A stretch of 64,000 bases of DNA from Terasakiella sp. SH-1 (lineage in GTDB: Bacteria > Pseudomonadota > Alphaproteobacteria > Rhodospirillales > Terasakiellaceae): contig NZ_CP038255.1 in NCBI RefSeq assembly GCF_004564135.1, forward strand, positions 900,501 to 964,500, in the 5' to 3' direction. Shown one piece after another: positions 1 to 64,000 of this stretch. The translations under genes and the position numbers were made by a program. The notes under the pieces are model-generated. The model did no database searches. It was given only the letters and a program-made list of their open reading frames with translations, and was not told the DNA's origin. How positions within the stretch are numbered: the stretch's first letter is position 1; every line of letters begins with the position of its first letter.

Positions 1-1805
1 TGTTACCCATGATGTTTGTGTCCGGCCTGATGGGACCGTATATGAGCCCGATCCCGGCCAATGCGTCTGCCGCCATGTTGTTTTCTTTCTTTGTCGCAGT
101 GATCATTACGCCGTGGTTGTTGATGCTGTTGCGCGGGCGCATGTTGGAAGAAGAGGGTGGTCATCATGAGGAAAGTGATGGCGGCAAGATGGGGCGTTTT
201 TATGAACGTTTTGCCCGTCCGGTCATCGCTGATCGCAGCAAGTCAAAAAAGTTCCTGACCATTGTTGGTGTGGCGACCATTGTTTCTTGTGGCTTATTCT
301 ATACCAAAAGCGTAACCGTCAAGTTGTTGCCTTTTGATAATAAATCTGAAATTCAAGTTGTCGTGGACCTGCCTGAAGGGGCAAGTCTGGAAGCAACGGA
401 ACGTGTGTCGATGGAGGTGGCAAACAGGCTGAAAGATATTCCGGAACTGATGAATATGCAGGCGTATGTCGGGACGTCCATGCCGTTTAATTTCAATGGT
501 CTGGTGCGTCATTATTACCTGCGTGACAAGCCGGAATATGCCGATGTACAGCTTAACCTGTTACCCAAACATGAACGTGATCGTGAAAGTCATGAAATTG
601 CGCTGGAAGTGCGTGAATTGCTAAAAACGGTTGAGGCCCCTGAAGGAACCTCAATTAAAGTGGTGGAAGTCCCGCCAGGGCCACCCGTTATGGCGACCTT
701 GCTGACAGAAGTTTATGGCCCGGATGCCGATAGTCGGCGTGAGGCTGCGGCAAAACTGCGCAAGGTGTTTGAAGAGATCGACTTTATTGTTGATGTCGAT
801 GATAGTTTCGGCAGCCCATCGGAGCGCCTGCGTCTTGAAATTGATCAGCAGCGCCTTGAATTCCATGGGGTCGAACAAGAAGCGGTTTATGACACATTAG
901 GGGCACTTCTCGGCGGGGTGAAAGTTGGATATTCCCATCGGGGGAGTGGCGCGGACCCCATGGAAATTATGGTGCGTTTGCCCAAAGAAGACCTGCATAT
1001 GTCCGAACGCCTGCTTTCCACCCCGGTTCCGGGCCTGAAAGGCAATGTGGAACTGGGCGAAGTGGTGAATTTAGTGCGTGAACAGGCTTCCCATCCGATC
1101 TTTCGTCGTGATGGTTATGCCGCAGAAATGGTCACGGCAGAATTGGCTGGGCGTTATGAAGCGCCGATCTATGGTATGTTTGCGGTGGAAGATGCCCTTC
1201 AAAATGTCGATTGGGGGGCTGCTGGCATGCCTGCGCTGAAATATCATGGTCAGCCGCTTGATGAAAGCCATGTGACCTATCTCTGGGATGGGGAATGGGA
1301 AATCACTTATGTGACGTTCCGCGATATGGGGGCGGCCTTTGGTGTGGCGATTTTGGCGATCTACTTGCTGGTGGTCGGTCAGTTTGGGAGCTTTAAATTG
1401 CCTTTGGTGATTTTGGTGCCCGTGCCCTTGACTTTAATCGGGATTGTGCTGGGGCACTGGATGTTTTCAGCGCCCTTTACCGCGACCTCCATGATTGGCT
1501 TCATTGCCTTGGCCGGGATTATTGTGCGTAATTCCATCTTGTTGGTGGATTTCATCCGCCAGCGCCAAGGCGAAGGTCGTGCGATCCGCGATGTGTTGTT
1601 GGAAGCTGGGATGATCCGCTTTAAGCCGATTTTCCTGACAGCGGCCGCCGCCATGATTGGTGCCGCCTTTATTCTGGCCGATCCGATCTTTCAGGGGTTG
1701 GCGATTTCATTGGTCTTTGGCCTGTTTTCATCCACAGCCCTGACGTTGCTGGTGATCCCGGCTATTTATGTGGTCTTGCGCGATGATGGCAAGGAAATGA
1801 GCTAA
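1..1805 (+). CDS. RND efflux pump permease, C-terminal part (5' end outside window)
   Basis: The reading frame is open to the left edge, so the gene begins upstream; about 600 of the usual ~1050 residues are here. It starts in a membrane helix of the first transmembrane bundle, runs through the second periplasmic porter domain and ends with the second bundle (helices around residues 440-590 of the visible part, including the stretch with GIIVRNSILLVDF). These features are typical of inner-membrane RND proton antiporters that work with an adaptor and an outer-membrane channel. Substrate cannot be told. It overlaps the convergent EAL gene by 4 bases at the stop codon. Confidence 0.9.
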   Translation, partial: LPMMFVSGLMGPYMSPIPANASAAMLFSFFVAVIITPWLLMLLRGRMLEEEGGHHEESDGGKMGRFYERFARPVIADRSKSKKFLTIVGVATIVSCGLFYTKSVTVKLLPFDNKSEIQVVVDLPEGASLEATERVSMEVANRLKDIPELMNMQAYVGTSMPFNFNGLVRHYYLRDKPEYADVQLNLLPKHERDRESHEIALEVRELLKTVEAPEGTSIKVVEVPPGPPVMATLLTEVYGPDADSRREAAAKLRKVFEEIDFIVDVDDSFGSPSERLRLEIDQQRLEFHGVEQEAVYDTLGALLGGVKVGYSHRGSGADPMEIMVRLPKEDLHMSERLLSTPVPGLKGNVELGEVVNLVREQASHPIFRRDGYAAEMVTAELAGRYEAPIYGMFAVEDALQNVDWGAAGMPALKYHGQPLDESHVTYLWDGEWEITYVTFRDMGAAFGVAILAIYLLVVGQFGSFKLPLVILVPVPLTLIGIVLGHWMFSAPFTATSMIGFIALAGIIVRNSILLVDFIRQRQGEGRAIRDVLLEAGMIRFKPIFLTAAAAMIGAAFILADPIFQGLAISLVFGLFSSTALTLLVIPAIYVVLRDDGKEMS

Positions 1806-3640
1806 AGGCGTGTAACCGGGGCGGGTGCGCAATCCAGATATTGTGCATATTGGTTAATTCCCATGGGCGCTGCATAAAGAAAACCTTGGCCGAAGTCACA
1901 TCCTAAATCCCTGAGGATGTCGGCTTCGGCTTCATATTCAATGCCTTCTGCCACCACATGACAGCCGAAATCATGAAACAGCTTGATCAGAGATGTTGCA
2001 ATGTTGCGGTTGTCACGGGAATGATGAATGTTGGTGATAAAGCTGCGATCAATTTTGATGGTATCAAACTGCACTTGTTTGAGGTAAGACAGCGATGAAT
2101 AACCTGTGCCAAAATCATCAAGGGCCAGGGCAAAACCTTCACGTCTGAGCTGTTTCAGGTTTTCCAGACTGACGCGATCTTCATCCAGAAATGTACTTTC
2201 GGTGACTTCAATTTCAAACTGCTGGGGCAGGGTCCCGCATTTTTGGATACGGTCCACCAGTTGATTGACATAATTGGGGTTTCTCAGTTCTGTCACGCTG
2301 GCATTAATGGCAAGGACATGATTACTTTCCCCAAAACTTTTAATCAGGTTGAGGTCTTCACAGATGTTATCCTGAACCTGTTGGCCCAGTTCTGTGATCA
2401 TCCCGGTCCGTTCTGCAATGGGGATAAAATGAGACGGCGGAATAAAGGAGCCAAATTGATCCTGCCAGCGCACGAGTACTTCACCTGTTGTGGTTCTGTG
2501 GTTTTGTAGATTGACCTTGGGCTGATAGTGATTGACCAGCCGGTGGTCCAGCAGGGCGGTTTTGAGCTTCTTTTTCAGGCGAATATGGTTGATATATTCA
2601 GCACCGATCATTTCATTATAGGTGATAAAACCCGCATTTGAGGTTTCTTTGGCCTTGAACAAGGCAATATCACACTTGCGAATAAGGCTTTTGACTTTCT
2701 TGCCATGTTGGGGGTAAAGGGCAGCACCGATTGAAATGTCCAGTGTGAGAAGGTCTGTTCCAACCGGGAGGTTGATTTTAAGGTATTTGGTCAGCTGGTC
2801 AGTGGTTTGCGTCATATCTTCCTGTGTATAGATATGACGGGCAATGATGAATTCGTTGCTGGCGGTACGTCCAATCAAGGCGTCAGGCAGGGCGCGTGTG
2901 AGGTGCAGGGCCAGTGATTTAAGTGTTTCATCGCCCATTTCATGACCGTGAATGTCATTAATATGGCGAAAGCCCCGAATATCCAGTAAGGCGAGAAAGA
3001 GGGGGGTATCTTCTTGTTGGGTGATTTTCTTTTTCAATTCTGAAATAAAATAAGTCGCATTGGCCAGCCCGGTCAGTTGATCATTGCGCATGGCCTCAAA
3101 CAGCTTCATTTCCGCCATGCGGCGATTATGGTCAATCAGGAAAAGAGAGGTAAAGTTGGCAATGGATTCTGCAAAATAGATTTCTTCCAGCGCCCAGCGA
3201 TGGGGAACATCATATTCACAGCAGATGATGCCCGATGTTTGTGCATCAATTTGAATGCCTGCGCACAGTTGGGCACACATATGTTGTTCAAAAAACTGGA
3301 CGGGGGGCGTGGCACGCCGGGACATGGTGCTGCAATTATCAATCGCATGGATGAAGTCCTGATCAAGTTGTTTGATCAGTTCTTCAAGGTCACAACGTTT
3401 GAAATCTGCATGGGTTTTGTGGGTGGAACTCAGGCAGGTCCATTGTTCTGATGTGTCCTTGTTGCAGGCCCAAATACCGATACGGGCTTGCGGGAAGGTT
3501 TCTTCCAGCGTTTTAATAATATCGTTCATTGCCCCATAAAGATCACCGCATAAAACGGAAGGGCTGCGTGAGAGGTTTCGCAAAGCTTGCATATGGTTAT
3601 ACAGTGTGGCGTCGTTTCGGCGTTCAGTTTGGCGATGCAT
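1802..3640 (-). CDS. GAF-like / degenerate GGDEF / EAL cyclic-di-GMP phosphodiesterase
   Basis: Likely cytoplasmic enzyme that hydrolyses cyclic-di-GMP. An N-terminal GAF-like sensory region (about residues 25-175) is followed by a GGDEF domain whose signature reads ASNEF, so diguanylate cyclase activity is probably lost, and an EAL domain whose key residues are visible: EVL in place of EAL, the NAS asparagine, EVTES, DDFGTGYSS, KIDRSF, AEGIE and GQGF. The EAL half is therefore predicted active and the GGDEF half may only bind GTP. I chose the ATG at 3640, which has GAGGAG upstream, over a TTG nine codons earlier. No transmembrane helix is visible. Confidence 0.88.
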   Translation of the reverse strand: MHRQTERRNDATLYNHMQALRNLSRSPSVLCGDLYGAMNDIIKTLEETFPQARIGIWACNKDTSEQWTCLSSTHKTHADFKRCDLEELIKQLDQDFIHAIDNCSTMSRRATPPVQFFEQHMCAQLCAGIQIDAQTSGIICCEYDVPHRWALEEIYFAESIANFTSLFLIDHNRRMAEMKLFEAMRNDQLTGLANATYFISELKKKITQQEDTPLFLALLDIRGFRHINDIHGHEMGDETLKSLALHLTRALPDALIGRTASNEFIIARHIYTQEDMTQTTDQLTKYLKINLPVGTDLLTLDISIGAALYPQHGKKVKSLIRKCDIALFKAKETSNAGFITYNEMIGAEYINHIRLKKKLKTALLDHRLVNHYQPKVNLQNHRTTTGEVLVRWQDQFGSFIPPSHFIPIAERTGMITELGQQVQDNICEDLNLIKSFGESNHVLAINASVTELRNPNYVNQLVDRIQKCGTLPQQFEIEVTESTFLDEDRVSLENLKQLRREGFALALDDFGTGYSSLSYLKQVQFDTIKIDRSFITNIHHSRDNRNIATSLIKLFHDFGCHVVAEGIEYEAEADILRDLGCDFGQGFLYAAPMGINQYAQYLDCAPAPVTRL

Positions 3641-3750
3641 GCTCAATTTCTCCTCAAAATTCCCCAATCCGAGCTGGTCGCTTTTTTATGGTTTAGAGTC
3701 TATGTTGTGCCCCAACCAGAGAGTTCAAGAGATGATTTCGTACTAAAGTA

Positions 3751-3784
3751 TAAAAAAAGTCCTTGCAGTTTCCCGCAAGGACTT
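3751..3784 (-). terminator. Rho-independent terminator of phaC
   Basis: A perfect 10 bp stem (3757-3766 with 3775-3784, arms AAGTCCTTGC/GCAAGGACTT) with an 8-base loop is followed on the minus strand by seven T residues. It lies 30 bases after the phaC stop. Confidence 0.9.
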
Positions 3785-3814
3785 AATGTTGAAATCAAAG
3801 AGGCTGTAAGCAGC

Positions 3815-5551
3815 TTATTCTTCAAAGACATAGGTGCCTGGTGCCGCACAAATTGGGTCGTAATCGCCTTTTGTTGTGCCCATGCTTGGCGGGTTAACCT
3901 TGCCTGAGGAATTATCCACCAGCCATTTTTGCCATGGTTCCCACCAGGACCCTTCAACGACAGGCTGCTTTTCCGCCCATTCCTGAGGCGGGACAAATTT
4001 GTCATTATCCAGTTTGGTGGCAATTTGATAGTGACGGCGCGGGTGGCCCGGCTCGTTGACAATCCCAGCGTTATGACCACCATTTGTCAGAACAAAGGTC
4101 ACATCTGTATCGACAAGCTGGTGAATTTTATAAACAGATTTCCATGGGGCCACATGGTCTTTACCCGTGGCAACAGCAAAGATTGGTGTACGGATATCGG
4201 AAACGGCAATGGGTTTACCACCCACTTCAAAACGACCGGCAGACAAGTCGTTATTCAGGAATAGACGGCGCAGATATTCCGTATGCATTTTATAAGGCAT
4301 GCGGGTGGCATCGGCATTCCAGCTCATCAGGTCATTCACACGTGGTTGTTCACCCAGCAGATATTCAGATACCATCTTGGACCAAACCAAGTCAAAAGAA
4401 CGCAGCAATTGGAAAGCCCCGGACATTTGCTTGGTATCCAGATAGCCCTGATCCCACATCATGTCTTCCATGTAGGAAATTTGGCTTTCATCAATAAACA
4501 GCATCAATTCACCAGCTTCGGAAAAATCCGTTTGTGTGGTGAAAAGCGTGATGGTTTTGAAACGCTCGTCATTATCACGAGCCATAGCAGCAGCGGCAAT
4601 CGTCAGCAGGGTACCGCCAAGACAGTAACCCACACCGTGGACTTTTTGATCCGGTACAATGGTTGTGACGGCTTTTAAGGATTCCATCACCCCTTGCTTA
4701 ACGTAATCTTCCATATTGAGATCACGGTCTTTTTCCGTCGGGTTGTGCCAGGAAATCATGAAGACTGTATGGCCCTGATCGACCAGATATTTGACCAGTG
4801 AGTTATATTGAGAAAGATCAAGGATGTAATATTTCATGATCCAGGCCGGAACGATCAGGATTGGTTCAGCATCCACCTTTTTGGTTGTTGGCTCATACTG
4901 GATCAACTCAACTAAGCGATTGCGATAGACCACCTTACCTTCGGTACAGGCAATATTGTCACCAACCTGAAATTCACTTTCTGCCGCATTATGTTCATCG
5001 GTGATGTTGCGCATGACTTCATTCCAGAAGTTTTCCGCCCCTTTCACCAGATTTTGCCCGCCTTGTTCCATAGTTGTCTTGAGAACTTGCGGGTTTGTCG
5101 CAAAGAAGTTGGTCGGGGAAATGATATCCAGCCATTGACGTGCGCCAAAAGAGACCATGCTTTCGTGGTGCTTGGAGACACCGGGAATGCCCATGGTCGC
5201 GTAATGCCACCATTGTTCTTTCAGCAGGAAGCCTTGTGCAATAACGTTAAAGGGGAACTGCTTCCATTCTTCTGCACGGAAACGACGGTCTTCCGGTAGA
5301 GGCTGGATAAAATCGGGAATATCCGGGTCCATGGTTGCACGCGCTGCCCAGATGTTGAAATCCATCGTTTTGCGGGCAAAGTTTTCAGACATTTCACCGA
5401 TTTTGCCGGGTGAATGTGCCATATGAACCAGCCAGTCAAAATAAGCCACCATAATGGAAGCTGGGGACAGGCCGTTTGTCATACGCCCTTCAACCGCGTG
5501 AATAGCGCGATCAATGCTTGTCTTTACGTTTGGAACGGACATGCGTGTCAT
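3815..5551 (-). CDS. phaC: class I poly(3-hydroxyalkanoate) synthase
   Basis: Polymerises 3-hydroxyacyl-CoA into PHA storage granules. The 578-residue protein has the synthase lipase-like box GYCLGG with nucleophile Cys310, followed by Asp465 (GKDHVAPW) and His493 (NGGHNAG), the expected catalytic triad. Length and sequence fit class I enzymes. The frame is open 30 codons further upstream, but the ATG at 5551 is preferred because the conserved part begins there and a GTGGAG lies about 10 bases upstream. The gene is divergent from the M20 amidohydrolase gene; no phaA, phaB or phaR is next to it. A TGC-N3-GCA element 35 bases upstream resembles PhaR sites. Confidence 0.95.
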   Translation of the reverse strand: MTRMSVPNVKTSIDRAIHAVEGRMTNGLSPASIMVAYFDWLVHMAHSPGKIGEMSENFARKTMDFNIWAARATMDPDIPDFIQPLPEDRRFRAEEWKQFPFNVIAQGFLLKEQWWHYATMGIPGVSKHHESMVSFGARQWLDIISPTNFFATNPQVLKTTMEQGGQNLVKGAENFWNEVMRNITDEHNAAESEFQVGDNIACTEGKVVYRNRLVELIQYEPTTKKVDAEPILIVPAWIMKYYILDLSQYNSLVKYLVDQGHTVFMISWHNPTEKDRDLNMEDYVKQGVMESLKAVTTIVPDQKVHGVGYCLGGTLLTIAAAAMARDNDERFKTITLFTTQTDFSEAGELMLFIDESQISYMEDMMWDQGYLDTKQMSGAFQLLRSFDLVWSKMVSEYLLGEQPRVNDLMSWNADATRMPYKMHTEYLRRLFLNNDLSAGRFEVGGKPIAVSDIRTPIFAVATGKDHVAPWKSVYKIHQLVDTDVTFVLTNGGHNAGIVNEPGHPRRHYQIATKLDNDKFVPPQEWAEKQPVVEGSWWEPWQKWLVDNSSGKVNPPSMGTTKGDYDPICAAPGTYVFEE

Positions 5552-5585
5552 GGTAAAAAATACTCCACGGAGATTATTATCTTTT

Positions 5586-5598
5586 TGCGTTGCAGCAT
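5586..5598. promoter_or_regulatory. possible PhaR-type box upstream of phaC
   Basis: On the minus strand this reads CTGCAACGCAA inside TGCTGCAACGCAA, close to the CTGC-N3-GCAG sites described for PhaR regulators of PHA genes in Rhodobacter (recalled). It resembles the perfect palindrome at 60716-60734. The assignment is inference. Confidence 0.35.
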
Positions 5599-5646
5599 AA
5601 TATAGACGTATAGCACATTTTCGGCAATTGATTAGGGTCATTTTTC

Positions 5647-6807
5647 ATGAAAATTTCACAGGCACACTCTCTTGTTCAGGAGATGACAAACTGGCGTCGC
5701 CATTTACATCAATATCCGGAAACGGCTTTTGAAGAAATTTTAACGCAGGAATTTGTGGCAGCACGCCTGAAAGAGTTTGGGTTGGAGGTTTATGAAGGGC
5801 TGGCGAAAACGGGCATTGTCGCCACATTGAGAAATGGGGAGGGCGGCGCAATTGCCTTGCGGGCTGACATGGATGCGCTGGATATGGTGGAACAGTCCAA
5901 TGTGCCACATTGTTCGCGTCATGACGGCAAAATGCATGGGTGTGGTCACGATGGCCATATGGCGATGTTGCTGGGCGCGGCCAAATACCTATCTGAAAAT
6001 AAAGAAACCTTTTCAGGCACAGTTCATTTTGTTTTTCAACCTGCTGAGGAAAATCAGGGCGGTGGCCGTGTGATGGTTGAAGAAGGTTTATTTGAAAAAT
6101 TTCCTGCGGATGCTGTATTTGGGATGCATAACTGGCCGGAGCTACCTGCGGGTACCATGGCGATGAAGCCGGGGCCGTTGATGGCAGCTTGTGATGCGAT
6201 GGAAGTGCGGATTAAAGGGGTGGGGTGTCATGGGGCAATGCCGCATTTGGGCATTGATCCTGTTGTTGTTGCCAGTGAGCTGGTTTTAGCCTTGCAAACC
6301 ATTTCCAGCCGTGTGGTCAACCCGCAAGATGCTGTTGTTGTATCCATCACTCAAATCAATGGTGGTCATACCTGGAATGTGATCCCGCAAGAGGTTGTTC
6401 TACGAGGAACCATTCGTTCCTTTGACACTGGTGTTCAGGCCAAACTGGAAGAAACCATTAATCGCATTACCAAGGGTGTATGTTTGACCCATGGGGCGAG
6501 CTATGAGCTGGATTATATTGCGGGGTATCCTGCAACTGTGAATGATGCTTCTCAAACCGAAGTCGCCAAAAGGGCCGCCTTAAAGGTGGTCGGGCAAAAC
6601 CATGTGATTACGGACCCAACCCCGAGCATGGGGGCCGAAGATTTTGCCTATATGCTTCAGGCCAAGCCGGGCTGTTATGTCTGGTTGGGAACAGGGGGCA
6701 TACCGGGGGGCTGTCTTCTACATAATCCGGGTTTTGATTTTAATGATGATGTGTTGCATATTGGCGCAAGTTATTGGGTGAGTCTGGTCGAGGAAATTTT
6801 AGGTTAA
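5647..6807 (+). CDS. M20 family amidohydrolase (hippurate hydrolase-like)
   Basis: Cytoplasmic metal-dependent amidohydrolase that removes acyl groups from N-acyl amino acids or related amides. The M20D signatures are present in order: RRHLHQYPE near residue 18, GCGHDGH with the cysteine and histidine metal ligands, PAEE, GMHNWP, the dimerisation (lid) domain in the middle, and a final histidine in LHNPGFDFND. At 386 residues it is full length. The start is 6 bases from the end of the open frame around phaC, so the two genes share a short divergent region. It overlaps the convergent DUF1465 gene by 4 bases. Natural substrate unknown. Confidence 0.88.
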   Translation: MKISQAHSLVQEMTNWRRHLHQYPETAFEEILTQEFVAARLKEFGLEVYEGLAKTGIVATLRNGEGGAIALRADMDALDMVEQSNVPHCSRHDGKMHGCGHDGHMAMLLGAAKYLSENKETFSGTVHFVFQPAEENQGGGRVMVEEGLFEKFPADAVFGMHNWPELPAGTMAMKPGPLMAACDAMEVRIKGVGCHGAMPHLGIDPVVVASELVLALQTISSRVVNPQDAVVVSITQINGGHTWNVIPQEVVLRGTIRSFDTGVQAKLEETINRITKGVCLTHGASYELDYIAGYPATVNDASQTEVAKRAALKVVGQNHVITDPTPSMGAEDFAYMLQAKPGCYVWLGTGGIPGGCLLHNPGFDFNDDVLHIGASYWVSLVEEILG

Positions 6808-7208
6808 TGTTTCCTCAACATGCCCTCGATGCGGCTGGCACGCATGAAAAGTTCCCAGCTTCTTTTGCGTAGGCTTTGCAGGGCCTGGGGGCAGCATTTG
6901 ATGTTGTCGCATGCTGGTTCGGTGCAAATCGTTTCATCTGCCAAAGGTGGATTTAGGTCAAGGAAGTCCTGACGGGTAATTTCATGGTTTAAAATGGCTT
7001 TTTCACTCATCAGCCAGGAAACCATGTGGGACAGGCGCGAGGTCACACGCAAGGACTCTTTGGTCAATGTAAGGCGCTCATCAGGGACAAGGTGACTGAC
7101 TTGTTGCTGGAAGCAATAGGCATGATATTGTTCTGCTTCAATGAGAAGGGAGAGTGTCTCATCAAAGGTTTTTTCCAGCCAGAAAACAGTGGTACCCGTT
7201 TTCCCCAT
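6804..7208 (-). CDS. DUF1465 family protein, RcdA-like
   Basis: A 134-residue soluble helical protein. The central part (TKESLRVTSRLSHMVSWLM followed by an EITRQDF segment) matches the core of the DUF1465 family, whose Caulobacter member RcdA is an adaptor for ClpXP-mediated CtrA degradation in the cell cycle. The C-terminal third contains two cysteine pairs (CTEPACDNIKCCPQ) that I do not associate with classical RcdA. The family call is from recall of the motif. Whether it serves cell-cycle proteolysis here is inference. Confidence 0.65.
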   Translation of the reverse strand: MGKTGTTVFWLEKTFDETLSLLIEAEQYHAYCFQQQVSHLVPDERLTLTKESLRVTSRLSHMVSWLMSEKAILNHEITRQDFLDLNPPLADETICTEPACDNIKCCPQALQSLRKRSWELFMRASRIEGMLRKH

Positions 7209-7258
7209 TGATCACCTTTCGCCATGTTAAAACATCTACAGGCGAAAGTTTTGATGGA

Positions 7259-7624
7259 TTAGTGAACTGAGCAGCCTTCCGGCGTTGTTTCATCAAAAAT
7301 GCTCGCCGTAAATTCATATGTGTCCTGGTCAATACGAATTCCAGAAATTTCTGGATAACGCGCTGCCATCCACAATACATATTTGGCGACAGAGGTACCG
7401 TTTTCTTCAGCAATCGCATCACGGATCAGCTGGGCAACAACGCCAAGGCGGTTTTGATGGTCAAGGAAATGGGTCGGGCCGAACCATTTATCTGAAAATT
7501 TGCGGACTTCACCGTCAATGGTATCGGCATGTTCGCGTGCAAATTCTTCCAGCACGTCTGCCTCAAATTGAACAGGGTAGGGAGCGCCATTCATGGCAAT
7601 CATAAAAGACAAATCGGAATACAT
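7259..7624 (-). CDS. hypothetical protein, 121 aa
   Basis: I do not recognise this family. The start ATG at 7624 has a strong GGAGGG five to six bases upstream. The protein is acidic and soluble, without signal peptide or membrane helices, and reads as a compact alpha/beta domain. It contains three histidines in the GPTHFLDHQNR region and ends in CSVH. It lies 50 bases upstream of the RcdA-like gene on the same strand, so the two are probably co-transcribed. Confidence 0.75.
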   Translation of the reverse strand: MYSDLSFMIAMNGAPYPVQFEADVLEEFAREHADTIDGEVRKFSDKWFGPTHFLDHQNRLGVVAQLIRDAIAEENGTSVAKYVLWMAARYPEISGIRIDQDTYEFTASIFDETTPEGCSVH

Positions 7625-8046
7625 ATTGCCCTCCAGCTCGTTATACGCTTTACACCCATAAACTGTACGTTTTTGGCAGAATATAGCAAATGTGCATAAG
7701 AGTTAGGTGAAATGCGACATTTTGCTTCCTTAGTACTATGGGGAAATACCTATGTTGCCCTGTTTTTAGACTGGTTCTACCCAAGATTACTTAAGGTGTA
7801 GAGAGGTGTTTTTCACAGCTAACTGGAGAGGAATTGTATATTACCTTTTGTTTTAATTACGTTTATTTGATTTTACGGTAAGCTTTTCCAATATTTTTAG
7901 TACAGTTTTGTTTTGTCTTTTTGAATATAAAATCACCTTCTGATGGATGCTATCTATGAAGTAATACGAAAGGATTAAATCCTGATATGGTGCTATTTAG
8001 AGTTGGTTTTCGAGCATTTTTTTGCGCATTACAAGCTTTTGGTTCA
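7625..8046. other. AT-rich intergenic stretch
   Basis: About 420 bases between the 121-aa gene and the end of the RND operon. I see no ORF with a ribosome binding site, no RNA gene signature and no clear factor-independent terminator. A small TCATCAC/GTGATGA hairpin at 8044-8061 covers the RND stop codon. The region probably holds the promoter of the 121-aa gene near its left end. Confidence 0.5.
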
Positions 8047-11000
8047 TCACTTTTGTGATGATTTTTTTCTATTTTTATACCATTCCTGCACATTTGCCCG
8101 CACCATCAAGGCGCATGGCGTGACGACAAGGGTTAAAATTGTTGCAAAACCAAGGCCGAAAACAATAGCTGTGGACAGTTGAACCCACCATTGGGTTGAG
8201 GGTGCCCCTGAACTGATTTCCCGGGTAAAAAAGTCGATGTTGAGCTGCATCACCATCGGCAGCAGGCCCAGCATGGTTGTGACGGTGGTCAGCAGCACCG
8301 GGCGCATACGTTGTGCCCCGGTCAGGACGATGGCATCAAAAACAGTGCCTGTTTCGTGTTTTAAGCGATCAAATGTATCAATTAAAACGATGTTGTTATT
8401 CACAACAATCCCAGCCAGTGCAATCACGCCAATCCCGCCCATGACAATCCCAAAAGGCTGGCCTGTGATCAGTAGGCCGATGAAAACCCCGATGGTGGAC
8501 ATAATCACAGCCGACAGGATGAGAAAGGCGCTATAGAAACTGTTGAACTGGGTTACAAGAATGATTGCCATAATAAACAGGGCAACCCCGAAGGCTTTAC
8601 TTAAGAAAGCTTCGGCCTTGCGCTGTTCTTCATCTTCGCCCTTAAATTCAACCTTGATGCGCGGGTCAATCTTTTGTGTTTTCAGCCAGTCTTTAATTTC
8701 CTTGAGCTTGGCATCCACATTCACACCGGGCAAGACATCAGCCTTGACCGCCATGACGCGAAAACCATCGACGCGATTGACATTGCCTACACGCGGTTCA
8801 GCCGTGGTTTGGACAAAGGTGCTAATCGGTACACTGCCTGCTTCAGAATTGATGCGGATGTCTTCCAGCTGGTCAATGGTGCGATCAGCAATGGGAAAAC
8901 GGGCGCGAATTTCAACTTCATCATCAGTGTCATCAGGGCGATATTCCCCAAGTTTCAGACCTGTGGTGGTCATTTGAATGAAATTGCCCACCAGACCGAT
9001 ATCTGCACCGAACTTTGCGGCTTGTGCCCGGTCTACTTTCAATTCCCAGTCAATACCGGGCAGGGGGCGGGAGTCTTCAAAATTCATCATCCCGTCCATT
9101 TGTTCCAATCCGGTACGAATGGTCGCAATGGCTGCGGGCAGGAGGTCTGTATAACGTGACGACAGCTGAATATTGACCGGCTTGCCTGTCGGGGGGCCTT
9201 CTTCCTGTTTGCGAAAATCAATTTCGATACCGGGGATATCGGCTGTGCGCTTGGCAATGTCGGCCAGAATTTCATTGGCGGGACGGCGGTCCTGCCAGTC
9301 TTTAAATTCAAGAGAGACGGAACCAATGATATCTTCGGCTTCTTCGCTGTTTTGTTCTTTGCCAATACGGGTATAGACGGTTTTAAATTCCGTCATGGGG
9401 AGAATGCGGGCTTCCACAAGCTCGACAATTTCTTTTTGTTCCCAGACAGACAGGTTGCCGCGTGCGCGTACGTTTACCTTGGCGTTTTCAGGTTCAACTT
9501 CAGGGAAGAATTCGACACCTTTACCAAAGTTGCCATAGACGACCTGAACTAAAACCAGCACAGCCACCGCTCCGCCCAAAATTTTGGCCGGGTGGCGCAG
9601 GGCCTTTTGCAGGAGGTGGACATAGCGTCCGGTCAGGCCGGAAAGCTTGCTCAGGTCAGTTTCCTTATCCGGTGCAATTTCGCTTAAGTCGGGCACAGCC
9701 TGTGAGGCTTTCCCAAATAAAGAGCCAAGGGTGGGGACAAAAACCAGGGCCATGAGCAAAGAGGCCGATAAGGTTGCAATCAAGGTGATGGGCAGGAACT
9801 TCATGAATTCCCCGACAATGCCCGGCCAGAAAAGAAGAGGGAGAAAGGCTGCCAATGTCGTGGCGGTGGAGGCGGTGATCGGCCAGGCCATACGCTGGGC
9901 GGCCAGACCGTAGGCTTTACGGCGATGCAAGCCTTCAATCATTTTACGATCAGCATATTCTGTAACAACAACAGCCCCGTCAACCAGCATGCCAACAGCC
10001 AAAATCAAGCTGAAAAGCACCACGATGTTCATGGTCATATCCAGAGCCGAAATCACCAGAATACCGGTCAGGAAGGAACCGGGAATAGCAATGCCGACCA
10101 GTCCTGCCGTACGTAGGCCAAGGGCGGCGACAACAACAACCATGACCAGCAAAATCGCGCTGAGAACGTTATTTTGCAGATCGGCCAGCATGGTGCGAAT
10201 TTGGTTGGAACGATCTTGAGAATAAGAGACTTGAATATTTTCTTGCAGGGCCTGGGGCCAAAGGGAATGTTCAAGGTCCACCACACGGCGTACCCGTTCA
10301 ATGGTTTCAATGATATTTTCACCTGTGCGTTTGGACACTTCCAGCGCAATGGCAGGCTTGCCGTTTACACGGGCAAAACTGGTGGCATCAACAAAGGTCC
10401 GACGTACATCGGCAATGTCCCCCAATTTCACAACCGCATCACCGTCAACTTTTAAAGGTTGGGCTTTGATGTCAAAGACACTTTCATAAAGGCCGGGCAC
10501 CTTGACGGCAAAACGTCCCTTGCCCGTATCCTGGGACCCCGCAGCAACCAGTTTGTTGGACGATGTGACCATATTCATGGCTTGAGCCGGGGTCAGGCCA
10601 TAGAGTTCCACGCGGGCGGGATCAATGATGATTTCCACGATTTCATCGCGATCACCGGCAATTTCGGCTTCCAGTACAGTAGGGATCGCTTCAATGGCGT
10701 CTTGCAGGTCCCGCGCCAGTTTGACCAATGTGCGTTCGGGCACTTCCCCTGCGATTGTGACGACCAGAACGGGGAACAGGCTGAAATTGACTTCATGTAC
10801 GGTGGGGTCTTCGGTTTCATCAGGCAGTTCTGATTTGGCAAGGTCGACTTTTTCACGCACGTCATCCAAAGCCTTGTCAGCATCAAAGCCTGCTTCAAAT
10901 TCCAGTGTGACGTTTCCCCCGCCTTCATAGCCGGTGGAGCGCATTTCCTTAACCCCTTCGATGGTGCGCAGTTCCTGTTCCAATGGGCGCAGGATAAGGC

Positions 11001-11184
11001 GCTCGGCATCTTCTGGTGAAATACCGTCATGGCTGGCAACGACATAGATGATGGGGATGTTAATGTCTGGATCGGACTCTTTGGGGATGGTGTTATAGGC
11101 AACAGACCCGGTAATGAGGATCAGCAGCAACGTTAAAATAACGGTGCGTGAATGACCCAGTGCTGCTTCAATTGCATTTTTCAT
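8047..11184 (-). CDS. RND efflux transporter permease
   Basis: A complete 1045-residue inner-membrane RND pump. An N-terminal helix (VILTLLLILITGSVAYN) is followed by the first porter domain, a six-helix bundle around residues 335-480 with the proton-relay type segment ILAVGMLVDGAVVVTEYADRK, a second porter domain, and a final bundle near 860-1030. It resembles the multidrug/solvent (HAE) type more than metal pumps, but the substrate is unknown. Its adaptor gene ends 3 bases upstream, so the two are one operon. No outer-membrane channel gene is adjacent. Confidence 0.93.
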   Translation of the reverse strand: MKNAIEAALGHSRTVILTLLLILITGSVAYNTIPKESDPDINIPIIYVVASHDGISPEDAERLILRPLEQELRTIEGVKEMRSTGYEGGGNVTLEFEAGFDADKALDDVREKVDLAKSELPDETEDPTVHEVNFSLFPVLVVTIAGEVPERTLVKLARDLQDAIEAIPTVLEAEIAGDRDEIVEIIIDPARVELYGLTPAQAMNMVTSSNKLVAAGSQDTGKGRFAVKVPGLYESVFDIKAQPLKVDGDAVVKLGDIADVRRTFVDATSFARVNGKPAIALEVSKRTGENIIETIERVRRVVDLEHSLWPQALQENIQVSYSQDRSNQIRTMLADLQNNVLSAILLVMVVVVAALGLRTAGLVGIAIPGSFLTGILVISALDMTMNIVVLFSLILAVGMLVDGAVVVTEYADRKMIEGLHRRKAYGLAAQRMAWPITASTATTLAAFLPLLFWPGIVGEFMKFLPITLIATLSASLLMALVFVPTLGSLFGKASQAVPDLSEIAPDKETDLSKLSGLTGRYVHLLQKALRHPAKILGGAVAVLVLVQVVYGNFGKGVEFFPEVEPENAKVNVRARGNLSVWEQKEIVELVEARILPMTEFKTVYTRIGKEQNSEEAEDIIGSVSLEFKDWQDRRPANEILADIAKRTADIPGIEIDFRKQEEGPPTGKPVNIQLSSRYTDLLPAAIATIRTGLEQMDGMMNFEDSRPLPGIDWELKVDRAQAAKFGADIGLVGNFIQMTTTGLKLGEYRPDDTDDEVEIRARFPIADRTIDQLEDIRINSEAGSVPISTFVQTTAEPRVGNVNRVDGFRVMAVKADVLPGVNVDAKLKEIKDWLKTQKIDPRIKVEFKGEDEEQRKAEAFLSKAFGVALFIMAIILVTQFNSFYSAFLILSAVIMSTIGVFIGLLITGQPFGIVMGGIGVIALAGIVVNNNIVLIDTFDRLKHETGTVFDAIVLTGAQRMRPVLLTTVTTMLGLLPMVMQLNIDFFTREISSGAPSTQWWVQLSTAIVFGLGFATILTLVVTPCALMVRANVQEWYKNRKKSSQK

Positions 11185-11187
11185 CGC

Positions 11188-12258
11188 TTATTGTTCCTCA
11201 GCACTGACCAGTTGCCCGGTTTTAACATATTCCTGCCCCCGGATGATGATACGTGCACGGGCAGGAAGGCCGGATACCCAGATCCCTTTGACTGTATCTT
11301 CAATCAGGTTGACGGGGTGAAATTCAACTTGATCCGTTGCATTAACAGTCTTTACCCCAATAACACCTTGATCAGATAAGGTTAAAATGGATGGAGAGAG
11401 TAAATAAGCCGATTGTGTCCCAACTTGGAGGTGCAGCTTGGCTGTAAGACCGGCTGTGATTTCATGGTTCGGATTATCGGCTTCCATTTCTACCTTATAG
11501 GTTCGCGCTGTACTGTTGCTGGTGGAGGCAACATAGCGAATGATCCCTTCAATAGATCGACCGTTATTGAGGATCGCTGTCGCAGCTTGCCCGTCTGCAA
11601 TTTTGGTAATGTGGTTTTCCGGAATGTCAGCGGCAATGACAATGGGGGAAAGGTCAACCAGTGTTGCCACAGATTGGCCGGTGGAAAGATAATCCCCCAC
11701 CTCAATCATATGATCGTCCAGTTTGCCGGGAAATGGGGCCTTGATTTCAATGTGGGCAAGGTCAAGCTGGGCATTTCTAAGTTCTGCTTTGGCAGCATTC
11801 AGCAGGCTTTCGGCTTCGGCCAGTTTGGTTTGGGAACGAAAGCTTTTTTGTGAAAGCTTGCGCGAGGCTTCAAATTCAAGCTGGCGAAAACGCACAGCAC
11901 TTTGTGCACTTTGTAAGCGACGGTTACGGTCATCGACTTTCAGGCGGGCAATCACATCACCTTTTTTGACAAAGGTGCCCTTTTCAATCAGCAGTTCTTT
12001 AACCTCACCAGCGGTTTGGGCTTTGATTTCAATGGTGCGGTTGGCTTGGGTTTGACCATAAATTTTAACAATGTCCCGGTGGTCTATAGCCTGTTGGGAA
12101 GAGACTAGCACATGGACTTTTTTTGGCGTTTTTTGATCCTCTAAATCCTGAATGACAGTGGTTGCATCCTCTTTAAACAGGCCCGAAAGCAGCCACAAGG
12201 AGATGGCAAGCGCAATGGAAATAGCAATCACAATGGATTTATTGATCGGTAACGTCAT
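11188..12258 (-). CDS. RND efflux periplasmic adaptor (membrane fusion protein)
   Basis: Links the RND permease to an outer-membrane channel. From the ATG at 12258 the protein is about 356 residues: a membrane anchor (SIVIAISIALAISLWLLSGL), a lipoyl half-motif (IEIKAQTAGEVKELLIEKGTFVKKGD), a helical hairpin around residues 100-160, the second lipoyl half (IEIKAPFPGKLDD) and beta-barrel domains. The frame is open 13 codons further upstream but the anchor starts at this methionine and an AAGGG precedes it. It is the first gene of the two-gene pump operon. Confidence 0.9.
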   Translation of the reverse strand: MTLPINKSIVIAISIALAISLWLLSGLFKEDATTVIQDLEDQKTPKKVHVLVSSQQAIDHRDIVKIYGQTQANRTIEIKAQTAGEVKELLIEKGTFVKKGDVIARLKVDDRNRRLQSAQSAVRFRQLEFEASRKLSQKSFRSQTKLAEAESLLNAAKAELRNAQLDLAHIEIKAPFPGKLDDHMIEVGDYLSTGQSVATLVDLSPIVIAADIPENHITKIADGQAATAILNNGRSIEGIIRYVASTSNSTARTYKVEMEADNPNHEITAGLTAKLHLQVGTQSAYLLSPSILTLSDQGVIGVKTVNATDQVEFHPVNLIEDTVKGIWVSGLPARARIIIRGQEYVKTGQLVSAEEQ

Positions 12259-12398
12259 GGTATGTGCCCTTTTTACAACTTGTGCACTATATATCACGGT
12301 GCGTGTTAAAATTCTGTGAAGGGTTTCACAGAGAAACGAGGTTGAAAACGGAAGAGAAACAAGTTTTTTGAGAGGAGTCTTTACAAAGTGGTACCGAA

Positions 12399-12929
12399 AT
12401 GCGTATTTTAAGAAATACGGGAAAACACAGTAGTGAAGGCATTGCCAAAGTTATGGGTAAATCGGAATTCCTTAAGGAAATGAAGGTCGATGGCGTGACC
12501 TTTATCATCCGTGATGCGGATGAAAAAGACTTGCCTGCTGTTACTGACCTGCATGCCTATAATACCGGACAGCATAAGCCTGATTACTGGGCTGAAACCT
12601 ATCATCGCTATGGGGATTCCAACGAGGGCTTTTTCTATGTCTGTGAAATTGATGGTACTTTTGCAGGCTTTATCATTGGTGAAGTGCGCGCCTGGGAGTT
12701 CGGTTCAGAACCTTGTGGTTGGGTCTATACCATTGGGGTGAACCCGGAAATGCGCCTTAAGCAAGTGGGGACCCGTTTGTTTGAAACCGTCTGTGAACAG
12801 TTCCGCAAGGCAGGTGTGGGGCAGGCCCGTACCATGTTGCATCGTAAAGATAACCTGAACCTTAGTTTTTTTCGAAGCCAGGGCATGATGGGTGGTCCTT
12901 ACATCGAACTTGAAATGCCGCTGGATTGA
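12399..12929 (+). CDS. GNAT family N-acetyltransferase
   Basis: A single-domain acetyltransferase of 176 residues, or fewer if translation starts at the later ATG at 12453. The GNAT fold is indicated by IIRDADEKDLPAV at the start, a beta strand with FAGFIIGE, then VYTIGVNPEMRLKQVGTRLFE, which is the acetyl-CoA loop with a poorly conserved Q/R-x-x-G-x-G/A form (RLKQVGTRL), and FFRSQGM near the end. Substrate unknown. The Rrf2 regulator follows after 10 bases, so the pair is likely one operon. Confidence 0.8.
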   Translation: MRILRNTGKHSSEGIAKVMGKSEFLKEMKVDGVTFIIRDADEKDLPAVTDLHAYNTGQHKPDYWAETYHRYGDSNEGFFYVCEIDGTFAGFIIGEVRAWEFGSEPCGWVYTIGVNPEMRLKQVGTRLFETVCEQFRKAGVGQARTMLHRKDNLNLSFFRSQGMMGGPYIELEMPLD

Positions 12930-12939
12930 GGGACATGGT

Positions 12940-13380
12940 ATGAAACTTCAAAAAGCGACATATTGTGCTCTTTATGCGGTTCTGGAATTGGCCCGTGATC
13001 CAGATGTACAGCTTTCCGCAACAGATATTGCTGAAAAATACAATATTTCCGCCAATCATTTGGCGAAGGTTTTGCGGGATCTGGGCCGGGCCGGGCTGGT
13101 TGAATCTGTCCGTGGGGCAGGCGGGGGCTATCGTTTTTCCGGTAATTTGAAACGCACCACTCTTTTTGATGTGATCCATCTTTTTGAAGATGTCGGTGGG
13201 GAAAATGAGCGCAGCCGTGATGCGCAGGCCGATACAGATATTGGTAATGCACTGAATATGGTGCTGACAGAGATTGACGAGATTGCCCTTGCGACCCTTG
13301 GGTCCATTACGATTGGCACCTTGTTGAAAACCATGCGCTGGCGTAATGAACGTGCAGAGCGTGATGAGGCGAAAGCTTAG
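12940..13380 (+). CDS. Rrf2 family transcriptional regulator without the Fe-S cysteines
   Basis: The 146-residue protein starts at the ATG at 12940 (MKLQKATYCALYAVLELA), the classic Rrf2 beginning with a winged helix (IAEKYNISANHLAKVLRDL, then a wing with GAGGGYRFS). The region that carries the three cluster-binding cysteines in IscR and NsrR has none here, so it is unlikely to bind an iron-sulfur cluster in that way. Its stop codon is TAG, and the last base belongs to the repeat element inserted immediately after it; without the insertion the stop would be TAA. Probably regulates its own operon with the GNAT gene. Confidence 0.88.
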   Translation: MKLQKATYCALYAVLELARDPDVQLSATDIAEKYNISANHLAKVLRDLGRAGLVESVRGAGGGYRFSGNLKRTTLFDVIHLFEDVGGENERSRDAQADTDIGNALNMVLTEIDEIALATLGSITIGTLLKTMRWRNERAERDEAKA

Positions 13381-13646
13381 GGCGTAAACTCATAAAATAG
13401 ACTTGCTTTGGTTTCCCTAAAATATAGGCAAGACAAGGCAAAGGCTTGCAGGAAGTACTTGTACTTTCAAAAGACTTTAACGCAGTAATGCCTATATTTT
13501 AGGGAAATCCCGTAAGAGACGGGATGTATTTGAGGATAGAGCTGCGTTATAAAACCCTTAAGGTGCTTGCACTTCTGCGGGGTTCATGCCTTGTCTATCC
13601 TCAAATACATCTCCGCCAAACAAGTCTATTTTATGAGTTTACGCCC
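13380..13646 (-). mobile_element. three-armed MITE-like repeat, family 1 copy A
   Basis: A 267 bp non-coding element flanked by TA at 13378-13379 and 13647-13648. Its 26 bp ends (GGGCGTAAACTCATAAAA...) are inverted repeats. Inside are two further long inverted repeats, forming two hairpin arms. It is the reverse complement of the copies at 41681 and 52867. The TA duplication and small size suggest mobilisation by an IS630/mariner-type transposase, which is not in this window. Confidence 0.9.
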
Positions 13647-13777
13647 TAAGAGAAAAGAGCCGTAATCTTTGGTTGCGTTATAAAAAACGTGATAAGTCCT
13701 TCAAAAACAGATAGACTATTTATATCTGAATAGGAACAGGTCTTATCGGTTTTTAACCTAAAGCTGGAGGTGCGTCT

Positions 13778-16700
13778 ATGATCGCGGCCCCATCTGAACA
13801 TGGGCAGTCAAAGAAAAGGCTCTATCTGCGATCTTTCGCAGCGCTGGTTTTTGGGTTATCGCTTACAGGTTTACTCAGTTATTATGTCTTGCAGCTTCAA
13901 TTTGAACAGGGACAAAAAAGACGTGAGGTGTTGTCCAATGAATATGTTCAGGCTTTTGCTGCGGAGCTGAAAAAAAGCTCAAACCTTCTGGTGCCAATAG
14001 CCGGTCAATTTTTCGTTGAGGCTGAACAGCCTGAAAAAGAGGATATTCGCGCTGCGTTACAACGGGTGAAGCCCTTGTTGGCTGGGTTAACGCTTCAAGA
14101 CGGCTACCGGCATCTTGCCTGGGCTCCTTTATGGATGGAGAGAGAAGAGGGCCTTTATGATGATATTGTCACCTTAAATGCTTTAGACCAACAGCACACA
14201 GGGGACTTTATTTGGGACCATCAGGCCAAGTGGCAGTCCAGTATTGCAAAACCCGAAATTCAGGATAGTGTTGTTTTTGGACTGGATGTCGTTGAAGAGC
14301 AGGGGACGGCCTATCTTGTGGTTGGACAGCCTTTTTTCCAAAAAGCCAGCATGCTCCACAAATCTGGCTCTGGGACGCTGCAACCCGAAGGGTATTTGCT
14401 GGGGTGGCTGGACCTGTCACGTATTATGCGTAAAAGCTGGGATGGTTTCAGGGCACCGAATAATCTGATTTACCTTAAGCTTGAAGGAAAGCAGGGCCAA
14501 GACGTCTATATTGCCTATCAATCCGGTCTGGTGGAAAGAACGGATGGTCATAACCTCCATGAAGCGGCATCTTTCAGACAGCATGTCTCTTTTGGTACAG
14601 CCGGATTTCATATGGAGCTTTCCCTTGTGGCTTTGCAGGATAAGGACCAAGGGGTTTTGCATGACTTACACTGGATTGTTTTGTTGGTTGGTGTTGGCAC
14701 AACCCTTTTATGGTGCGTGTTACTGGCCTTTATGGGGCGTCATAAGCACGAGCGCGATGCTTCGCGTAATTCCCTTGAAAGTTATAACCTGCAACTGGAA
14801 CAAGAAGCCAAGCAACGCCGCATGATCGAAGGCGTGTTGCGGATGAATGAAGCGCGCTGGCATTATGTGGTGGACAATTTGCCGATTGCTCTGTTTGCGC
14901 TGGATGGACAAGGGGTTTTTACGCTGGGGGAAGGGCGTGGACTGGCGGCTTTGGGCATGGACAGTGAAACGATTGAAGGCCAAACGGCTTTTGATGTGTT
15001 TAAGGGCCATCCTGATATTCTTAATTGTTGCCGTGAATGTTTGTCTGGCGAAGAACGCCGGGCGATTTTTGCCATTAACCGTCACTGGATTGAGATGCGT
15101 TTCTCACCGGTTTTAAAGGCCCCGGATGAATATGATGGTTTGATCTGTGTGGCGATTGATGTCACCGAAGAACAATATACCCAGCAAAACCTGGATAAAG
15201 CCAACCTTCATCTGCGCAGTTTGCTGGATAATATGCCGGTTGGGGTCGTGTTCGTGCGTGACGGGGTTATTCAATGGTGTTCGTCTCAACTTGAAGCCAT
15301 GTTTGGTTTTGGGCGTGGACAGTTGGTTGGGCGCAGTCCTGAGGTCTTTTATAGCGACCCGTCCAGTTTTCAAGATGCTCTTCTCTATAGTCGCCCAAAG
15401 CTGCAGGAAAACCAGGTGGTCGAGCTGTCCCCCTTATTGCGCAGGCAAGAGGGGGAGCGTTTTCATGGCAAGTTAATTGGACGTGTTATTGACCCTAAAA
15501 ATTATCAGGCCGGAAGCTTGTGGGTTGTACAGGATCTGACAAAAACGATTGCCGAAGAAAAGCAGCGTCGTTTATCCAAAACCGTTTTCGATAATGTGAT
15601 GGAAGGGGTGATGGTCTCGGATGCACAAAACCGTATTGTCTTTGTCAATCAGGCTTTTCAAAGCATCACAGGGTATCAAGAAGAGGAAATTTTAGGTCAT
15701 AACCCGTCTTTGCTCAGTTCCGGTAAGCATGATCATGAATTTTATCAGGCCATGTGGGGCTGTCTTGAAACAGACGGGCGTTGGTCGGGCGAGATTTGGA
15801 ACCGCCGCAAAAATGGGGAAAGTTATCTGGAATGGTTAACCATTACGGCCCATAAAAATGGTGAGGGTGAGATCGAAGAATATGTGGCGGTTTTTAGCGA
15901 CATTACTATTCATCGTGAAAATCAGGAACAGCTCAGTTATCAGGCAAATTATGACCATTTGACGGGATTGCCGAACAGGCGCTTGCTGAGTGACCGGTTT
16001 CAACAGGCCGCAGCAATGGCGGACCGGGAAGAAAAGCCGTTTGCGCTGGTCTATATGGATGTGGATAATTTTAAATTTTTCAATGAAAGTCTCGGGCATG
16101 GGACGGGGGATGTGATCTTAAAAGAGGTTGCGCGCCGTCTGGACCATGTTGTGCGCAGTGCAGATACCATTGCCCGTGTCAGCGGTGATGAATTTATCTT
16201 GCTGTTATTGGGGGCAGGGGATGAAGCTGCGGCAAGCCGGGCGGTGACAAATCTGTTTCATGCGTTAAAAGCTCCTTTTAAATTGAGTGGTTTACAGCAG
16301 GAAGTCAGCCTTTCAGCCAGCAGTGGCATTGCGCTTTATCCCAGTGATGGTAAGGACTTATCGGAATTAATCCGCAAGGCAGATGCCGCTCTTTACCATG
16401 CCAAGGAACATGAGCGTGGCAGCTTTATGTTCTTTACAGAAGAAATGAATGTGCGGGCACAGGAACGTGTCCGGCTGGAAAACCGTTTGCGCCATGCTTT
16501 GGAAGAAGATCAATTTTCGATGCATTACCAGCCCAAAGTGAATGCGAAAACCGGAGAGATTATCGGGGCTGAAGCTTTAATCCGCTGGGAAGATCCAGAA
16601 CATGGGCTGATCGGGCCGGATAAATTCATCCCGCTGGCAGAAGAAACAGGTTTGATCCTGCCTATTGGTGAATGGGTCTTTCGAACAGTGTGTTCACAAA

Positions 16701-17245
16701 TCCGAAAATGGAAAGAGACAGGTGTTCCAGTGGTGAATGTGGCGGTTAATCTGTCTGGGCGACAGTTTTCAAAACCTGACCTCGCACAGGAGCTGTTGAG
16801 CATCATGGCAGAAGAAGGGGTGGAACCCCATATGCTGGAAATTGAAATTACGGAAAGCTTTATTGCCTCTTCCCATGCGGCCATGACTCAATCCTTGAAC
16901 GCCTTGTCAGACAAAGGGGTCAAGCTGAGTATTGATGATTTTGGGACAGGGTATTCATCTTTGAATTATCTCCATCATTTCCCGCTGGATATTATGAAAA
17001 TTGACCGTTCCTTTATTAATAATATTGAGGATGGGAAGGGGGAGACATCGGAAAAGCTGGCCAAAGCGGTGATTGCCATTGCCAAAAGTATGGATTTGGA
17101 AATTGTCGGTGAAGGGGTGGAAAATAACCAGCAGCTTGAATTCCTGCGCCAAAATGGCTGTGATTACATTCAGGGCTTCTATTTTAGCAAGCCTTTGGCA
17201 GCAGCTGAGTTCGAAAAGCTTTTACTTCGTGGCACAGCGTTGTAG
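13778..17245 (+). CDS. membrane CHASE-PAS-GGDEF-EAL cyclic-di-GMP protein
   Basis: A 1155-residue sensor for cyclic-di-GMP turnover. An N-terminal helix (LVFGLSLTGLLSYYVLQLQ) and a second helix near residue 300 flank a periplasmic CHASE-type domain. Three PAS-like domains follow (about 365-480, 485-600, 605-725), the third with the canonical FVNQAFQSITGY. The GGDEF domain carries SGDEF (active-type) near residue 810, and the EAL domain has EALIRW, EIEITES, DDFGTGYSS and KIDRSF, so both catalytic domains look intact. The start has GGAGG upstream. Confidence 0.92.
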   Translation: MIAAPSEHGQSKKRLYLRSFAALVFGLSLTGLLSYYVLQLQFEQGQKRREVLSNEYVQAFAAELKKSSNLLVPIAGQFFVEAEQPEKEDIRAALQRVKPLLAGLTLQDGYRHLAWAPLWMEREEGLYDDIVTLNALDQQHTGDFIWDHQAKWQSSIAKPEIQDSVVFGLDVVEEQGTAYLVVGQPFFQKASMLHKSGSGTLQPEGYLLGWLDLSRIMRKSWDGFRAPNNLIYLKLEGKQGQDVYIAYQSGLVERTDGHNLHEAASFRQHVSFGTAGFHMELSLVALQDKDQGVLHDLHWIVLLVGVGTTLLWCVLLAFMGRHKHERDASRNSLESYNLQLEQEAKQRRMIEGVLRMNEARWHYVVDNLPIALFALDGQGVFTLGEGRGLAALGMDSETIEGQTAFDVFKGHPDILNCCRECLSGEERRAIFAINRHWIEMRFSPVLKAPDEYDGLICVAIDVTEEQYTQQNLDKANLHLRSLLDNMPVGVVFVRDGVIQWCSSQLEAMFGFGRGQLVGRSPEVFYSDPSSFQDALLYSRPKLQENQVVELSPLLRRQEGERFHGKLIGRVIDPKNYQAGSLWVVQDLTKTIAEEKQRRLSKTVFDNVMEGVMVSDAQNRIVFVNQAFQSITGYQEEEILGHNPSLLSSGKHDHEFYQAMWGCLETDGRWSGEIWNRRKNGESYLEWLTITAHKNGEGEIEEYVAVFSDITIHRENQEQLSYQANYDHLTGLPNRRLLSDRFQQAAAMADREEKPFALVYMDVDNFKFFNESLGHGTGDVILKEVARRLDHVVRSADTIARVSGDEFILLLLGAGDEAAASRAVTNLFHALKAPFKLSGLQQEVSLSASSGIALYPSDGKDLSELIRKADAALYHAKEHERGSFMFFTEEMNVRAQERVRLENRLRHALEEDQFSMHYQPKVNAKTGEIIGAEALIRWEDPEHGLIGPDKFIPLAEETGLILPIGEWVFRTVCSQIRKWKETGVPVVNVAVNLSGRQFSKPDLAQELLSIMAEEGVEPHMLEIEITESFIASSHAAMTQSLNALSDKGVKLSIDDFGTGYSSLNYLHHFPLDIMKIDRSFINNIEDGKGETSEKLAKAVIAIAKSMDLEIVGEGVENNQQLEFLRQNGCDYIQGFYFSKPLAAAEFEKLLLRGTAL

Positions 17246-17284
17246 AGTACGTCCCAAGAAATTGATCTATAAAGGGGACTTTCG

Positions 17285-17800
17285 GTGTTTATTCGTGAAA
17301 AACTTTCACCGCGTGATTTCAAGGAAAAGCTGAAAACGGTCAAACTGTTGAGTTTGGATGTTGATGGCATTCTGACCGATGGCGGGCTTTATTATACCGA
17401 AACCGGTGATGAGCTGCGCAAGTTCAATGTCAAAGACGGGATGGGAATGAAATGTGCCCGTGAAGCCGGGGTTGAGCTTTGTATCATCAGTGCGAGCACA
17501 ACAAATGCCATTCAGGAACGTGGTAAACGTTTGGGCATTCCTCATGTCTATACCGGGGCGAAAAACAAGATCGAGATTTTGCAAAAGATTTGCGATGAAC
17601 TGGGTATCAGCCTCGATAATGTGGCTCATATGGGGGATGATTTGAACGATCTGTCCATTATGGAAAAAATCGGCACACCTATTACCGTGGCTGATGCGAT
17701 TGAAGAGGTGAAAGAGCAGACCATTTACGTTACCCAAAAATGTGGTGGGCAAGGGGCTGTGCGTGAAGTCTGTGACCTTTTGGTTAAGGTGAATTCTTAA
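17285..17800 (+). CDS. KdsC-like HAD phosphatase (KDO 8-phosphate phosphatase type)
   Basis: A 171-residue HAD protein of the small, cap-less C0 type. Motif I is DVDGILTDG (residues ~20-28), motif II falls at IISAS, the conserved lysine is in GAKNKIEIL and motif III/IV is MGDDLND. These fit KdsC, which dephosphorylates KDO 8-phosphate for lipopolysaccharide, and the related C-terminal phosphatase of NeuA-like proteins. It begins with GTG at 17285, preceded by AAGGGGA. It follows the large GGDEF/EAL gene by about 40 bases; no kdsA, kdsB or lpt genes are adjacent, so the exact substrate is inferred. Confidence 0.8.
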   Translation: MFIREKLSPRDFKEKLKTVKLLSLDVDGILTDGGLYYTETGDELRKFNVKDGMGMKCAREAGVELCIISASTTNAIQERGKRLGIPHVYTGAKNKIEILQKICDELGISLDNVAHMGDDLNDLSIMEKIGTPITVADAIEEVKEQTIYVTQKCGGQGAVREVCDLLVKVNS

Positions 17801-17958
17801 AATATCTCTGTAATCTATATGGTTATTATAGTGCTATTTAGCTCATTAAATAAGTAAGTACCCATCTTTTTTAAATGGTTTTAAAAGGCTTGTTTCTGAA
17901 ACCGTGAGTGCTATAGTATGGACCAAAGGGAAGTCGTTGAATAACTACGAGAAGATGC

Positions 17959-18297
17959 ATGACACCTGAACAGCTTGCACGTATCAAACCGAATAAAGAT
18001 CGGATCATCCGTTGTCAGTTTATGAGCATTCTGGCTTATTTAGGCACACTTTGTTTTATCCCGTTAAGCGTGAGTGATGGGGACCAATATATTTTGCTTC
18101 ATGCCCGTCAGGGGTTGATTTTATGGGGGCTGGAACTGTTTGCCACACCACTGTTATTTATTCCCGGTGTGGGGAAAAGCCTGTTTCTGATTATTTTTAT
18201 CCCAATTGTAGGCTTGTCCTTAATGGGGATTCTGGGCGTGTTATTGCGCCGGACATGGCGTTTGCCCTTTGTCTATAGGTTATCTCTGGCGATTTAA
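17959..18297 (+). CDS. small multi-pass membrane protein, MamF/DUF4870-like
   Basis: A 112-residue protein with three hydrophobic segments. The segments ILAYLGTLCFIPL, LLHARQGLILW and LLRRTWRLPF match, from memory, the sequence pattern of the magnetosome membrane protein MamF and the wider DUF4870 family, including the spacing. DUF4870 proteins also occur in non-magnetotactic bacteria, and nothing else nearby looks like a magnetosome gene, so a magnetosome role is only a possibility. It converges on the hemerythrin-like gene. Confidence 0.7.
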   Translation: MTPEQLARIKPNKDRIIRCQFMSILAYLGTLCFIPLSVSDGDQYILLHARQGLILWGLELFATPLLFIPGVGKSLFLIIFIPIVGLSLMGILGVLLRRTWRLPFVYRLSLAI

Positions 18298-18310
18298 ATT
18301 TGGCTAGACC

Positions 18311-18706
18311 TTAGTGTGTCGTGCGAGGCCGGTTTTTGATTTCATCAATCAGGGCGTGATTATTCCACCAATCAGACAAAAGCGTTTTGATTTGGTAGAG
18401 GATATCAGGCTGGCGTTCTTCAAAGGCTTCGCAGATAGAGCAGACTTTTTGCAAGAAGGCAGAATGTTTTGCTTTTTGTATTTCAAGGTTTGAAGCACCG
18501 CGTTCTTCAAGCAGGGCTTCTTCTGCGATCAGGTGGTCAGCATATTCCACCAGTTCCCAGAGGATTTCGGTCACAAGTTCTTCGCTATAATCGTTTTCGT
18601 TTAGGTCATGTAGTTGATTATAAAGCGAGACTATTCTTTTGTTCTTTCGGTCAATTTTATCGTGGCCTGTTCTATGACGGGCATTTTGCCAAGTGATCGT
18701 TTCCAT
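18311..18706 (-). CDS. hemerythrin-like protein with incomplete iron ligands
   Basis: A helical 131-residue protein, start taken at the ATG at 18706 with GGGGG upstream rather than the ATG eight codons earlier, which has no binding site. Bacteriohemerythrin landmarks are visible: GHDKID, DHLIAEE (the H-x3-E pair), KHSAFL and WWNNHALIDE. The family normally has H-x3-H before the FL motif; here the first of these is glutamine (QKAKH), and the last His-Asp spacing is one residue short. It may bind iron or oxygen poorly or serve another role. Confidence 0.75.
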   Translation of the reverse strand: METITWQNARHRTGHDKIDRKNKRIVSLYNQLHDLNENDYSEELVTEILWELVEYADHLIAEEALLEERGASNLEIQKAKHSAFLQKVCSICEAFEERQPDILYQIKTLLSDWWNNHALIDEIKNRPRTTH

Positions 18707-18881
18707 TCGTACCCCCGTACTTCCCAACATCTGATATTTTTATTCTTATTAGGAAGTATCCTAACACTGGGAATAAAAATAAAAAATCCGTAGAAACACC
18801 TTAGACAAAGGTGGCTAAAGCTATCTTTTTGTAGAGAGACTTTAGTAGTTATCCTTAGGCGGTACGGGGGCATGGTCTTCC

Positions 18882-20324
18882 TTACGACCCTGTGTGGAAA
18901 ACTGTTTTGACAGTGATGGTTTCGCTGTTTTGTTGCCCTCGCAGTTCAAATGTAACTGGCTGGGCTGCTGTTTGAGGGGCGGAACCTTTGGCAAAAACAC
19001 GTAAAGTTACGACTTGTCCTGCAGCAACTTTGATGGTGTTGTCAGTTTGTCCAAGGATTTTGAGTTCGGGCACGTACTCACCTGATGCAGAAAGTCCGAA
19101 CTGTTTATCCTGATCTGATTTATTGAGAACGCGAATTGTATAGGCATTCTGGATTTGACCATTGCTCAAAGTCACAAAAAAAGGAACACGATCTTTTAAC
19201 ACAGTGATTTTCGTCATTTCACGAGACGAGAAGCCAAAAATGGTTAGAGAAACAGTTGTCAGCAAGATTGTCAGGTAAACGAGATTTCTTGGGCGCAACA
19301 GGCTTGTTTTTGACTTGGTAAGGGAAACAGGTATTTTGCCTGCGCGTTGATTAATATTGTGCTGAGAATCATATGAGATCAGTTTTTTCGGCAGGCCAAA
19401 CTTTTCCATCACCGTGTCACAGGCATCAATACAGAGACCACAACCGATACAGCCCATCTGGTTGCCTTCCCTGATATCAATGCCTGTCGGGCAGACCTGA
19501 ACGCACATGGTACAATCCACGCAATGGCCCCGATTGCTGAAATCACGATTTTTCCCCGGTTTTTGTCGTGTTTCACCCCGCCAGTCCTCATAGGTAATGA
19601 CTTTGCTATGCTCATCCAGCATGACCCCCTGAAAGCGACCATAGGGGCACATGTAGAGACAAACCTGCTCACGGGCAAATCCTGCCATAAGGTAGGTCAT
19701 AATCAACAGGGTGAGAAATGTGACCAGTGACCAGCCGGAGATATTTCCATTCAAGATATCTTGGGTCGTTTGAAAGGCATCTCCAAAATACCAAAGAAAG
19801 GACAAGGAGAAAAAGGCGGAAATCACAAGCCAGATACTATGCTTTAAGGTGCATTTGAACACTTTCTCAAAGGATAAGGGGGCTTTGCCAAGGCGAAGTC
19901 TTGCATTTCGATCACCTTCGATTAAAGCTTCGACTTTCACGAATAAATCTGTCCATAAGGTCTGAAAGCAGGTGAAGCCACACCATGCCCGCCCCCAGAG
20001 TGCTGCAGAGAAAAACAGGCCGATGGCTGCAAAAATCATAATACCTGTGAGGATGTAAATATCTTGCGGCCAAACCTCGATTGCAAATAGGTAAATCCGC
20101 TGTGCAGAAATATCAAACTGGACGGCCTGATCGGTCTTGCCTTCACCGCGATCCCATCTGAGGAGTGGTGTCAGGTGATAAAGAGCCAGTCCACCCCACA
20201 GGAAGCTATTTTTTAAACGGCGATAAAACCCTTTGACCGATTTGGCCTGGATTTTGGGCGGGCTGGCATAAAGCGGCCCCTTGTTTTGAGATAGAGATGT
20301 TGCTGTATTTATTGTGTCAGGCAT
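18882..20324 (-). CDS. ccoG: CcoG/RdxA/FixG-type cytochrome oxidase accessory protein
   Basis: A polyferredoxin-like inner-membrane protein that supports copper insertion into cbb3 oxidase. Features in order: membrane helices, a CGFTCFQTLWTDLF segment (usually CGYxCPQT), CLYMCPYGRFQ, two 4Fe-4S motifs (CVDCTMCVQVCP and CIGCGLCIDACD), a helix near residue 360 and a C-terminal immunoglobulin-like domain. The 480-residue form from the ATG at 20324 has GGAGAA upstream; the open frame extends 23 codons further without conserved sequence. No ccoNOQP or ccoIS genes are nearby. It is divergent from a MocR regulator with a matching operator in front of it. Confidence 0.9.
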   Translation of the reverse strand: MPDTINTATSLSQNKGPLYASPPKIQAKSVKGFYRRLKNSFLWGGLALYHLTPLLRWDRGEGKTDQAVQFDISAQRIYLFAIEVWPQDIYILTGIMIFAAIGLFFSAALWGRAWCGFTCFQTLWTDLFVKVEALIEGDRNARLRLGKAPLSFEKVFKCTLKHSIWLVISAFFSLSFLWYFGDAFQTTQDILNGNISGWSLVTFLTLLIMTYLMAGFAREQVCLYMCPYGRFQGVMLDEHSKVITYEDWRGETRQKPGKNRDFSNRGHCVDCTMCVQVCPTGIDIREGNQMGCIGCGLCIDACDTVMEKFGLPKKLISYDSQHNINQRAGKIPVSLTKSKTSLLRPRNLVYLTILLTTVSLTIFGFSSREMTKITVLKDRVPFFVTLSNGQIQNAYTIRVLNKSDQDKQFGLSASGEYVPELKILGQTDNTIKVAAGQVVTLRVFAKGSAPQTAAQPVTFELRGQQNSETITVKTVFHTGS

Positions 20325-20352
20325 GGAAGTTCTCCAGATCAATACAATTGAT

Positions 20353-20378
20353 TTTGTATGGTCTGGGATACATACAAA
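20353..20378. promoter_or_regulatory. MocR operator candidate 1 (ccoG side)
   Basis: Inverted repeat TTTGTATG - 10 bases - CATACAAA, 29 bases upstream of the ccoG start. Its centre is 63 bp (about six helical turns) from the centre of the second, near-identical repeat. Confidence 0.75.
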
Positions 20379-20415
20379 GACCTCGGATAACAAATAATCC
20401 TAGTGAAAAAGATAA

Positions 20416-20441
20416 ATTGTATGTAAATTCAGGCATACAAT
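20416..20441. promoter_or_regulatory. MocR operator candidate 2 (regulator side)
   Basis: Inverted repeat ATTGTATG - 10 bases - CATACAAT, 23 bases upstream of the MocR gene start. Same core and spacer length as the repeat in front of ccoG. Confidence 0.75.
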
Positions 20442-20463
20442 TCGTGCCGTCGGGGACTTTTGA

Positions 20464-21855
20464 ATGCGTACAAACTGGATGCCTATAGAAATCAATGGGG
20501 TAAAGCCTGTCTATCTTACCATAGCTGATGCAATTGAGGCCGATATTGCCAGCGGTCGTTTGCACTATGGGGATAAACTGCCAACGCAACGACAATTGGC
20601 TGCTGATATAGGTGTGGATTTTACGACCATCACCCGTGCTTATGGGGAAGCACGAAAAAGAGGCTTGATTGTCGCACATGTTGGGCAAGGCACATTCGTA
20701 CAAGGCCGCTTAAGTGAACAGAGTGAGCAGGAACAAGCGCCTTTAAGTGAAATTGATATGGGCATGAATATGCCACCGGTTCCGACAGATCCTGCTGTGA
20801 TAACGCGGATGCATCATGAAATGAATGAAGTGACCCATCGTTTGACGACACGCTCTCTCTTTGGCTATCAACATTTTATTGGATCCCCTATTGAACGAGA
20901 GCAGGCAGCAGCTTGGGTCAGCCGTTTTTTGCCTGAGGCAAGGGCCGAACATTTGTTAATTTGTTCGGGGACACAAAGTGCGTTGCTTTCTTTGGCTTTG
21001 TTTTTGTTGCAACCGGGTGATACGGCTGCATCTGAAGCGGTTACCTATCCGGGGTTCAGTATTTTAATGCGTCAACTCGGGGTCAGGCATATCGGTCTTG
21101 AAATGGATGAAGAGGGGATTATTCCTGCCACCTTTCGCAAAGCCTGCGTTGAGAAGAAGGTTTCCGTTCTTTACTGTAATCCGACGCTTCATAACCCAAC
21201 AACAACAACATGGTCGACATCACGTCGCGCTGCCATTGCCAATATTGCGCGTGAATATGATGTAAAAATTATTGAAGATGATGCGTATGGGGGACTGGCT
21301 GTATCTGCTCCACCGCCTTTGTCCACTTTTGCCCCGGAACGTTCCTATTATGTCATTGGTTTGGCAAAATGCCTCTCAAGTGCGCTTCGAATTTCTTTTC
21401 TATGTGTTCCTGATTATAGCAAGTTTCAGGCATTGGCCCTGTCCAACCGCGCAACCTCCATGATGGCTTCCCCCATAACCAAAGCAATGGCCCTGCACTT
21501 ATTGACAAGCGGCTGTGCTGATTTGGTTGTGCAAGATATTTTGAAGGAAGTAAAGGTCAGGCAGAAACTGGCAAAAGACATTCTGCCCTATGGGTCTTTT
21601 AAGGCTGACCCTAATGGTTTTCAGGTCTGGTTACAGTTAAATGATCATTGGGGCTTAAATGAATTTATAGCAGCCATGGGGCAACAAGGTATTCGTCTGA
21701 TTGGCGGAGATGCTTTTGTTGTGAGCGGCAAAGCCCCCAAAGCGGTTAGGGTTTGTCTGGGGGTGCCTGAAACATCCAAGAAAACCGAAAAAGCCCTCAA
21801 GGCAATTTCCCAAACATTATGCCTGTCGCTGCATGGCAATAACGCTATTGTATAA
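20464..21855 (+). CDS. MocR-type GntR/aminotransferase transcriptional regulator
   Basis: A 463-residue chimeric regulator. The N-terminal winged helix of GntR type covers about residues 10-85 (YLTIADAIEADIASGRLHYGDKLPTQRQL, split by the recognition helix DFTTITRAYGEA). The remainder is a fold-type I aminotransferase domain with the PLP lysine at LAKCLSSALR, where many relatives have S-x-S-K. MocR proteins sense PLP or an aldimine and act on divergent promoters, which fits the two TTGTATG-type inverted repeats between it and ccoG. A second in-frame ATG four codons later is possible. The effector is unknown. Confidence 0.9.
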   Translation: MRTNWMPIEINGVKPVYLTIADAIEADIASGRLHYGDKLPTQRQLAADIGVDFTTITRAYGEARKRGLIVAHVGQGTFVQGRLSEQSEQEQAPLSEIDMGMNMPPVPTDPAVITRMHHEMNEVTHRLTTRSLFGYQHFIGSPIEREQAAAWVSRFLPEARAEHLLICSGTQSALLSLALFLLQPGDTAASEAVTYPGFSILMRQLGVRHIGLEMDEEGIIPATFRKACVEKKVSVLYCNPTLHNPTTTTWSTSRRAAIANIAREYDVKIIEDDAYGGLAVSAPPPLSTFAPERSYYVIGLAKCLSSALRISFLCVPDYSKFQALALSNRATSMMASPITKAMALHLLTSGCADLVVQDILKEVKVRQKLAKDILPYGSFKADPNGFQVWLQLNDHWGLNEFIAAMGQQGIRLIGGDAFVVSGKAPKAVRVCLGVPETSKKTEKALKAISQTLCLSLHGNNAIV

Positions 21856-21892
21856 AGGTTGGTTTATAGGAAAGATACATTGGATTTATGAT

Positions 21893-22309
21893 ATGTCCCC
21901 GCTGATACAACAGATTGAAGCTCAAGATACTTACCTCATGCGTCATAAGGTTTTGTGGCCTGACCTTCCTTTGGAAGAGTGCATGCTGAAAGGCGATGAT
22001 GTCGCCCTGCATTTTGGTGCATTTGTTGAAGATCACCTTATCGGTGTGTTGTCCCTATTTCCTGATAATGACCAGTCAATCAGACTGCGGAAGTTTGCAA
22101 TTAGTCCAAGGTTTCAGGGGCAAGGCATTGGGCTTCTGATGTTAAAAACAGTTTTGGAAGAACTCGGGATATCTGGGAATAAATCTGTCTGGTGTGATGC
22201 CCGCGCAAATGCGGTTGATTTTTACCGCAAGGCTGGCTTTGAAATAGAAGGGAATGAGTTTTTAAAGAGGAATATCCCATATTACAAAATGTCTTGTCAT
22301 TTTAGGTGA
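21893..22309 (+). CDS. GNAT family N-acetyltransferase
   Basis: About 138 residues from the ATG at 21893, with the GNAT strand-helix signature RLRKFAISPRFQGQGIGLLML, where Q-G-Q-G-I-G is the acetyl-CoA pyrophosphate loop, and DFYRKAGFEIEG near the C-terminus. The open frame extends 20 codons further back and would overlap the end of the MocR gene, but that part is not GNAT-like. It follows MocR by 37 bases and may be co-transcribed. Substrate unknown. Confidence 0.82.
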   Translation: MSPLIQQIEAQDTYLMRHKVLWPDLPLEECMLKGDDVALHFGAFVEDHLIGVLSLFPDNDQSIRLRKFAISPRFQGQGIGLLMLKTVLEELGISGNKSVWCDARANAVDFYRKAGFEIEGNEFLKRNIPYYKMSCHFR

Positions 22310-22410
22310 AATATCCTGCTACGGATATTCATTCTATTTCAAAATATCTTAGTTCCCTAAATTTAATCCATTTTTATACTCAAACCTCAAATTCATTGGA
22401 GGGAAACTGG

Positions 22411-22737
22411 ATGGATAAGCTTTTTGTCTATGGAACGTTAGGTCCTGGGGGGCCAAATGAGGATGTAATGAAGAAGATAGGCGGGAAATGGATAAAGGCG
22501 ATCGTAAAGGGCTGTTTGTATTCTGAAGGCTGGGGAGCTGAGATGGGATACCCTGGACTTCTTCTCGAGGAAGAAGGTGATGACATAGAGGGGCATATTT
22601 TTATTTCAGAACGTTTAGAAAAGTATTGGAGCTTTTTGGATGATTTTGAGGGTGACGGATATGAACGTATTGAAGTTTTAGCCTATTGTGAAAATGGGGA
22701 AAGAATAGCAACCTATGTCTACGCATTGAAAAGATAG
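22411..22737 (+). CDS. gamma-glutamylcyclotransferase (AIG2-like) family protein
   Basis: A 108-residue protein of the GGCT/AIG2 fold. The nucleotide-binding-like start FVYGTLGPGGPN and the glutamate in DDFEGDGYER fit the family, whose members release 5-oxoproline from gamma-glutamyl compounds. The start at 22411 is chosen because GGAGGG lies 6-8 bases upstream; the longer open frame has no family similarity. It is followed by a strong terminator. Confidence 0.85.
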   Translation: MDKLFVYGTLGPGGPNEDVMKKIGGKWIKAIVKGCLYSEGWGAEMGYPGLLLEEEGDDIEGHIFISERLEKYWSFLDDFEGDGYERIEVLAYCENGERIATYVYALKR

Positions 22738-22768
22738 ATGGTTATTTCGTTCACTGAAAAGAAATGAC

Positions 22769-22804
22769 AAAAAAACCGCAACCAAAAGGCTGCGGTTTTT
22801 TTTG
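22769..22804. terminator. bidirectional terminator between GGCT gene and rpsI
   Basis: Stem AAAAAACCGCA (22770-22780) pairs with TGCGGTTTTTT (22791 onward), giving a T-run on both strands. It can end both the GGCT transcript and the convergent rplM-rpsI operon. Confidence 0.88.
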
Positions 22805-22834
22805 TATCCGTATGTCTCGGAAGTGGTGTGAAAA

Positions 22835-23326
22835 TCAGCGCTTGGAGAACTGGAAGGAACGGCGGGCTTTTGCTTTACCGTATTTCTTACGTTCAACAAC
22901 GCGAGAGTCACGAGTAAGGAAGCCAGCGCTTTTCAGAGCCGGGCGCAGAGCCGGTTCGAAGTTGTTCAGGGCACGGGAAAGACCGTGGCGAACTGCACCG
23001 GCTTGACCGGACAGGCCACCACCAGTTACTGTTGCAACAACGTCAAACTGACCTTCACGCTCAGTTACTTCAAATACTTGGTTCAGGATCATTTGCAGAA
23101 CCGGGCGTGCAAAATATTCAGCAACGTCACGGCCGTTTACAGTGATCTTACCGGAACCCGGCTTTACCCATACACGAGCAACAGCGTTTTTACGACGACC
23201 TGTGCCATATGCACGGCCTTGCGCGTCGATTTTCGGCTCAGCAGGAGCAGCAGCTTCAGCAGCCGGAGCTTCAGAACCAGTCGCTACGTCAGCGAGGTCT
23301 TCCAAAGTCTTCTTTTCTTCAGCCAT
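22835..23326 (-). CDS. rpsI: 30S ribosomal protein S9
   Basis: A small-subunit ribosomal protein of 163 residues. An alanine- and glutamate-rich N-terminal extension of about 35 residues, common in alphaproteobacteria, precedes the conserved core [20 protein letters not shown], and the conserved C-terminus [17 protein letters not shown] contacts tRNA in the P site. It is the second gene of the rplM-rpsI operon, with a 2-base gap. Confidence 0.98.
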
Positions 23327-23328
23327 GA

Positions 23329-23793
23329 TTATGCGCTCCGTTTGTTTTTGTCATTCATGGAAGCAACGTCAAGTACTTCCGGCTTTTGAGCTTCATGCGG
23401 GTGCTCAGAACCAGCATAGACGTGCAGCTTTTTCATTTGCTGACGGCCCAGCGGGCTGCGTGTGATCATGCGCTGAACAGCTTTTTCGATTACGCGTTCC
23501 GGGTGTTCACCATCCAGAATTTGTTCTGCTGTACGCTGCTTGATCCCGCCCGGGTGACCCGTGTGCCAGTAGTACACTTTGTCAGAACGTTTGCGGCCAG
23601 TCAGTTGAACTTTCTCAGCATTGATGATGACGATGTTATCACCAGTGTCGATGTTCGGTGTGTAAGTCGGCTTGTGTTTGCCGCGCAGGTATTGCGAGAC
23701 GATAGCAGCAAGACGGCCCAAAACAACGCCTTCGGCGTCGATTACGAACCACTTGCGTTCAATTTCGCTCGGCTTTGCAGTGTAAGTTTTCAT
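23329..23793 (-). CDS. rplM: 50S ribosomal protein L13
   Basis: A large-subunit early assembly protein. The 154-residue protein has the expected conserved parts: [20 protein letters not shown] at the start, [38 protein letters not shown] and MLPRGPLGRQ in the variant form [11 protein letters not shown]. It leads the rplM-rpsI operon. The 250 bases upstream are AT-rich with no further gene and should hold its promoter. Confidence 0.98.
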
Positions 23794-24044
23794 GTCATTC
23801 CACTTGCATACGGATTAATAACGGTTTCTCAAACGGTGCAAAAAACACCTGCTGAGAAGGAGCGCGCATTATGTTGAATTTTACAGCGAAGTCAATAGGA
23901 AAAAATCGTTTAAAAACAGTGTATTAAAAATACGGTACTATGATACCTTTTCTGTGTGCCGCAGGAAATAATGGGGTTTGGCCCCTCTTGTAAATATAGA
24001 AAAAACAAAGAGTTATGTCGTTTGGTTTGTTATCTTGGGAAGGG

Positions 24045-25245
24045 CTAGGGAGCCGGAAAGAAAAGTAAAAAGGCGCTGAGGGTAAACAGCGAGATCATTG
24101 TGGTTAATAGAATCGAGTTCCCCGCGATGCGATCTCCTACGCCATATTTTGTGGCAAAGATGAAGGCATTGGCACCGCTGGGCATGGCGGCACCTAATGT
24201 CGCAATCATGGTCCATAGCGGGGATGTTTGAAGAATGTAAGTGCAGGTCAGCCAAACCCCAAGAGGCATGATCACAAGTTTGGCAAGAGTGACCAGCAGG
24301 ACGGGTGTTCTGGTTTCTTCCAGTCTTAAAGCGTATCGGGCCATGCCGCCACCCACGACAAAAAGAGCGCAGGGCGGAGCGGCTTTGCTAAGCAGTTCAG
24401 TTACCCGATCAATCAAGGAAGGAAGTTCTGCTTCGCTTAATGAAAACAACCAGCCAGAGATTAAGGCGATGACCAGCGGGTTGGTTATGACACTTTTTAC
24501 AGCACCAGCGATGATGACACCAATATTGGCATTGGGGTTGCGTCCGGTTTCGATCATTACGCAGGGCAGGGTAAACAGGATCATGGCGTTAAAGGTGATC
24601 AGGGTCATCAGTGGAGCAAGGGCCTGAGGCGGGTAGGCCGTTTGTACGATGGGCAGAGCGATGAGGGCCAAGTTGCCAAAACTTGCTGAAATTCCAGTAA
24701 CGATACTGCGCTCATAACCTACAGCTCTTTTCTCTAAATCTGACCCGTTTCATGGAGCCTTAATCTGTGCTTGAGTTAGGAAAATTGTGCAAAGCGATGC
24801 GGGGCATCGGTTAAGCAAATTGACGCGACACAAGCACAGATAAGGCCCACCGGAGGCGTTTATCTCAAACAATGTGGAGGGCGGCACCTTCCATTTGCGG
24901 TGAATAACACCGCTGCATGCAAGGTTTCTACCCACATTGTTTGAGATAAACGTGAAAGCAAGTCAGATTTAGAGAAAAGAGCTGTATTTTGCGCATAAGG
25001 ACATAGGTTCCCAGTAAAATCGTAACCCCCATGCCGTAATAAGACAGGAGAATAGAGAGTTCCAGACGTTGGGTCATGACCCCGCTGGCAGAGGTGCGAA
25101 ATAACAGGGAGGGAACAGCAAGATAGAAGATAAAGCGCGTCAGGTCATCAACGCCGCTTTGGCTGAATAAGCCACGCTTGACCATGAAATAGCCAAGGCC
25201 AATGAGGGCAAAAACGGGAAGAATAACATTCAGGACCTGATACAT
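24045..25245 (-). pseudogene. AEC (auxin efflux carrier) family permease, split by a repeat element
   Basis: The N-terminal 87 or so codons (25245 down to 24985) encode the start of an AEC permease (VLNVILPVFALIGLGYFMVK). The rest lies at 24719-24045 (GISASFGNLALIALPIV onward). Between them sits a 263 bp element with a duplicated TA. Removing the element and one TA joins the halves in frame as ...VLMRKI-GYERSIVTG..., about 312 residues, the normal family length. As it stands the N-terminal part ends inside the element (at 24928) and the gene is probably inactive. Confidence 0.88.
24722..24984. mobile_element. three-armed MITE-like repeat, family 2
   Basis: A 263 bp non-coding element between TA dinucleotides (24720-24721 and 24985-24986). 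Its ends are 23 bp perfect inverted repeats (CAGCTCTTTTCTCTAAATC...). Inside, a 15 bp inverted repeat with one bulge (24758-24773 with 24831-24845) and a 21 bp perfect inverted repeat (24857-24877 with 24932-24952) form two arms. Each arm loop has an apical hairpin (CGATGC/GCATCG and GCGGTG/CACCGC). Primary sequence differs from family 1 but the layout is the same. Confidence 0.88.
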
Positions 25246-25283
25246 GGTGGCTGTACAGGTCCCGTTAGCTTTTTAAAATGTGC

Positions 25284-25484
25284 TTAAACAACAATATCAA
25301 TCTTATGGGCCGAAACGGCTTGTGCAGAGGCCGCTTTTGCCTGATCGGCAGCTTGCTGGCTCAGTTGTTGTGCGGCTTGGGTATTGCTTTTTACAGCTTG
25401 CTTCACCATGGCGACAGAGCTGTCTTGTTTTTGCGAGGCTTGGGTCATGCCAACGCTATATGCGGCTAATCCTGTAATATCCAT
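25284..25484 (-). CDS. YjfB-like putative motility protein
   Basis: A 66-residue protein starting MDITGLAAYSVGMTQASQKQDSSVAMVKQAVK, the pattern of the YjfB family of small putative motility proteins, followed by an alanine- and glutamine-rich helix. An AGAGGA lies upstream of the ATG at 25484. No flagellar genes are adjacent. Role inferred only from family name. Confidence 0.75.
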   Translation of the reverse strand: MDITGLAAYSVGMTQASQKQDSSVAMVKQAVKSNTQAAQQLSQQAADQAKAASAQAVSAHKIDIVV

Positions 25485-25555
25485 AGCGTCCTCTTTTGGT
25501 TACTCAACAGGAAAAGAGTATAGCAAGTTTTTGGCCCTTCGACAAGGTTTACCCC

Positions 25556-26377
25556 TTAATTCGGGTGTAGGGCATACTTCTTTAGTAAGCCTGTGTAAGC
25601 TTTCGTTTGTTTGAAACTTCGGATGTTTTCCCAATAGGCTTCGCAGAATTGAGGGTACTGTTTGTAAAACTCATGGCTGAACACAAGGTAATATGGCTTT
25701 GTGCGAACGGGGGGCTCAAGCTTTTCAATAAGCTGTGCATATTGGGGATGGGTGGCGAGATAACGATCACCCATGCCTTCCAGTTCGGCGTAGGCAATGA
25801 TGCGGTCTGAGAGTAATTTCTTGATGTTTTTTTCAGAGTTATGGGTTTCTTCAATAGTCGCCTGATGGGCTTTTAAGTCACTGGCGATGGAATAGCCTAG
25901 CTTAATCCCAATGTTTTTTTGACCGGAATGAAAGTCAAAGCTTTTTCCTGTCCATGTGAAATGGTTGGTGCCTTTTTTGACATATAAAACATACCTTTGG
26001 ACCATCAATGCTTTTGATGTATCGACTGAATGGTCTGGCAGGGATGGGTAGCGGGCAAATTTTGTACGTTTTTTTTGAAAGCTGGCATCAAATAAACCAT
26101 TGATGGAATTGTCTGTTAAAGAGGCAATTGCCCGTTTCCACGGGAGCCTGAGAAATTCCAACGTTACATTTTGTTGATTTGCGACTTGTTTTAAAAGCTC
26201 GACGGTCAGGCCGGGGTTTTCCTGTGGGACCTGATGACCAGTACCTAGGTAATAGGGGGGATTTTCTATCGGTTCATAGCCGATGATGATTTTTGTCGGT
26301 TTTTCGGCATGGCTAACGGATAGATTGAGGGTGAGGGCAATGAATAATAAGAGGAATACCCTCAGGATATAATTCAT
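25556..26377 (-). CDS. periplasmic substrate-binding protein, family 3 type
   Basis: A 273-residue protein with a signal peptide ending near SVSHA. The mature part looks like the bacterial extracellular solute-binding protein family 3 fold: IIIGYEPIENPPYYLG, then LTVELLKQVANQQNVTLEFLRLPWKRAIASL, and a second lobe with IGIKLGYSIASDL. No ABC permease or ATPase genes are adjacent, so it is an orphan. It may serve a distant transporter or a signalling protein. Ligand unknown. Confidence 0.8.
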   Translation of the reverse strand: MNYILRVFLLLFIALTLNLSVSHAEKPTKIIIGYEPIENPPYYLGTGHQVPQENPGLTVELLKQVANQQNVTLEFLRLPWKRAIASLTDNSINGLFDASFQKKRTKFARYPSLPDHSVDTSKALMVQRYVLYVKKGTNHFTWTGKSFDFHSGQKNIGIKLGYSIASDLKAHQATIEETHNSEKNIKKLLSDRIIAYAELEGMGDRYLATHPQYAQLIEKLEPPVRTKPYYLVFSHEFYKQYPQFCEAYWENIRSFKQTKAYTGLLKKYALHPN

Positions 26378-26447
26378 TTACACTCTCCGCATCATCCTTG
26401 TTACAAGTTTAAATGTAGCAAATTTCGCGCTATGGTTACAAGGTGAT

Positions 26448-26870
26448 TCATATTTCACGTGGCGGGATGGAATAGGTGCCTGTGGCATGGGCAACGGGTT
26501 CGTCATGACCATCAGAATGCAAGGTAACTTCCATGACACACAGGCGTTTGCCCAGTTTCAGAATGCGTCCTTCAGCCATGAGATCACCGGGGGCTGGGCG
26601 ATGCATGAAATTGATATTAAAATTGGTGGTGACAGCCAGCTTGACCTTGCCAATGGCGGAAAGTACGACGGCATACATACAGGCATCGGCCAAGGCCATC
26701 ATGGTGGGGCCGGAAACGGTTCCACCGGGGCGCAACATATTGTCGTTAAAAGGCAGGCGCAAGGTTGCTTCCCCGTCCCCAATGACATCGGTCGTCATGG
26801 CAATGTCTTTCGCCCAGGGGAGTTCTGTTGCGATAATATGATCGAAATCCGTTTTTGTGATTTTTGCCAT
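26448..26870 (-). CDS. PaaI-type hotdog-fold acyl-CoA thioesterase
   Basis: A 140-residue single hotdog domain. The helix-strand signature GGTVSGPTMMALADACMYAVV carries the catalytic-region aspartate, and TTNFNINFMHRPAPGDLMAEGRILKLGKRL is typical of PaaI/YdiI thioesterases. It is divergent from the crotonase gene across a 115-base region containing a perfect 20 bp palindrome, so the two probably share a regulator. Likely hydrolyses short or branched acyl-CoA; the exact substrate is unknown. Confidence 0.85.
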   Translation of the reverse strand: MAKITKTDFDHIIATELPWAKDIAMTTDVIGDGEATLRLPFNDNMLRPGGTVSGPTMMALADACMYAVVLSAIGKVKLAVTTNFNINFMHRPAPGDLMAEGRILKLGKRLCVMEVTLHSDGHDEPVAHATGTYSIPPREI

Positions 26871-26915
26871 ACCTGTCTCTCTTTTAATTTTGTATACTTT
26901 GATAAAGATCGTATA

Positions 26916-26935
26916 TGACGTTTACGTAAACGTCA
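26916..26935. promoter_or_regulatory. 20 bp perfect palindromic operator
   Basis: TGACGTTTACGTAAACGTCA lies between the divergent thioesterase and crotonase genes. ACGT-rich palindromes of this kind are known for regulators of acyl-CoA and branched-chain acid degradation (LiuR and relatives, recalled). No such regulator gene is in the window. Confidence 0.7.
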
Positions 26936-26984
26936 ATTTTATATATGGTGTTGCAAGCCAATCAAACAGGGAGTTTACAATATA

Positions 26985-27788
26985 ATGACTGCGATGACAG
27001 AAGCTCAAACAGAACAGCTGGTAACACGTTGTGATGAAAATGGGGTTGCAACCCTTACATTAAATCGTCCGAAAAAATTCAACGCTCTTTCCATGGCCGT
27101 TCTGGAGGCATTGCTGGAGGAGCTCACCCGTGTGGGCGAAGATAAATCCGTGCGGTGTGTGGTCTTGGCAGGTGAGGGGAAAGCCTTTTGTGCAGGTCAT
27201 GATTTGAAAGAAATGCGCGAAGAAACCACACGTATTGCGATGCAGGCTTTATTTGGCAAATGTTCAGAAGTCATGATGAAGATTACCTCCATTCCGCAGC
27301 CGGTTATTGCCCGTATTCATGGAATTGCCACAGCCGCCGGGTGCCAGCTGGTCGCAACGTGTGATTTGGCAATCGCAGTGGAAGAGGCACGTTTTGCCAC
27401 ATCGGGTATTAATGTCGGCCTGTTCTGTTCCACCCCGATGGTGGCCTTGACCCGTAATATGCCGACCAAGCAAGCCTTTGAAATGCTGGTGACGGGCGAT
27501 TTCATTGATGCGCAAACCGCCCTTCAATATGGTTTGATCAACAAGGTGGTGCCCGCAGATCAATTGGACAAGGCTGTGGCGGAAATGGCAAACAAGATTG
27601 CATCCAAGCCGGCAATTTCCATCGCCTTTGGCAAGCAGTTATTCTACAAGCAATTGGAAGCGGCGAAAGAAGCGGCTTATGACATGGCAGCCGATACCAT
27701 GACATGCAATATGTTGACAGAAGATGCACAGGCAGGCGTGGATGCCTTTATTGCCAAACAGCCCATGCCGGAATGGAAAGGGCGCTAA
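26985..27788 (+). CDS. crotonase-superfamily protein (ECHDC3-like), altered active site
   Basis: A 267-residue crotonase fold with the oxyanion-hole motifs FCAGHDLKEM and GIATAAGCQLVATCD. In classical enoyl-CoA hydratase two glutamates do the chemistry; the aligned positions here are Gln121 (AAGCQ) and Gly141 (TSGINVG), so simple hydratase activity is unlikely. The sequence resembles the eukaryotic ECHDC3 group and its bacterial relatives, whose reaction is not settled. It is followed after 4 bases by a CoA-binding protein gene. Confidence 0.82.
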   Translation: MTAMTEAQTEQLVTRCDENGVATLTLNRPKKFNALSMAVLEALLEELTRVGEDKSVRCVVLAGEGKAFCAGHDLKEMREETTRIAMQALFGKCSEVMMKITSIPQPVIARIHGIATAAGCQLVATCDLAIAVEEARFATSGINVGLFCSTPMVALTRNMPTKQAFEMLVTGDFIDAQTALQYGLINKVVPADQLDKAVAEMANKIASKPAISIAFGKQLFYKQLEAAKEAAYDMAADTMTCNMLTEDAQAGVDAFIAKQPMPEWKGR

Positions 27789-27792
27789 GATT

Positions 27793-28233
27793 ATGATGGA
27801 ACTGGCCTATGGTGATGAATATCTCACAACAATTCTTAAAGATGTGCAAGTCATCGCCATGGTCGGGGCTTCTGCCAAAGAAGAACGTCCGAGTTATTCT
27901 GTGATGCGCTATTTACAGGCACAGGGCTATCGCGTGGTGCCTGTCAACCCGGGGTTGGCCGGACAGGACATTCTGGGTGAAACGGTTTATGGCTCGCTGG
28001 CTGATATTCCGTTTGACTATCAGATGGTCGATATTTTCCGAAATGCTGAGGCGGCTGCAAAAATCAGCGAGGAAGCCGTTGCGTTAAAAGATGACAAGTC
28101 GATTGCAGTCATCTGGATGCAGCTTGGAATTTGCCATGAAGAAGCGGCGGAACGAGCAAGGGGGGCTGGGCTTAAGGTCGTGATGGACCGTTGCCCGAAA
28201 ATTGAATATGGCCGTTTGTTGGGGCGTTCTTAG
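27793..28233 (+). CDS. CoA-binding domain protein (YccU-like)
   Basis: A 146-residue Rossmann-fold protein: VIAMVGASAKEERPSYSVMRYLQ binds the nucleotide part of CoA, VVPVNPGLAG and VDIFRNAEAA are typical, and VIWMQLGI followed by VMDRCPKIEY matches the C-terminus of the small CoA_binding_2 proteins. The start is the ATG at 27793 just after the crotonase stop. The longer frame runs inside that gene. Probably co-transcribed with it. Confidence 0.88.
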   Translation: MMELAYGDEYLTTILKDVQVIAMVGASAKEERPSYSVMRYLQAQGYRVVPVNPGLAGQDILGETVYGSLADIPFDYQMVDIFRNAEAAAKISEEAVALKDDKSIAVIWMQLGICHEEAAERARGAGLKVVMDRCPKIEYGRLLGRS

Positions 28234-28493
28234 TTTTTTAAGGCTGCTTTAAATTTTCGATCTTTTTTAATGGCGGCTTCCCGGCTTTGTGCTTCGCTAC
28301 GATTTAGGAAGCCACTTTCTGCATAGACCAGTTTCCACGGCCTGCGTGCACGGGTGTATTTGGCCCCGCCGGGACGTTGACCGTTATGTTCTTCAAGGCG
28401 GCGCTCAGGGGTGGTGTCGTAAGTCACCCCTGTATAAGCCTCATTTTTCTGATTGAGCAGAACATAGACAAACCAGCGTTTTTGTACGCTCAT
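28230..28493 (-). CDS. GIY-YIG nuclease domain protein
   Basis: An 87-residue GIY-YIG protein of the UPF0213/YhbQ kind. The signature is VYVLLNQKNEAYTGVT (YVL ... YTG), followed by RRLEEHNG and the lysine-rich end AIKKDRKFKAALKN. The ATG at 28493 overlaps the TGA of the upstream hydrolase gene (ATGA), indicating translational coupling. It overlaps the convergent CoA-binding gene end by 4 bases. Confidence 0.88.
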   Translation of the reverse strand: MSVQKRWFVYVLLNQKNEAYTGVTYDTTPERRLEEHNGQRPGGAKYTRARRPWKLVYAESGFLNRSEAQSREAAIKKDRKFKAALKN

Positions 28494-29281
28494 AGGCTTC
28501 GCAACAACCACGCGCGGATGCGTTCAGCCACCATTTTCCAGCGTTTGTCCAACATGACCGCGTGGGGGACACCGGGGATGATCTCCAGATCAGCCTCATG
28601 GAATTTAGCAGTTTCCTTAAAGGCGGAAACCGGGATCATAACATCGGCATCCCCACCGATGACGGCAATGGGAATGTCATCTTTGGCCCGTTTGCGCGGT
28701 ACATCAAACAGGGCAACTTCATTGATAGCGCGCAGGGATTCTGGTTGGAACAAGCCGTGGGCTTCCGCCAGTGAGGCCGGGTGTGTATCATCAGACACCA
28801 GCAGGCGCTTAAGCATATGAAAACTCATGGCATCCGGGCCAAACATCATCACCTGATTAAGAGACCAATAAAGGTCTGGTGAACCCGTTACCATATGCAT
28901 GATGGAACTCATCGCCCCACTTGGGGGGAGAGAGCTGAGCAACACAGCTCCGCGACAGTCATGTTTTTCAATGTATTTCTGGACAACCATGCCGCCAAGG
29001 GAATGACCGATCAGGATCGGTGGTTCGCCAATTTCATCAACAGCCTTGATCACATCATTGACGTAATCGCTCAGACCTAGCAGGTGTAATGTCCATTCAT
29101 TGGCTTGTGGTCCGTGCCCGCTTAGGGAGACGGCGTAACAGTCATGGCCGTGATCTGCAAAAAACGGCATGAAACGATGACGCCAAATGGGGGCGGAACA
29201 AAAAGAGCCATGAATGAAGAGGAGAGGGGCTTTTTTTGGGGTGCGATCACTCGCTTCTAATTTTAGGAGTTCAAAGGCCAT
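28490..29281 (-). CDS. alpha/beta hydrolase
   Basis: A 263-residue alpha/beta hydrolase. The strand-loop LLFIHGSFCSAPIWR contains the oxyanion region, GHSLGG carries the nucleophilic serine near residue 93, GGDADVMIP supplies the acid, and GVPHAVML the histidine. No signal peptide is visible. Substrate unknown; likely an esterase or lipase-like enzyme. It forms a coupled pair with the GIY-YIG gene. Confidence 0.86.
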   Translation of the reverse strand: MAFELLKLEASDRTPKKAPLLFIHGSFCSAPIWRHRFMPFFADHGHDCYAVSLSGHGPQANEWTLHLLGLSDYVNDVIKAVDEIGEPPILIGHSLGGMVVQKYIEKHDCRGAVLLSSLPPSGAMSSIMHMVTGSPDLYWSLNQVMMFGPDAMSFHMLKRLLVSDDTHPASLAEAHGLFQPESLRAINEVALFDVPRKRAKDDIPIAVIGGDADVMIPVSAFKETAKFHEADLEIIPGVPHAVMLDKRWKMVAERIRAWLLRSL

Positions 29282-29457
29282 TTTTTTAATTTCTTATGTT
29301 TAGAGGTCGAAGCAAGGAAGACTTCATCTGTTGTAATCCGCTAAAGAATAAATTTTAGTAAATTAATCCGTATTTACTCCGGCTCATGACATATTCCGTA
29401 TTCACATTTCTGTCAAAGTGTTGTACATCCCTGTGCGCAACTAAAAAGGGCTGTCAG

Positions 29458-30015
29458 ATGGGCTTGAAAGAAGCAAAAGAGCAACATATTGAAGAGGTGC
29501 TTGTAAAGCATAAGGAATTTGCGAAAGATTATGCGCTGATTTCCACTTATGTTGGCATGTTTCCTTCTATTACCGTGCAAGATGACCTGTTGGTTTGTCT
29601 GCGTTCTTTGTATGAAATTCAGGTTGCCAATGATGTGGCTGATGTTGCCCCTAAATATGACAAGGCTGTCTTTCATTTGAACCTTGCCCGATTGCAGTGT
29701 TTGCGTGATTTCCTCGCATCATTTCTTGACCGTCTGAGCCTCTGCTCTCCTTGGGTGAAGGGTGATTTGTTGGAAGATACGACTGCGATGGAAATGGCAA
29801 CTCTGATTGGTGATTTTAACAAAAGGGCGAATGCAATTTATAATGCATGGGAAGATGATGCTACACCTTTTGATGCAGAAAAATTATGCGATGCCTATCG
29901 GGAAATTGTTAAAAGATGCAGCCAGATTGAAAGCCATTATATGGAAAAATATGGCATCGGATTATGGGATGTTTTTGTGGAATATGACAAGCAAGAAGAA
30001 AACGAAGCATCGTAG
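29458..30015 (+). CDS. hypothetical helical protein
   Basis: A 185-residue protein from the ATG at 29458 (MGLKEAKEQHIEEVL). I do not recognise it. It is predicted mostly helical, soluble, with scattered cysteines and an acidic C-terminus (YDKQEENEAS). The open frame extends 24 codons upstream, but that part (MTYSVFTFL...) has no supporting binding site. It precedes a tRNA fragment and two other unknown genes on the same strand. Confidence 0.65.
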   Translation: MGLKEAKEQHIEEVLVKHKEFAKDYALISTYVGMFPSITVQDDLLVCLRSLYEIQVANDVADVAPKYDKAVFHLNLARLQCLRDFLASFLDRLSLCSPWVKGDLLEDTTAMEMATLIGDFNKRANAIYNAWEDDATPFDAEKLCDAYREIVKRCSQIESHYMEKYGIGLWDVFVEYDKQEENEAS

Positions 30016-30116
30016 AATAAGATTAAAAGAATGGTTTTAGTTGTGGACAAACGCCATTAGCATTTTATAATAGCTCTCCATGTTCACCGTTTTTAAGGCG
30101 ATTCCATTGTAGGGGG

Positions 30117-30144
30117 CGACCCCTTAGCTCAGTTGGTTAGAGAC
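30117..30144 (+). other. 5' tRNA fragment (remnant)
   Basis: The bases read GACCCCT then TAGCTCAGTTGGTTAGAG, which is the acceptor 5' arm and D arm of a tRNA (tRNA-Lys-like). The sequence then turns into something unrelated: there is no anticodon arm, T arm or CCA. It looks like a leftover from a deletion or an integration event. Confidence 0.55.
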
Positions 30145-30194
30145 AGGAATTTCTGGAAGCGGGTACATGGTATTTCTCGGGTGAGGGGGCGTAA

Positions 30195-30449
30195 ATGCCA
30201 GACCGTAATGATGTTGAGACATCCAGAAGAATGACAAAAAAAACAGAATTCGAAGCACAAACAAGAAAACTGGCCAAAGCCGCGAAAAAAGAAGGCTATA
30301 TTCCAGTTGATAAATCCATCGTTCGCGGAAATATTAAAATTCCGGGGGGCGAGGTGTGCAGTAAAAAGAAGACGGATCGCACGCTGAATGCGGCGACCAC
30401 TGCTCTGGCTGTCCTCGGCCTTTCCGGGCAGCGCGCCAAGTCTGCCTGA
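30195..30449 (+). CDS. hypothetical small basic protein, 84 aa
   Basis: A lysine-rich 84-residue protein (RMTKKTEFEAQTRKLAKAAKKEG) with a short central segment ending in GGEVCSKKKT and an alanine-rich tail. The start has GAGGGGG upstream. I do not recognise it. The basic helical half could bind nucleic acid, but that is a guess. It lies between a tRNA fragment and a 172-aa unknown gene in the same direction. Confidence 0.6.
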   Translation: MPDRNDVETSRRMTKKTEFEAQTRKLAKAAKKEGYIPVDKSIVRGNIKIPGGEVCSKKKTDRTLNAATTALAVLGLSGQRAKSA

Positions 30450-30465
30450 ATATCGGCGAAAAACC

Positions 30466-30984
30466 ATGGAACCTTATCATTTTGATGCCATTGAGGAAAT
30501 CCTCGTCGGTCATTACGCAAAATTAGACCAGGAACTTTGTGAGGTCTATTCTGTCGAAGAGGCTGATATTCAAGGTGTCGATAATGAATGTCGCAGCGCC
30601 TTGACCCATATTGCGCGTATCATGGATTTGAAGACCCCTGACGAGGTGAAAAAAGAACAGGTCCGTGCCGCAGGCCATCTGGAACGCGCCCGCCGTGATG
30701 CGTTGAAGCATAAGACATATTGGTGGGTCGACCTGATACAAAAACTGGTACGTCGGACAATGGAATCTGGGGTCATGATCCCCAAGCCCCATTTGAAAGA
30801 ATTGGAAAAGTTGCGTAGAAAACATTTCATGATTTTGCGCAACGAAGTCCTGACAGCCAACAATAAAACAGATGATGAAATTGCGCTGGAGTATGAGGAC
30901 TTATGTACGAAGCTCAGCAGCATCTATGAAAGATTAGACAGTTACGCAACACTGGCTGGTGTTTGCGATCCGGCTGAATCCTAA
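30466..30984 (+). CDS. hypothetical helical protein, 172 aa
   Basis: Starts at the ATG at 30466 (MEPYHFDAIEEILVG), 16 bases after the 84-aa gene. The protein is highly charged and predicted helical (KKEQVRAAGHLERARRD, LKELEKLRRKHFMILRNEV), without membrane segments. I know no family for it. Its size, helical make-up and position resemble the unknown gene at 29458, though I see no clear sequence similarity between them. Confidence 0.65.
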   Translation: MEPYHFDAIEEILVGHYAKLDQELCEVYSVEEADIQGVDNECRSALTHIARIMDLKTPDEVKKEQVRAAGHLERARRDALKHKTYWWVDLIQKLVRRTMESGVMIPKPHLKELEKLRRKHFMILRNEVLTANNKTDDEIALEYEDLCTKLSSIYERLDSYATLAGVCDPAES

Positions 30985-31085
30985 AAACGATCTTATCCAC
31001 GTAATCCTCTTGCTTAAAAAAGGACTCTCAGGTAGGGTGCGCCCACCATTTTAGGGACTTTTTTAATAAAAGGATCGCAAGTACG

Positions 31086-33056
31086 ATGACCTCGCACAAG
31101 GATATGGCGAACGCCATTCGTTTTCTCTCCGCTGATGCCGTTCAAAAAGCCAAATCCGGCCACCCCGGTATGCCCATGGGCATGGCAGATGTTGCCACTG
31201 TTTTGTTCTCCAAATATATGAATTTTGATCCCAAACAGCCAAAATGGGCGGATCGTGACCGCTTTGTGCTGTCGGCTGGTCATGGCTCCATGTTGATGTA
31301 TTCCTACCTGTATCTGACAGGTTATGAAGACATGACCATTGAACAGGTGCGTAACTTCCGCCAAATGGGTGCGATTACGGCAGGTCATCCTGAATATGGT
31401 CACGCCACAGGGATTGAAACCACAACGGGCCCACTGGGCCAAGGCATTACAACTGCTGTCGGTATGGCAATTGCTGAAAAAATGCAAAATGCCCGTTTCG
31501 GTGACGATGTGGTTAATCACTATACATATGTCATTGCCGGTGATGGTTGCCTAATGGAAGGCATCTCCCATGAAGCGATCTCCACAGCAGGTCACATGGG
31601 GCTGAACAAGCTGATCGTTTTCTGGGATGATAACGAGATCACCATTGACGGTAAACTTGATGTTGCAGCCTCTGATGATCAGCTCAAACGTTTTGAAGCT
31701 TCTGGCTGGCACACACAAGCCATTGACGGTCATGACCCGGATGCCATTGCATTGGCGATTGATCATGCCAAGGAAAGCAACAAACCGTCTTTGATTGCTT
31801 GTAAAACTAAAATCGGTAAAGGCGCCCCGAGCCTTGAAGGCTCACATAAAACCCACGGTGCCCCACTGGGTGATGAAGAAATCGCCAACATGCGTGAGCA
31901 ACTGGGGTGGGATGCTGCCCCGTTTGAAATTCCAGCTGATATTCTGGAGGCATGGCGCACGGCGGGTGGTCGTGGTGCAACTGCACGCGAAGCTTGGCAA
32001 GAGCGCTTTAACGAACTGGATTTGGATGCACAGGAAACATTTGTGCGCACCAATGATGGCGGTCTGCCGGAAAACTGGATGGTTGCGGCTAACGATTATA
32101 AAAAGCAACTGTGCGAAGACGCGCCTAAAAAAGCCACACGTCAGTCTTCACAAATGGCCTTGAATGCATTGTGTGAAGTGATCCCGGAAATGGTCGGTGG
32201 TTCTGCTGACCTGACAGGCTCCAACCTGACCAAGGCAACAAGTCAGACCTCAATTACACCGGACGATTTCTCCGGGAACTATCTGCACTATGGTATCCGT
32301 GAATTCGGGATGGCGGCTTTCATGAACGGGATTGCCCTTCATGGCGGGTTTGTTCCTTATGGCGGTACGTTCCTTGTTTTTGCTGATTACATGCGTGCGG
32401 CCATGCGTTTGTCTGCGCTGATGGAACAGCGTGTTGTTTATGTTTTGACCCACGACTCCATCGGTCTGGGTGAAGATGGCCCGACGCATCAGCCTGTTGA
32501 AACGGTTGCGTCCTTGCGCGCGATGCCGAACACCAATGTGTTCCGCCCCGCTGATGCGGTGGAAACTCTGGAATGCTGGATGCTGGCCCTGCAAGCGGAA
32601 AAAACGCCGTCTGTTCTGGCCCTGTCACGTCAAGGTCTGCCAGCGGTTCGCACTGAATATTCTGAAGAAAATAAATCTGCCCGTGGTGCATATGTGTTGG
32701 CCCAAGCCGATGGTCCGCGCAAAGCAACCTTGATTGCCACAGGTTCAGAAGTTGAAATCGCGATGAATGCACGCGAAGCTTTGCAAGCTGATGGCGTGCC
32801 GACAGCTGTTGTGTCTATGCCGTGTTGGGAACTGTTTGAACAACAGGACGATAACTACAAGCGTGACACATTGGGTGACGGTGTGCGCGTGGCAATCGAA
32901 GCCGGCCTGCAAATGGGCTGGGATCGTTATATCGGGGCCAACGGTGCCTTTATCGGTATGACAGGCTTTGGTGCCTCTGCCCCGGCAGGTGAACTGTATG
33001 AGCATTTCGGTATCACTGCCGAAGCTGCCGTCAAAGCGGTTAAAGACAGAGTTTAA
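31086..33056 (+). CDS. tkt: transketolase
   Basis: Thiamine-diphosphate enzyme moving two-carbon ketol units in the pentose phosphate and Calvin pathways. The 656-residue protein has [13 protein letters not shown], the diphosphate motif [13 protein letters not shown], the pyrimidine-domain signature [17 protein letters not shown], and the C-terminal domain ending [13 protein letters not shown] lies upstream of the ATG. It is followed by a terminator and then fba and rpe in the same direction. Confidence 0.97.
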
Positions 33057-33068
33057 GACTTGAATAAA

Positions 33069-33104
33069 GAGGCGGTCCCAATGTGGGCCGCCTCAAACTT
33101 TTTA
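33069..33104 (+). terminator. Rho-independent terminator after tkt
   Basis: GAGGCGG (33069-33075) pairs with CCGCCTC (33088-33094), extended by CCC/GGG inside, followed by AAACTTTTTAT. Confidence 0.8.
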
Positions 33105-33136
33105 TAAGATTTAAGATTCGAATTGGAGGAAATCCT

Positions 33137-34201
33137 ATGGCACTCGTTTCCATGCGTCAGCTTCTTGATCATGCTGCAGAAAACGACTACGGCCTTCCGG
33201 CGTTCAACATCAATAATATGGAGCAGATGCTGGCGATTATGGCCGCAGCGTCCAAAACCGACTCTCCGGTCATTATGCAGGCATCACGCGGTGCGCGTAA
33301 ATATGCCAATGATGTGGTGCTGAAGCACTTGATTCAGGCGGCTGTTGAAATGTATCCGGACGTTCCGGTTTGTATGCACCTTGATCACGGTAACGAGCTG
33401 CGCACCTGTATGTCTGCTATGGCAAACGGTTTTTCTTCTGTGATGATGGACGGTTCCCTGGAAGCCGATGGCAAGACACCAGCTTCTTATGACTATAACG
33501 TGGATACAACTGCCGAAGTGGTCAAGGCTGCGCACCTGATCGGTGTGTCTGTTGAAGGGGAGCTGGGTGTTCTGGGCTCACTGGAAACAGGTGAAGGCGA
33601 AAAAGAAGACGGCCACGGTTTTGAAGGTAAGCTTGATAAAGACAAGCTGCTGACTGATCCGGATCAGGCGGTTGATTTTGTCTCTAAAACCAAGGTGGAT
33701 GCGCTGGCAATTGCGATGGGGACAAGCCACGGTGCCTATAAATTTACTCGTAAACCCGATGGTGAAATTCTGGCGATGGATGTGGTGAAAGAAATCCACA
33801 AGAAGCTGCCGAACACGCATTTGGTGATGCATGGCTCTTCTTCTGTACCACAAGAACTGCAAGACATCATCAATGAATATGGTGGGGAAATGAAGCAGAC
33901 GTATGGTGTGCCGCTGGAAGAAATCGTTGTGGGCATCAAAAATGGTGTACGCAAGGTCAACATCGACACAGATAACCGTATGGCGATCACGGGTGCAATC
34001 CGCAAAGCCATGCAGGAAGATCCAAGTGCGTTTGATCCGCGTCACTATCTTAAGCCTGCGATTGCAGCCATGGAAAAAGAATGTGTTCAGCGCTATGAAA
34101 TGTTTAACTGCGCTGGTCAAGGTTCCAAGATCAAGGCCATTAACCTGAACGATATGGCAAGCCGTTATGAAAGCGGTTCGCTTGATCCGGTTCTGGGTTA
34201 A
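33137..34201 (+). CDS. fba: class II fructose-bisphosphate aldolase (Calvin-cycle subtype)
   Basis: Zinc-dependent aldolase forming or cleaving fructose 1,6-bisphosphate. The 354-residue form starts at the ATG at 33137 with GGAGG upstream; the frame is open 18 codons earlier without similarity. Family landmarks: [19 protein letters not shown] with the zinc histidine, [28 protein letters not shown] and [11 protein letters not shown]. The CbbA-like start ([19 protein letters not shown]) fits the subtype. No RuBisCO gene is in the window. Confidence 0.96.
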
Positions 34202-34212
34202 TTGAAAAAAGC

Positions 34213-34251
34213 ATGTCGCCCTTATTTGTTATGAGGGCGACATTTTTTTTA
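34213..34251 (+). terminator. Rho-independent terminator after fba
   Basis: ATGTCGCCCT (34213-34222) pairs with AGGGCGACAT (34234-34243), followed by eight T residues. It leaves only about 12 bases before rpe, so rpe needs read-through or its own promoter within this region. Confidence 0.85.
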
Positions 34252-34262
34252 GGAATAGACAT

Positions 34263-34907
34263 ATGCTTAAAATCGCCCCTTCCATTCTTTCTGCTGACTT
34301 TGCCAAATTGGGTGAAGAGGTTGTCGCCGTTGATAAAGCAGGAGCGGACTGGATTCATATTGATGTAATGGATGGTCACTTTGTTCCGAACCTGACCTTT
34401 GGCCCTTGTGTTATCAAGGCCATTCGGTCTTACACGGACAAGCCCTTTGATGTGCATCTGATGATTGATCCAGCCCAAGAATATTTAAAGGAATATGCCG
34501 ATGCTGGGGCCGATATCATCACGGTCCATGCCGAAGCAGATAAGCACCTGCATCGTTCTGTTCAGATGATCAAGGATTTGGGCAAAACGGCCGGGGTCTC
34601 TTTAAATCCAGCGACACCTGTCAATGCTGTGAAATATGTGCTGGATGAAATTGACATGATTTTGGTCATGTCGGTCAATCCCGGCTTTGGCGGGCAGAAA
34701 TTTATTCCGTCACAGTTAGAAAAGATCAAACGCCTGAAAGATATGATCGGGGATCGCGACATTGATATTCAGGTTGATGGCGGGGTAAACCCGGCCACGA
34801 TTAAATCGGTTGTGGATGCCGGGGCCAATGTGGTGGTTGCCGGTTCTGCTGTTTTTGGTGGGGATTATGCTGAAAACATCAAAGCCATCCACGAGGCTGC
34901 GAAATAA
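34263..34907 (+). CDS. rpe: ribulose-phosphate 3-epimerase
   Basis: Interconverts ribulose 5-phosphate and xylulose 5-phosphate. The 214-residue TIM barrel shows [33 protein letters not shown] with metal ligands, [24 protein letters not shown] and [10 protein letters not shown], all expected. It completes a tkt-fba-rpe cluster for sugar-phosphate rearrangement. Confidence 0.97.
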
Positions 34908-34925
34908 GCAGACTCAGCCCTTAAC

Positions 34926-34963
34926 AAAAAGCCCGCATCAGGTCAATTGATGCGGGCTTTTTG
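34926..34963. terminator. bidirectional terminator between rpe and ppnP
   Basis: AAAAAGCCCGCATCA (34926-34940) pairs perfectly with TGATGCGGGCTTTTT (34948-34962), giving T-runs on both strands. Confidence 0.9.
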
Positions 34964-35018
34964 TGTTAGGTCGTCATTCTCAACTGGATTGAGAATCTTT
35001 TAGCGGCGATCAACCCAA

Positions 35019-35312
35019 TTAAGCATAGGTACAAAGATACGCTGTATCCTGTTTTACTTTCAGCTGGAATTTTGTATTGGCTTCCACTTCGAAGCTTTGG
35101 CCGGAATTGAAAGTTACAAACTCGTCCGCACCCGGTAACTTAACTGTCAGCGCACCGCTGATGACAGACATAGTTTCGTGTTGGCTGGTGCCAAATTCAT
35201 ATTCACCAGGAGCCATTACGCCAACGGTTGCAGGCAGTTTTTCACCCTGAAAGGCGATGGATTTTACTTTACCGTCGAAATATTCATTTACGCTTAGCGG
35301 AACATCGGTCAT
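35019..35312 (-). CDS. ppnP: pyrimidine/purine nucleoside phosphorylase (PpnP/YaiE)
   Basis: A 97-residue cupin that phosphorolyses nucleosides. The start [19 protein letters not shown], the middle [23 protein letters not shown] and the end [12 protein letters not shown] are the PpnP pattern over its whole length. GGAG lies upstream of the ATG. It is transcribed toward rpe and shares the bidirectional terminator. Confidence 0.93.
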
Positions 35313-35343
35313 TGTCTTAATCTCCTAAAGAAATGGATAGGTT

Positions 35344-36946
35344 ATGAAAGCGTATAGTTATATTCGATACTCCACTGCCATACAAGGTAAAGGCTCCTCC
35401 TTATAGCGCCAGCAGGCGGCTGCAAAGGCATACTGCGAAGAGCAAGGACTGGAGCTTGTCAGTGACTATAAAGACTTGGGTGTGTCCGGCTTTAAGGGAA
35501 ACAACCAGAAGCATGAACTTGGGAAGTTCCTTGCAGATGTAGAGGTTGGGCGCATATCCACCCCATCGGCTTTGATTGTGGAAAGCTTGGACAGGATCAG
35601 TCGACTTCCTGTTGATGATGCCATGCCTTTATTCATGATGCTCAGAAGTGCGGGTGTCGAAATCCACACACTATCTGACAGGCAGGTTTATAAGAAGGGG
35701 GATGACTGGACCAAACTGATTGTTGCCATGGCTGTTATGGCTCGTGCCCATGAAGAAAGTGCAATCAAAGGAGAGCGTATCAAGAAAGCTTCTCTCAAGA
35801 GGCAGAAAGATAAAGCAGCTCATAAGACACCCCATGTTCCTTTCTGGTTCGAAAAGGGTGAGGATGATTTGATTATTCTCGAGGACAGGGTTGCAGAACT
35901 AAGAAAGATATTTGATTTGTATCTTTCCGGCATCGGCTCAAGGCGCATTGCACAGCAGATGAATAAGGAAGGCTGCAAAGGTCCAACAGGAAAAGGTTGG
36001 TCTCAGTCTTACGTCAATATTTTAGCAAGCCAGAAAACACCAATTGGGACACATATCACCGAAGATGGTCGGGAAATCGAGGGGTACTATCCCCAAGTGA
36101 TTGACACGGATACATGGCTTAAGGTGCAAGCCGCGAAGAAAAGAAACCGGGTAAATCGTGGCACCCATAAGAACGGTAGGCTTGGTCTCGTCCCGAACCT
36201 GTTTACAGGAATTGCCTTCTGTGGTGAGTGCGGTAGCCCAATGAGGTTTGATCATGTCTACAATAAGAAACGGGTAATGTATCGCTATCTCGGTTGCGCT
36301 GATGCTGTAACCGGACTGGAAAAAGAAAAGCGGTGTAAGAATAAGGCCCATAAATATGACTTCTTAGAGCCCTTTATCCTGAAGGGGTTGAGGCACTGAA
36401 GTCTCAAAAGATGACACGGAAACGCGCTCAAAGCTGGATAAAGTGCAGGGACAGCTTATAGACCTTCAGGTGACTTCTGAGAAACTTGCTGGAGCTATTC
36501 AAAGAGCCCCAAATATTGACGCATTGTATGACCAGCTTGAGGACATATCCAACGAGATTGAAGATGCCAGAAAGGAAGAGACGCGCCTTAAAGCTTTATT
36601 GGCTAGTGTATCCTCGACTGAGGAGCAGGTAATTGTGCGAGAAGAAGGGCAAATGGTGAACGCACAAGAGCTTGTGGCAACTTACATACAGGCAACTGAT
36701 GCACTCTTTGGGGATGAGGCAAGACAGGTAATCAGAAAACGGGTGCTGGCCCTTATCAGCGATATTACCATCTGGGCTGATGGCAGGTGCAAAGTGACTT
36801 CAGGTGATAGCTGGTTTGAGTTCCGTTTCACCAAGGAGAGTTTTCATGGACGGACAGCCAAGGCGGTTTATCTCTATGATAATGGTGAAAACAAGGTCAG
36901 ACTACAGAGGACTGGACCGCTCCAGTTATCAATGAAGAGATGGTGA
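35344..36946 (+). pseudogene. large serine recombinase, broken by a stop and a frameshift
   Basis: Starting at the ATG at 35344 the frame gives MKAYSYIRYSTAIQGKGSSL, then TAG at 35404-35406, then continues RQQAAAKAYCEEQG... with the resolvase domain (ESLDRISRLPVDDA), a recombinase domain and a zinc-ribbon (CGECGSPMRF ... CADAV ... RCKNK). The frame shifts at the GGGG run near 36385, after which the C-terminal coiled coil continues to 36946. The catalytic serine is in YIRYST. Two separate lesions argue for a dead gene rather than sequencing error. Confidence 0.85.
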
Positions 36947-37059
36947 ACAGTATCTACGGTAAAAATAAAAGCTAATGAAATGTCACTATAGTTTTGCTGC
37001 ATTCTCCTTCTTTCTGGGTGTTGGCGAAGGTTGAATGAATTATACTGCGCGTAATAATA

Positions 37060-37785
37060 TTTGGGGCTGAAGTAGCTAAGGACTGAAAGAGGTTCTATAA
37101 TGGCTACGATGTACATCCGAAAAAGTCGTCTGACTTTACGTCAGCAAAGCAAGTTGATTGAGCATTTTGTCGCAGGCAGCACGGCTCGTGCGACTGCTGA
37201 AATTGTAGGTGTCCAAGCGAACACATCGATCCGCTTCTTCATGCGGCTTCGCCAATTGATTGCCAGCAAGTTGCCGAGCTATCGTTTGCAAGGCGAGATT
37301 GAAGCTGATGAAAGTTATTTTGGCGGTGTCCGTAAAGGAAAACGAGGTCGTGGTGCTGGCGGCAAAGTGGCTGTGTTTGGCCTTTTAAAGCGGGGTGGCA
37401 AGGTCTATACGGCAATCATTCCCAATGCAAAGACAGAGACGCTGTTACCGATTATTCAGGAGAAGGTCGAGCCTGACAGTATCGTCTATACCGATACGTT
37501 TGGCGCTTACAACGCATTGGATGTTTCGGACTTTCATCACCGCCGCATCAACCATTCCAAACTCTTTGCAGACAAACAAAATCACATCAATGGCATTGAG
37601 AACTTTTGGAATCAGGCAAAGCGTCATATGCGGAAATTCAACGGTATCAAAACTGACCATTTCTACTGGTTTCTCAAGGAGTGTGAATGGCGTTTCAATG
37701 GAGGCAACCACGCAGACCTCCTAAAGCAGCTGAAAATATGGTATAAACAGGCTAAACATTAACCCTTAGCTACTTCAGCCCCAAA
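37060..37785 (+). mobile_element. IS1595-family insertion sequence
   Basis: The 19 bp terminal inverted repeats GGGGCTGAAGTAGCTAAGG (37063-37081) and its complement (37764-37782), extended by TTT/AAA, enclose one transposase gene. The flanking 8-mers (TAATAATA left, GGTTATTT right) do not match, so no target duplication is visible. The right end lies 3 bases from the stop codon of the TIGR02186-type gene. Confidence 0.9.
37100..37762 (+). CDS. IS1595 family transposase (ISXO2-like)
   Basis: A 220-residue transposase with the ISXO2 domain. GEIEADESYFGG holds the first catalytic aspartate, VYTDTFGAY the second, and the third position lies in NHINGIENFWNQAKRHMRKFNGI. The sequence is uninterrupted with intact terminal repeats, so the element may still move. 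The N-terminal part has a helix-turn-helix-like segment rather than a clear zinc finger. Confidence 0.92.
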   Translation: MATMYIRKSRLTLRQQSKLIEHFVAGSTARATAEIVGVQANTSIRFFMRLRQLIASKLPSYRLQGEIEADESYFGGVRKGKRGRGAGGKVAVFGLLKRGGKVYTAIIPNAKTETLLPIIQEKVEPDSIVYTDTFGAYNALDVSDFHHRRINHSKLFADKQNHINGIENFWNQAKRHMRKFNGIKTDHFYWFLKECEWRFNGGNHADLLKQLKIWYKQAKH

Positions 37786-37787
37786 GG

Positions 37788-38555
37788 TTATTTTTTACGG
37801 AAGGCGACCGAGGCAACCCAGCCTGCAAACAAGGCAATGATGACCGCCAGCACGCCGTAAGCAAAGCTGTGACGGTGGGCAAAATCGAAAATTTCGGCCT
37901 CTGCACCGATTTTGGAGACAAATAATGGGGTAATCTGGCTGCTGACCACATCTTTGTTCTTAACCAGATAGACATAGACCAGATAGGTGCCAACCGGGAT
38001 ATTGGCTGGAAAGACAAAGTCAGCACGAAACAGGCGATTACCCAGAAACTTGACCTTGGTTGGGGCTTCGGCGTATAGGCCCTGACGTTTTTTGGCACGC
38101 AACAGTGCATCCCAGAAGATTTCTTTTTTCTCTGCTGAGATATGCTTGCTTTGCGGGGCCAGATAGCTGTTGAGATAATCTGGCCCTAGCTCTAGGCGTT
38201 GTAATGTCTCTCCTGAGACCATTTCTTCAAGGTCACCCGATGTTGCAATATTATAGAAGACGGGGGCACCGCTGAATGTGACCTGGTCTTTGTTGGCCCA
38301 TACCCCCATGACACGCCCTTTTTTGCGGACCACTTCATTTTGTGAAGGACCGCGCACAATGACAACCACATCGCCTTCGCCTTTTGTCGCCCCAAACAGC
38401 AGAACTTTGGAGCCACTGAAACTTGTATCAATGGCAACAAGGTGATCACCAAGGGCCGCAACAATCTCGTTGGAAATATCCGGTGTAGCCCCCTGTGAAG
38501 GAGAAGCAAAAAACAGGGGAAGCAGGAGGCTAAGCAGGCGCAGGGTTTGTATCAT
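37788..38555 (-). CDS. TIGR02186/Alph_Pro_TM family membrane-anchored protein
   Basis: A 255-residue protein with a signal peptide (LLSLLLPLFFASPSQGA), a beta-rich exported domain (SFSGSKVLLFGATKGEGDVVVIVRGP) and one C-terminal membrane helix (FAYGVLAVIIALFAGWVASVAF) followed by RKK. This is the pattern of a family found in alphaproteobacteria, commonly downstream of a TSUP permease, as here. The start overlaps the permease stop (TGATG), so the two are coupled. Function unknown. An IS1595 element lies right after its stop. Confidence 0.85.
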   Translation of the reverse strand: MIQTLRLLSLLLPLFFASPSQGATPDISNEIVAALGDHLVAIDTSFSGSKVLLFGATKGEGDVVVIVRGPSQNEVVRKKGRVMGVWANKDQVTFSGAPVFYNIATSGDLEEMVSGETLQRLELGPDYLNSYLAPQSKHISAEKKEIFWDALLRAKKRQGLYAEAPTKVKFLGNRLFRADFVFPANIPVGTYLVYVYLVKNKDVVSSQITPLFVSKIGAEAEIFDFAHRHSFAYGVLAVIIALFAGWVASVAFRKK

Positions 38556-38989
38556 CAGTGACCACCTCCAATGCCAAGACTAAAGAGGTCATCGGGCGTC
38601 ACCATCAGGTCAAAACCAAGCTTGACACAAACGGCCAATACCATCAGGGCCAGAAGGATGCGCAGTTGCTCGCCTTGCATTTTCATGCCAACACGGGCAC
38701 CAAATTGTGCGCCAATCACACCACCGATGAGCAGCATGGAGCCCATTTTAAAATCTACATTTTTTCGTCGGGTATGGGCGATTACACCGGATACGCTGGA
38801 GGCCACAATCTGATTGGCCTCAGTCGCGACAGCAACGGTGGAAGGAACACCGATAAAAATCAAAAGCGGGGTCATCAAAAAGCCACCGCCCACGCCAAAC
38901 ATGCCGGATAGAAAACCCACAGCCCCACCCATTCCGAGCAGGAGAAACATATTTACGGAAATCTCAGCTATCGGTAGATAGATATTCAT
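38555..38989 (-). CDS. TauE/SafE (TSUP) family permease, internally shortened
   Basis: Only 144 residues, while the family proteins that accompany TIGR02186 genes are around 300. The N-terminal half is normal (GFLSGMFGVGGGFLMTPLLIFIG, ATEANQIVASSVSGV, DFKMG). It then passes at IGGVIGAQFGARVGMK directly into what I recall as the C-terminal end of the full protein (GEQLRILLALMVLAV...DDLFSL). This suggests loss of about 160 residues by recombination between the two homologous halves. The reading frame is kept, but transport function is doubtful. Confidence 0.7.
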   Translation of the reverse strand: MNIYLPIAEISVNMFLLLGMGGAVGFLSGMFGVGGGFLMTPLLIFIGVPSTVAVATEANQIVASSVSGVIAHTRRKNVDFKMGSMLLIGGVIGAQFGARVGMKMQGEQLRILLALMVLAVCVKLGFDLMVTPDDLFSLGIGGGH

Positions 38990-39130
38990 TCGCTATGGCC
39001 CAAGAGTTCAACCCCAAACCTTGATCTGGGAAGAATGATCGCAATTTCAATAAGTTTTATGCCAAACCAAAGGGCGAAGCAATATGAGAACCGCATTAGC
39101 CTGAAAAAACTTGTGCATATGCGAAGAAAA

Positions 39131-39490
39131 TTACTCAGCAGCGTCTTTTTTTAATCTTTTCAGTGACATTTTTAACCCTTGAAGGTCGCGTGCGACGGTC
39201 TCCCAGATGATTCGCGGGTCCACATCGAAATATTCATGGGCGATAAAATTGCGCATATGGCGAAGGGCCATCCAGGGGACAGCCTTGTAATGTTTGCGCA
39301 CTTTATTGGGGACGTGATGGGTGGCTTCTCCAATGATCTCCAGGTTCCGAATGACGGCATCCATAGTGCGATCATCCCTGAGGAAATCTTTCCTTTTCAT
39401 ACCGCGAACATAGCGCTCAATCTTATTAATTGCGGTAATCATCTGTTCCAGATGAAAGGTCCAGCGTTCATGACGTTGTGGTTTTGTCAT
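39131..39490 (-). CDS. hepT: HepT-like (DUF86) ribonuclease toxin
   Basis: A 119-residue helical HEPN-type protein. The R-x4-H-x-Y motif of HepT is present as RNFIAHEY, preceded by MDAVIRNLEIIGEATHHVP, typical of DUF86. It pairs with the nucleotidyltransferase gene upstream, which it overlaps by 23 bases. Such pairs act as toxin-antitoxin modules in which MntA adenylylates HepT on the motif tyrosine. Confidence 0.88.
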   Translation of the reverse strand: MTKPQRHERWTFHLEQMITAINKIERYVRGMKRKDFLRDDRTMDAVIRNLEIIGEATHHVPNKVRKHYKAVPWMALRHMRNFIAHEYFDVDPRIIWETVARDLQGLKMSLKRLKKDAAE

Positions 39491-39776
39491 CGAAAATCAC
39501 CTCCGCCAGAACATTTTCTTTTAAATCAGAAGCAAGCATTTCAGACGTGGCAATATCCACGCGTCGCCCAAAGGATTCCTCCAGTTTGATATGAAGCTCA
39601 GCCAGTTGAATTAACCCCGGTGTCTGGTTGAACTCGACCAGCATGTCAATATCACTGTCTGTGCGCGGCGTGCCACGTGCATAAGACCCAAACAAACCAA
39701 TTCGCGCAATGCCGAACTCATCAAGATCAGTTTGCATGGCTTGCAGTTTTTTGAAGATGTCCTCTTTATTCGTCAT
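39468..39776 (-). CDS. mntA: MntA-like minimal nucleotidyltransferase antitoxin
   Basis: A 102-residue nucleotidyltransferase domain with the motif GSYARGTPRTDSDIDMLVEF, an exact G-S-x10-D-x-D form. It is first in the operon and its end overlaps the HepT gene. Known MntA proteins neutralise HepT by AMP transfer. The HepT-MntA pair sits at the edge of a stretch of mobile-element debris. Confidence 0.9.
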   Translation of the reverse strand: MTNKEDIFKKLQAMQTDLDEFGIARIGLFGSYARGTPRTDSDIDMLVEFNQTPGLIQLAELHIKLEESFGRRVDIATSEMLASDLKENVLAEVIFDDKTTTS

Positions 39777-39858
39777 GCATAGAGTATAACATATTGGGTC
39801 CGTGTCTTAAAATGGGCTAAAATATTTTGACGACATGACGTATAGGAAAGTACCTAAA

Positions 39859-39939
39859 ATGACCGAAAACCATAAGAAAACTCCCGCGGATCAGGTGCTT
39901 GATAGTTATGGCACGACCATTTTTACCAAATTTTCGTGA
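39859..39939 (+). pseudogene. aminotransferase N-terminal fragment
   Basis: The ATG at 39859 gives MTENHKKTPADQV then LDSYGTTIFTKFS and a stop. The part around YGTTIFT matches the start of the class I/II aminotransferase encoded at 53723 (LSEYGTTIFTAMSALAAEYG). The homology ends after about 24 residues where mobile debris begins, so this is the head of a paralogous gene whose body has been lost. Confidence 0.65.
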
Positions 39940-40034
39940 GAAGCTCAAAATCGGCAGGAAGGAAAGTCCGATACAAGCACCACACAGCGATTACAGGATG
40001 ATATCGCAGTCAGTCGGTGTAGCATACGGTTCAG

Positions 40035-40275
40035 AACACCGCAGGCAACCTTCCCATAACCATTTTGGCGTTAAGTCCCAAGGCCAGATAAACAGCCTTG
40101 TTGCGGACCGTGCCTTTATCGCGGATTTTAACCCGCAGGGCATCAAAGATGATGACAGGATAAACCGCATCAAGAGGGCGGTTCTGTCAGTCTCAGACTT
40201 CATCTATGACAGCATCTGTCACCGTGGAAAACAAATTCTTGGAGACTTCTACGCCGCAGATTTCCTTAAGGTGCC
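40035..40275 (-). pseudogene. IS256 family transposase relic
   Basis: On the minus strand one frame reads HLKEICGVEVSKNLFSTVTD, continues to DEV, two stop codons with D between, then [38 protein letters not shown]. This is the catalytic-core region of IS256/Mutator transposases. The two TGA codons fall where Arg and Trp are usual, and a frameshift follows after LALGL. Only the middle of the gene remains. Confidence 0.8.
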
Positions 40276-40496
40276 ACTCTGCACGGTCAATATAAGCATT
40301 ACCGGCAATAGCCAACCGATCCAACCAGAACTCGATCAGACCCGTATCCGACTTGACCTTTCGCAACCGCTCGACTTCCGCTATCTGTAAGGCTGGTTCA
40401 CCATATTATGGCCACGACGGCGTTCTTCGAGTGGATCGAATTGCTCAAGTCGGATACGGGGCTGAATCGTTTGAGTTGTTTCTTTGGCGGCATATA

Positions 40497-40646
40497 TTAC
40501 AAGTTCCATGAGCGGTAGTTGCTGGGGCTGATTTTGAGCAGCAGGCCCGGCACGGTCGCGTCCCAGAGCAGCTTATTTTTTTTACCGGGCTTCGTCGTTG
40601 CACATGTCAGGTCAGTTAGGACTTTTCTTTTGTATGGTGTTCCCAT
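40497..40646 (-). pseudogene. tyrosine integrase N-terminal fragment
   Basis: Starting at the ATG at 40646 with GGGAGG upstream, 49 residues read MGTPYKRKVLTDLTCATTKP then GKKNKLLWDATVPGLLLKIS and PSNYRSW before a stop. This is the arm-type DNA-binding start of phage-like integrases. The catalytic domain is missing. It resembles the fragment at 53250-53483. Confidence 0.7.
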
Positions 40647-40768
40647 TACAATCCTCCCAAAAGTTGACGTCAAGCATTCGTCAGCTTTGGGTTGTTATTT
40701 GTTGTCACTTTCTAGCATTGAAAGTCATTCTTATCAACTGCGGCACTTTACCCCTAGGAAATACTCTC

Positions 40769-41662
40769 TTAGTCTGCACGCAGTGTTAACCAGATCCCCG
40801 TGGTGACGAGAAACATGCCAATCCATTCGAGTGGAACAGGGGTTTCTTGAAGGATTGGTATGCCAGCTAGCGACGCGATTGTAGGGACAACGGCGACAAT
40901 GGCGGCTGTTGGGGTTGTTCCGAGGTGTTTGATCGCCAGATAGAAGAAAATGAGCCCCAAGATACTTGGTCCCAACCCCTGATAGATCATTTGGATGAGG
41001 ATATCTTCCATCGGTGAGGCGGCAAGGTTAGTGGGTAAGAACAACCACCAGATGGGGATGAAAAGGACGGCATTGACAATGGGGACCATGGCAAGCAGTT
41101 CTTTGAGGGAAACTGTCCAGGTTCTGGTTGCAGGCATATAAACGGCCATGGAAAAAGCCGCAGTCATAAAGAACGCATCACCGATGAGGCTGTTTAAATT
41201 ACCAAACCCGTCTTTGGCAAATGCCGTTAAGGCACAGCCGCTTAAGATGACAAAAATAGCGATCCAGGTTTGAACAGAGGGGCGGCTACCCAGCCAGACA
41301 ACGGTAATCAGCGTTGCAAAGATTGGCAAGGTGCCATTAATAAAGACACCACCATGTGAGACAGGTGCAAATAGAAAACCAGTATAGGCCAATAAGACGT
41401 AGGGAACGCCTGTTCCACCAGCAAGGACCAGAATTTGAAAGAGGCTTAAATGGCGTGGCCACCACAAGTAGGTTGCCGGTAACAGCAAAAGCCCCGCAAA
41501 TCCGAAACGTAAGGCCGCCATATCATAAATGGTGAGAGGGCTGAGTGCTCCCAAACGGGAAACGACGATAAAACCGGCCCAAATACCCGCCATCAGAACA
41601 GCGCAAATAAAGCCAAGGAGAGGAGATGTCTTCTCTTCTGTGAGGGGGGATTCTTCCTTCAT
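40769..41662 (-). CDS. EamA/DMT family transporter
   Basis: A 297-residue ten-helix membrane protein with two EamA repeats: GFICAVLMAGIWAGFIVVSRL ... ALRFGFAGLLLLPA in the first, and SLIGDAFFMTAAFSMAVYMPATR ... GTTPTAAIVAVVPTIASLAGIPIL in the second. Members export or import amino acids and other metabolites. GGAG lies upstream of the start. The substrate is unknown. A family 1 three-armed element lies 18 bases upstream of its start codon and may affect its promoter. Confidence 0.9.
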   Translation of the reverse strand: MKEESPLTEEKTSPLLGFICAVLMAGIWAGFIVVSRLGALSPLTIYDMAALRFGFAGLLLLPATYLWWPRHLSLFQILVLAGGTGVPYVLLAYTGFLFAPVSHGGVFINGTLPIFATLITVVWLGSRPSVQTWIAIFVILSGCALTAFAKDGFGNLNSLIGDAFFMTAAFSMAVYMPATRTWTVSLKELLAMVPIVNAVLFIPIWWLFLPTNLAASPMEDILIQMIYQGLGPSILGLIFFYLAIKHLGTTPTAAIVAVVPTIASLAGIPILQETPVPLEWIGMFLVTTGIWLTLRAD

Positions 41663-41680
41663 TGCGTTGCCTTGCTCCTA

Positions 41681-41947
41681 GGGCGTAAAATCATAAAATA
41701 GACTTGTTTGGCGGAGATGTATTTGAGGATAGACAAGGCATGAAACCCGCAGAAGTGCGAGCACTTTAAGGGGTTTATAACGCAGCTCTATCCTCAAATA
41801 CATCCCGTCCCTTACGGGATTTCCCTAAAATATAGGCATTACGGCGTTAAAGTCTTTTGAAAGTACAAGTACTTCCTGCAAGCCTTTGCCTTGTCTTGCC
41901 TATATTTTAGGGAAACCAAAGCAAGTCTATTTTATGAGTTTACGCCT
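41681..41947 (+). mobile_element. three-armed MITE-like repeat, family 1 copy B
   Basis: 267 bp between TA dinucleotides (41679-41680 and 41948-41949). Terminal repeats 41681-41706 and 41922-41947 pair with two mismatches. Arm 1 is an 18 bp perfect stem (41716-41733 with 41787-41804) and arm 2 another (41820-41837 with 41898-41915). Apical hairpins AAGTGC/GCACTT and AAGTAC/GTACTT sit in the loops. A small hairpin ATCCCGT/ACGGGAT links the arms. Confidence 0.92.
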
Positions 41948-41953
41948 TAATAG

Positions 41954-41993
41954 AAAAAAAGCCCCTCGGGATCACGGGTCACGCCCGAGGGGC
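41954..41993 (-). terminator. Rho-independent terminator of pyk
   Basis: GCCCCTCGGG (41961-41970) pairs with CCCGAGGGGC (41984-41993); seven T residues follow on the minus strand. Confidence 0.88.
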
Positions 41994-42069
41994 AAGTTGC
42001 CTGCGCTCTCATTCTAGGGAGACGAAAAAACACAGGTGTATTAAAAATATATTGTTGCTGTGAACGCTT

Positions 42070-43491
42070 CTATTGCACCTCTGCAATGCGAAGAATATTT
42101 GTGGTACCTGCACTCCCAAAAGGGACACCTGCGGTGATGACCACACTGTCACCGACGTTAACAAAGCCTTTGTTTTTGGTAAGTTCCAGGGCGATTTGAA
42201 CCATTTCACTGACATTTGTTGCATCACTACATACAATCGGGGCAATGCCCCAGCCAAGGCAGAGTGATCTTGCCACTTGCAGATCATGGGTCAAGGCAAT
42301 CACCGGGGCTTCGGGGCGCTCACGTGCAGCCCTTAGCGCTGTTTTTCCCGATGTGGAGTAACAAATCACCGCCTGTGCCTCAATTGTGGAGGCCACCTGG
42401 CGGGCAGCTGCACTGATGGCATCTGTCTTGGTGTTTTCTGTTTTGTTACGCGACGCATCCATCAAGGAACGATGTAACGGGTCTGTTTCGACTTCACGAA
42501 TAATGCGTGACATCAACGAAACGGCCTCAACCGGATAATCCCCGGCGGCTGTTTCCGCCGACAGCATCACCGCATCCACGCCGTCATAGACTGCTGTTGC
42601 AACGTCAGAGGCTTCGGCCCGTGTTGGGGTTGGGGTGTTGATCATGGTTTCAAGCATCTGGGTTGCCACAATAACGGGGCGGCCACGGTTGCGGGCATAA
42701 GAGATGATTTTCTTTTGAATTGCAGGGACTTTTTCTGGCGGTAGTTCTACACCGAGGTCGCCACGGGCGACCATCACCGCATCGGTTTCTTCAATAATGG
42801 CGGCAAGGTGGTCGACTGCATTTGGTTTTTCAATTTTCGCAATGACTTGGATGCGCCCACCGGCAAGCTCTCTCAGTTCTTTTAGGTCTTCAGGGCGTTG
42901 TACAAAAGATAGCGCCACACTGCCAATGCCTTGTTCAAGGCCAAAGGCCAGGTCGCGTTTATCCTTATCAGTCATAGCTGACACTTTAATTTCTGAATCT
43001 GGAACACTGACGCCTTTGCGATCAGAGAGATATCCGTCAACTTCAGCCTTGGTTACGGCATAACCGCTGCCAACCTCTGTCACCGTCATGATCATTTTGC
43101 CATCGTCAATTAACAAACGGTTGCCAATGGACAATCCTTGCAAAATTTCTGGATGGGGCATGTACACACGCTCTTGCGTGCCCGGTTTATCCTGTAAATC
43201 AAACCGGAAAGACTCACCAGCTTTCAAATGGATTTTTTGATCAGTAAATGTCCCCAGACGGAACTTTGGCCCCTGTAAATCCATGAAAAGGCCAAGGGGA
43301 CGATCAAGTTCCTTTTCAGCCTGACGCACGGCCTTGATACGTGCAGCATGTTCGTCATAATCACCATGGGAGAAGTTTAAGCGAAAGACATTGGCCCCTG
43401 CCTTTGCCAGTTCCAGAATTTTCTCGACTGAGGAGCTGGAGGGGCCAAGGGTGGCGACGATTTTGACTTGTTTTGAGGGGGCGTTTGTCAT
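42070..43491 (-). CDS. pyk: pyruvate kinase
   Basis: Transfers phosphate from phosphoenolpyruvate to ADP. The 473-residue enzyme has KIVATLGPSS, NFSHGDYDEH, MDLQGPKFRLG, AKIEKPNAVDH with the catalytic lysine, MVARGDLGVELP, ATQMLETMI and DAVMLSAETAAGDYPVEAV, followed by the C-terminal allosteric-type domain. It looks fully functional. It lies downstream of a divergent enolase and a phosphotransferase gene on the same strand, separated from enolase by 97 bases that contain a strong hairpin. Confidence 0.97.
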   Translation of the reverse strand: MTNAPSKQVKIVATLGPSSSSVEKILELAKAGANVFRLNFSHGDYDEHAARIKAVRQAEKELDRPLGLFMDLQGPKFRLGTFTDQKIHLKAGESFRFDLQDKPGTQERVYMPHPEILQGLSIGNRLLIDDGKMIMTVTEVGSGYAVTKAEVDGYLSDRKGVSVPDSEIKVSAMTDKDKRDLAFGLEQGIGSVALSFVQRPEDLKELRELAGGRIQVIAKIEKPNAVDHLAAIIEETDAVMVARGDLGVELPPEKVPAIQKKIISYARNRGRPVIVATQMLETMINTPTPTRAEASDVATAVYDGVDAVMLSAETAAGDYPVEAVSLMSRIIREVETDPLHRSLMDASRNKTENTKTDAISAAARQVASTIEAQAVICYSTSGKTALRAARERPEAPVIALTHDLQVARSLCLGWGIAPIVCSDATNVSEMVQIALELTKNKGFVNVGDSVVITAGVPFGSAGTTNILRIAEVQ

Positions 43492-43539
43492 TGTCAGCTT
43501 TCTTGTGAGGCGTGTTGTTCGATTAAGGTTTAAAACAGC

Positions 43540-43577
43540 GCAGGACTGGCAGGCGGGCTGTTGCCTGCCAGTCCTGC
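43540..43577 (-). other. 15 bp perfect hairpin between eno and pyk
   Basis: GCAGGACTGGCAGGC (43540-43554) and GCCTGCCAGTCCTGC (43563-43577) pair perfectly around an 8-base loop. On the minus strand only a short TTTT follows a few bases later, so it may be a partial terminator or an mRNA processing/stability element that sets the ratio of pyk to the upstream genes. Confidence 0.75.
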
Positions 43578-43588
43578 ATTGCAGGTGG

Positions 43589-44884
43589 TTACTGTTTTGC
43601 CCACCATGTGTTTTTCAACGGGGCACCACCAACAAATGTATCAGCACCCAGTTCGTCCTGAATGCGTAAACATTCATTCCATTTCACCATACGTTCAGAA
43701 CGGGTGAAGGAACCGACTTTCAATTGACCACAGCCCAGACCTGTAGACAGGTGACTGATGGAGACATCTTCTGTTTCACCAGAGCGTGCAGAAACCACCG
43801 CGCCCCAACCGGCTTTTTGTGCAGCCTTGAATGTGTCGACAGATTCACTGACCGTCCCGGCTTGGTTGACTTTGACAAGAACGGCATTACAGGCGTTATC
43901 AGCAATGCCCTGTTCAACCAGCTTGGCATTGGTCACGAGATAGTCATCACCGATGATTTGCAGCTTGTCACCAAAACGACGGGTGAATTCGATCATGCCT
44001 TCTTTATCGCCTTCATCCACCGGGTCTTCAATCGCTGCAATCGGGTAATCAGTGATCCATTTGTCCAGCATGTCAATCATGGCGCTACTGTCCATTTCAC
44101 GATCTTCCAGTGCAAGGCGGTAACGACCATTTTCACAGAATTCAGAGGCCGCAATATCCAGTGAAATCACCACGCGCTTACCCGGTTTTTCACCCGCCTT
44201 TTCAATTGCACTGACCAGTGTTTCCAATGCTTCTTCGTTGCTGTCAAACATCGGCCACCAGCCGCCTTCATCGGCAACACCAGCCAGCTTGCCTTTTTGT
44301 GCCATGATGTCACCAGCGGCAAAATAGACTTCGTTGGTCACTTCCATCACTTCATCAAAAGACGAAGCACCGGGCACCATGATCATGAAGTCCTGAATGT
44401 CCACACGGCCAGAGGCATGGGCACCACCACCAAAGATTTGAATTTCCGGCAAGGGAAGAGCAGGGGTACAGTCATAGGTGTCGGCAACATGACGCCACAA
44501 GGCTTTCTTTGCATTGGCCGCTGCACCGTGTAAACAAGCTAAAGAGGTTGCTACGGTCGCATTGCCCCCCAGATTTTCTTTCATCGGGGAACTGTCCAAG
44601 CCAAGAATGGCATCATCCAATGCTTTCTGATCTTCAATATCCATACCTGTCAGGGCCTGGGCAATGGGACCATTGACGCTGGCAAGTGCCTTGTCGACAC
44701 CCTTACCGCTGAGCGCAGAACCACCATCGCGAAGGTCAATGGCTTCGCGCAAACCACGCGAGGCTCCTGCGGGTGCAATGGCGCGACCCATAAGGCCGTT
44801 TTCCAATGTGATATCGACTTCAACTGTCGGGTTCCCACGGGAATCCCAGACACGGCGACCTTTAACTGCTGTAATTTTTGTCAC
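43589..44884 (-). CDS. divergent enolase with altered active-site residues
   Basis: A 431-residue enolase homologue starting at GTG (44884) with AAGGAAA upstream. Metal ligands and catalytic lysines are kept: Glu206 (ADEGG), Asp243 (SLDIAASEF), Glu286 (IEDP), Asp313 (GDDYLVTN), Lys338 and Lys389. But QEFM is QDFM (Asp165), the loop PSGAST is PAGASR, and the phosphate-contact VSHRSGETED is VSARSGETED, so the conserved histidine is Ala366. These changes suggest a paralogue for a different 2-phospho-hydroxy acid rather than the housekeeping enzyme. It lies 3 bases after the phosphotransferase gene. Confidence 0.88.
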   Translation of the reverse strand: MTKITAVKGRRVWDSRGNPTVEVDITLENGLMGRAIAPAGASRGLREAIDLRDGGSALSGKGVDKALASVNGPIAQALTGMDIEDQKALDDAILGLDSSPMKENLGGNATVATSLACLHGAAANAKKALWRHVADTYDCTPALPLPEIQIFGGGAHASGRVDIQDFMIMVPGASSFDEVMEVTNEVYFAAGDIMAQKGKLAGVADEGGWWPMFDSNEEALETLVSAIEKAGEKPGKRVVISLDIAASEFCENGRYRLALEDREMDSSAMIDMLDKWITDYPIAAIEDPVDEGDKEGMIEFTRRFGDKLQIIGDDYLVTNAKLVEQGIADNACNAVLVKVNQAGTVSESVDTFKAAQKAGWGAVVSARSGETEDVSISHLSTGLGCGQLKVGSFTRSERMVKWNECLRIQDELGADTFVGGAPLKNTWWAKQ

Positions 44885-44887
44885 GGG

Positions 44888-45895
44888 TTATTTTCCTTCT
44901 AAATCCAGTGTGAGCTGATTGATAAAATCAGATAAAGTTTGTTTTGGTTCTTTTAAGAGCGAGAGCGCCAGCCCCCTGAGAGAGGTGCGTTCATCTTCAT
45001 TCAAGTATTCAACAGGTGATTTCCCATCGACGCGAGCCAGCATAAAAGCGGCGAGTAAGCGGCAAACGCGTGCTTCCAGAACAGCGGGGTCTTCCCAGCA
45101 GATATGGGAGGCATAAGATTCCCAGAATGTGAGAGCCGATTTAAGCAGCTGCTTTCTTTTGGCTGGGAGGTGAAGAGCCTTAATCACCAGATGGTTCAGG
45201 CAGAAGGCAGGGTCGAAACTGGCATCCCCCATGGTCGCGCATTCGGCATCAAGGAACACCGGTCCTTCGGTGCGCAGAAGAATGTTCTTCGGGCTGATAT
45301 CACCATGAACAAGGACTTGATTACTGTTATAAAGACCCTCGGCCATTTCTTTTAGTGTATCAGCGATCTCTGGGTGGCGACCTGCTGTAAAGACGAGATA
45401 AGGCTCTACGCGAATATCGTAAAAATCATCACGATTTTTAAAGGCTGACTGGTCAAAACCATCTTGGGCAGAGGCTGCATGAATATGGCCCAAGGCATCA
45501 CCGACCATTTCAGCTTCCTCACCTGCGGAATCACCTTCTAACATGGCTTCTTTCCAGAGATAGACCCCATCACCAGAGACAAATTCCATTGCAAAACCAT
45601 GCAGCTCGTCTGATTGTCCAAATAATTTCACGGCCCCCTTGGGTTGCATTTCTGCGGCGACTTTAAGCCATGCATATTCAGCGGCGTTGCGATGAACCGG
45701 GGCCTGCCAGTCTTCTTTTACTTTCAATTTCGCCAATGCAAATTTGATACAAAGTTGACGACCACCAACAGTGACCCGTGCGATATCAGATGCAACCCCA
45801 CCAGTGAGGGGGGTGACTTCCGTCACATCCTGAGCGTTGCCGATTCCAAGCTGTTCAATTAACTCAACGCATCTGTTTCTGAGTATGTCTGACAT
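44888..45895 (-). CDS. APH-like phosphotransferase (small-molecule kinase)
   Basis: A 335-residue kinase of the aminoglycoside/choline/methylthioribose kinase fold. The catalytic loop is VHGDISPKNILL and the metal-binding motif is FLDAECATMGD near residue 215. The ATG at 45895 with AAGGAG upstream is preferred to an ATG nine codons earlier that overlaps the operator. Being first in an operon with enolase and pyruvate kinase, it more likely phosphorylates a small acid or sugar than an antibiotic. Its substrate is unknown. Confidence 0.82.
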   Translation of the reverse strand: MSDILRNRCVELIEQLGIGNAQDVTEVTPLTGGVASDIARVTVGGRQLCIKFALAKLKVKEDWQAPVHRNAAEYAWLKVAAEMQPKGAVKLFGQSDELHGFAMEFVSGDGVYLWKEAMLEGDSAGEEAEMVGDALGHIHAASAQDGFDQSAFKNRDDFYDIRVEPYLVFTAGRHPEIADTLKEMAEGLYNSNQVLVHGDISPKNILLRTEGPVFLDAECATMGDASFDPAFCLNHLVIKALHLPAKRKQLLKSALTFWESYASHICWEDPAVLEARVCRLLAAFMLARVDGKSPVEYLNEDERTSLRGLALSLLKEPKQTLSDFINQLTLDLEGK

Positions 45896-45921
45896 GTTGG
45901 TTTTCTCCTTAGGGTGCCTCA

Positions 45922-45937
45922 ATGTTCACGTGAACAT
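45922..45937. promoter_or_regulatory. LacI-type operator (GTTCACGTGAAC), kinase-eno-pyk operon
   Basis: The 16 bp perfect palindrome ATGTTCACGTGAACAT lies 27 bases before the kinase gene and 75 bases before the divergent LacI gene. The identical 16-mer occurs at 48349-48364 in the TRAP operon leader. Confidence 0.8.
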
Positions 45938-46012
45938 ATCATTTTAAAAAAATATTTGTCAAGTCTTCAAATTCATTTAAAGATAGTGAAACTATTTAAC
46001 AAGAGATGACAA

Positions 46013-47005
46013 TTGACCAAACGCGCTACGATTAAATCCATTGCACAAGACCTGGGAATTTCCCATATGACGGTCTCTCGTGCCTTGTCAAACCATCCAA
46101 ATGTCCAAAAAGAAACTCGTGAAACTGTCTTAAAAAGGGCACGAGAGCTTGGGTATGTCAAAAATGCTGCCGCCAAGGCCATGCGTGGGGACATTACAGG
46201 AATTGTGGGTTTGCTTCTGCCTAATATCGTCAATGAATTTTATGCCCGTTTTGCCAATGCCATGGCACATGCCTGTGATGAAAACTCCTATCATCTGATT
46301 ATTCATCTCACCAATGATGATCCGGAAATTGAACAACAGGCCTTGGAAAGACTGCGAGAGGTTCAGGCGATGGCGGTTGCCATGGTCCCAACCCCGGGCA
46401 CGAGTGCCAGCGATGTGAACAGTTTTGGGAGCATGAAAGTCATTCAACTTATCCGGCAAACTCCAATAAAAGTTCCTTCTGCTTCGATTCTGATTAACGA
46501 TCATGATGCAATTTCTAATGCTGTTGTGGAACTTGCAAAAAAGGGCCATACGCATATTGGGTATATTGGGGCTGATACACAGCTCTCAACCGGAAGAGCC
46601 CGGTTATCTGCCTTTATGGATGGGATTCGCGAGGCTGGCTTAAAGTCAGAAAATCAACTCATCTATACAAAATCACCGTCTTTCAAAATGGGGCAGGAAA
46701 GTGCGAAAGATATTTGCACCCAAAAGAAAGCGACAGGTCTAATCTGCGGTGGTTTTGAAATTTCGACTGGGGCGTTGAGCACCCTGATGGAAAATAAGCT
46801 TAGCCCACATACTGATGTCTGCTTTATTGGTTATGGTGATCCATCGTTTTTTGAATGGTTAGATGGGGGCATTTCAACGGTTCGCCTCCCCGTAGATCGC
46901 TTGGCCCATGAAACCATTGAACTGATCAAACCCCCATGGGAAGAAGCGACAGCCAGCACCACACGCGAAAAGAAATTTGACGCGGATCTTATTATTCGTG
47001 GTTAG
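46013..47005 (+). CDS. LacI family transcriptional regulator 1
   Basis: A 330-residue regulator starting at TTG (46013), as no ATG or GTG precedes the helix-turn-helix in frame. The DNA-binding part is RATIKSIAQDLGISHMTVSRALSNHP, with the hinge helix following (NAAAKAMRG), then a periplasmic-binding-protein-like effector domain (GIVGLLLPNIVNEFYARF, HTHIGYIGAD). It is divergent from the kinase-enolase-pyk operon; the GTTCACGTGAAC palindrome between them is its likely site. Effector unknown. Confidence 0.9.
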   Translation: MTKRATIKSIAQDLGISHMTVSRALSNHPNVQKETRETVLKRARELGYVKNAAAKAMRGDITGIVGLLLPNIVNEFYARFANAMAHACDENSYHLIIHLTNDDPEIEQQALERLREVQAMAVAMVPTPGTSASDVNSFGSMKVIQLIRQTPIKVPSASILINDHDAISNAVVELAKKGHTHIGYIGADTQLSTGRARLSAFMDGIREAGLKSENQLIYTKSPSFKMGQESAKDICTQKKATGLICGGFEISTGALSTLMENKLSPHTDVCFIGYGDPSFFEWLDGGISTVRLPVDRLAHETIELIKPPWEEATASTTREKKFDADLIIRG

Positions 47006-47032
47006 TCTAGGGGCCTGACCCTAGTTCAGGTT

Positions 47033-48058
47033 TTATCTGGATGCGCCGCAGCTTTTTCGAATGACCAAGCGTGGTTCTGTAATGATCCTTTCAAAATCCC
47101 GTTCAGGGTTTTCCAGTCGTTTGCACATTAGTTCTGCGGCGTGTCGTCCGATTTCTCTTTTGGGGATGTTGACGGTGCTTAACTGTGTGTAGGCGCGAGA
47201 CCCTTCTGGAATGCCATCACAGCCCATGACCGCAATATCTTTACCGGGTGTCAGCCCCATCTCGATAAGTTCAGACAATACTCCCAACGCAATCAAGTCT
47301 GTAAAACACAGAATTGCCGTTGGCCTGTTGGGCTTGGACATCATTTCTTTGACAGCTTGTGCACCACTTTCTGGACTGCTGTTACAATCCACATAATGCT
47401 GGTCTGTCACTTCAATAGCAGCAGCCTCCAACGCTTTCTTAAAGCCTGTACGACGCCCTATGCTGGTTGAGGTCTTCTGATTGCCGCCTAACATCACGAT
47501 ATTTTTATGGCCTAAAGCAAGAATGTGTTCAGTTGCCAAAAAAAAGGCACGCTTTTCATCATTGCCAACAAAATCACAAGGGGCTTCTGCAATCTCCCGA
47601 ACAATATTGACAACTGGCATGCCTGTGCTTTGCAGCCGTTTGATCACATCAGCTTTTGTATGTTCGGCGGGGCATAAAATAAGACCATCTGCATTATGTT
47701 CAATTAAAGCCTTGATGAACCGATCTTGAATTTCAAGCGAATCGTTTGTGTTCGTTAGAAACGCCATCCGTTTATGTTTTGTCAAAACTTCTTCAACAGA
47801 AGCACCGAGTCGCGCAAAGTACGGGTTATTAATATCATGTACAGCAAGGCCGATTGTTCGAGTTTCCCCTGTGGTTAAGGCAGCTGCCCGTCGGTTATAA
47901 ACATATCCCAGTTCAGTGGCGGCTTTGGAGACTTTTTCTCTTGTTTTTTGGGAAATGAGGTCATTTCCTTTCAATGCCATAGAAACTGTTGCTTTTGAAA
48001 GGTTTAGATGCAGGGCAAGATCCTTCAGGGTTATTCTTTTTTGTTTTTCTGAATTCAT
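47033..48058 (-). CDS. LacI family transcriptional regulator 2
   Basis: About 341 residues from the ATG at 48058 (a TTG four codons earlier is possible). The helix-turn-helix is ITLKDLALHLNLSKATVSMALKG, the hinge has YNRRAAALTTG and the effector domain is complete (GLAVHDINNPYFARLG, VVNIVREIAEAPCDFVGNDE). It converges with LacI 1 and is divergent from the TRAP operon. The ACCGGT-centred palindromes in that region are its likely sites. The effector is probably the imported substrate or a product of it (inference). Confidence 0.9.
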   Translation of the reverse strand: MNSEKQKRITLKDLALHLNLSKATVSMALKGNDLISQKTREKVSKAATELGYVYNRRAAALTTGETRTIGLAVHDINNPYFARLGASVEEVLTKHKRMAFLTNTNDSLEIQDRFIKALIEHNADGLILCPAEHTKADVIKRLQSTGMPVVNIVREIAEAPCDFVGNDEKRAFFLATEHILALGHKNIVMLGGNQKTSTSIGRRTGFKKALEAAAIEVTDQHYVDCNSSPESGAQAVKEMMSKPNRPTAILCFTDLIALGVLSELIEMGLTPGKDIAVMGCDGIPEGSRAYTQLSTVNIPKREIGRHAAELMCKRLENPERDFERIITEPRLVIRKSCGASR

Positions 48059-48178
48059 TTTATTTTCCAATACCCTTTGGGTCTAACTCATAAGATAGGG
48101 GGCTTTTGTGATGTCTCTTTTTACACTCTAAAATAATTTGAAATCTGAAACTATAGAAAAAGCAACTTGACAAGTCGG

Positions 48179-48196
48179 AATTGAACCGGTTTAATT
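48179..48196. promoter_or_regulatory. LacI-type operator (TGAACCGGTTTA variant)
   Basis: AATTGAACCGGTTTAATT, a palindrome with one mismatch, in the region upstream of LacI 2. It is 24 bp from a perfect copy (centre to centre). Confidence 0.65.
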
Positions 48197-48202
48197 AACT
48201 TA

Positions 48203-48220
48203 ATTTGAACCGGTTCAAAT
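48203..48220. promoter_or_regulatory. LacI-type operator (TTTGAACCGGTTCAAA)
   Basis: ATTTGAACCGGTTCAAAT is an 18 bp perfect palindrome between LacI 2 and the TRAP operon. Same core as the sites at 48179 and 48459. Confidence 0.8.
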
Positions 48221-48348
48221 TTTTCAGGTCATGATTTCAAGCTCTCTGCTAATTAAGCTTTAATCCGAACACCTTTTGTTGAACTGACTCACTTTAGATG
48301 GAGCCATAATAAAAATAGAAGGCTTGACATTTTGTCAGACACTGGAAT

Positions 48349-48364
48349 ATGTTCACGTGAACAT
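48349..48364. promoter_or_regulatory. LacI-type operator (GTTCACGTGAAC), TRAP operon
   Basis: ATGTTCACGTGAACAT, identical to the palindrome at 45922-45937. It lies 163 bases before the dctP start. A TTGACA at 48324-48329 lies just upstream and could be a -35 element. Confidence 0.78.
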
Positions 48365-48458
48365 TCGTTAAGGATGACAAAAAGGAAACGTCTTACCGTT
48401 CAGCAAGAAGTCCGCAGTAAACGCCTGGTTCTACATGGTGCGACCTTGTGGGTAATCA

Positions 48459-48476
48459 AGCTGAACCGGTTCAATT
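48459..48476. promoter_or_regulatory. LacI-type operator (TGAACCGGTTCA), close to dctP
   Basis: AGCTGAACCGGTTCAATT with perfect 12 bp core, 51 bases upstream of the dctP start. Together with the upstream sites it could allow DNA looping by LacI 2. Confidence 0.72.
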
Positions 48477-48526
48477 TTTTTTTTATTTTTAATATTCTGC
48501 CTTTAACACCAAGGGAGGTTTTGCAG

Positions 48527-49570
48527 ATGAACTTTAAGAAACTTATTGGCGCAGGCTTGATTGCTGCTGCTACTTTAACCGGCCTGGGCGATACCGCTGA
48601 TGCAAAAACACGTATGAAGCTCCATTCCGCATGGGGGCAAAACCTACCGATTTTGGGGACAGGTGCTCATGGTCTTGCCGATAAAATCAACACCATGAGT
48701 GGCAACGAGTTGGCTGTAAAAGTGTTTGAACCCGGCGCTCTCGTTGGTGGCACGAAATATTATGATGCGGTCTCTCAAGGTTCTATTGATGCTGGTTTCG
48801 GTGTCTCTGGTTATCACGTTGGTAAAAACCCGGCCTATGCGTTTTTCTCTTCCGTGCCGTTTGGTCCTGGTGCTGGTGAATTTCTTGCCTGGATGCGTTA
48901 CGGCGGTGGTCTGGAAATCGCAGAAGAAATGTTTGCGCGCGACAATATCAAATATCTGGTTTGTGGGGTTATTCCACCAGAAACATCTGGTTGGTTTAAA
49001 AAGCCGATTAACAGCGTTGAAGATCTTAAAGGTTTGAAAATGCGTTTCTTTGGCCTTGGCGCAAAAGTCATGGAAAAATTCGGCGTTTCTACACAATTGC
49101 TGGCTGGTGGCGACATCTATCCGGCGCTTGAACTCGGCACCATTGATGCAACTGAATTTTCTATGCCAGTCGTTGATAAAAATATCGGTTTTTATCAAGT
49201 TGCAAAACATAACTACTTCCCTGGTTGGCACCAGCAAACGACTTTGCTTGAACTTCTCGTGAATATGGACAAGTGGAAAAAACTGTCCAAGGCTGAGCAA
49301 GCGATCATCACAACATCTTGTGAAGCACAAACGGCAAATACATTTGCAGAAGGTGAAGCCACTCAGTTTAGTGCCATGCTGGAAAGTCAGGAAAAAGGCG
49401 TCACGATTCACCGTTGGTCTGATGAGATGATCGGTCACTTTGAAAAAGCATGGAAAGAAGTGATTGCTGAAGAAATCGCAGATAGCGAAGATTCCAAGCG
49501 TATCTGGAAATCCTATTCTGACTTCCGCGAAAACTACAAAGTTTGGCGTAAGAACGGCTACCTCCAGTAA
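48527..49570 (+). CDS. dctP: TRAP transporter substrate-binding protein (DctP/TakP-like)
   Basis: A 347-residue periplasmic binding protein. The signal peptide is LIGAGLIAAATLTGLGDTADA. The mature part has LKGLKMRFFGLGAKVMEKFG with the carboxylate-binding arginine and GGDIYPALELGTIDATEFSMP, then a segment ending YFPGWHQQTTLLELLVN, which resembles the TakP group that binds 2-keto acids. The ATG at 48527 has AGGGAGG upstream. The open frame runs 65 codons further back through the operators and is not coding. First gene of the TRAP-dehydratase operon. Confidence 0.93.
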   Translation: MNFKKLIGAGLIAAATLTGLGDTADAKTRMKLHSAWGQNLPILGTGAHGLADKINTMSGNELAVKVFEPGALVGGTKYYDAVSQGSIDAGFGVSGYHVGKNPAYAFFSSVPFGPGAGEFLAWMRYGGGLEIAEEMFARDNIKYLVCGVIPPETSGWFKKPINSVEDLKGLKMRFFGLGAKVMEKFGVSTQLLAGGDIYPALELGTIDATEFSMPVVDKNIGFYQVAKHNYFPGWHQQTTLLELLVNMDKWKKLSKAEQAIITTSCEAQTANTFAEGEATQFSAMLESQEKGVTIHRWSDEMIGHFEKAWKEVIAEEIADSEDSKRIWKSYSDFRENYKVWRKNGYLQ

Positions 49571-49672
49571 TTCCTGCCCTTACGTCATGGGAGAGGGCGC
49601 CGTCTTTGGCGGCAATCTCTCCCATTTTCTTTAAGGATTATTTTTTTCCGCAAAAGACAAAGGGATCTTAAC

Positions 49673-50368
49673 ATGCCTTTTTTATTGAAAGTAACCGACA
49701 GGATAGATCGTCTTTGCGAAAAAGTCGGTCAACTGGGAAGCTGGCTTATTTTACCGCTTATATTCATCATTATTTTTGATGTCTTAACCCGAAAATTTCA
49801 ATTTATCCAACAAGCCATCCTGAATTCACCGTTGTATGAATTTCTGTCGCCAACCAAATTGCAAGAAATGGAATGGCACCTTCATGCCGCGATTTTCTTG
49901 ACTGCATTTGGCATGACATATCTTCACAACGCCCATGTTCGTGTTGATGTCTTGCGCGAAAACCTATCGCACCGACGCCAGGCCATTAATGAGCTGCTGG
50001 GTATTCTTTTTTTCGCTTTACCGTTCTTCGCCGTTATTTGTTTCTACAGCTGGGAATTTGTCGCCAGAGCCTATCTTTCAGGTGAAGGCTCAGATGCGCT
50101 GACTGGACTGCCTCATCGCTGGATTATTAAATCTGTATTCCTTGTGGGTGTGGTTGTCATCTTCCTGACTTGTGTGTCCGTTGCGATCAAACTGGCGTTC
50201 TATCTGTTTGGTAAACCCGAGCATGCTGCTGCTGCCGATGAAGCATTGAATATTTTCCCGGTAGAAGTTGAGGAACATGTGGACGACGTTTCGCCCGGCG
50301 ATGGCTCTCATGAAGAGTTTCATGTCGATAATCCGGAAATTCCTGATGAAAATAGGCCCATGACATGA
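49673..50368 (+). CDS. dctQ: TRAP transporter small membrane subunit DctQ
   Basis: A 231-residue four-helix membrane protein: helices near residues 20-40, 75-90, 110-135 and 155-185. LQEMEWHLHAAIFLTAFGMTYLHNAHVRVDV is the typical DctQ core of the TakP-associated type. The last 45 residues are acidic and cytosolic or periplasmic without known role. Its stop overlaps the dctM start (ATGA). Confidence 0.92.
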   Translation: MPFLLKVTDRIDRLCEKVGQLGSWLILPLIFIIIFDVLTRKFQFIQQAILNSPLYEFLSPTKLQEMEWHLHAAIFLTAFGMTYLHNAHVRVDVLRENLSHRRQAINELLGILFFALPFFAVICFYSWEFVARAYLSGEGSDALTGLPHRWIIKSVFLVGVVVIFLTCVSVAIKLAFYLFGKPEHAAAADEALNIFPVEVEEHVDDVSPGDGSHEEFHVDNPEIPDENRPMT

Positions 50369-51735
50369 TTGAACATTTTGAAGAATTTCTCGCGGCCTAT
50401 ATGTTTCTGACTTTGGGCATCACTCTCTTTGCTGGATTACCTGTGGCCTTTACGCTTGGCGGGGTTGCACTGGGTTTTGGTCTTCTCGGCTGGGAATTTG
50501 GCTATCTCCAACCCAATGAGTTTTTCCTTTTTGTTGAACGGCTTTGGCAAGGCGCTGCACAGAACCTTGTTTTGGTGGCTATTCCCTGTTTTATTTTTAT
50601 GGGGACCATGCTGGAACGAAGCCTTGTTGCAAAAGATTTGCTTTATATCCTGCAAGTTCTCATGCGGCGCGTTCCCGGTGGCCTGGCCCTTTCTGTGACA
50701 GTCATGGGCACAATTATGGCGGCGACAACCGGCATTATCGGTGCTTCTGTGGTGATGATGACCATGATGGCCCTGCCAACCATGTTGTATCAGCGCTATC
50801 ATACTCCGCTGGCAACCGGCACGATTGCCGCGTCGGCGACATTGGGCATTCTCATCCCGCCTTCCATTATGCTGGTGATCATGGCGGATTTGATGGCAAT
50901 TTCGGTTGGGAACCTGTTTTTAGGGGCGATTGTCCCTGGCCTGATTCTATCTTGTTTGTATTTCGTCTATATCCTGTTTATTGCGAGCAAGAACCCGCAT
51001 TGGGCACCGCCTTTAAGTGATGATATTGGTCCGGAAAGCACCAAAGAACTGGTCATCTTGCTGCTGAAAGGGTTCGTACCACCGGTCTTTTTGATCATTA
51101 TGGTTCTGGGCTCAATCTTTGGCGGTTGGGCGACACCGACCGAAGCTGGGGGTGTGGGTGCATTTGGGGCTATTTTACTCGCCCTGTTCAATGGTCGTTT
51201 GAATAAAGAAGCGTTGCAAGACGTTTGCCACAGAACGGCACTGACTGCGGGGATGATCTTCATGATTTTCCTCGGTGCGACAGCTTTCTCCTATATTTTC
51301 CGTGCGTTGTACGGCGAAGACCTGATTATTGAATTTATCAATTATCTGGATTTAGGGTCCTGGGGACTTCTCTTCCTGCTGATGGCGGTGATTTTCCTGC
51401 TCGGTTTCTTCTTTGACTGGATTGAAATTACACTGATTATCCTGCCTGTCTTTACACCGATTGTAGCGGCAATGGATCTTGGTGGATATGTCGAACAGAA
51501 AGATATTCTGTACTGGTTTGCGATCCTTGCAGCGATCAATTTGCAGACATCGTTTCTAACCCCGCCATTTGGTTTCGCCTTGTTCTATATGAAGGGGGTC
51601 GCGCCAAGTTCTGTGAAAATGAAGCAGATTTATGCCGGGATTATTCCTTTCATCCTCCTCCAACTTTTTGGGCTTGCACTTGTCATTCTTTGGCCGCAAC
51701 TCGCCTTGTGGCTACCAAATGAGCTTTTGCAGTAA
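50365..51735 (+). CDS. dctM: TRAP transporter large membrane subunit DctM
   Basis: A 456-residue protein with about 12-13 membrane helices, slightly longer than standard DctM (about 425), as in the TakP-associated subgroup. Conserved parts: FAGLPVAFTLGGVAL, GAAQNLVLVAIPCFIFMGTMLERS, ATTGIIGASVVMM, ASATLGILIPPSIMLVIM and FGGWATPTEAGGVGAFGA. It forms the Na+-driven channel with DctQ and DctP. Confidence 0.94.
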   Translation: MIEHFEEFLAAYMFLTLGITLFAGLPVAFTLGGVALGFGLLGWEFGYLQPNEFFLFVERLWQGAAQNLVLVAIPCFIFMGTMLERSLVAKDLLYILQVLMRRVPGGLALSVTVMGTIMAATTGIIGASVVMMTMMALPTMLYQRYHTPLATGTIAASATLGILIPPSIMLVIMADLMAISVGNLFLGAIVPGLILSCLYFVYILFIASKNPHWAPPLSDDIGPESTKELVILLLKGFVPPVFLIIMVLGSIFGGWATPTEAGGVGAFGAILLALFNGRLNKEALQDVCHRTALTAGMIFMIFLGATAFSYIFRALYGEDLIIEFINYLDLGSWGLLFLLMAVIFLLGFFFDWIEITLIILPVFTPIVAAMDLGGYVEQKDILYWFAILAAINLQTSFLTPPFGFALFYMKGVAPSSVKMKQIYAGIIPFILLQLFGLALVILWPQLALWLPNELLQ

Positions 51736-51766
51736 GCATTTACTTCCTTCAACGGAGATATAACTT

Positions 51767-52858
51767 ATGTCTAAAATCAGCAGCATTGATGCGAGACTTT
51801 TCAAAATTCCATTGAAGGAAGTCTTATCCGATGCAAAACATGGTGATCATGATCATTTTGAGCTGGTCACTGTAACCATCCGCCTGGACAGCGGGATCGA
51901 AGGGACCGGTTATACCTATACTGGTGGCTGGGGCGGTCATGCCATTTTGGCAATGATTAAACACGATCTTGCACCTTCATTGATTGGGTGTTCACCTAAA
52001 AATGTTGAGCAGATCAACGAAGATTTGCATTGGAAAATTCACTATGTTGGTCGAGGCGGTGTGTCCGCCTTTGCCATCTCTGCCCTTGATATTGCGCTGT
52101 GGGATATTCGTGGTAAGGAAACAGGTAAGTCTCTTCGTGAAATGGCTGGTGGGGCAGACACATCCTGCCATGCCTATTGCGGTGGTATTGACCTGAATTT
52201 TTCTTTGGAAAAACTCATGTTGAACATTCAGGGCTATAAAGACCGTGGGTTCAACGCCTTTAAGATCAAAGTGGGGCGTGAAAACCTGCAAGAAGACGTG
52301 CACCGGGTTGAAGCAATCAGAGATTTCATTGGCCCGGAGGCTGCTTTTATGGTTGATGCCAATTATGGGATGGACCTCGGACATGCTTTTGAAGCCTGTA
52401 AAGAATTCAAGGCCAGTAATCTCGTCTGGTTTGAAGAACCCATTATTCCGGAAGATTTAGCCGGTTATAAGCGGTTGGCAGAAGAAACCGGCGTGCCCTT
52501 GGCAATGGGGGAAAACCTTCATACCATTCATGAGTTTGAAACCGCGTTTGAACAGGCGAACCTGTCTTTCATCCAGCCAGATACCGGCAATTGCGGGGGG
52601 ATCACTGTCTGGCTACAAGTTGCTGAATTATCCGTGAAACATGGCATTCCGGTCTGTAGTCATGGGATGCAGGAACTCAATGTCAGTTTATTGTCCGGCC
52701 ATCCCAACGGTGGTTGGCTGGAAGTCCATAGTTTCCCGATTGATGAATATACCCTGCGCCCCCTTCAGGTCAAAGACCATAAGGCTGTTGCGCCTAATGA
52801 ACCGGGTGTTGGTGTGACGTTTGATTTCGACAAACTTACCCCACATCAAGTCGGTTAA
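51767..52858 (+). CDS. mandelate racemase/muconate lactonizing enzyme family dehydratase
   Basis: A 363-residue enolase-superfamily protein. The residues fit the mandelate racemase subgroup almost number for number: Lys166 and Lys168 (FKIKVG), metal ligands Asp197 (VDANYG), Glu223 (WFEEP) and Glu249 (MGENL), and the Asp272-His299 pair (QPDTG, CSHGMQE). Such enzymes abstract the proton alpha to a carboxylate; many are acid-sugar dehydratases. The substrate is probably what the TRAP system brings in. A family 1 element follows directly after the stop. Confidence 0.92.
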
Positions 52859-52866
52859 CTTTCCTA

Positions 52867-53132
52867 GGGCGTAAACTCATAAAATAGACTTGTTTGGCGG
52901 AGATGTATTTGAGGATAGACAAGGCATGAAACCTGCAGAAGTGCGAGCACTTTAAGGGTTTTATAACGCCGCTCTATCCTCAAATACATCCCGTCCCTTA
53001 CGGGATTTCCCTAAAATATAGGCATTACGGCGTTAAAGTCTTTTGAAAGTACAAGTACTTCCTGCAAGCCTTTGCCTTGTCTTGCCTATATTTTTGAGAA
53101 ACCAAGCAAATCTATTTTATGAGTTTACGCCC
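52867..53132 (+). mobile_element. three-armed MITE-like repeat, family 1 copy C
   Basis: 266 bp, same orientation as copy B. Left flank TA at 52865-52866; right flank TG, so one side of the target duplication has changed. Both arms are present, though the end of arm 2 (TTTTTGAGAAACC) and the right terminal repeat carry extra mismatches, suggesting an older copy. Confidence 0.9.
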
Positions 53133-53168
53133 TGATGCACCATTCCAAGGCTAGAGGATATTTCCCCT

Positions 53169-53261
53169 ATGAGTAAGCAGTCGCGTTTAAACCGTATTAC
53201 ATTGGCGCAATTACAGGCCCGTAAAGGCGGCGGTGATCCCATTGTTTGTTTAACCGCTTAA
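53169..53261 (+). pseudogene. panB: panB N-terminal fragment
   Basis: The ATG at 53169 gives MSKQSRLNRITLAQLQARKG then GGDPIVCLTA and a stop. This matches the start of 3-methyl-2-oxobutanoate hydroxymethyltransferase (PanB), which continues LTAYTxPxA. Homology stops exactly where the opposing integrase fragment begins, so the gene body has been lost at this locus. Confidence 0.75.
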
Positions 53262-53483
53262 CCGGGCATCCCATTCTGGTTTGGTATGCTGTTTAAGTTC
53301 TTTTTTTCCGTTCTTTGGGTTTAACTGCCGCCATTGGATAAAGTAGCAAACCTTGGTTTTAGTGATACGGACCCCCATACCTGCCGGGTCATCATCCCAG
53401 AGTAAAAGGTACCGTTTATCAGGTGGGCATTTAACGGATAAATCTTCGTAAGTCAGGTGCTTACGAGCAAATGGTTTTCCCAT
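53250..53483 (-). pseudogene. tyrosine integrase N-terminal fragment
   Basis: 77 residues starting MGKPFARKHLTYEDLSVKCP, with AGGAG upstream. The segment RYLLLWDDDPAGMGVRITKT followed by YFIQWRQLN is the arm-binding domain of phage-like integrases (compare LLWDATVPGLLLKIS at 40497-40646). It ends at the junction with the panB fragment; the core-binding and catalytic domains are absent. Confidence 0.65.
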
Positions 53484-53722
53484 TTTGAATACTCCTATTG
53501 CAACGTGACAAAGAAAGTTGATACAGAGCCAGACAAATTGAAATGCTTACTGTATTGTTTTGTAAGCAGGAAATGCGAAAAGGTTGAGACGAGTTCTTCA
53601 ATTCCCATTTTTTTGATGATCGTCTCAATCTTATGCAGTTTAATGTTGGCGTTTTGTTTCATTTTCTGTCACATATTGTCATTTAGTTTCGTTCTCGAAA
53701 CGTTCTTAGGGGCTTGATATAA

Positions 53723-54883
53723 ATGAGTTTTTCAGAAAATTCAATACTTTCCGAATACGGAACTACGATCTTTACCGCGATGTCGGCGCTGGCAGCAGAG
53801 TATGGCAGTATTAATTTGGGGCAGGGGTTTCCGGATGTGGATGGGCCAAAGGAGATCCGTCAGATTGCTGCGCAGGCTCTGCTGGACGGGTCAAACCAGT
53901 ATCCACCGATGATGGGACTGCCTGAATTGCGCCAAGCGGTTGCAGAACATAACAAACGTTTTTACGACTTGGATGTGGATTGGCAAAGTGAGGTCATGGT
54001 GACGTCTGGGGCGACAGAAGCGTTGTGCGATTGTTTTATGGGATTACTTAATCCGGGTGACGAAGTGGTGTTGATTGAACCGCTTTATGATTCATACCTC
54101 CCCATCATCCGTCATATTGGCGCGATCCCCAAACTGGTGCGTGTGGAACCCCCTCATTGGGAGTTGCCCCGTGATGCATTGGCCGCGGCCTTTAGTGAGA
54201 AGACCAAGCTCTTGGTTTTAAACTCTCCAATGAATCCATCTGGCAAAGTTTTTAATCAGGAAGAATTATCTTTTCTGGCCAGGATCCTAGAAAAACACGG
54301 TGCCTATGCCATTTGTGATGAGGTTTATGAGCATTTGGTGTTTGATGGACAGAAACACCACCCTCTGATGACTTTGCCGGGTATGCGCAATCGTTGTGTC
54401 CGCATTGGGTCGGCTGGCAAGACTTTTTCTTTAACAGGTTGGAAAATTGGTTATATCACGGCCACTGCTGAATTGATGGGGGCTATTGCCAAGGCGCATC
54501 AGTTTGTCACCTTTACCACAGCGCCAAACTTGCAAAAGGCTGTGGCGGCAGGCTTGCGATTTGATGAGCCCTACTTTACCCAGTTTACAGCCGATATGCA
54601 GACACAGCGCGATATCCTTGCGGATGGATTGAGAGAGGTTGGGTTTAAGGTCCTTCAAAGTGAAGGTACCTATTTTCTGACAGTGGATTTCTCCCCCTTG
54701 GGGTTTGAAGGTGATGATGGGGAGTTTTGCCGTTATATCACAACAGAAGTGGGGGTAACTGCTGTGCCAACAGGGGCGTTTTATCAAGAAAATGGACCGC
54801 GCCATTTTGTACGTTTTTGTTTCTGCAAACAGCCTTCTCTTTTGCGTGAGGCAGTTGCCAGATTAAAGGCACATTTTGGCTGA
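53723..54883 (+). CDS. class I/II PLP-dependent aminotransferase
   Basis: A 386-residue fold-type I aminotransferase of the methionine/kynurenine aminotransferase-like group. Landmarks: INLGQGFPDVDGP near residue 30, the AL-C-MGLLNPGDEVVLIEP region, NSPMNPSG, CDEVYEHLVFDG, the PLP lysine in GSAGKTFSLTGWKIGY, and the C-terminal arginine in HFVRFCFCK. Substrate not certain. A head fragment of a paralogue lies at 39859. The tRNA-His gene follows. Confidence 0.92.
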   Translation: MSFSENSILSEYGTTIFTAMSALAAEYGSINLGQGFPDVDGPKEIRQIAAQALLDGSNQYPPMMGLPELRQAVAEHNKRFYDLDVDWQSEVMVTSGATEALCDCFMGLLNPGDEVVLIEPLYDSYLPIIRHIGAIPKLVRVEPPHWELPRDALAAAFSEKTKLLVLNSPMNPSGKVFNQEELSFLARILEKHGAYAICDEVYEHLVFDGQKHHPLMTLPGMRNRCVRIGSAGKTFSLTGWKIGYITATAELMGAIAKAHQFVTFTTAPNLQKAVAAGLRFDEPYFTQFTADMQTQRDILADGLREVGFKVLQSEGTYFLTVDFSPLGFEGDDGEFCRYITTEVGVTAVPTGAFYQENGPRHFVRFCFCKQPSLLREAVARLKAHFG

Positions 54884-54960
54884 TTCATTTTTTTGTCATT
54901 TTTCGTCGAAAAGCTATTGACGATGAAGGTGAGCTGGCGTACATAAGCGCCCACCCAATG

Positions 54961-55037
54961 GCGATTGTAGCTCAGTTGGTTAGAGCACTGGTTTGTGGTA
55001 CCAGATGTCGTGGGTTCGAATCCCATCAATCGCCCCA
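54961..55037 (+). tRNA. tRNA-His (GTG)
   Basis: Complete cloverleaf with acceptor GCGATTG/CAATCGC, D arm GCTC/GAGC, anticodon loop TTGTGGT (anticodon GTG), T arm GTGGG/CCCAT and encoded CCA. A G at 54960 can pair with the C at 55034 before CCA, as expected for the extra G-1 of tRNA-His. Confidence 0.97.
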
Positions 55038-55040
55038 TAT

Positions 55041-55090
55041 AAAAAAGCCCCACTTCTTTACGGTGACGTGAGAAGTGGGGCTTTTGTTTT
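55041..55090 (+). terminator. terminator after tRNA-His
   Basis: AAGCCCCACTTCT (55045-55057) pairs with AGAAGTGGGGCTT (55071-55083), followed by TTTGTTTTG. Confidence 0.88.
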
Positions 55091-55121
55091 GTGAACAGCC
55101 TGTTTGATTAGGGATAGCCCC

Positions 55122-55310
55122 CTAGGTGTGACTTGCGACTAATGCTTCAACTTGTTGATAGGCGGCCTCGTCCTCAATGCCGTCCATGGCGGCAAGCATC
55201 ATGGCTGCGGCTGTGGTGGCTTCTTTGGTATCTTCTGGTGCGCTAATGCCTCGGCTGTGAGCTTCTTCGAGGGCTTCTTCATAAATGTCCAAAATTGCGG
55301 CGGCGTCCAT
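55122..55310 (-). CDS. small paralogous protein of unknown function, copy 1
   Basis: 62 residues: MDAAAILDIYEEALEEAHSR in the first part and AAAMMLAAMDGIEDEAAYQQ near the end. It is about 65% identical to the product of the next gene on the same strand. The protein is acidic and helical with no cysteine or membrane segment. I know no family for it. A terminator lies between the two copies, so each has its own transcript. Confidence 0.75.
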   Translation of the reverse strand: MDAAAILDIYEEALEEAHSRGISAPEDTKEATTAAAMMLAAMDGIEDEAAYQQVEALVASHT

Positions 55311-55343
55311 CTGACAGAATCCTGCATTTTTTTGTAGGGAAGT

Positions 55344-55373
55344 AAAAACAGCCCTTTAATCAAGAAAGGGCTG
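55344..55373 (-). terminator. terminator of small paralogous gene copy 2
   Basis: CAGCCCTTT (55349-55357) pairs with AAAGGGCTG (55365-55373); five T residues follow on the minus strand. Confidence 0.82.
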
Positions 55374-55402
55374 GAGGGAAGGCGCGAGAAGAATCTATAA
55401 GC

Positions 55403-55597
55403 TCAATTCAGCAAGTTTGAAGCCACAACTTCTTCAACCTGATTATAAGCAGCTTCATTTTCAATGCCATCCATGGCTGCGAGCATCATGGCGGCGGCGG
55501 TTTTTGCTTCGCGCTTGGCTTCCATATCAGCAATTCCACGACCAAGCGCTTCGTCAAACGCCTCGTCATAAATATCCATTACTGCTGCTGCATCCAT
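55403..55597 (-). CDS. small paralogous protein of unknown function, copy 2
   Basis: 64 residues from the ATG at 55597, which has GGAG 8 bases upstream (an ATG 14 codons earlier lacks one). It begins MDAAAVMDIYDEAFDEALGR and shares AAAMMLAAMDGIE(D/N)EAAY with copy 1. The conserved ends and the variable middle suggest a two-helix protein kept under selection after duplication. Function unknown. Confidence 0.78.
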   Translation of the reverse strand: MDAAAVMDIYDEAFDEALGRGIADMEAKREAKTAAAMMLAAMDGIENEAAYNQVEEVVASNLLN

Positions 55598-55876
55598 TGT
55601 CGAATCTCCATTTACTGGTGTTTTCCAGACTTCAATCATTCTTATTTACAGTAACATACCCCTGTAATTTCGTGATGAGAGTATTTGTAGATAGCCTTGG
55701 TGCAGTTGTAGTAGGTATATATGCGTAACACCCCTGTTTTTCTGCGGTTTAACAGGCGGAAAACTGCAGCAAAGACAATTAAGTGCAAAAAAAATGAAAA
55801 ATCCTGTTGCAAGGGGTTTAGGGCGCTGTTATAACCCGGCCCACACCACGACACAGAGCGTGTGACAAGGGTCCTG

Positions 55877-55961
55877 GGAGGGATGCCTGAGTGGCTAAAA
55901 GGGGCGGACTGTAAATCCGCTGGCTACGCCTACGTTGGTTCGAATCCAACTCCCTCCACCA
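55877..55961 (+). tRNA. tRNA-Tyr (GTA)
   Basis: Class II tRNA of 85 bases with acceptor GGAGGGA/TCCCTCC, anticodon GTA in the loop of GCGGA/TCCGC, a long variable arm and encoded CCA. Confidence 0.97.
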
Positions 55962-55991
55962 CTCTTTTGCTCTGCGTCTGAATGAACGTGA

Positions 55992-56068
55992 GGGGGTGTA
56001 GCTCAGTTGGTTAGAGCGTCGGCCTGTCACGCCGAAGGCCGCGGGTTCGAGTCCCGTCACTCTCGCCA
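55992..56068 (+). tRNA. tRNA-Asp (GTC), copy 1
   Basis: Acceptor GGGGGTG/CACTCTC with G-T pairs, anticodon GTC, T arm GCGGG/CCCGT, discriminator G and encoded CCA. Confidence 0.97.
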
Positions 56069-56096
56069 CTTTCGCGTTCATTGGGTGCTCCTTTAT

Positions 56097-56173
56097 GGGG
56101 GTGTAGCTCAGTTGGTTAGAGCGTCGGCCTGTCACGCCGAAGGCCGCGGGTTCGAGTCCCGTCACTCTCGCCA
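56097..56173 (+). tRNA. tRNA-Asp (GTC), copy 2
   Basis: Identical in all 77 bases to copy 1, 28 bases downstream. A terminator follows, so the Tyr-Asp-Asp genes probably form one transcript. Confidence 0.97.
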
Positions 56174-56176
56174 TTT

Positions 56177-56210
56177 AAAAAGCCTGCCGTTTTCGGCGGG
56201 CTTTTTTATT
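56177..56210 (+). terminator. terminator of the tRNA-Tyr/Asp/Asp cluster
   Basis: AAGCCTGCCG pairs with CGGCGGGCTT (one G-T pair) around a short loop, followed by a T-run. Confidence 0.87.
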
Positions 56211-56324
56211 TTCAGGTTCTTAAGTATAGGTTTTGAATTTTACTTTTGCGAATTCTTGACTTTTTAATGTAGGTGCGAAATAAGAGGGGCACTTGCAACA
56301 TGAAAAGCTAATGGAGTTTAGGGT

Positions 56325-56444
56325 ATGTTCGAATTCTTCAATGAAAAAGTTATGGGTGACTGGTTCCCGCTTACAACAATGGGCATTGGCCTGTTTATGC
56401 TGGCGTGGTTGTTCTTCCTTGGTGATTTGGTCATGGGCCGCTAA
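56325..56444 (+). CDS. tiny single-helix membrane protein, 39 aa
   Basis: The ATG at 56325 gives MFEFFNEKVMGDWFPLTTMG then IGLFMLAWLFFLGDLVMGR, with one hydrophobic helix. GGAG lies 13 bases upstream. A clear terminator follows 30 bases after the stop, so it is a stand-alone transcription unit, which supports a real gene. No family recognised. Confidence 0.6.
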   Translation: MFEFFNEKVMGDWFPLTTMGIGLFMLAWLFFLGDLVMGR

Positions 56445-56473
56445 TCAGCTTGATTTGCAAAAACGAATTTGAA

Positions 56474-56510
56474 AAGTCTGTCGCAATTGCGGCAGGCTTT
56501 TTTTTATTTT
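56474..56510 (+). terminator. terminator after the 39-aa gene
   Basis: AAGTCTGTCGC pairs with GCGGCAGGCTT through an 11 bp stem with two G-T pairs, loop AATT, followed by eight T residues. Confidence 0.85.
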
Positions 56511-56539
56511 AGATTCCTTGACCTTTGGTCTTTGTCGGC

Positions 56540-56886
56540 TTACATCTAGGGGGTCTGCTTAGCGGCAGACTACGGCGCTAGAGGCTTGTATGGAATAGGC
56601 TGACTGGACCCGGGGGCGGTACCCGGCGCCTCCACCATAAGCTGATTGTAGATATGATCAGTTTGTGAGGGGGGCGAAATAGGATCGACAGCGGTAGTAA
56701 AGATACAGTGCTGCGCTCGGTGAGCTACCACCGACATCGGTGCAAACTTTTATAGATGCCAACGACAATCGTATGGCTCCGGTTGCAGCTGCTGCGTAAC
56801 GCAGTCGCTTGACCAAATTCAATTCCTATTAAGGTGAGTCTTAATAGGTGGGGTCCGGGGGTACCTAGCAACAGAGACCCCCACTT
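56540..56886 (+). ncRNA. ssrA: circularly permuted (two-piece) tmRNA
   Basis: The acceptor piece comes first and ends in GGCGCCTCCACCA (CCA at 56635-56637). After an intervening loop, the coding piece begins at about 56670 with GGGGGCG, which pairs with CGCCTCC of the acceptor piece, and continues AAATAGGATCGACA. The tag frame starts at GCC 56758 and encodes ANDNRMAPVAAAA before TAA at 56797-56799. The 3' end has a GTGGGGTC/GACCCCCAC pairing. Exact mature ends are approximate. This permuted form is typical of alphaproteobacteria. Confidence 0.93.
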
Positions 56887-56901
56887 CCTTCAAAATTTGA
56901 T

Positions 56902-57579
56902 TTAGCCCATGCCAACGCCTTTGTAGCGGCGCTTTAGGCGTGAAACCTTATCGTGATAAAGGGTACCGACGGCGACACTGATCCAGCTTAAATGGAACAG
57001 TGCATGCATGAAGATGACGAATTCACCGGGCAAAGGACCGATGGAGGCTCGTTCAAAAAGCTGGGTCATATCTTCCATAGGGGCGGGGTGAATCGCCAGT
57101 TTGCCGTAATAGGCAATGGCTTGAATGGCTAACAGCCAGGCATAACTGCGGCGCAGGCGTCGCCCCGTTGCGCGTAACAGGCTGATATGATGTTTCGGGT
57201 TGATGTAATCGTTGGCGAGAATCTTGTGCCAGTCCCCGTTTCTTTCATAATCATCACCGAGAAGCATGGGGGCGTAAAGCTCTGTTTCAATGTGACGGGC
57301 ACGCGCACGCCAGACATTGAAGTAGCGATAGCGTCGTGCTTCAAAAATCAGGAACACGATAACCAGAAGCCCAACGAGAACAAGGGGGAGGGGAGAGGCA
57401 TTTACGCCACTGAAGGTGATGGAAAAAGCAATTCCTGTCGTGACAACGGCCCAGTTGGTCGTATTGTCCAGTCGCGTTCGCCAAGTGGTGGAACGATAAA
57501 CCTCGCCACGATAAAGGTGGGCCAAGGCACCAAGTTCTGCAGCCGTGAATTTCGGCACGCCTTGATTTTCTTCTGTCAT
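56902..57579 (-). CDS. DUF2270 family membrane protein
   Basis: A 225-residue inner-membrane protein from the ATG at 57579 (MTEENQGVPKF). ALAHLYRGEVYRSTTWRTRLDNTTNWAV is the DUF2270 signature, followed by helices near residues 45-80, 150-170 and 190-210, and EARRYRYFNVWRARARHIE between them. Function unknown. The open frame extends 25 codons upstream without support. Confidence 0.85.
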   Translation of the reverse strand: MTEENQGVPKFTAAELGALAHLYRGEVYRSTTWRTRLDNTTNWAVVTTGIAFSITFSGVNASPLPLVLVGLLVIVFLIFEARRYRYFNVWRARARHIETELYAPMLLGDDYERNGDWHKILANDYINPKHHISLLRATGRRLRRSYAWLLAIQAIAYYGKLAIHPAPMEDMTQLFERASIGPLPGEFVIFMHALFHLSWISVAVGTLYHDKVSRLKRRYKGVGMG

Positions 57580-57732
57580 ACTTATTGTATCCCTGTTTTT
57601 TTCTATGCTGCGACATTGGGCCTTGCCTTGCAATAAAAAACTAAATAAGAACATTTTAAGAACAAGTCTTGACAGGGTAGAGGTGTTCTTTTAATGTTCT
57701 TTTAACAGAGGCGAACGGAGTGGAGAAAAAAG

Positions 57733-57816
57733 ATGATTATTCCGACTTTTGCAAAAGAGTTTATGGCGCTCGGCAGTATCTTTGCTGCGGGGTATCTCTG
57801 GTCTTTTATTTTGTAA
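57733..57816 (+). CDS. tiny hydrophobic peptide, 27 aa
   Basis: The ATG at 57733 gives MIIPTFAKEFMALGSIFAAG then YLWSFIL, one hydrophobic helix. GGAG lies 12 bases upstream, and the next small gene starts 34 bases later on the same strand with a shared terminator. Existence as a translated peptide is plausible, not proven. Confidence 0.45.
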   Translation: MIIPTFAKEFMALGSIFAAGYLWSFIL

Positions 57817-57850
57817 ATTAATGTGTGGAACAAAACAGGAATTTAAAAGT

Positions 57851-58030
57851 ATGGCTTATCGTGAGCTGGGAGAGGCCCGCATTTTAAAGCGTTATGGAAA
57901 AACCGACTGGTTGAAGCCTGCACGTGTACAGGTTGTCCCCGTTGCAAGAAGTGCAAGTTGGCAACCGCTTGATCTGGTTGTTCCTCATTTGCAAGAAGAT
58001 CTCAACGCCGCATGTGTCGCGGCGCAATAA
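57851..58030 (+). CDS. hypothetical small protein, 59 aa
   Basis: The ATG at 57851 begins MAYRELGEARILKRYGKTDW and the protein is basic at the start and hydrophobic later (PLDLVVPHLQEDLNAA). AGGAA lies about 10 bases upstream. It has no signal peptide or membrane helix. Not recognised. A strong terminator follows, supporting a short transcript with the 27-aa peptide. Confidence 0.55.
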   Translation: MAYRELGEARILKRYGKTDWLKPARVQVVPVARSASWQPLDLVVPHLQEDLNAACVAAQ

Positions 58031-58043
58031 CAGTTACTTGCCG

Positions 58044-58105
58044 GGTGAGGCGATATATCCCCAAGGTTATTGCCCTGACCTCACATATCGCCTCACCATT
58101 TTTTA
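58044..58105. terminator. terminator between small genes and yciA-like gene
   Basis: GGTGAGGCGATAT (58044-58056) pairs perfectly with ATATCGCCTCACC (58085-58097), followed by ATTTTTTAG on the plus strand. The loop is 28 bases. Confidence 0.75.
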
Positions 58106-58516
58106 GCTCAGAGACAGCGAACTATCCGGTACAGGGGGGAGGGGACGCTTCTTGCCGTTGTCGTCAATGGCAACAAAGGTAAAGACCCCTTCGGTAACTT
58201 TCTCTCGATTAAGGCCGCTTTGTCGCAGAACCCAAAGTTCAACCATGATCGCCATGGATGTGGTACCTTCGCGTACAATGTCGGTATAAACGCACACCAC
58301 GTCCCCTACGCTGACGGGTTTTAAAAAGGACATGGCTTCAACGCCGACAGTTGCGACACGGCCTTGTGCACGCCAGGCTGCGGTGACGCCACCGGCAATA
58401 TCCATTTGCGACATGACCCAGCCACCGAAAATATCGCCGTTGGGGTTGGCATCACCGGGCATGGCCAGTGTGCGAATGGCGGGTTTGCCGGATGGACCGT
58501 TTTGTTCTTCTGACAT
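58103..58516 (-). CDS. acyl-CoA thioesterase, YciA family
   Basis: A 137-residue hotdog thioesterase. RTLAMPGDANPNGDIFGGWVMSQMD contains the catalytic NxxGDxFGGxxM motif with the aspartate, and VGVEAMSFLKPVSVGDVVCVYTDIV is typical. YciA hydrolyses a broad range of acyl-CoAs. It is divergent from parE. Confidence 0.92.
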   Translation of the reverse strand: MSEEQNGPSGKPAIRTLAMPGDANPNGDIFGGWVMSQMDIAGGVTAAWRAQGRVATVGVEAMSFLKPVSVGDVVCVYTDIVREGTTSMAIMVELWVLRQSGLNREKVTEGVFTFVAIDDNGKKRPLPPVPDSSLSLS

Positions 58517-58642
58517 GGTGTTTTTTTTCCGTTCTTATTGTGAATTGGCTTTGGATTGTTTATGACAATATCATGCTTGCCCGAAAGGATCATCCTTCCT
58601 ATCATCGGGCACAGATTTTTTGGTTAAGGGTGGGCAGTAAAA

Positions 58643-60634
58643 TTGGCTACGGATTTATTTGAAGGCGACGCACCGAAAACAGGTGGGGAATATACAGCAC
58701 AGGATATTGAGGTTCTGGAAGGGTTGGAACCTGTTCGCAAACGCCCCGGTATGTATATTGGCGGGACGGACGAACGTGCCTATCATCACCTTGTGGCTGA
58801 GATTCTTGATAACTCTATGGATGAAGCTGTTGCCGGACATGCCAGCCGGATTGAGTTGGAACTGGACAGTAACGGATATGTGACCGTGCGCGATAATGGG
58901 CGGGGTATCCCGGTTGATCCGCATCCCAAATTCAAAGATAAGTCCGCTCTTGAAGTGATTCTCACAACCTTGCACTCCGGTGGTAAGTTTTCAGGGAAAG
59001 CTTATCAGACTTCTGGTGGTCTGCACGGGGTGGGGATGTCGGTTGTTAACGCCCTGTCTGATAGTCTGACGGTGGAAGTTGCCCGTGATCGTACCCTTTG
59101 GCGCCAATCTTTTAGCCGTGGTCTGCCCGAAGGCCCGTTGAAGAATGAGGGGCAGGTTAATAATCGTCGCGGCACGATGATTTCATTTCATCCTGATGAG
59201 CAAATCTTTGGTGGACGGATTAAATTTAAGCCGGCGACTCTTTATAAAATGGCCCGTTCCAAGGCTTATTTGTTTAAAGGGGTGGAAATCCGTTGGAAAT
59301 GTGATGAAAGCCTGATCAAGGAAGGGGATAAAACCCCGGCGCAAGGGGTGTTGCATTTCCCCGGTGGTCTTTCTGATTACCTCACGAATGTGTTGGAAGG
59401 TCGTGAGGTTAAAACCGATGAACCTTTTGCCGGTGATGTGAAATTCCCGGACGAACAGGGCAAGGTGGAATGGGCCATTGCCTGGCCTGCAGATGAAGAG
59501 GCTTTCTTTAATTCCTACTGTAACACCGTACCGACCCCGTTGGGTGGCACGCATGAACAAGGTTTTCGCAATGCCTTGACCAAAGGTATTCGTGCATATG
59601 GGGAGTTGATCAATAACAAGGCGGCCTCCAAGATCACGGCTGATGATGTGATCAATGGTGCTTCTATTATGTTGTCGGCCTTTATTCGCGACCCGCAGTT
59701 TCAGGGGCAGACCAAGGAAAAGCTGGGTACGCAGGAAGCCGCAAAGCTGGTGGAAACGGCTATTCGCGATAATTTTGATCACTGGCTGGCCGGGAATCCG
59801 GAAATTGGCACACAGCTTGTCGAATATATGGTGGAGCGTGCGGAAATTCGTTTGCGCAAGAAAAATGCCAAGCAGATGAAACGTCAATCAGCAACCAAAC
59901 GCTTACGTCTGCCGGGGAAATTGGCGGATTGTACGCGTTCGGTTTCCGATGGTACTGAAATCTTTTTGGTGGAGGGTGATTCTGCGGGCGGTTCTGCCAA
60001 ACAGGCGCGAAACCGGGAAACGCAGGCCATTTTGCCTTTGCGTGGTAAGGTCTTGAATGTGGCTTCTGCTTCTGTGGATCAGATTAATGCCAATAAAGAA
60101 CTCAGTGATATGGGCGAAGCGCTTGGTTGCGGTACACGTGAAGCATTTGAGCTGGATGACCTGCGTTATGAGCGCATTATCATTATGACTGATGCGGATG
60201 TGGATGGTGCCCATATTGCTTCCTTGTTGATGACGTTCTTTTATCAGGAAATGCCGGGCTTGGTCGAATCTGGCCGTCTTTATCTCGCACAGCCGCCGCT
60301 TTATCGTTTGGCAACGGGGGCAAAAAGCATCTATGCCATGGATGATATGGAAAAAGATGACTTAATGGAAAAAGAGTTTAAAGGCAAAAAAGTGGATATC
60401 AGCCGCTTTAAGGGGCTGGGGGAAATGCCACCTGCGCAGCTTAAAGAAACCACGATGGACCCGAAGAATCGAACCTTGCTTCGGGTGACTGTCCCGCATG
60501 GTCATAATGATGAAGATATCGAAGAGGCCAAGGAAACAAAAGATTTGGTTACTCGCCTGATGGGGAAAAAGCCGGAGCATCGTTTCCAGTTTATTCAGGA
60601 ACGCGCCAAGTTCGTCGAAGATCTGGATGTTTAA
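58643..60634 (+). CDS. parE: DNA topoisomerase IV subunit B
   Basis: ATPase subunit of topoisomerase IV, which decatenates chromosomes. The 663-residue protein has the GHKL ATPase motifs EILDNSMDEA, DNGRGIPVD and GGLHGVGMSVVNALS, and the TOPRIM motifs EGDSAGG and MTDADVDGAHI. RFKGLGEMPPAQLKETTMDP marks ParE rather than GyrB. The start is TTG at 58643, preceded by GGGTGGG; the conserved start EYTAQDIEVLEGLEPVRKRPGMYIG follows 15 residues later. Confidence 0.95.
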   Translation: MATDLFEGDAPKTGGEYTAQDIEVLEGLEPVRKRPGMYIGGTDERAYHHLVAEILDNSMDEAVAGHASRIELELDSNGYVTVRDNGRGIPVDPHPKFKDKSALEVILTTLHSGGKFSGKAYQTSGGLHGVGMSVVNALSDSLTVEVARDRTLWRQSFSRGLPEGPLKNEGQVNNRRGTMISFHPDEQIFGGRIKFKPATLYKMARSKAYLFKGVEIRWKCDESLIKEGDKTPAQGVLHFPGGLSDYLTNVLEGREVKTDEPFAGDVKFPDEQGKVEWAIAWPADEEAFFNSYCNTVPTPLGGTHEQGFRNALTKGIRAYGELINNKAASKITADDVINGASIMLSAFIRDPQFQGQTKEKLGTQEAAKLVETAIRDNFDHWLAGNPEIGTQLVEYMVERAEIRLRKKNAKQMKRQSATKRLRLPGKLADCTRSVSDGTEIFLVEGDSAGGSAKQARNRETQAILPLRGKVLNVASASVDQINANKELSDMGEALGCGTREAFELDDLRYERIIIMTDADVDGAHIASLLMTFFYQEMPGLVESGRLYLAQPPLYRLATGAKSIYAMDDMEKDDLMEKEFKGKKVDISRFKGLGEMPPAQLKETTMDPKNRTLLRVTVPHGHNDEDIEEAKETKDLVTRLMGKKPEHRFQFIQERAKFVEDLDV

Positions 60635-60715
60635 TTTCCTTATTTGGTTTTGGGTGTAAAGTCCGCCTATGTAATTGAATTCAGAGGGCTTATTTCTAAG
60701 GTATGCAATTTTTGC

Positions 60716-60734
60716 AATGCTGCGACGCAGCATT
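60716..60734. promoter_or_regulatory. palindrome CTGC-N3-GCAG, possible PhaR site
   Basis: AATGCTGC-GAC-GCAGCATT is a perfect inverted repeat with a 3-base spacer, 95 bases upstream of the 63-aa gene. It fits the CTGC-N3-GCAG pattern reported for PhaR (recalled) and resembles the element upstream of phaC. Confidence 0.5.
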
Positions 60735-60828
60735 AGCGTTTTTCGACCTGTTTCTAATTCCTTATGCTCCTAAGCAATGAAGCCGAGTGTGCTTTCACTA
60801 ATGATAAAAATGCAAAGGATAATAAGAT

Positions 60829-61020
60829 ATGACACAGCCTGAAATTAAATTCGAAAATGATTTTGAAACTTTGACTGAGTTGATGCATACGGCTGAAAAA
60901 GAGCGTGCGGCTTATATTTCTCAGTTGTCTGCGAGTTTGTTCTCAGGGCTGGTTGGTGTTGTTAAACGCGTCTTCTCAGCATTGTCACAGTCACACGGTA
61001 AAACAGCACAAGGCTGTTGA
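60829..61020 (+). CDS. hypothetical small protein, 63 aa
   Basis: Starts at the ATG at 60829 with AAGGA upstream. The first half is acidic and helical (FENDFETLTELMHTAEKE), the second half amphipathic and basic (LSASLFSGLVGVVKRVFSALSQ), which could associate with a membrane or a granule surface. Not recognised. The possible PhaR site upstream raises the idea of a PHA-granule-associated peptide, which is only a guess. Confidence 0.65.
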   Translation: MTQPEIKFENDFETLTELMHTAEKERAAYISQLSASLFSGLVGVVKRVFSALSQSHGKTAQGC

Positions 61021-61050
61021 TTTATAGAATTTTCAAGAGACTGAAAAATA

Positions 61051-61086
61051 AAAAGCGTGGAAATATTGAATTTCCACGCTTTTTTG
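61051..61086. terminator. bidirectional terminator between 63-aa gene and argC
   Basis: AAAAGCGTGGAAA (61051-61063) pairs with TTTCCACGCTTTT (61071-61083), T-runs on both strands. Confidence 0.88.
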
Positions 61087-61128
61087 TCATGCTTATATTG
61101 CATGTCTGTTGCTGAACGGGTGAGGGCC

Positions 61129-62169
61129 TTATGGGAACATTGGCTGTTGCGTCAGCCCTGCGGTTTCATCAAAGCCAAACATGATATTCATATTCTGGAC
61201 GGCCTGTCCGGATGCGCCTTTCACCACGTTATCTTCGACACAGACGAGAATTGCACGCCCCGGTGCACGATCAGCAAAAACACCGATCAGGCAATAGTTA
61301 GATCCGCGCACATGGCGTGTTGCCGGGCTCATACCTTCTTCAACAACACGAACAAAGGGGGCTTGAGCATAGGCTGTATCCAGCGTCTCGCGCAAGTCAT
61401 CAATGCTGACACCTTCTTCAAGGCTGACATAGATGGTGGAGAGAATGCCCCGGTTCATTGGCATCAGGTGTGGAGTAAAGCTGACAATCACATCCTTGCC
61501 CGCAGTTTCGCTCAAACCTTGTTCAATTTCCGGCCCGTGACGGTGGGTGCCGACACCATAGGCATGGATCGCATCGGAGACTTCACAGAAAAGTGTCCCT
61601 TCTTTTGGGGCACGTCCTGCGCCTGTTACACCGGATTTTGAATCAATAATGATATTATCCGTCGTGATTTTTCTTTCCTGCAACAAGGGGATGAGGGGCA
61701 ATTGGGCTGATGTTGGATAACACCCAGGGTTTGCAACAAGGCGAGCCTTGGCGATTTCGTCACGTTTCAGTTCTGTGAGGCCATAAACCGCTTCTTTTTG
61801 CAGGTCCGGTGCGCGGTGTTTGTCTCCATACCATTTGGCATATTCTTCAACGTCTTTAAGGCGGAAGTCAGCCGACAGGTCAACAATGCGGACATTTTGG
61901 GGCAAAGAAGCGATAAATTCCTGAGTTGTCCCGTGGGGCAGGCAGCAAAAACACACATCAATGCCAGACCAATCGACCTCATCCATTTTCACCAGATCAG
62001 GCAGGGATAAGCCGCCCAGGTGGGGAAACACATCAGCCATGCGCATGCCAGCTTTTCGATCGGCTGTCATTGCGGCAATGTCCACATGGGGGTGATTGAT
62101 CAAAAGGCGGACAAGTTCTGCACCTGTATATCCGCTGGCTCCGACAATGGCTGCTTTGATTGTGTTCAT
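61129..62169 (-). CDS. argC: N-acetyl-gamma-glutamyl-phosphate reductase
   Basis: NADPH-dependent third step of arginine synthesis. The 346-residue type 1 enzyme has the Rossmann motif AAIVGASGYTGAELVRLL, the active-site cysteine in VANPGCYPTSAQL, and the C-terminal histidine region GVGTHRHGPEIEQ. Full length. It lies downstream of the rhodanese gene on the same strand but a terminator-like hairpin separates them. Confidence 0.96.
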   Translation of the reverse strand: MNTIKAAIVGASGYTGAELVRLLINHPHVDIAAMTADRKAGMRMADVFPHLGGLSLPDLVKMDEVDWSGIDVCFCCLPHGTTQEFIASLPQNVRIVDLSADFRLKDVEEYAKWYGDKHRAPDLQKEAVYGLTELKRDEIAKARLVANPGCYPTSAQLPLIPLLQERKITTDNIIIDSKSGVTGAGRAPKEGTLFCEVSDAIHAYGVGTHRHGPEIEQGLSETAGKDVIVSFTPHLMPMNRGILSTIYVSLEEGVSIDDLRETLDTAYAQAPFVRVVEEGMSPATRHVRGSNYCLIGVFADRAPGRAILVCVEDNVVKGASGQAVQNMNIMFGFDETAGLTQQPMFP

Positions 62170-62190
62170 TTTCTTTCTCGATTTTCAAAT

Positions 62191-62214
62191 AAAAAAAGGA
62201 CCCGAACGGGCCCT
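62191..62214 (-). terminator. terminator between rhodanese gene and argC
   Basis: AAGGACCCG and CGGGCCCTT pair around AA with one G-T pair; seven T residues follow on the minus strand. It ends the rhodanese transcript or acts in the argC leader. Confidence 0.72.
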
Positions 62215-62351
62215 TATTTAAAGAGTCCAATACACCCGTTCAGTAAAATTAATTCGCTGTTCGTGTGTATCGTCGCATAGCTCTTGTTTCCTGATGGTCT
62301 ATCCTAGAGCCATATTTATCATTTTTTTTGTCCGGAAATCCAGCCTTTATA

Positions 62352-62942
62352 TTAATCAAAAAGGGTATAGATTTTGTCGCTATCCAATGTGTAGGTCCAG
62401 GGCAGGCCGGAATTACGCCAGCCATTTTTGGCACGTACACCCATGGATTTCCCTTCTTTCAACTTACCACCTTCAAAACCATCAACCATGGTGTAGGCAT
62501 TTTTGTATCCAAGTTCGAAAAACATGCTGGCAGCAGGGGCGCTACGGGTTGAACCGGAACGACACATGAAAATAAGGGTGGTGTCTTTTGTCGCCCCTTT
62601 TTCAGCCAGTTTTTCTTCAATTTCGTTCATGAAAGTTTCATTGACCGGGAACTCAAAAGATTTTCCCGTAACACGAGTGCGATCCACAATGCGAAAGGGG
62701 ACGTGAATGTCGGTGTCATTGGTCCAGCCTGTAAACATAATCTCTACAGGGTCACGAACATCAATGAGTAACGCCTTGGTATCTTTCTGTAAAATGTCAT
62801 AGGCTTCCAGAGCGGTGACATAGAGCCCTGACTTGGTCAGTGCGGTTTCTTTTTTGGGTACATCAGCCGATTCGGCGCTGAGAGAAGTCAGCACACAAAG
62901 GGTAAATGCAACTTTAAATAACCAAAAAGACTTAAGTTTCAT
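62352..62942 (-). CDS. exported rhodanese-like sulfurtransferase
   Basis: A 196-residue protein with a signal peptide (SFWLFKVAFTLCVLTSLSAESA). The rhodanese domain has LLIDVRDPVEIMFTGWTND and the active-site loop CRSGSTRSAPAA with the catalytic cysteine, so it is likely active. Periplasmic rhodaneses act in sulfur or cyanide chemistry; the real acceptor is unknown. The region upstream (62943-63148) is AT-rich and separates it from the divergent chemoreceptor gene. Confidence 0.88.
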   Translation of the reverse strand: MKLKSFWLFKVAFTLCVLTSLSAESADVPKKETALTKSGLYVTALEAYDILQKDTKALLIDVRDPVEIMFTGWTNDTDIHVPFRIVDRTRVTGKSFEFPVNETFMNEIEEKLAEKGATKDTTLIFMCRSGSTRSAPAASMFFELGYKNAYTMVDGFEGGKLKEGKSMGVRAKNGWRNSGLPWTYTLDSDKIYTLFD

Positions 62943-63148
62943 GGTGCAGCGGCCTTCCTTAATATTAGTCTAAATTTATAAAATTAATGTCTAATGTTTA
63001 TAGCATATTTTTCATATTCATTGGGTTTTATCGCCATTTCATTCTATGTATGCTTTTTAAACGATTTTAGGATTGTACTTATTCTGTAAGAGCTACTATT
63101 CTTGGCTCCTTCAAAAGTATTAACCCTTTGTATGTTTTAGGTATCTTG

Positions 63149-64000
63149 ATGAGTGACGAATTAATCAAACAAGGTTGGCTTCCTCCACAGCGTGTTGATG
63201 AAGTGATTTCGCTGCTGGAAGCCGTGGGCCAAGGTACCTTTTTGTCTATTCCCAAGGGGGAGGATAAAATCGGTCAGGCCGTCCGCAAAATGGCTGTTAA
63301 TATTGGGCGTCTATCAGCCAGTGAGATGAAACATACCGTCGCCATTTCCATGGAATTGAATGAGGCTGTTATCGCCGCTGCAAGTTTGAGCCGCGCAACA
63401 ACGGTGACAGATACGAATGCGCAGGGGATGGCCTCTGCTACCGAAGAAATGTCGGCTTCTGTCGATACAATTGCCATGCAGGCACAGGAAACATCCAAGC
63501 TTGCTGATGGTGTGAAAAACTTGGCAGAAAAGGGGGAGGCCCACGCATCTTCGGCTGATGATGCCATGTCGGATATTGAAGTGTCCATGCGTGGGGTTGC
63601 TGAACGTAGTGACTCTTTAAGTGAATCCTCGCGAGATATCGGACAAATTGTTGATTTGATTTCGGAAATTGCCTTCCAGACTAACCTGTTGGCCCTAAAC
63701 GCAGCAACCGAGGCTGCACGCGCCGGTGAAGCGGGGAAAGGCTTCGGCGTGGTGGCAACTGAAATTCGCAACCTTGCAGAACGCACCCGTGAAGCGACCA
63801 AGGATATTCAGCGCAATATCACAAATTTCCAAAATGAAATTGGGGCAATTATTGAAGCTTTGGACCGCAGCGATAAAACGGTAAAAGACGGACATGATAT
63901 TATCAGTATGTCACGTGAATCTATGCAGGAAATTGTGGGGGCGATTGCCGATTTGACGCAGCGCAGCAGCGATATTTCTGAAACGGTGGGGCAGCAAAAG
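63149..64000 (+). CDS. cytoplasmic methyl-accepting chemotaxis protein (3' end outside window)
   Basis: From the ATG at 63149 the frame is open for 284 codons to the window edge. It starts [19 protein letters not shown] with no membrane helix or signal peptide, then a helical region, then the receptor signalling hairpin [20 protein letters not shown] followed by [19 protein letters not shown]. It is therefore a soluble receptor that signals to CheA. The C-terminal part, possibly with a sensory domain, lies outside. Confidence 0.9.

Follow-up and report, generated by a model that had tools for sequence, protein, structure and literature searches.

The element at 41681-41947 of the window (the whole 64,000-nucleotide stretch from Terasakiella sp. 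SH-1 analysed here) is best understood as a short, non-coding transposon with ends of the IS5 type and an interior made of two head-to-head copies of a ~98-nt hairpin unit. Searches with arm models show this unit to be common to elements with many different ends in Alpha-, Beta- and Gammaproteobacteria, the Correia elements of Neisseria included. The four-step explanation developed below, in which a non-autonomous element mobilised by an IS5-type transposase would carry a lasting arm module whose arms act as RNA, appears moderately probable when taken as a whole. The features concerned are the following, R2 being the broader of two arm models, R1 and R2.

41679-41949, + strand: element copy 2 with the flanking TA on each side; 11 near-full-length copies in the genome
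41681-41709, + strand: left terminal inverted repeat and outer stem of the fold, with an IS5-type end (GGGCGTAAA..) that occurs in near-same form on IS5-family elements
41710-41807, + strand: arm A of copy 2, a conserved hairpin unit of ~98 nt (R2 match of 77.0 bits)
41808-41819, no strand: small hairpin TCCC-TTAC-GGGA at the centre, separating the two arms and read from the sequence letters; helix 5 of the structure
41821-41917, - strand: arm B of copy 2, the same hairpin unit placed head-to-head with arm A (R2 match of 73.4 bits; the arms align)
41918-41947, - strand: right terminal inverted repeat and outer stem of the fold
13378-13648, - strand: element copy 1, flanked by TA left and right; its arms span 13410-13506 (+) and 13520-13617 (-)
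52865-53134, + strand: element copy 3, in which TG replaces the right TA; its arms span 52896-52993 (+) and 53007-53103 (-)
24720-24986, + strand: third-subfamily element with ends TACAGCTCTTTTCTCTAAATCTGAC and a two-armed fold, interrupting a Mem_trans (PF03547) gene

The preliminary description had placed three copies at 13380-13646, 41681-41947 and 52867-53132. All of these positions were confirmed, between TA dinucleotides that are intact in two copies, as had been stated, and altered on the right of copy 3, where the change is read from the ending in CCCTG. Terminal inverted repeats of 26 bp had been claimed as well; the ends are indeed paired, with one mismatch carried by the right end of copy 2, and the folded outer stem exceeds 26 bp. 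One more element built in this way, absent from the earlier list, lies at 24720-24986, and its arm A (24751-24849) is the sole arm that R2 reports there. The idea that all copies are intergenic does not extend to the whole family, given that the copy at locus L005 is located inside a gene. Counting copies in the host genome (3.83 Mb, single contig), as had been proposed, revealed 11 near-full-length elements of type 1 (ends GGGCGTAAACTCATAAAATAGACTTG) at 96-100% identity, together with two one-armed type 1 copies (98% and 96% identity) and fragments. Six full copies make up a second subfamily, whose ends read GGGTCAGGACCTnTTAATTTACTGAG and whose interior is built alike. Four arms detected by R2 represent a third subfamily, three of them lying elsewhere in the genome at C1:1009317, 3287890 and 3326171. 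Two copies of this subfamily were examined in full, the window element at 24720-24986 being one, and both have ends TACAGCnCTTTTCTCTAAATCTGAC. End types 1 and 2 together have 17 full copies, and 15 of these are flanked by TA left and right. Flanks other than TA, which the preliminary description had named as grounds for giving up its reading, are one-sided in the two exceptions (left GA in L004, right TG in L025) and look like later mutation. The portrayal of a MITE more elaborate than usual, with a TA target, no coding frame and no recognised named family, fits these results. No Rfam family beyond tRNA and tmRNA, the latter of the alphaproteobacterial type, reached its gathering score in the window, and BLASTN of the element against plasmids gave no match. 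A first TIR2-pattern scan of the genome contigs had returned 0 matches. The right flank of L003 (G000:C1:3348203 onward, G000 being the window's genome) reads TAGGGTCAGAGTCTATCAATTTAATGAGTTTGGCG, a lone TIR2-like end adjoining a TIR1 element.

Insertion occurs into TA, with duplication of the TA, as established from an uninterrupted L005 site and from a transporter frame of the window that is open once the element and one TA are removed. The empty L005 site in sister species G001 is uninterrupted and has a single TA (79% identity over 121 bp); the host gene, response-regulator-like by eye, has a stop-free frame of 271 codons when joined versus 107 when filled. Two frames of the window, of 105 and 208 aa and both PF03547, flank the 24720-24986 element, and their joined flanks without this element and one TA give an open frame of 320 codons. 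At the L017 site, by comparison, two relatives align only roughly. In the first step of the explanation, which is strongly supported, an IS5-type transposase would move the element into TA, duplicating it; supply of this transposase in trans is proposed because the element ends are IS5-family ends. Transposition of the element in trans is what we infer.

Concerning the partner, sister Terasakiella species carry IS copies of ~850 bp whose ends resemble those of the element. At the left end, 20 of 22 positions agree with one of the two main end types of the window's genome and 21 of 23 with the other; the right ends match less well, with 5 mismatches in 22 and 3-5 in 23. The two IS copies tested encode IS5-family proteins (PF13340 together with PF01609, NF033580). 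A total of 41 TAGGNCGTAAACTCATAAAAT ends came from 40 titled stretches. An inward-pointing IS5-type transposase lies less than 1 kb inside 28 of them, a count that becomes 21 of 34 when T. pusilla, the source of a query and of 7 of the 28, is left out. For 7 of the 13 ends with no IS5 match, the contig stops less than 300 b inward; the other 6 leave enough space for a transposase and still gave no match. On a Shinella plasmid, an annotated IS5 transposase adjoins an end like that of L106; a second element end was looked for beside it and not found. The preliminary description had pointed to an IS630/mariner-type MITE, that is, to an IS630 partner with GGGCGTAAAC ends. The TA target duplication agrees with such a partner, and next to the Azotobacter copy the annotation lists a gene of the IS630 family, so that relatives with other ends might use a transposase of this kind. 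Near-same ends, however, lie on IS5-family elements in Terasakiella and other Alphaproteobacteria, and for the Terasakiella element we regard the IS630 assignment, unsupported by the 28 of 41 count, as highly improbable. A PF13340 search for an autonomous partner in the window's genome returned two partial matches only, one of them below the cut-off, with no clear TIR1 or TIR2 end near either; the partner IS copies lie in other Terasakiella genomes, and present mobility in the window's genome is put forward as a candidate property only. The draft contigs of T. pusilla (G002) break inside IS5-type copies (L040, L042, L053, L054), from which the IS5-type element is taken to be multi-copy in that species.

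The element interior showed no similarity to three IS interiors representing two partner types (best E 0.78). An internal-deletion derivative of an IS, a possibility raised in the preliminary description, is accordingly rejected for the three IS copies compared. As the second step of the explanation, which these comparisons show for the partners found, the interior consists of two head-to-head ~98-nt units and not of deleted transposase DNA. The short, non-coding format, the IS5-family IS ends and the TA duplication are all features of known IS5-family MITEs. The present element differs from these in that its interior is not from the partner IS types found and in that its two-armed core is common to elements with unrelated ends.

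The comparison of subfamilies shows that ends and cores did not travel together as a unit. The TIR2 elements of G000 and G001 are 94% identical in their ends and 72% in their cores, and with the ends left out, the cores of the G001 TIR2 elements have 75-80% identity to those of TIR1. In unrooted trees, G000 TIR2 joins L028, apart from G001 TIR2 (0.925 in FastTree, 88 in IQ-TREE), a grouping that is weak because L028 has a long branch. On account of the decoupling we infer an exchange of ends; the pattern fits end replacement, and constraint by the transposase on the ends contributes to it. A non-autonomous lifestyle other than the decay of one parent IS is suggested by this decoupling.

Copy 2, folded as a single strand, adopts the outer stem and two arms that the preliminary description had anticipated, and the fold is far beyond that of shuffled sequences (-128.8 kcal/mol, whereas shuffles averaged -62.6 with an sd of 4.75; z -13.9; 0 of 200 shuffles as good). 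A structural alignment (MAFFT) was prepared from 17 full elements of four genomes (G000, G001, G005, G025; 275 columns). Its RNAalifold consensus consists of the outer stem, two arms and the short central hairpin, with 97 pairs in total. Standard pairs fill 97.9% of the 1649 cells, and both-side changes with pairing kept are found in 54 of the 97 base pairs. The observed paired fraction and both-side-change count were reached by 0 of 500 shuffles, the count of further pair types by 46 of 500. When the 3' partner was slid by 1-3 columns, pairing fell to 37-48%, a comparison in which the structure has the advantage over the slid versions of having been derived from the same sequences. Each arm is a copy of one ~98-nt unit, the two copies facing each other across a short GC hairpin; 28 arms align, with both-side changes in 23 of 27 consensus pairs. 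The alignments thus show the pairing of the long stems to be kept by compensated changes.

R1 was built from 28 arms of Terasakiella and one relative, with no Neisseria in training. R2 rests on 40 wider matches, four of them Correia copies; R1 is therefore independent of Correia and R2 is not. Within the order, R1 matched 29 of 297 genomes (11 genera); at class level it matched 6 of 385 and at phylum level 13 of 398, 8 of these outside the class, with the window's genome included in each of the three sets. E-values of both models are rough and apply per genome, with ~0.5 chance match expected at 5e-4 over the 1,080 R1 genome searches, and the weakest single R1 matches (G465, G881) may for this reason be due to chance. 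In the order to which the Neisseria-like genome G402 belongs, R2 had matches (E up to 0.001 per genome) in 150 of 349 genomes, distributed over 73 of 147 genera. That R2 is not merely finding palindromes follows from its strand control, in which right-strand arms scored 40-89 bits versus 8-11 bits for wrong-strand readings, and from the equally background score of ERIC. Named carriers of the arm unit are Azotobacter chroococcum, a P. aeruginosa plasmid, Halomonas, Vibrio campbellii and Nitratireductor. A census of 83 chosen loci, mostly the best match per genome and with the window's genome excluded, contained 141 arms marked by R2. Adjacent arm pairs are head-to-head in 54 of 55 cases and tail-to-tail in 0; the remaining arms are single, and this one-armed class may include elements with a second arm below threshold. 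The sole exception, L112 at 1397-1597, has two adjacent arms of the same orientation, scored by the script as two singles. The outer ends vary widely (GGGTCAGGACC, GGGTCTGTTGACG, TATACCCAAG, AGTGTAGTGTTTCAC, TATAGTG and others). Since it is found under many different ends, the unit is regarded as a lasting module, and the third step of the explanation, shown by the model matches, is that elements with such differing ends have the arm unit in common, the one-armed Correia elements among them.

Correia elements (CREE / NEMIS) were encountered in G402, where two of 8 R1 matches were examined and found to be Correia copies, each beside a motif that we take to be the Neisseria uptake sequence. Four aligned G402 copies span the full R1 length at about 34 bits. 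A BLASTN query with one G402 copy matched N. gonorrhoeae (93.8%) and, partially, Cupriavidus metallidurans; R1 also finds Correia in N. gonorrhoeae along the full model length. The likeness consists in one ~98-nt arm that fits R1 over its full length, in TA at the ends and in the lack of an annotated gene under one named copy. In contrast to the Terasakiella element, the Correia copies examined have one arm, with the stem continuing into the ends, and these ends are TATAGTGGATTAA. The 26-bp Correia inverted repeat (tatagtggattaa..) was looked for at the ends of the Terasakiella element and is absent, the ends being GGGCGTAAACTC... With the Correia core matched and the Correia ends absent, the Terasakiella element is a relative and not a member. 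To our knowledge, the origin of Correia elements is open. An origin would be explained if the hairpin unit were an old, transposase-independent proteobacterial parasite that borrows the ends of whichever TA-targeting transposase its host has, swaps them in the course of time, is usually arranged head-to-head and has Correia as its one-armed descendants, a proposal for and against which we see the chances evenly balanced. Correia elements are called unique to Neisseria in the available text of a 2016 paper (PMC5039591), with which the link to Terasakiella contrasts. A literature search, with most subscription journals outside its reach, found no relatives outside Neisseria, and searching by element end sequences gave relevant matches solely on Neisseria; a search by variants of the Correia name led to one paper, on an unrelated subject. 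The placement of Correia in a Proteobacteria-wide family supplies comparative data in the form of conserved loops, covarying stems, two-armed relatives and partner IS types, and it makes the function and the missing transposase testable in harmless hosts.

Two further systems invite comparison. CIR of Caulobacter and Brucella similarly has two arms and a linker, as far as described in the available text of PMC2229807, and in the table of that source it is without terminal inverted repeats. GANTC is at the CIR terminal loop and in 0 of the 17 elements here, so that identity with CIR is rejected. The ERIC / IRU elements of enterobacteria are likewise small, with inverted repeats and TA at their termini, according to the same partial source (PMC2229807). 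In contrast to the arm unit, two E. coli copies of ERIC gave no R1 match at E up to 1 and 10.4 bits with R2, which is background, and ERIC as a one-armed member is rejected on this evidence.

As regards what the arms do, the fourth step of the explanation supposes that they act as folded RNA, which on its own we consider possible, if somewhat doubtful. With the two units facing each other, transcription from either flank would yield RNA in which one arm reads in its conserved direction. This sense arm could be recognised by RNases of the host or by some other factor, neighbouring genes would be buffered against the insertion, and the element would persist and spread. Two features speak for the RNA role: the strand specificity of the conserved letters, and the head-to-head arrangement, which provides a sense arm either way. 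The RNA role is favoured also because RNase III cleavage of Correia-containing transcripts is reported, at the terminal repeats and not the loops, in the portion of PMC10969869 available, which further describes an influence of Correia repeats on gene expression in Neisseria. The position of this cut is a point against the RNA role; in one-armed Correia, the terminal repeats cut by RNase III form the arm stem.

Alternatively, the arms could act as DNA, with a single-stranded or cruciform fold that joins the ends or recruits a host hairpin-binding protein and so raises transposition. The maintained stem pairing accords with this, and so do the young age of the 11 two-armed copies (96-100%) and the old appearance of one arm-less copy. 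Yet geometry alone needs neither the strand specificity of the conserved arm letters nor the conservation of unpaired bases among them, one-armed copies (96-98%) and the second arm-less copy look young too, and ordinary MITEs transpose without arms; a DNA role thus seems rather unlikely. The reduced copies comprise the one-armed L019-L022 and two arm-less copies, each of 63 bp including both TA (L009). One arm-less copy (L009 926-990, and L055 of G005) follows, by eye, apparently the same gene in G000 and G005, and for this reason looks old. The second has near-perfect ends and looks young, as do the one-armed type 1 copies. With both young-looking and old-looking forms present, age does not settle the need for arms in spread; one-armed copies at 96-98% are as young as two-armed ones, and two arms are therefore not strictly needed to move or persist.

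Compensated changes can also have hairpin-templated repair as their source. The arms might accordingly be passengers, their imperfect palindromes corrected by template switching and no function served beyond their own persistence. Across the 11 copies, with ~1.5% variants per paired site, 5 cells changed on both sides versus 0.27 expected from independent changes are in line with such correction; these represent 4 distinct changes, 2 cells having one shared change, and 10 of the 26 one-sided cells still pair. Correction, however, leaves unexplained why unpaired letters are conserved, why the length stays nearly constant at ~98 nt and why adjacent pairs are head-to-head across classes, and passenger status is in our judgement improbable. 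The RNA role of the arms remains the favoured reading.

Lastly, the surroundings of the window copies afford some minor observations. A promoter scan around copy 2 found none; terminator-like sites there number five versus 1.3 expected, all of them left of the element. Just to the right of copy 2, at 41961-41994, is a GC-rich hairpin (GCCCCTCGGG..CCCGAGGGGC), absent from the list of the terminator scan, with a T run next on the - strand; it may serve to terminate the - strand gene 42070-43491. Copy 1 gives the stop-codon bases of ORF 12892-13380, Rrf2-like by eye, through the TA and the first G of the element (13378-13381).
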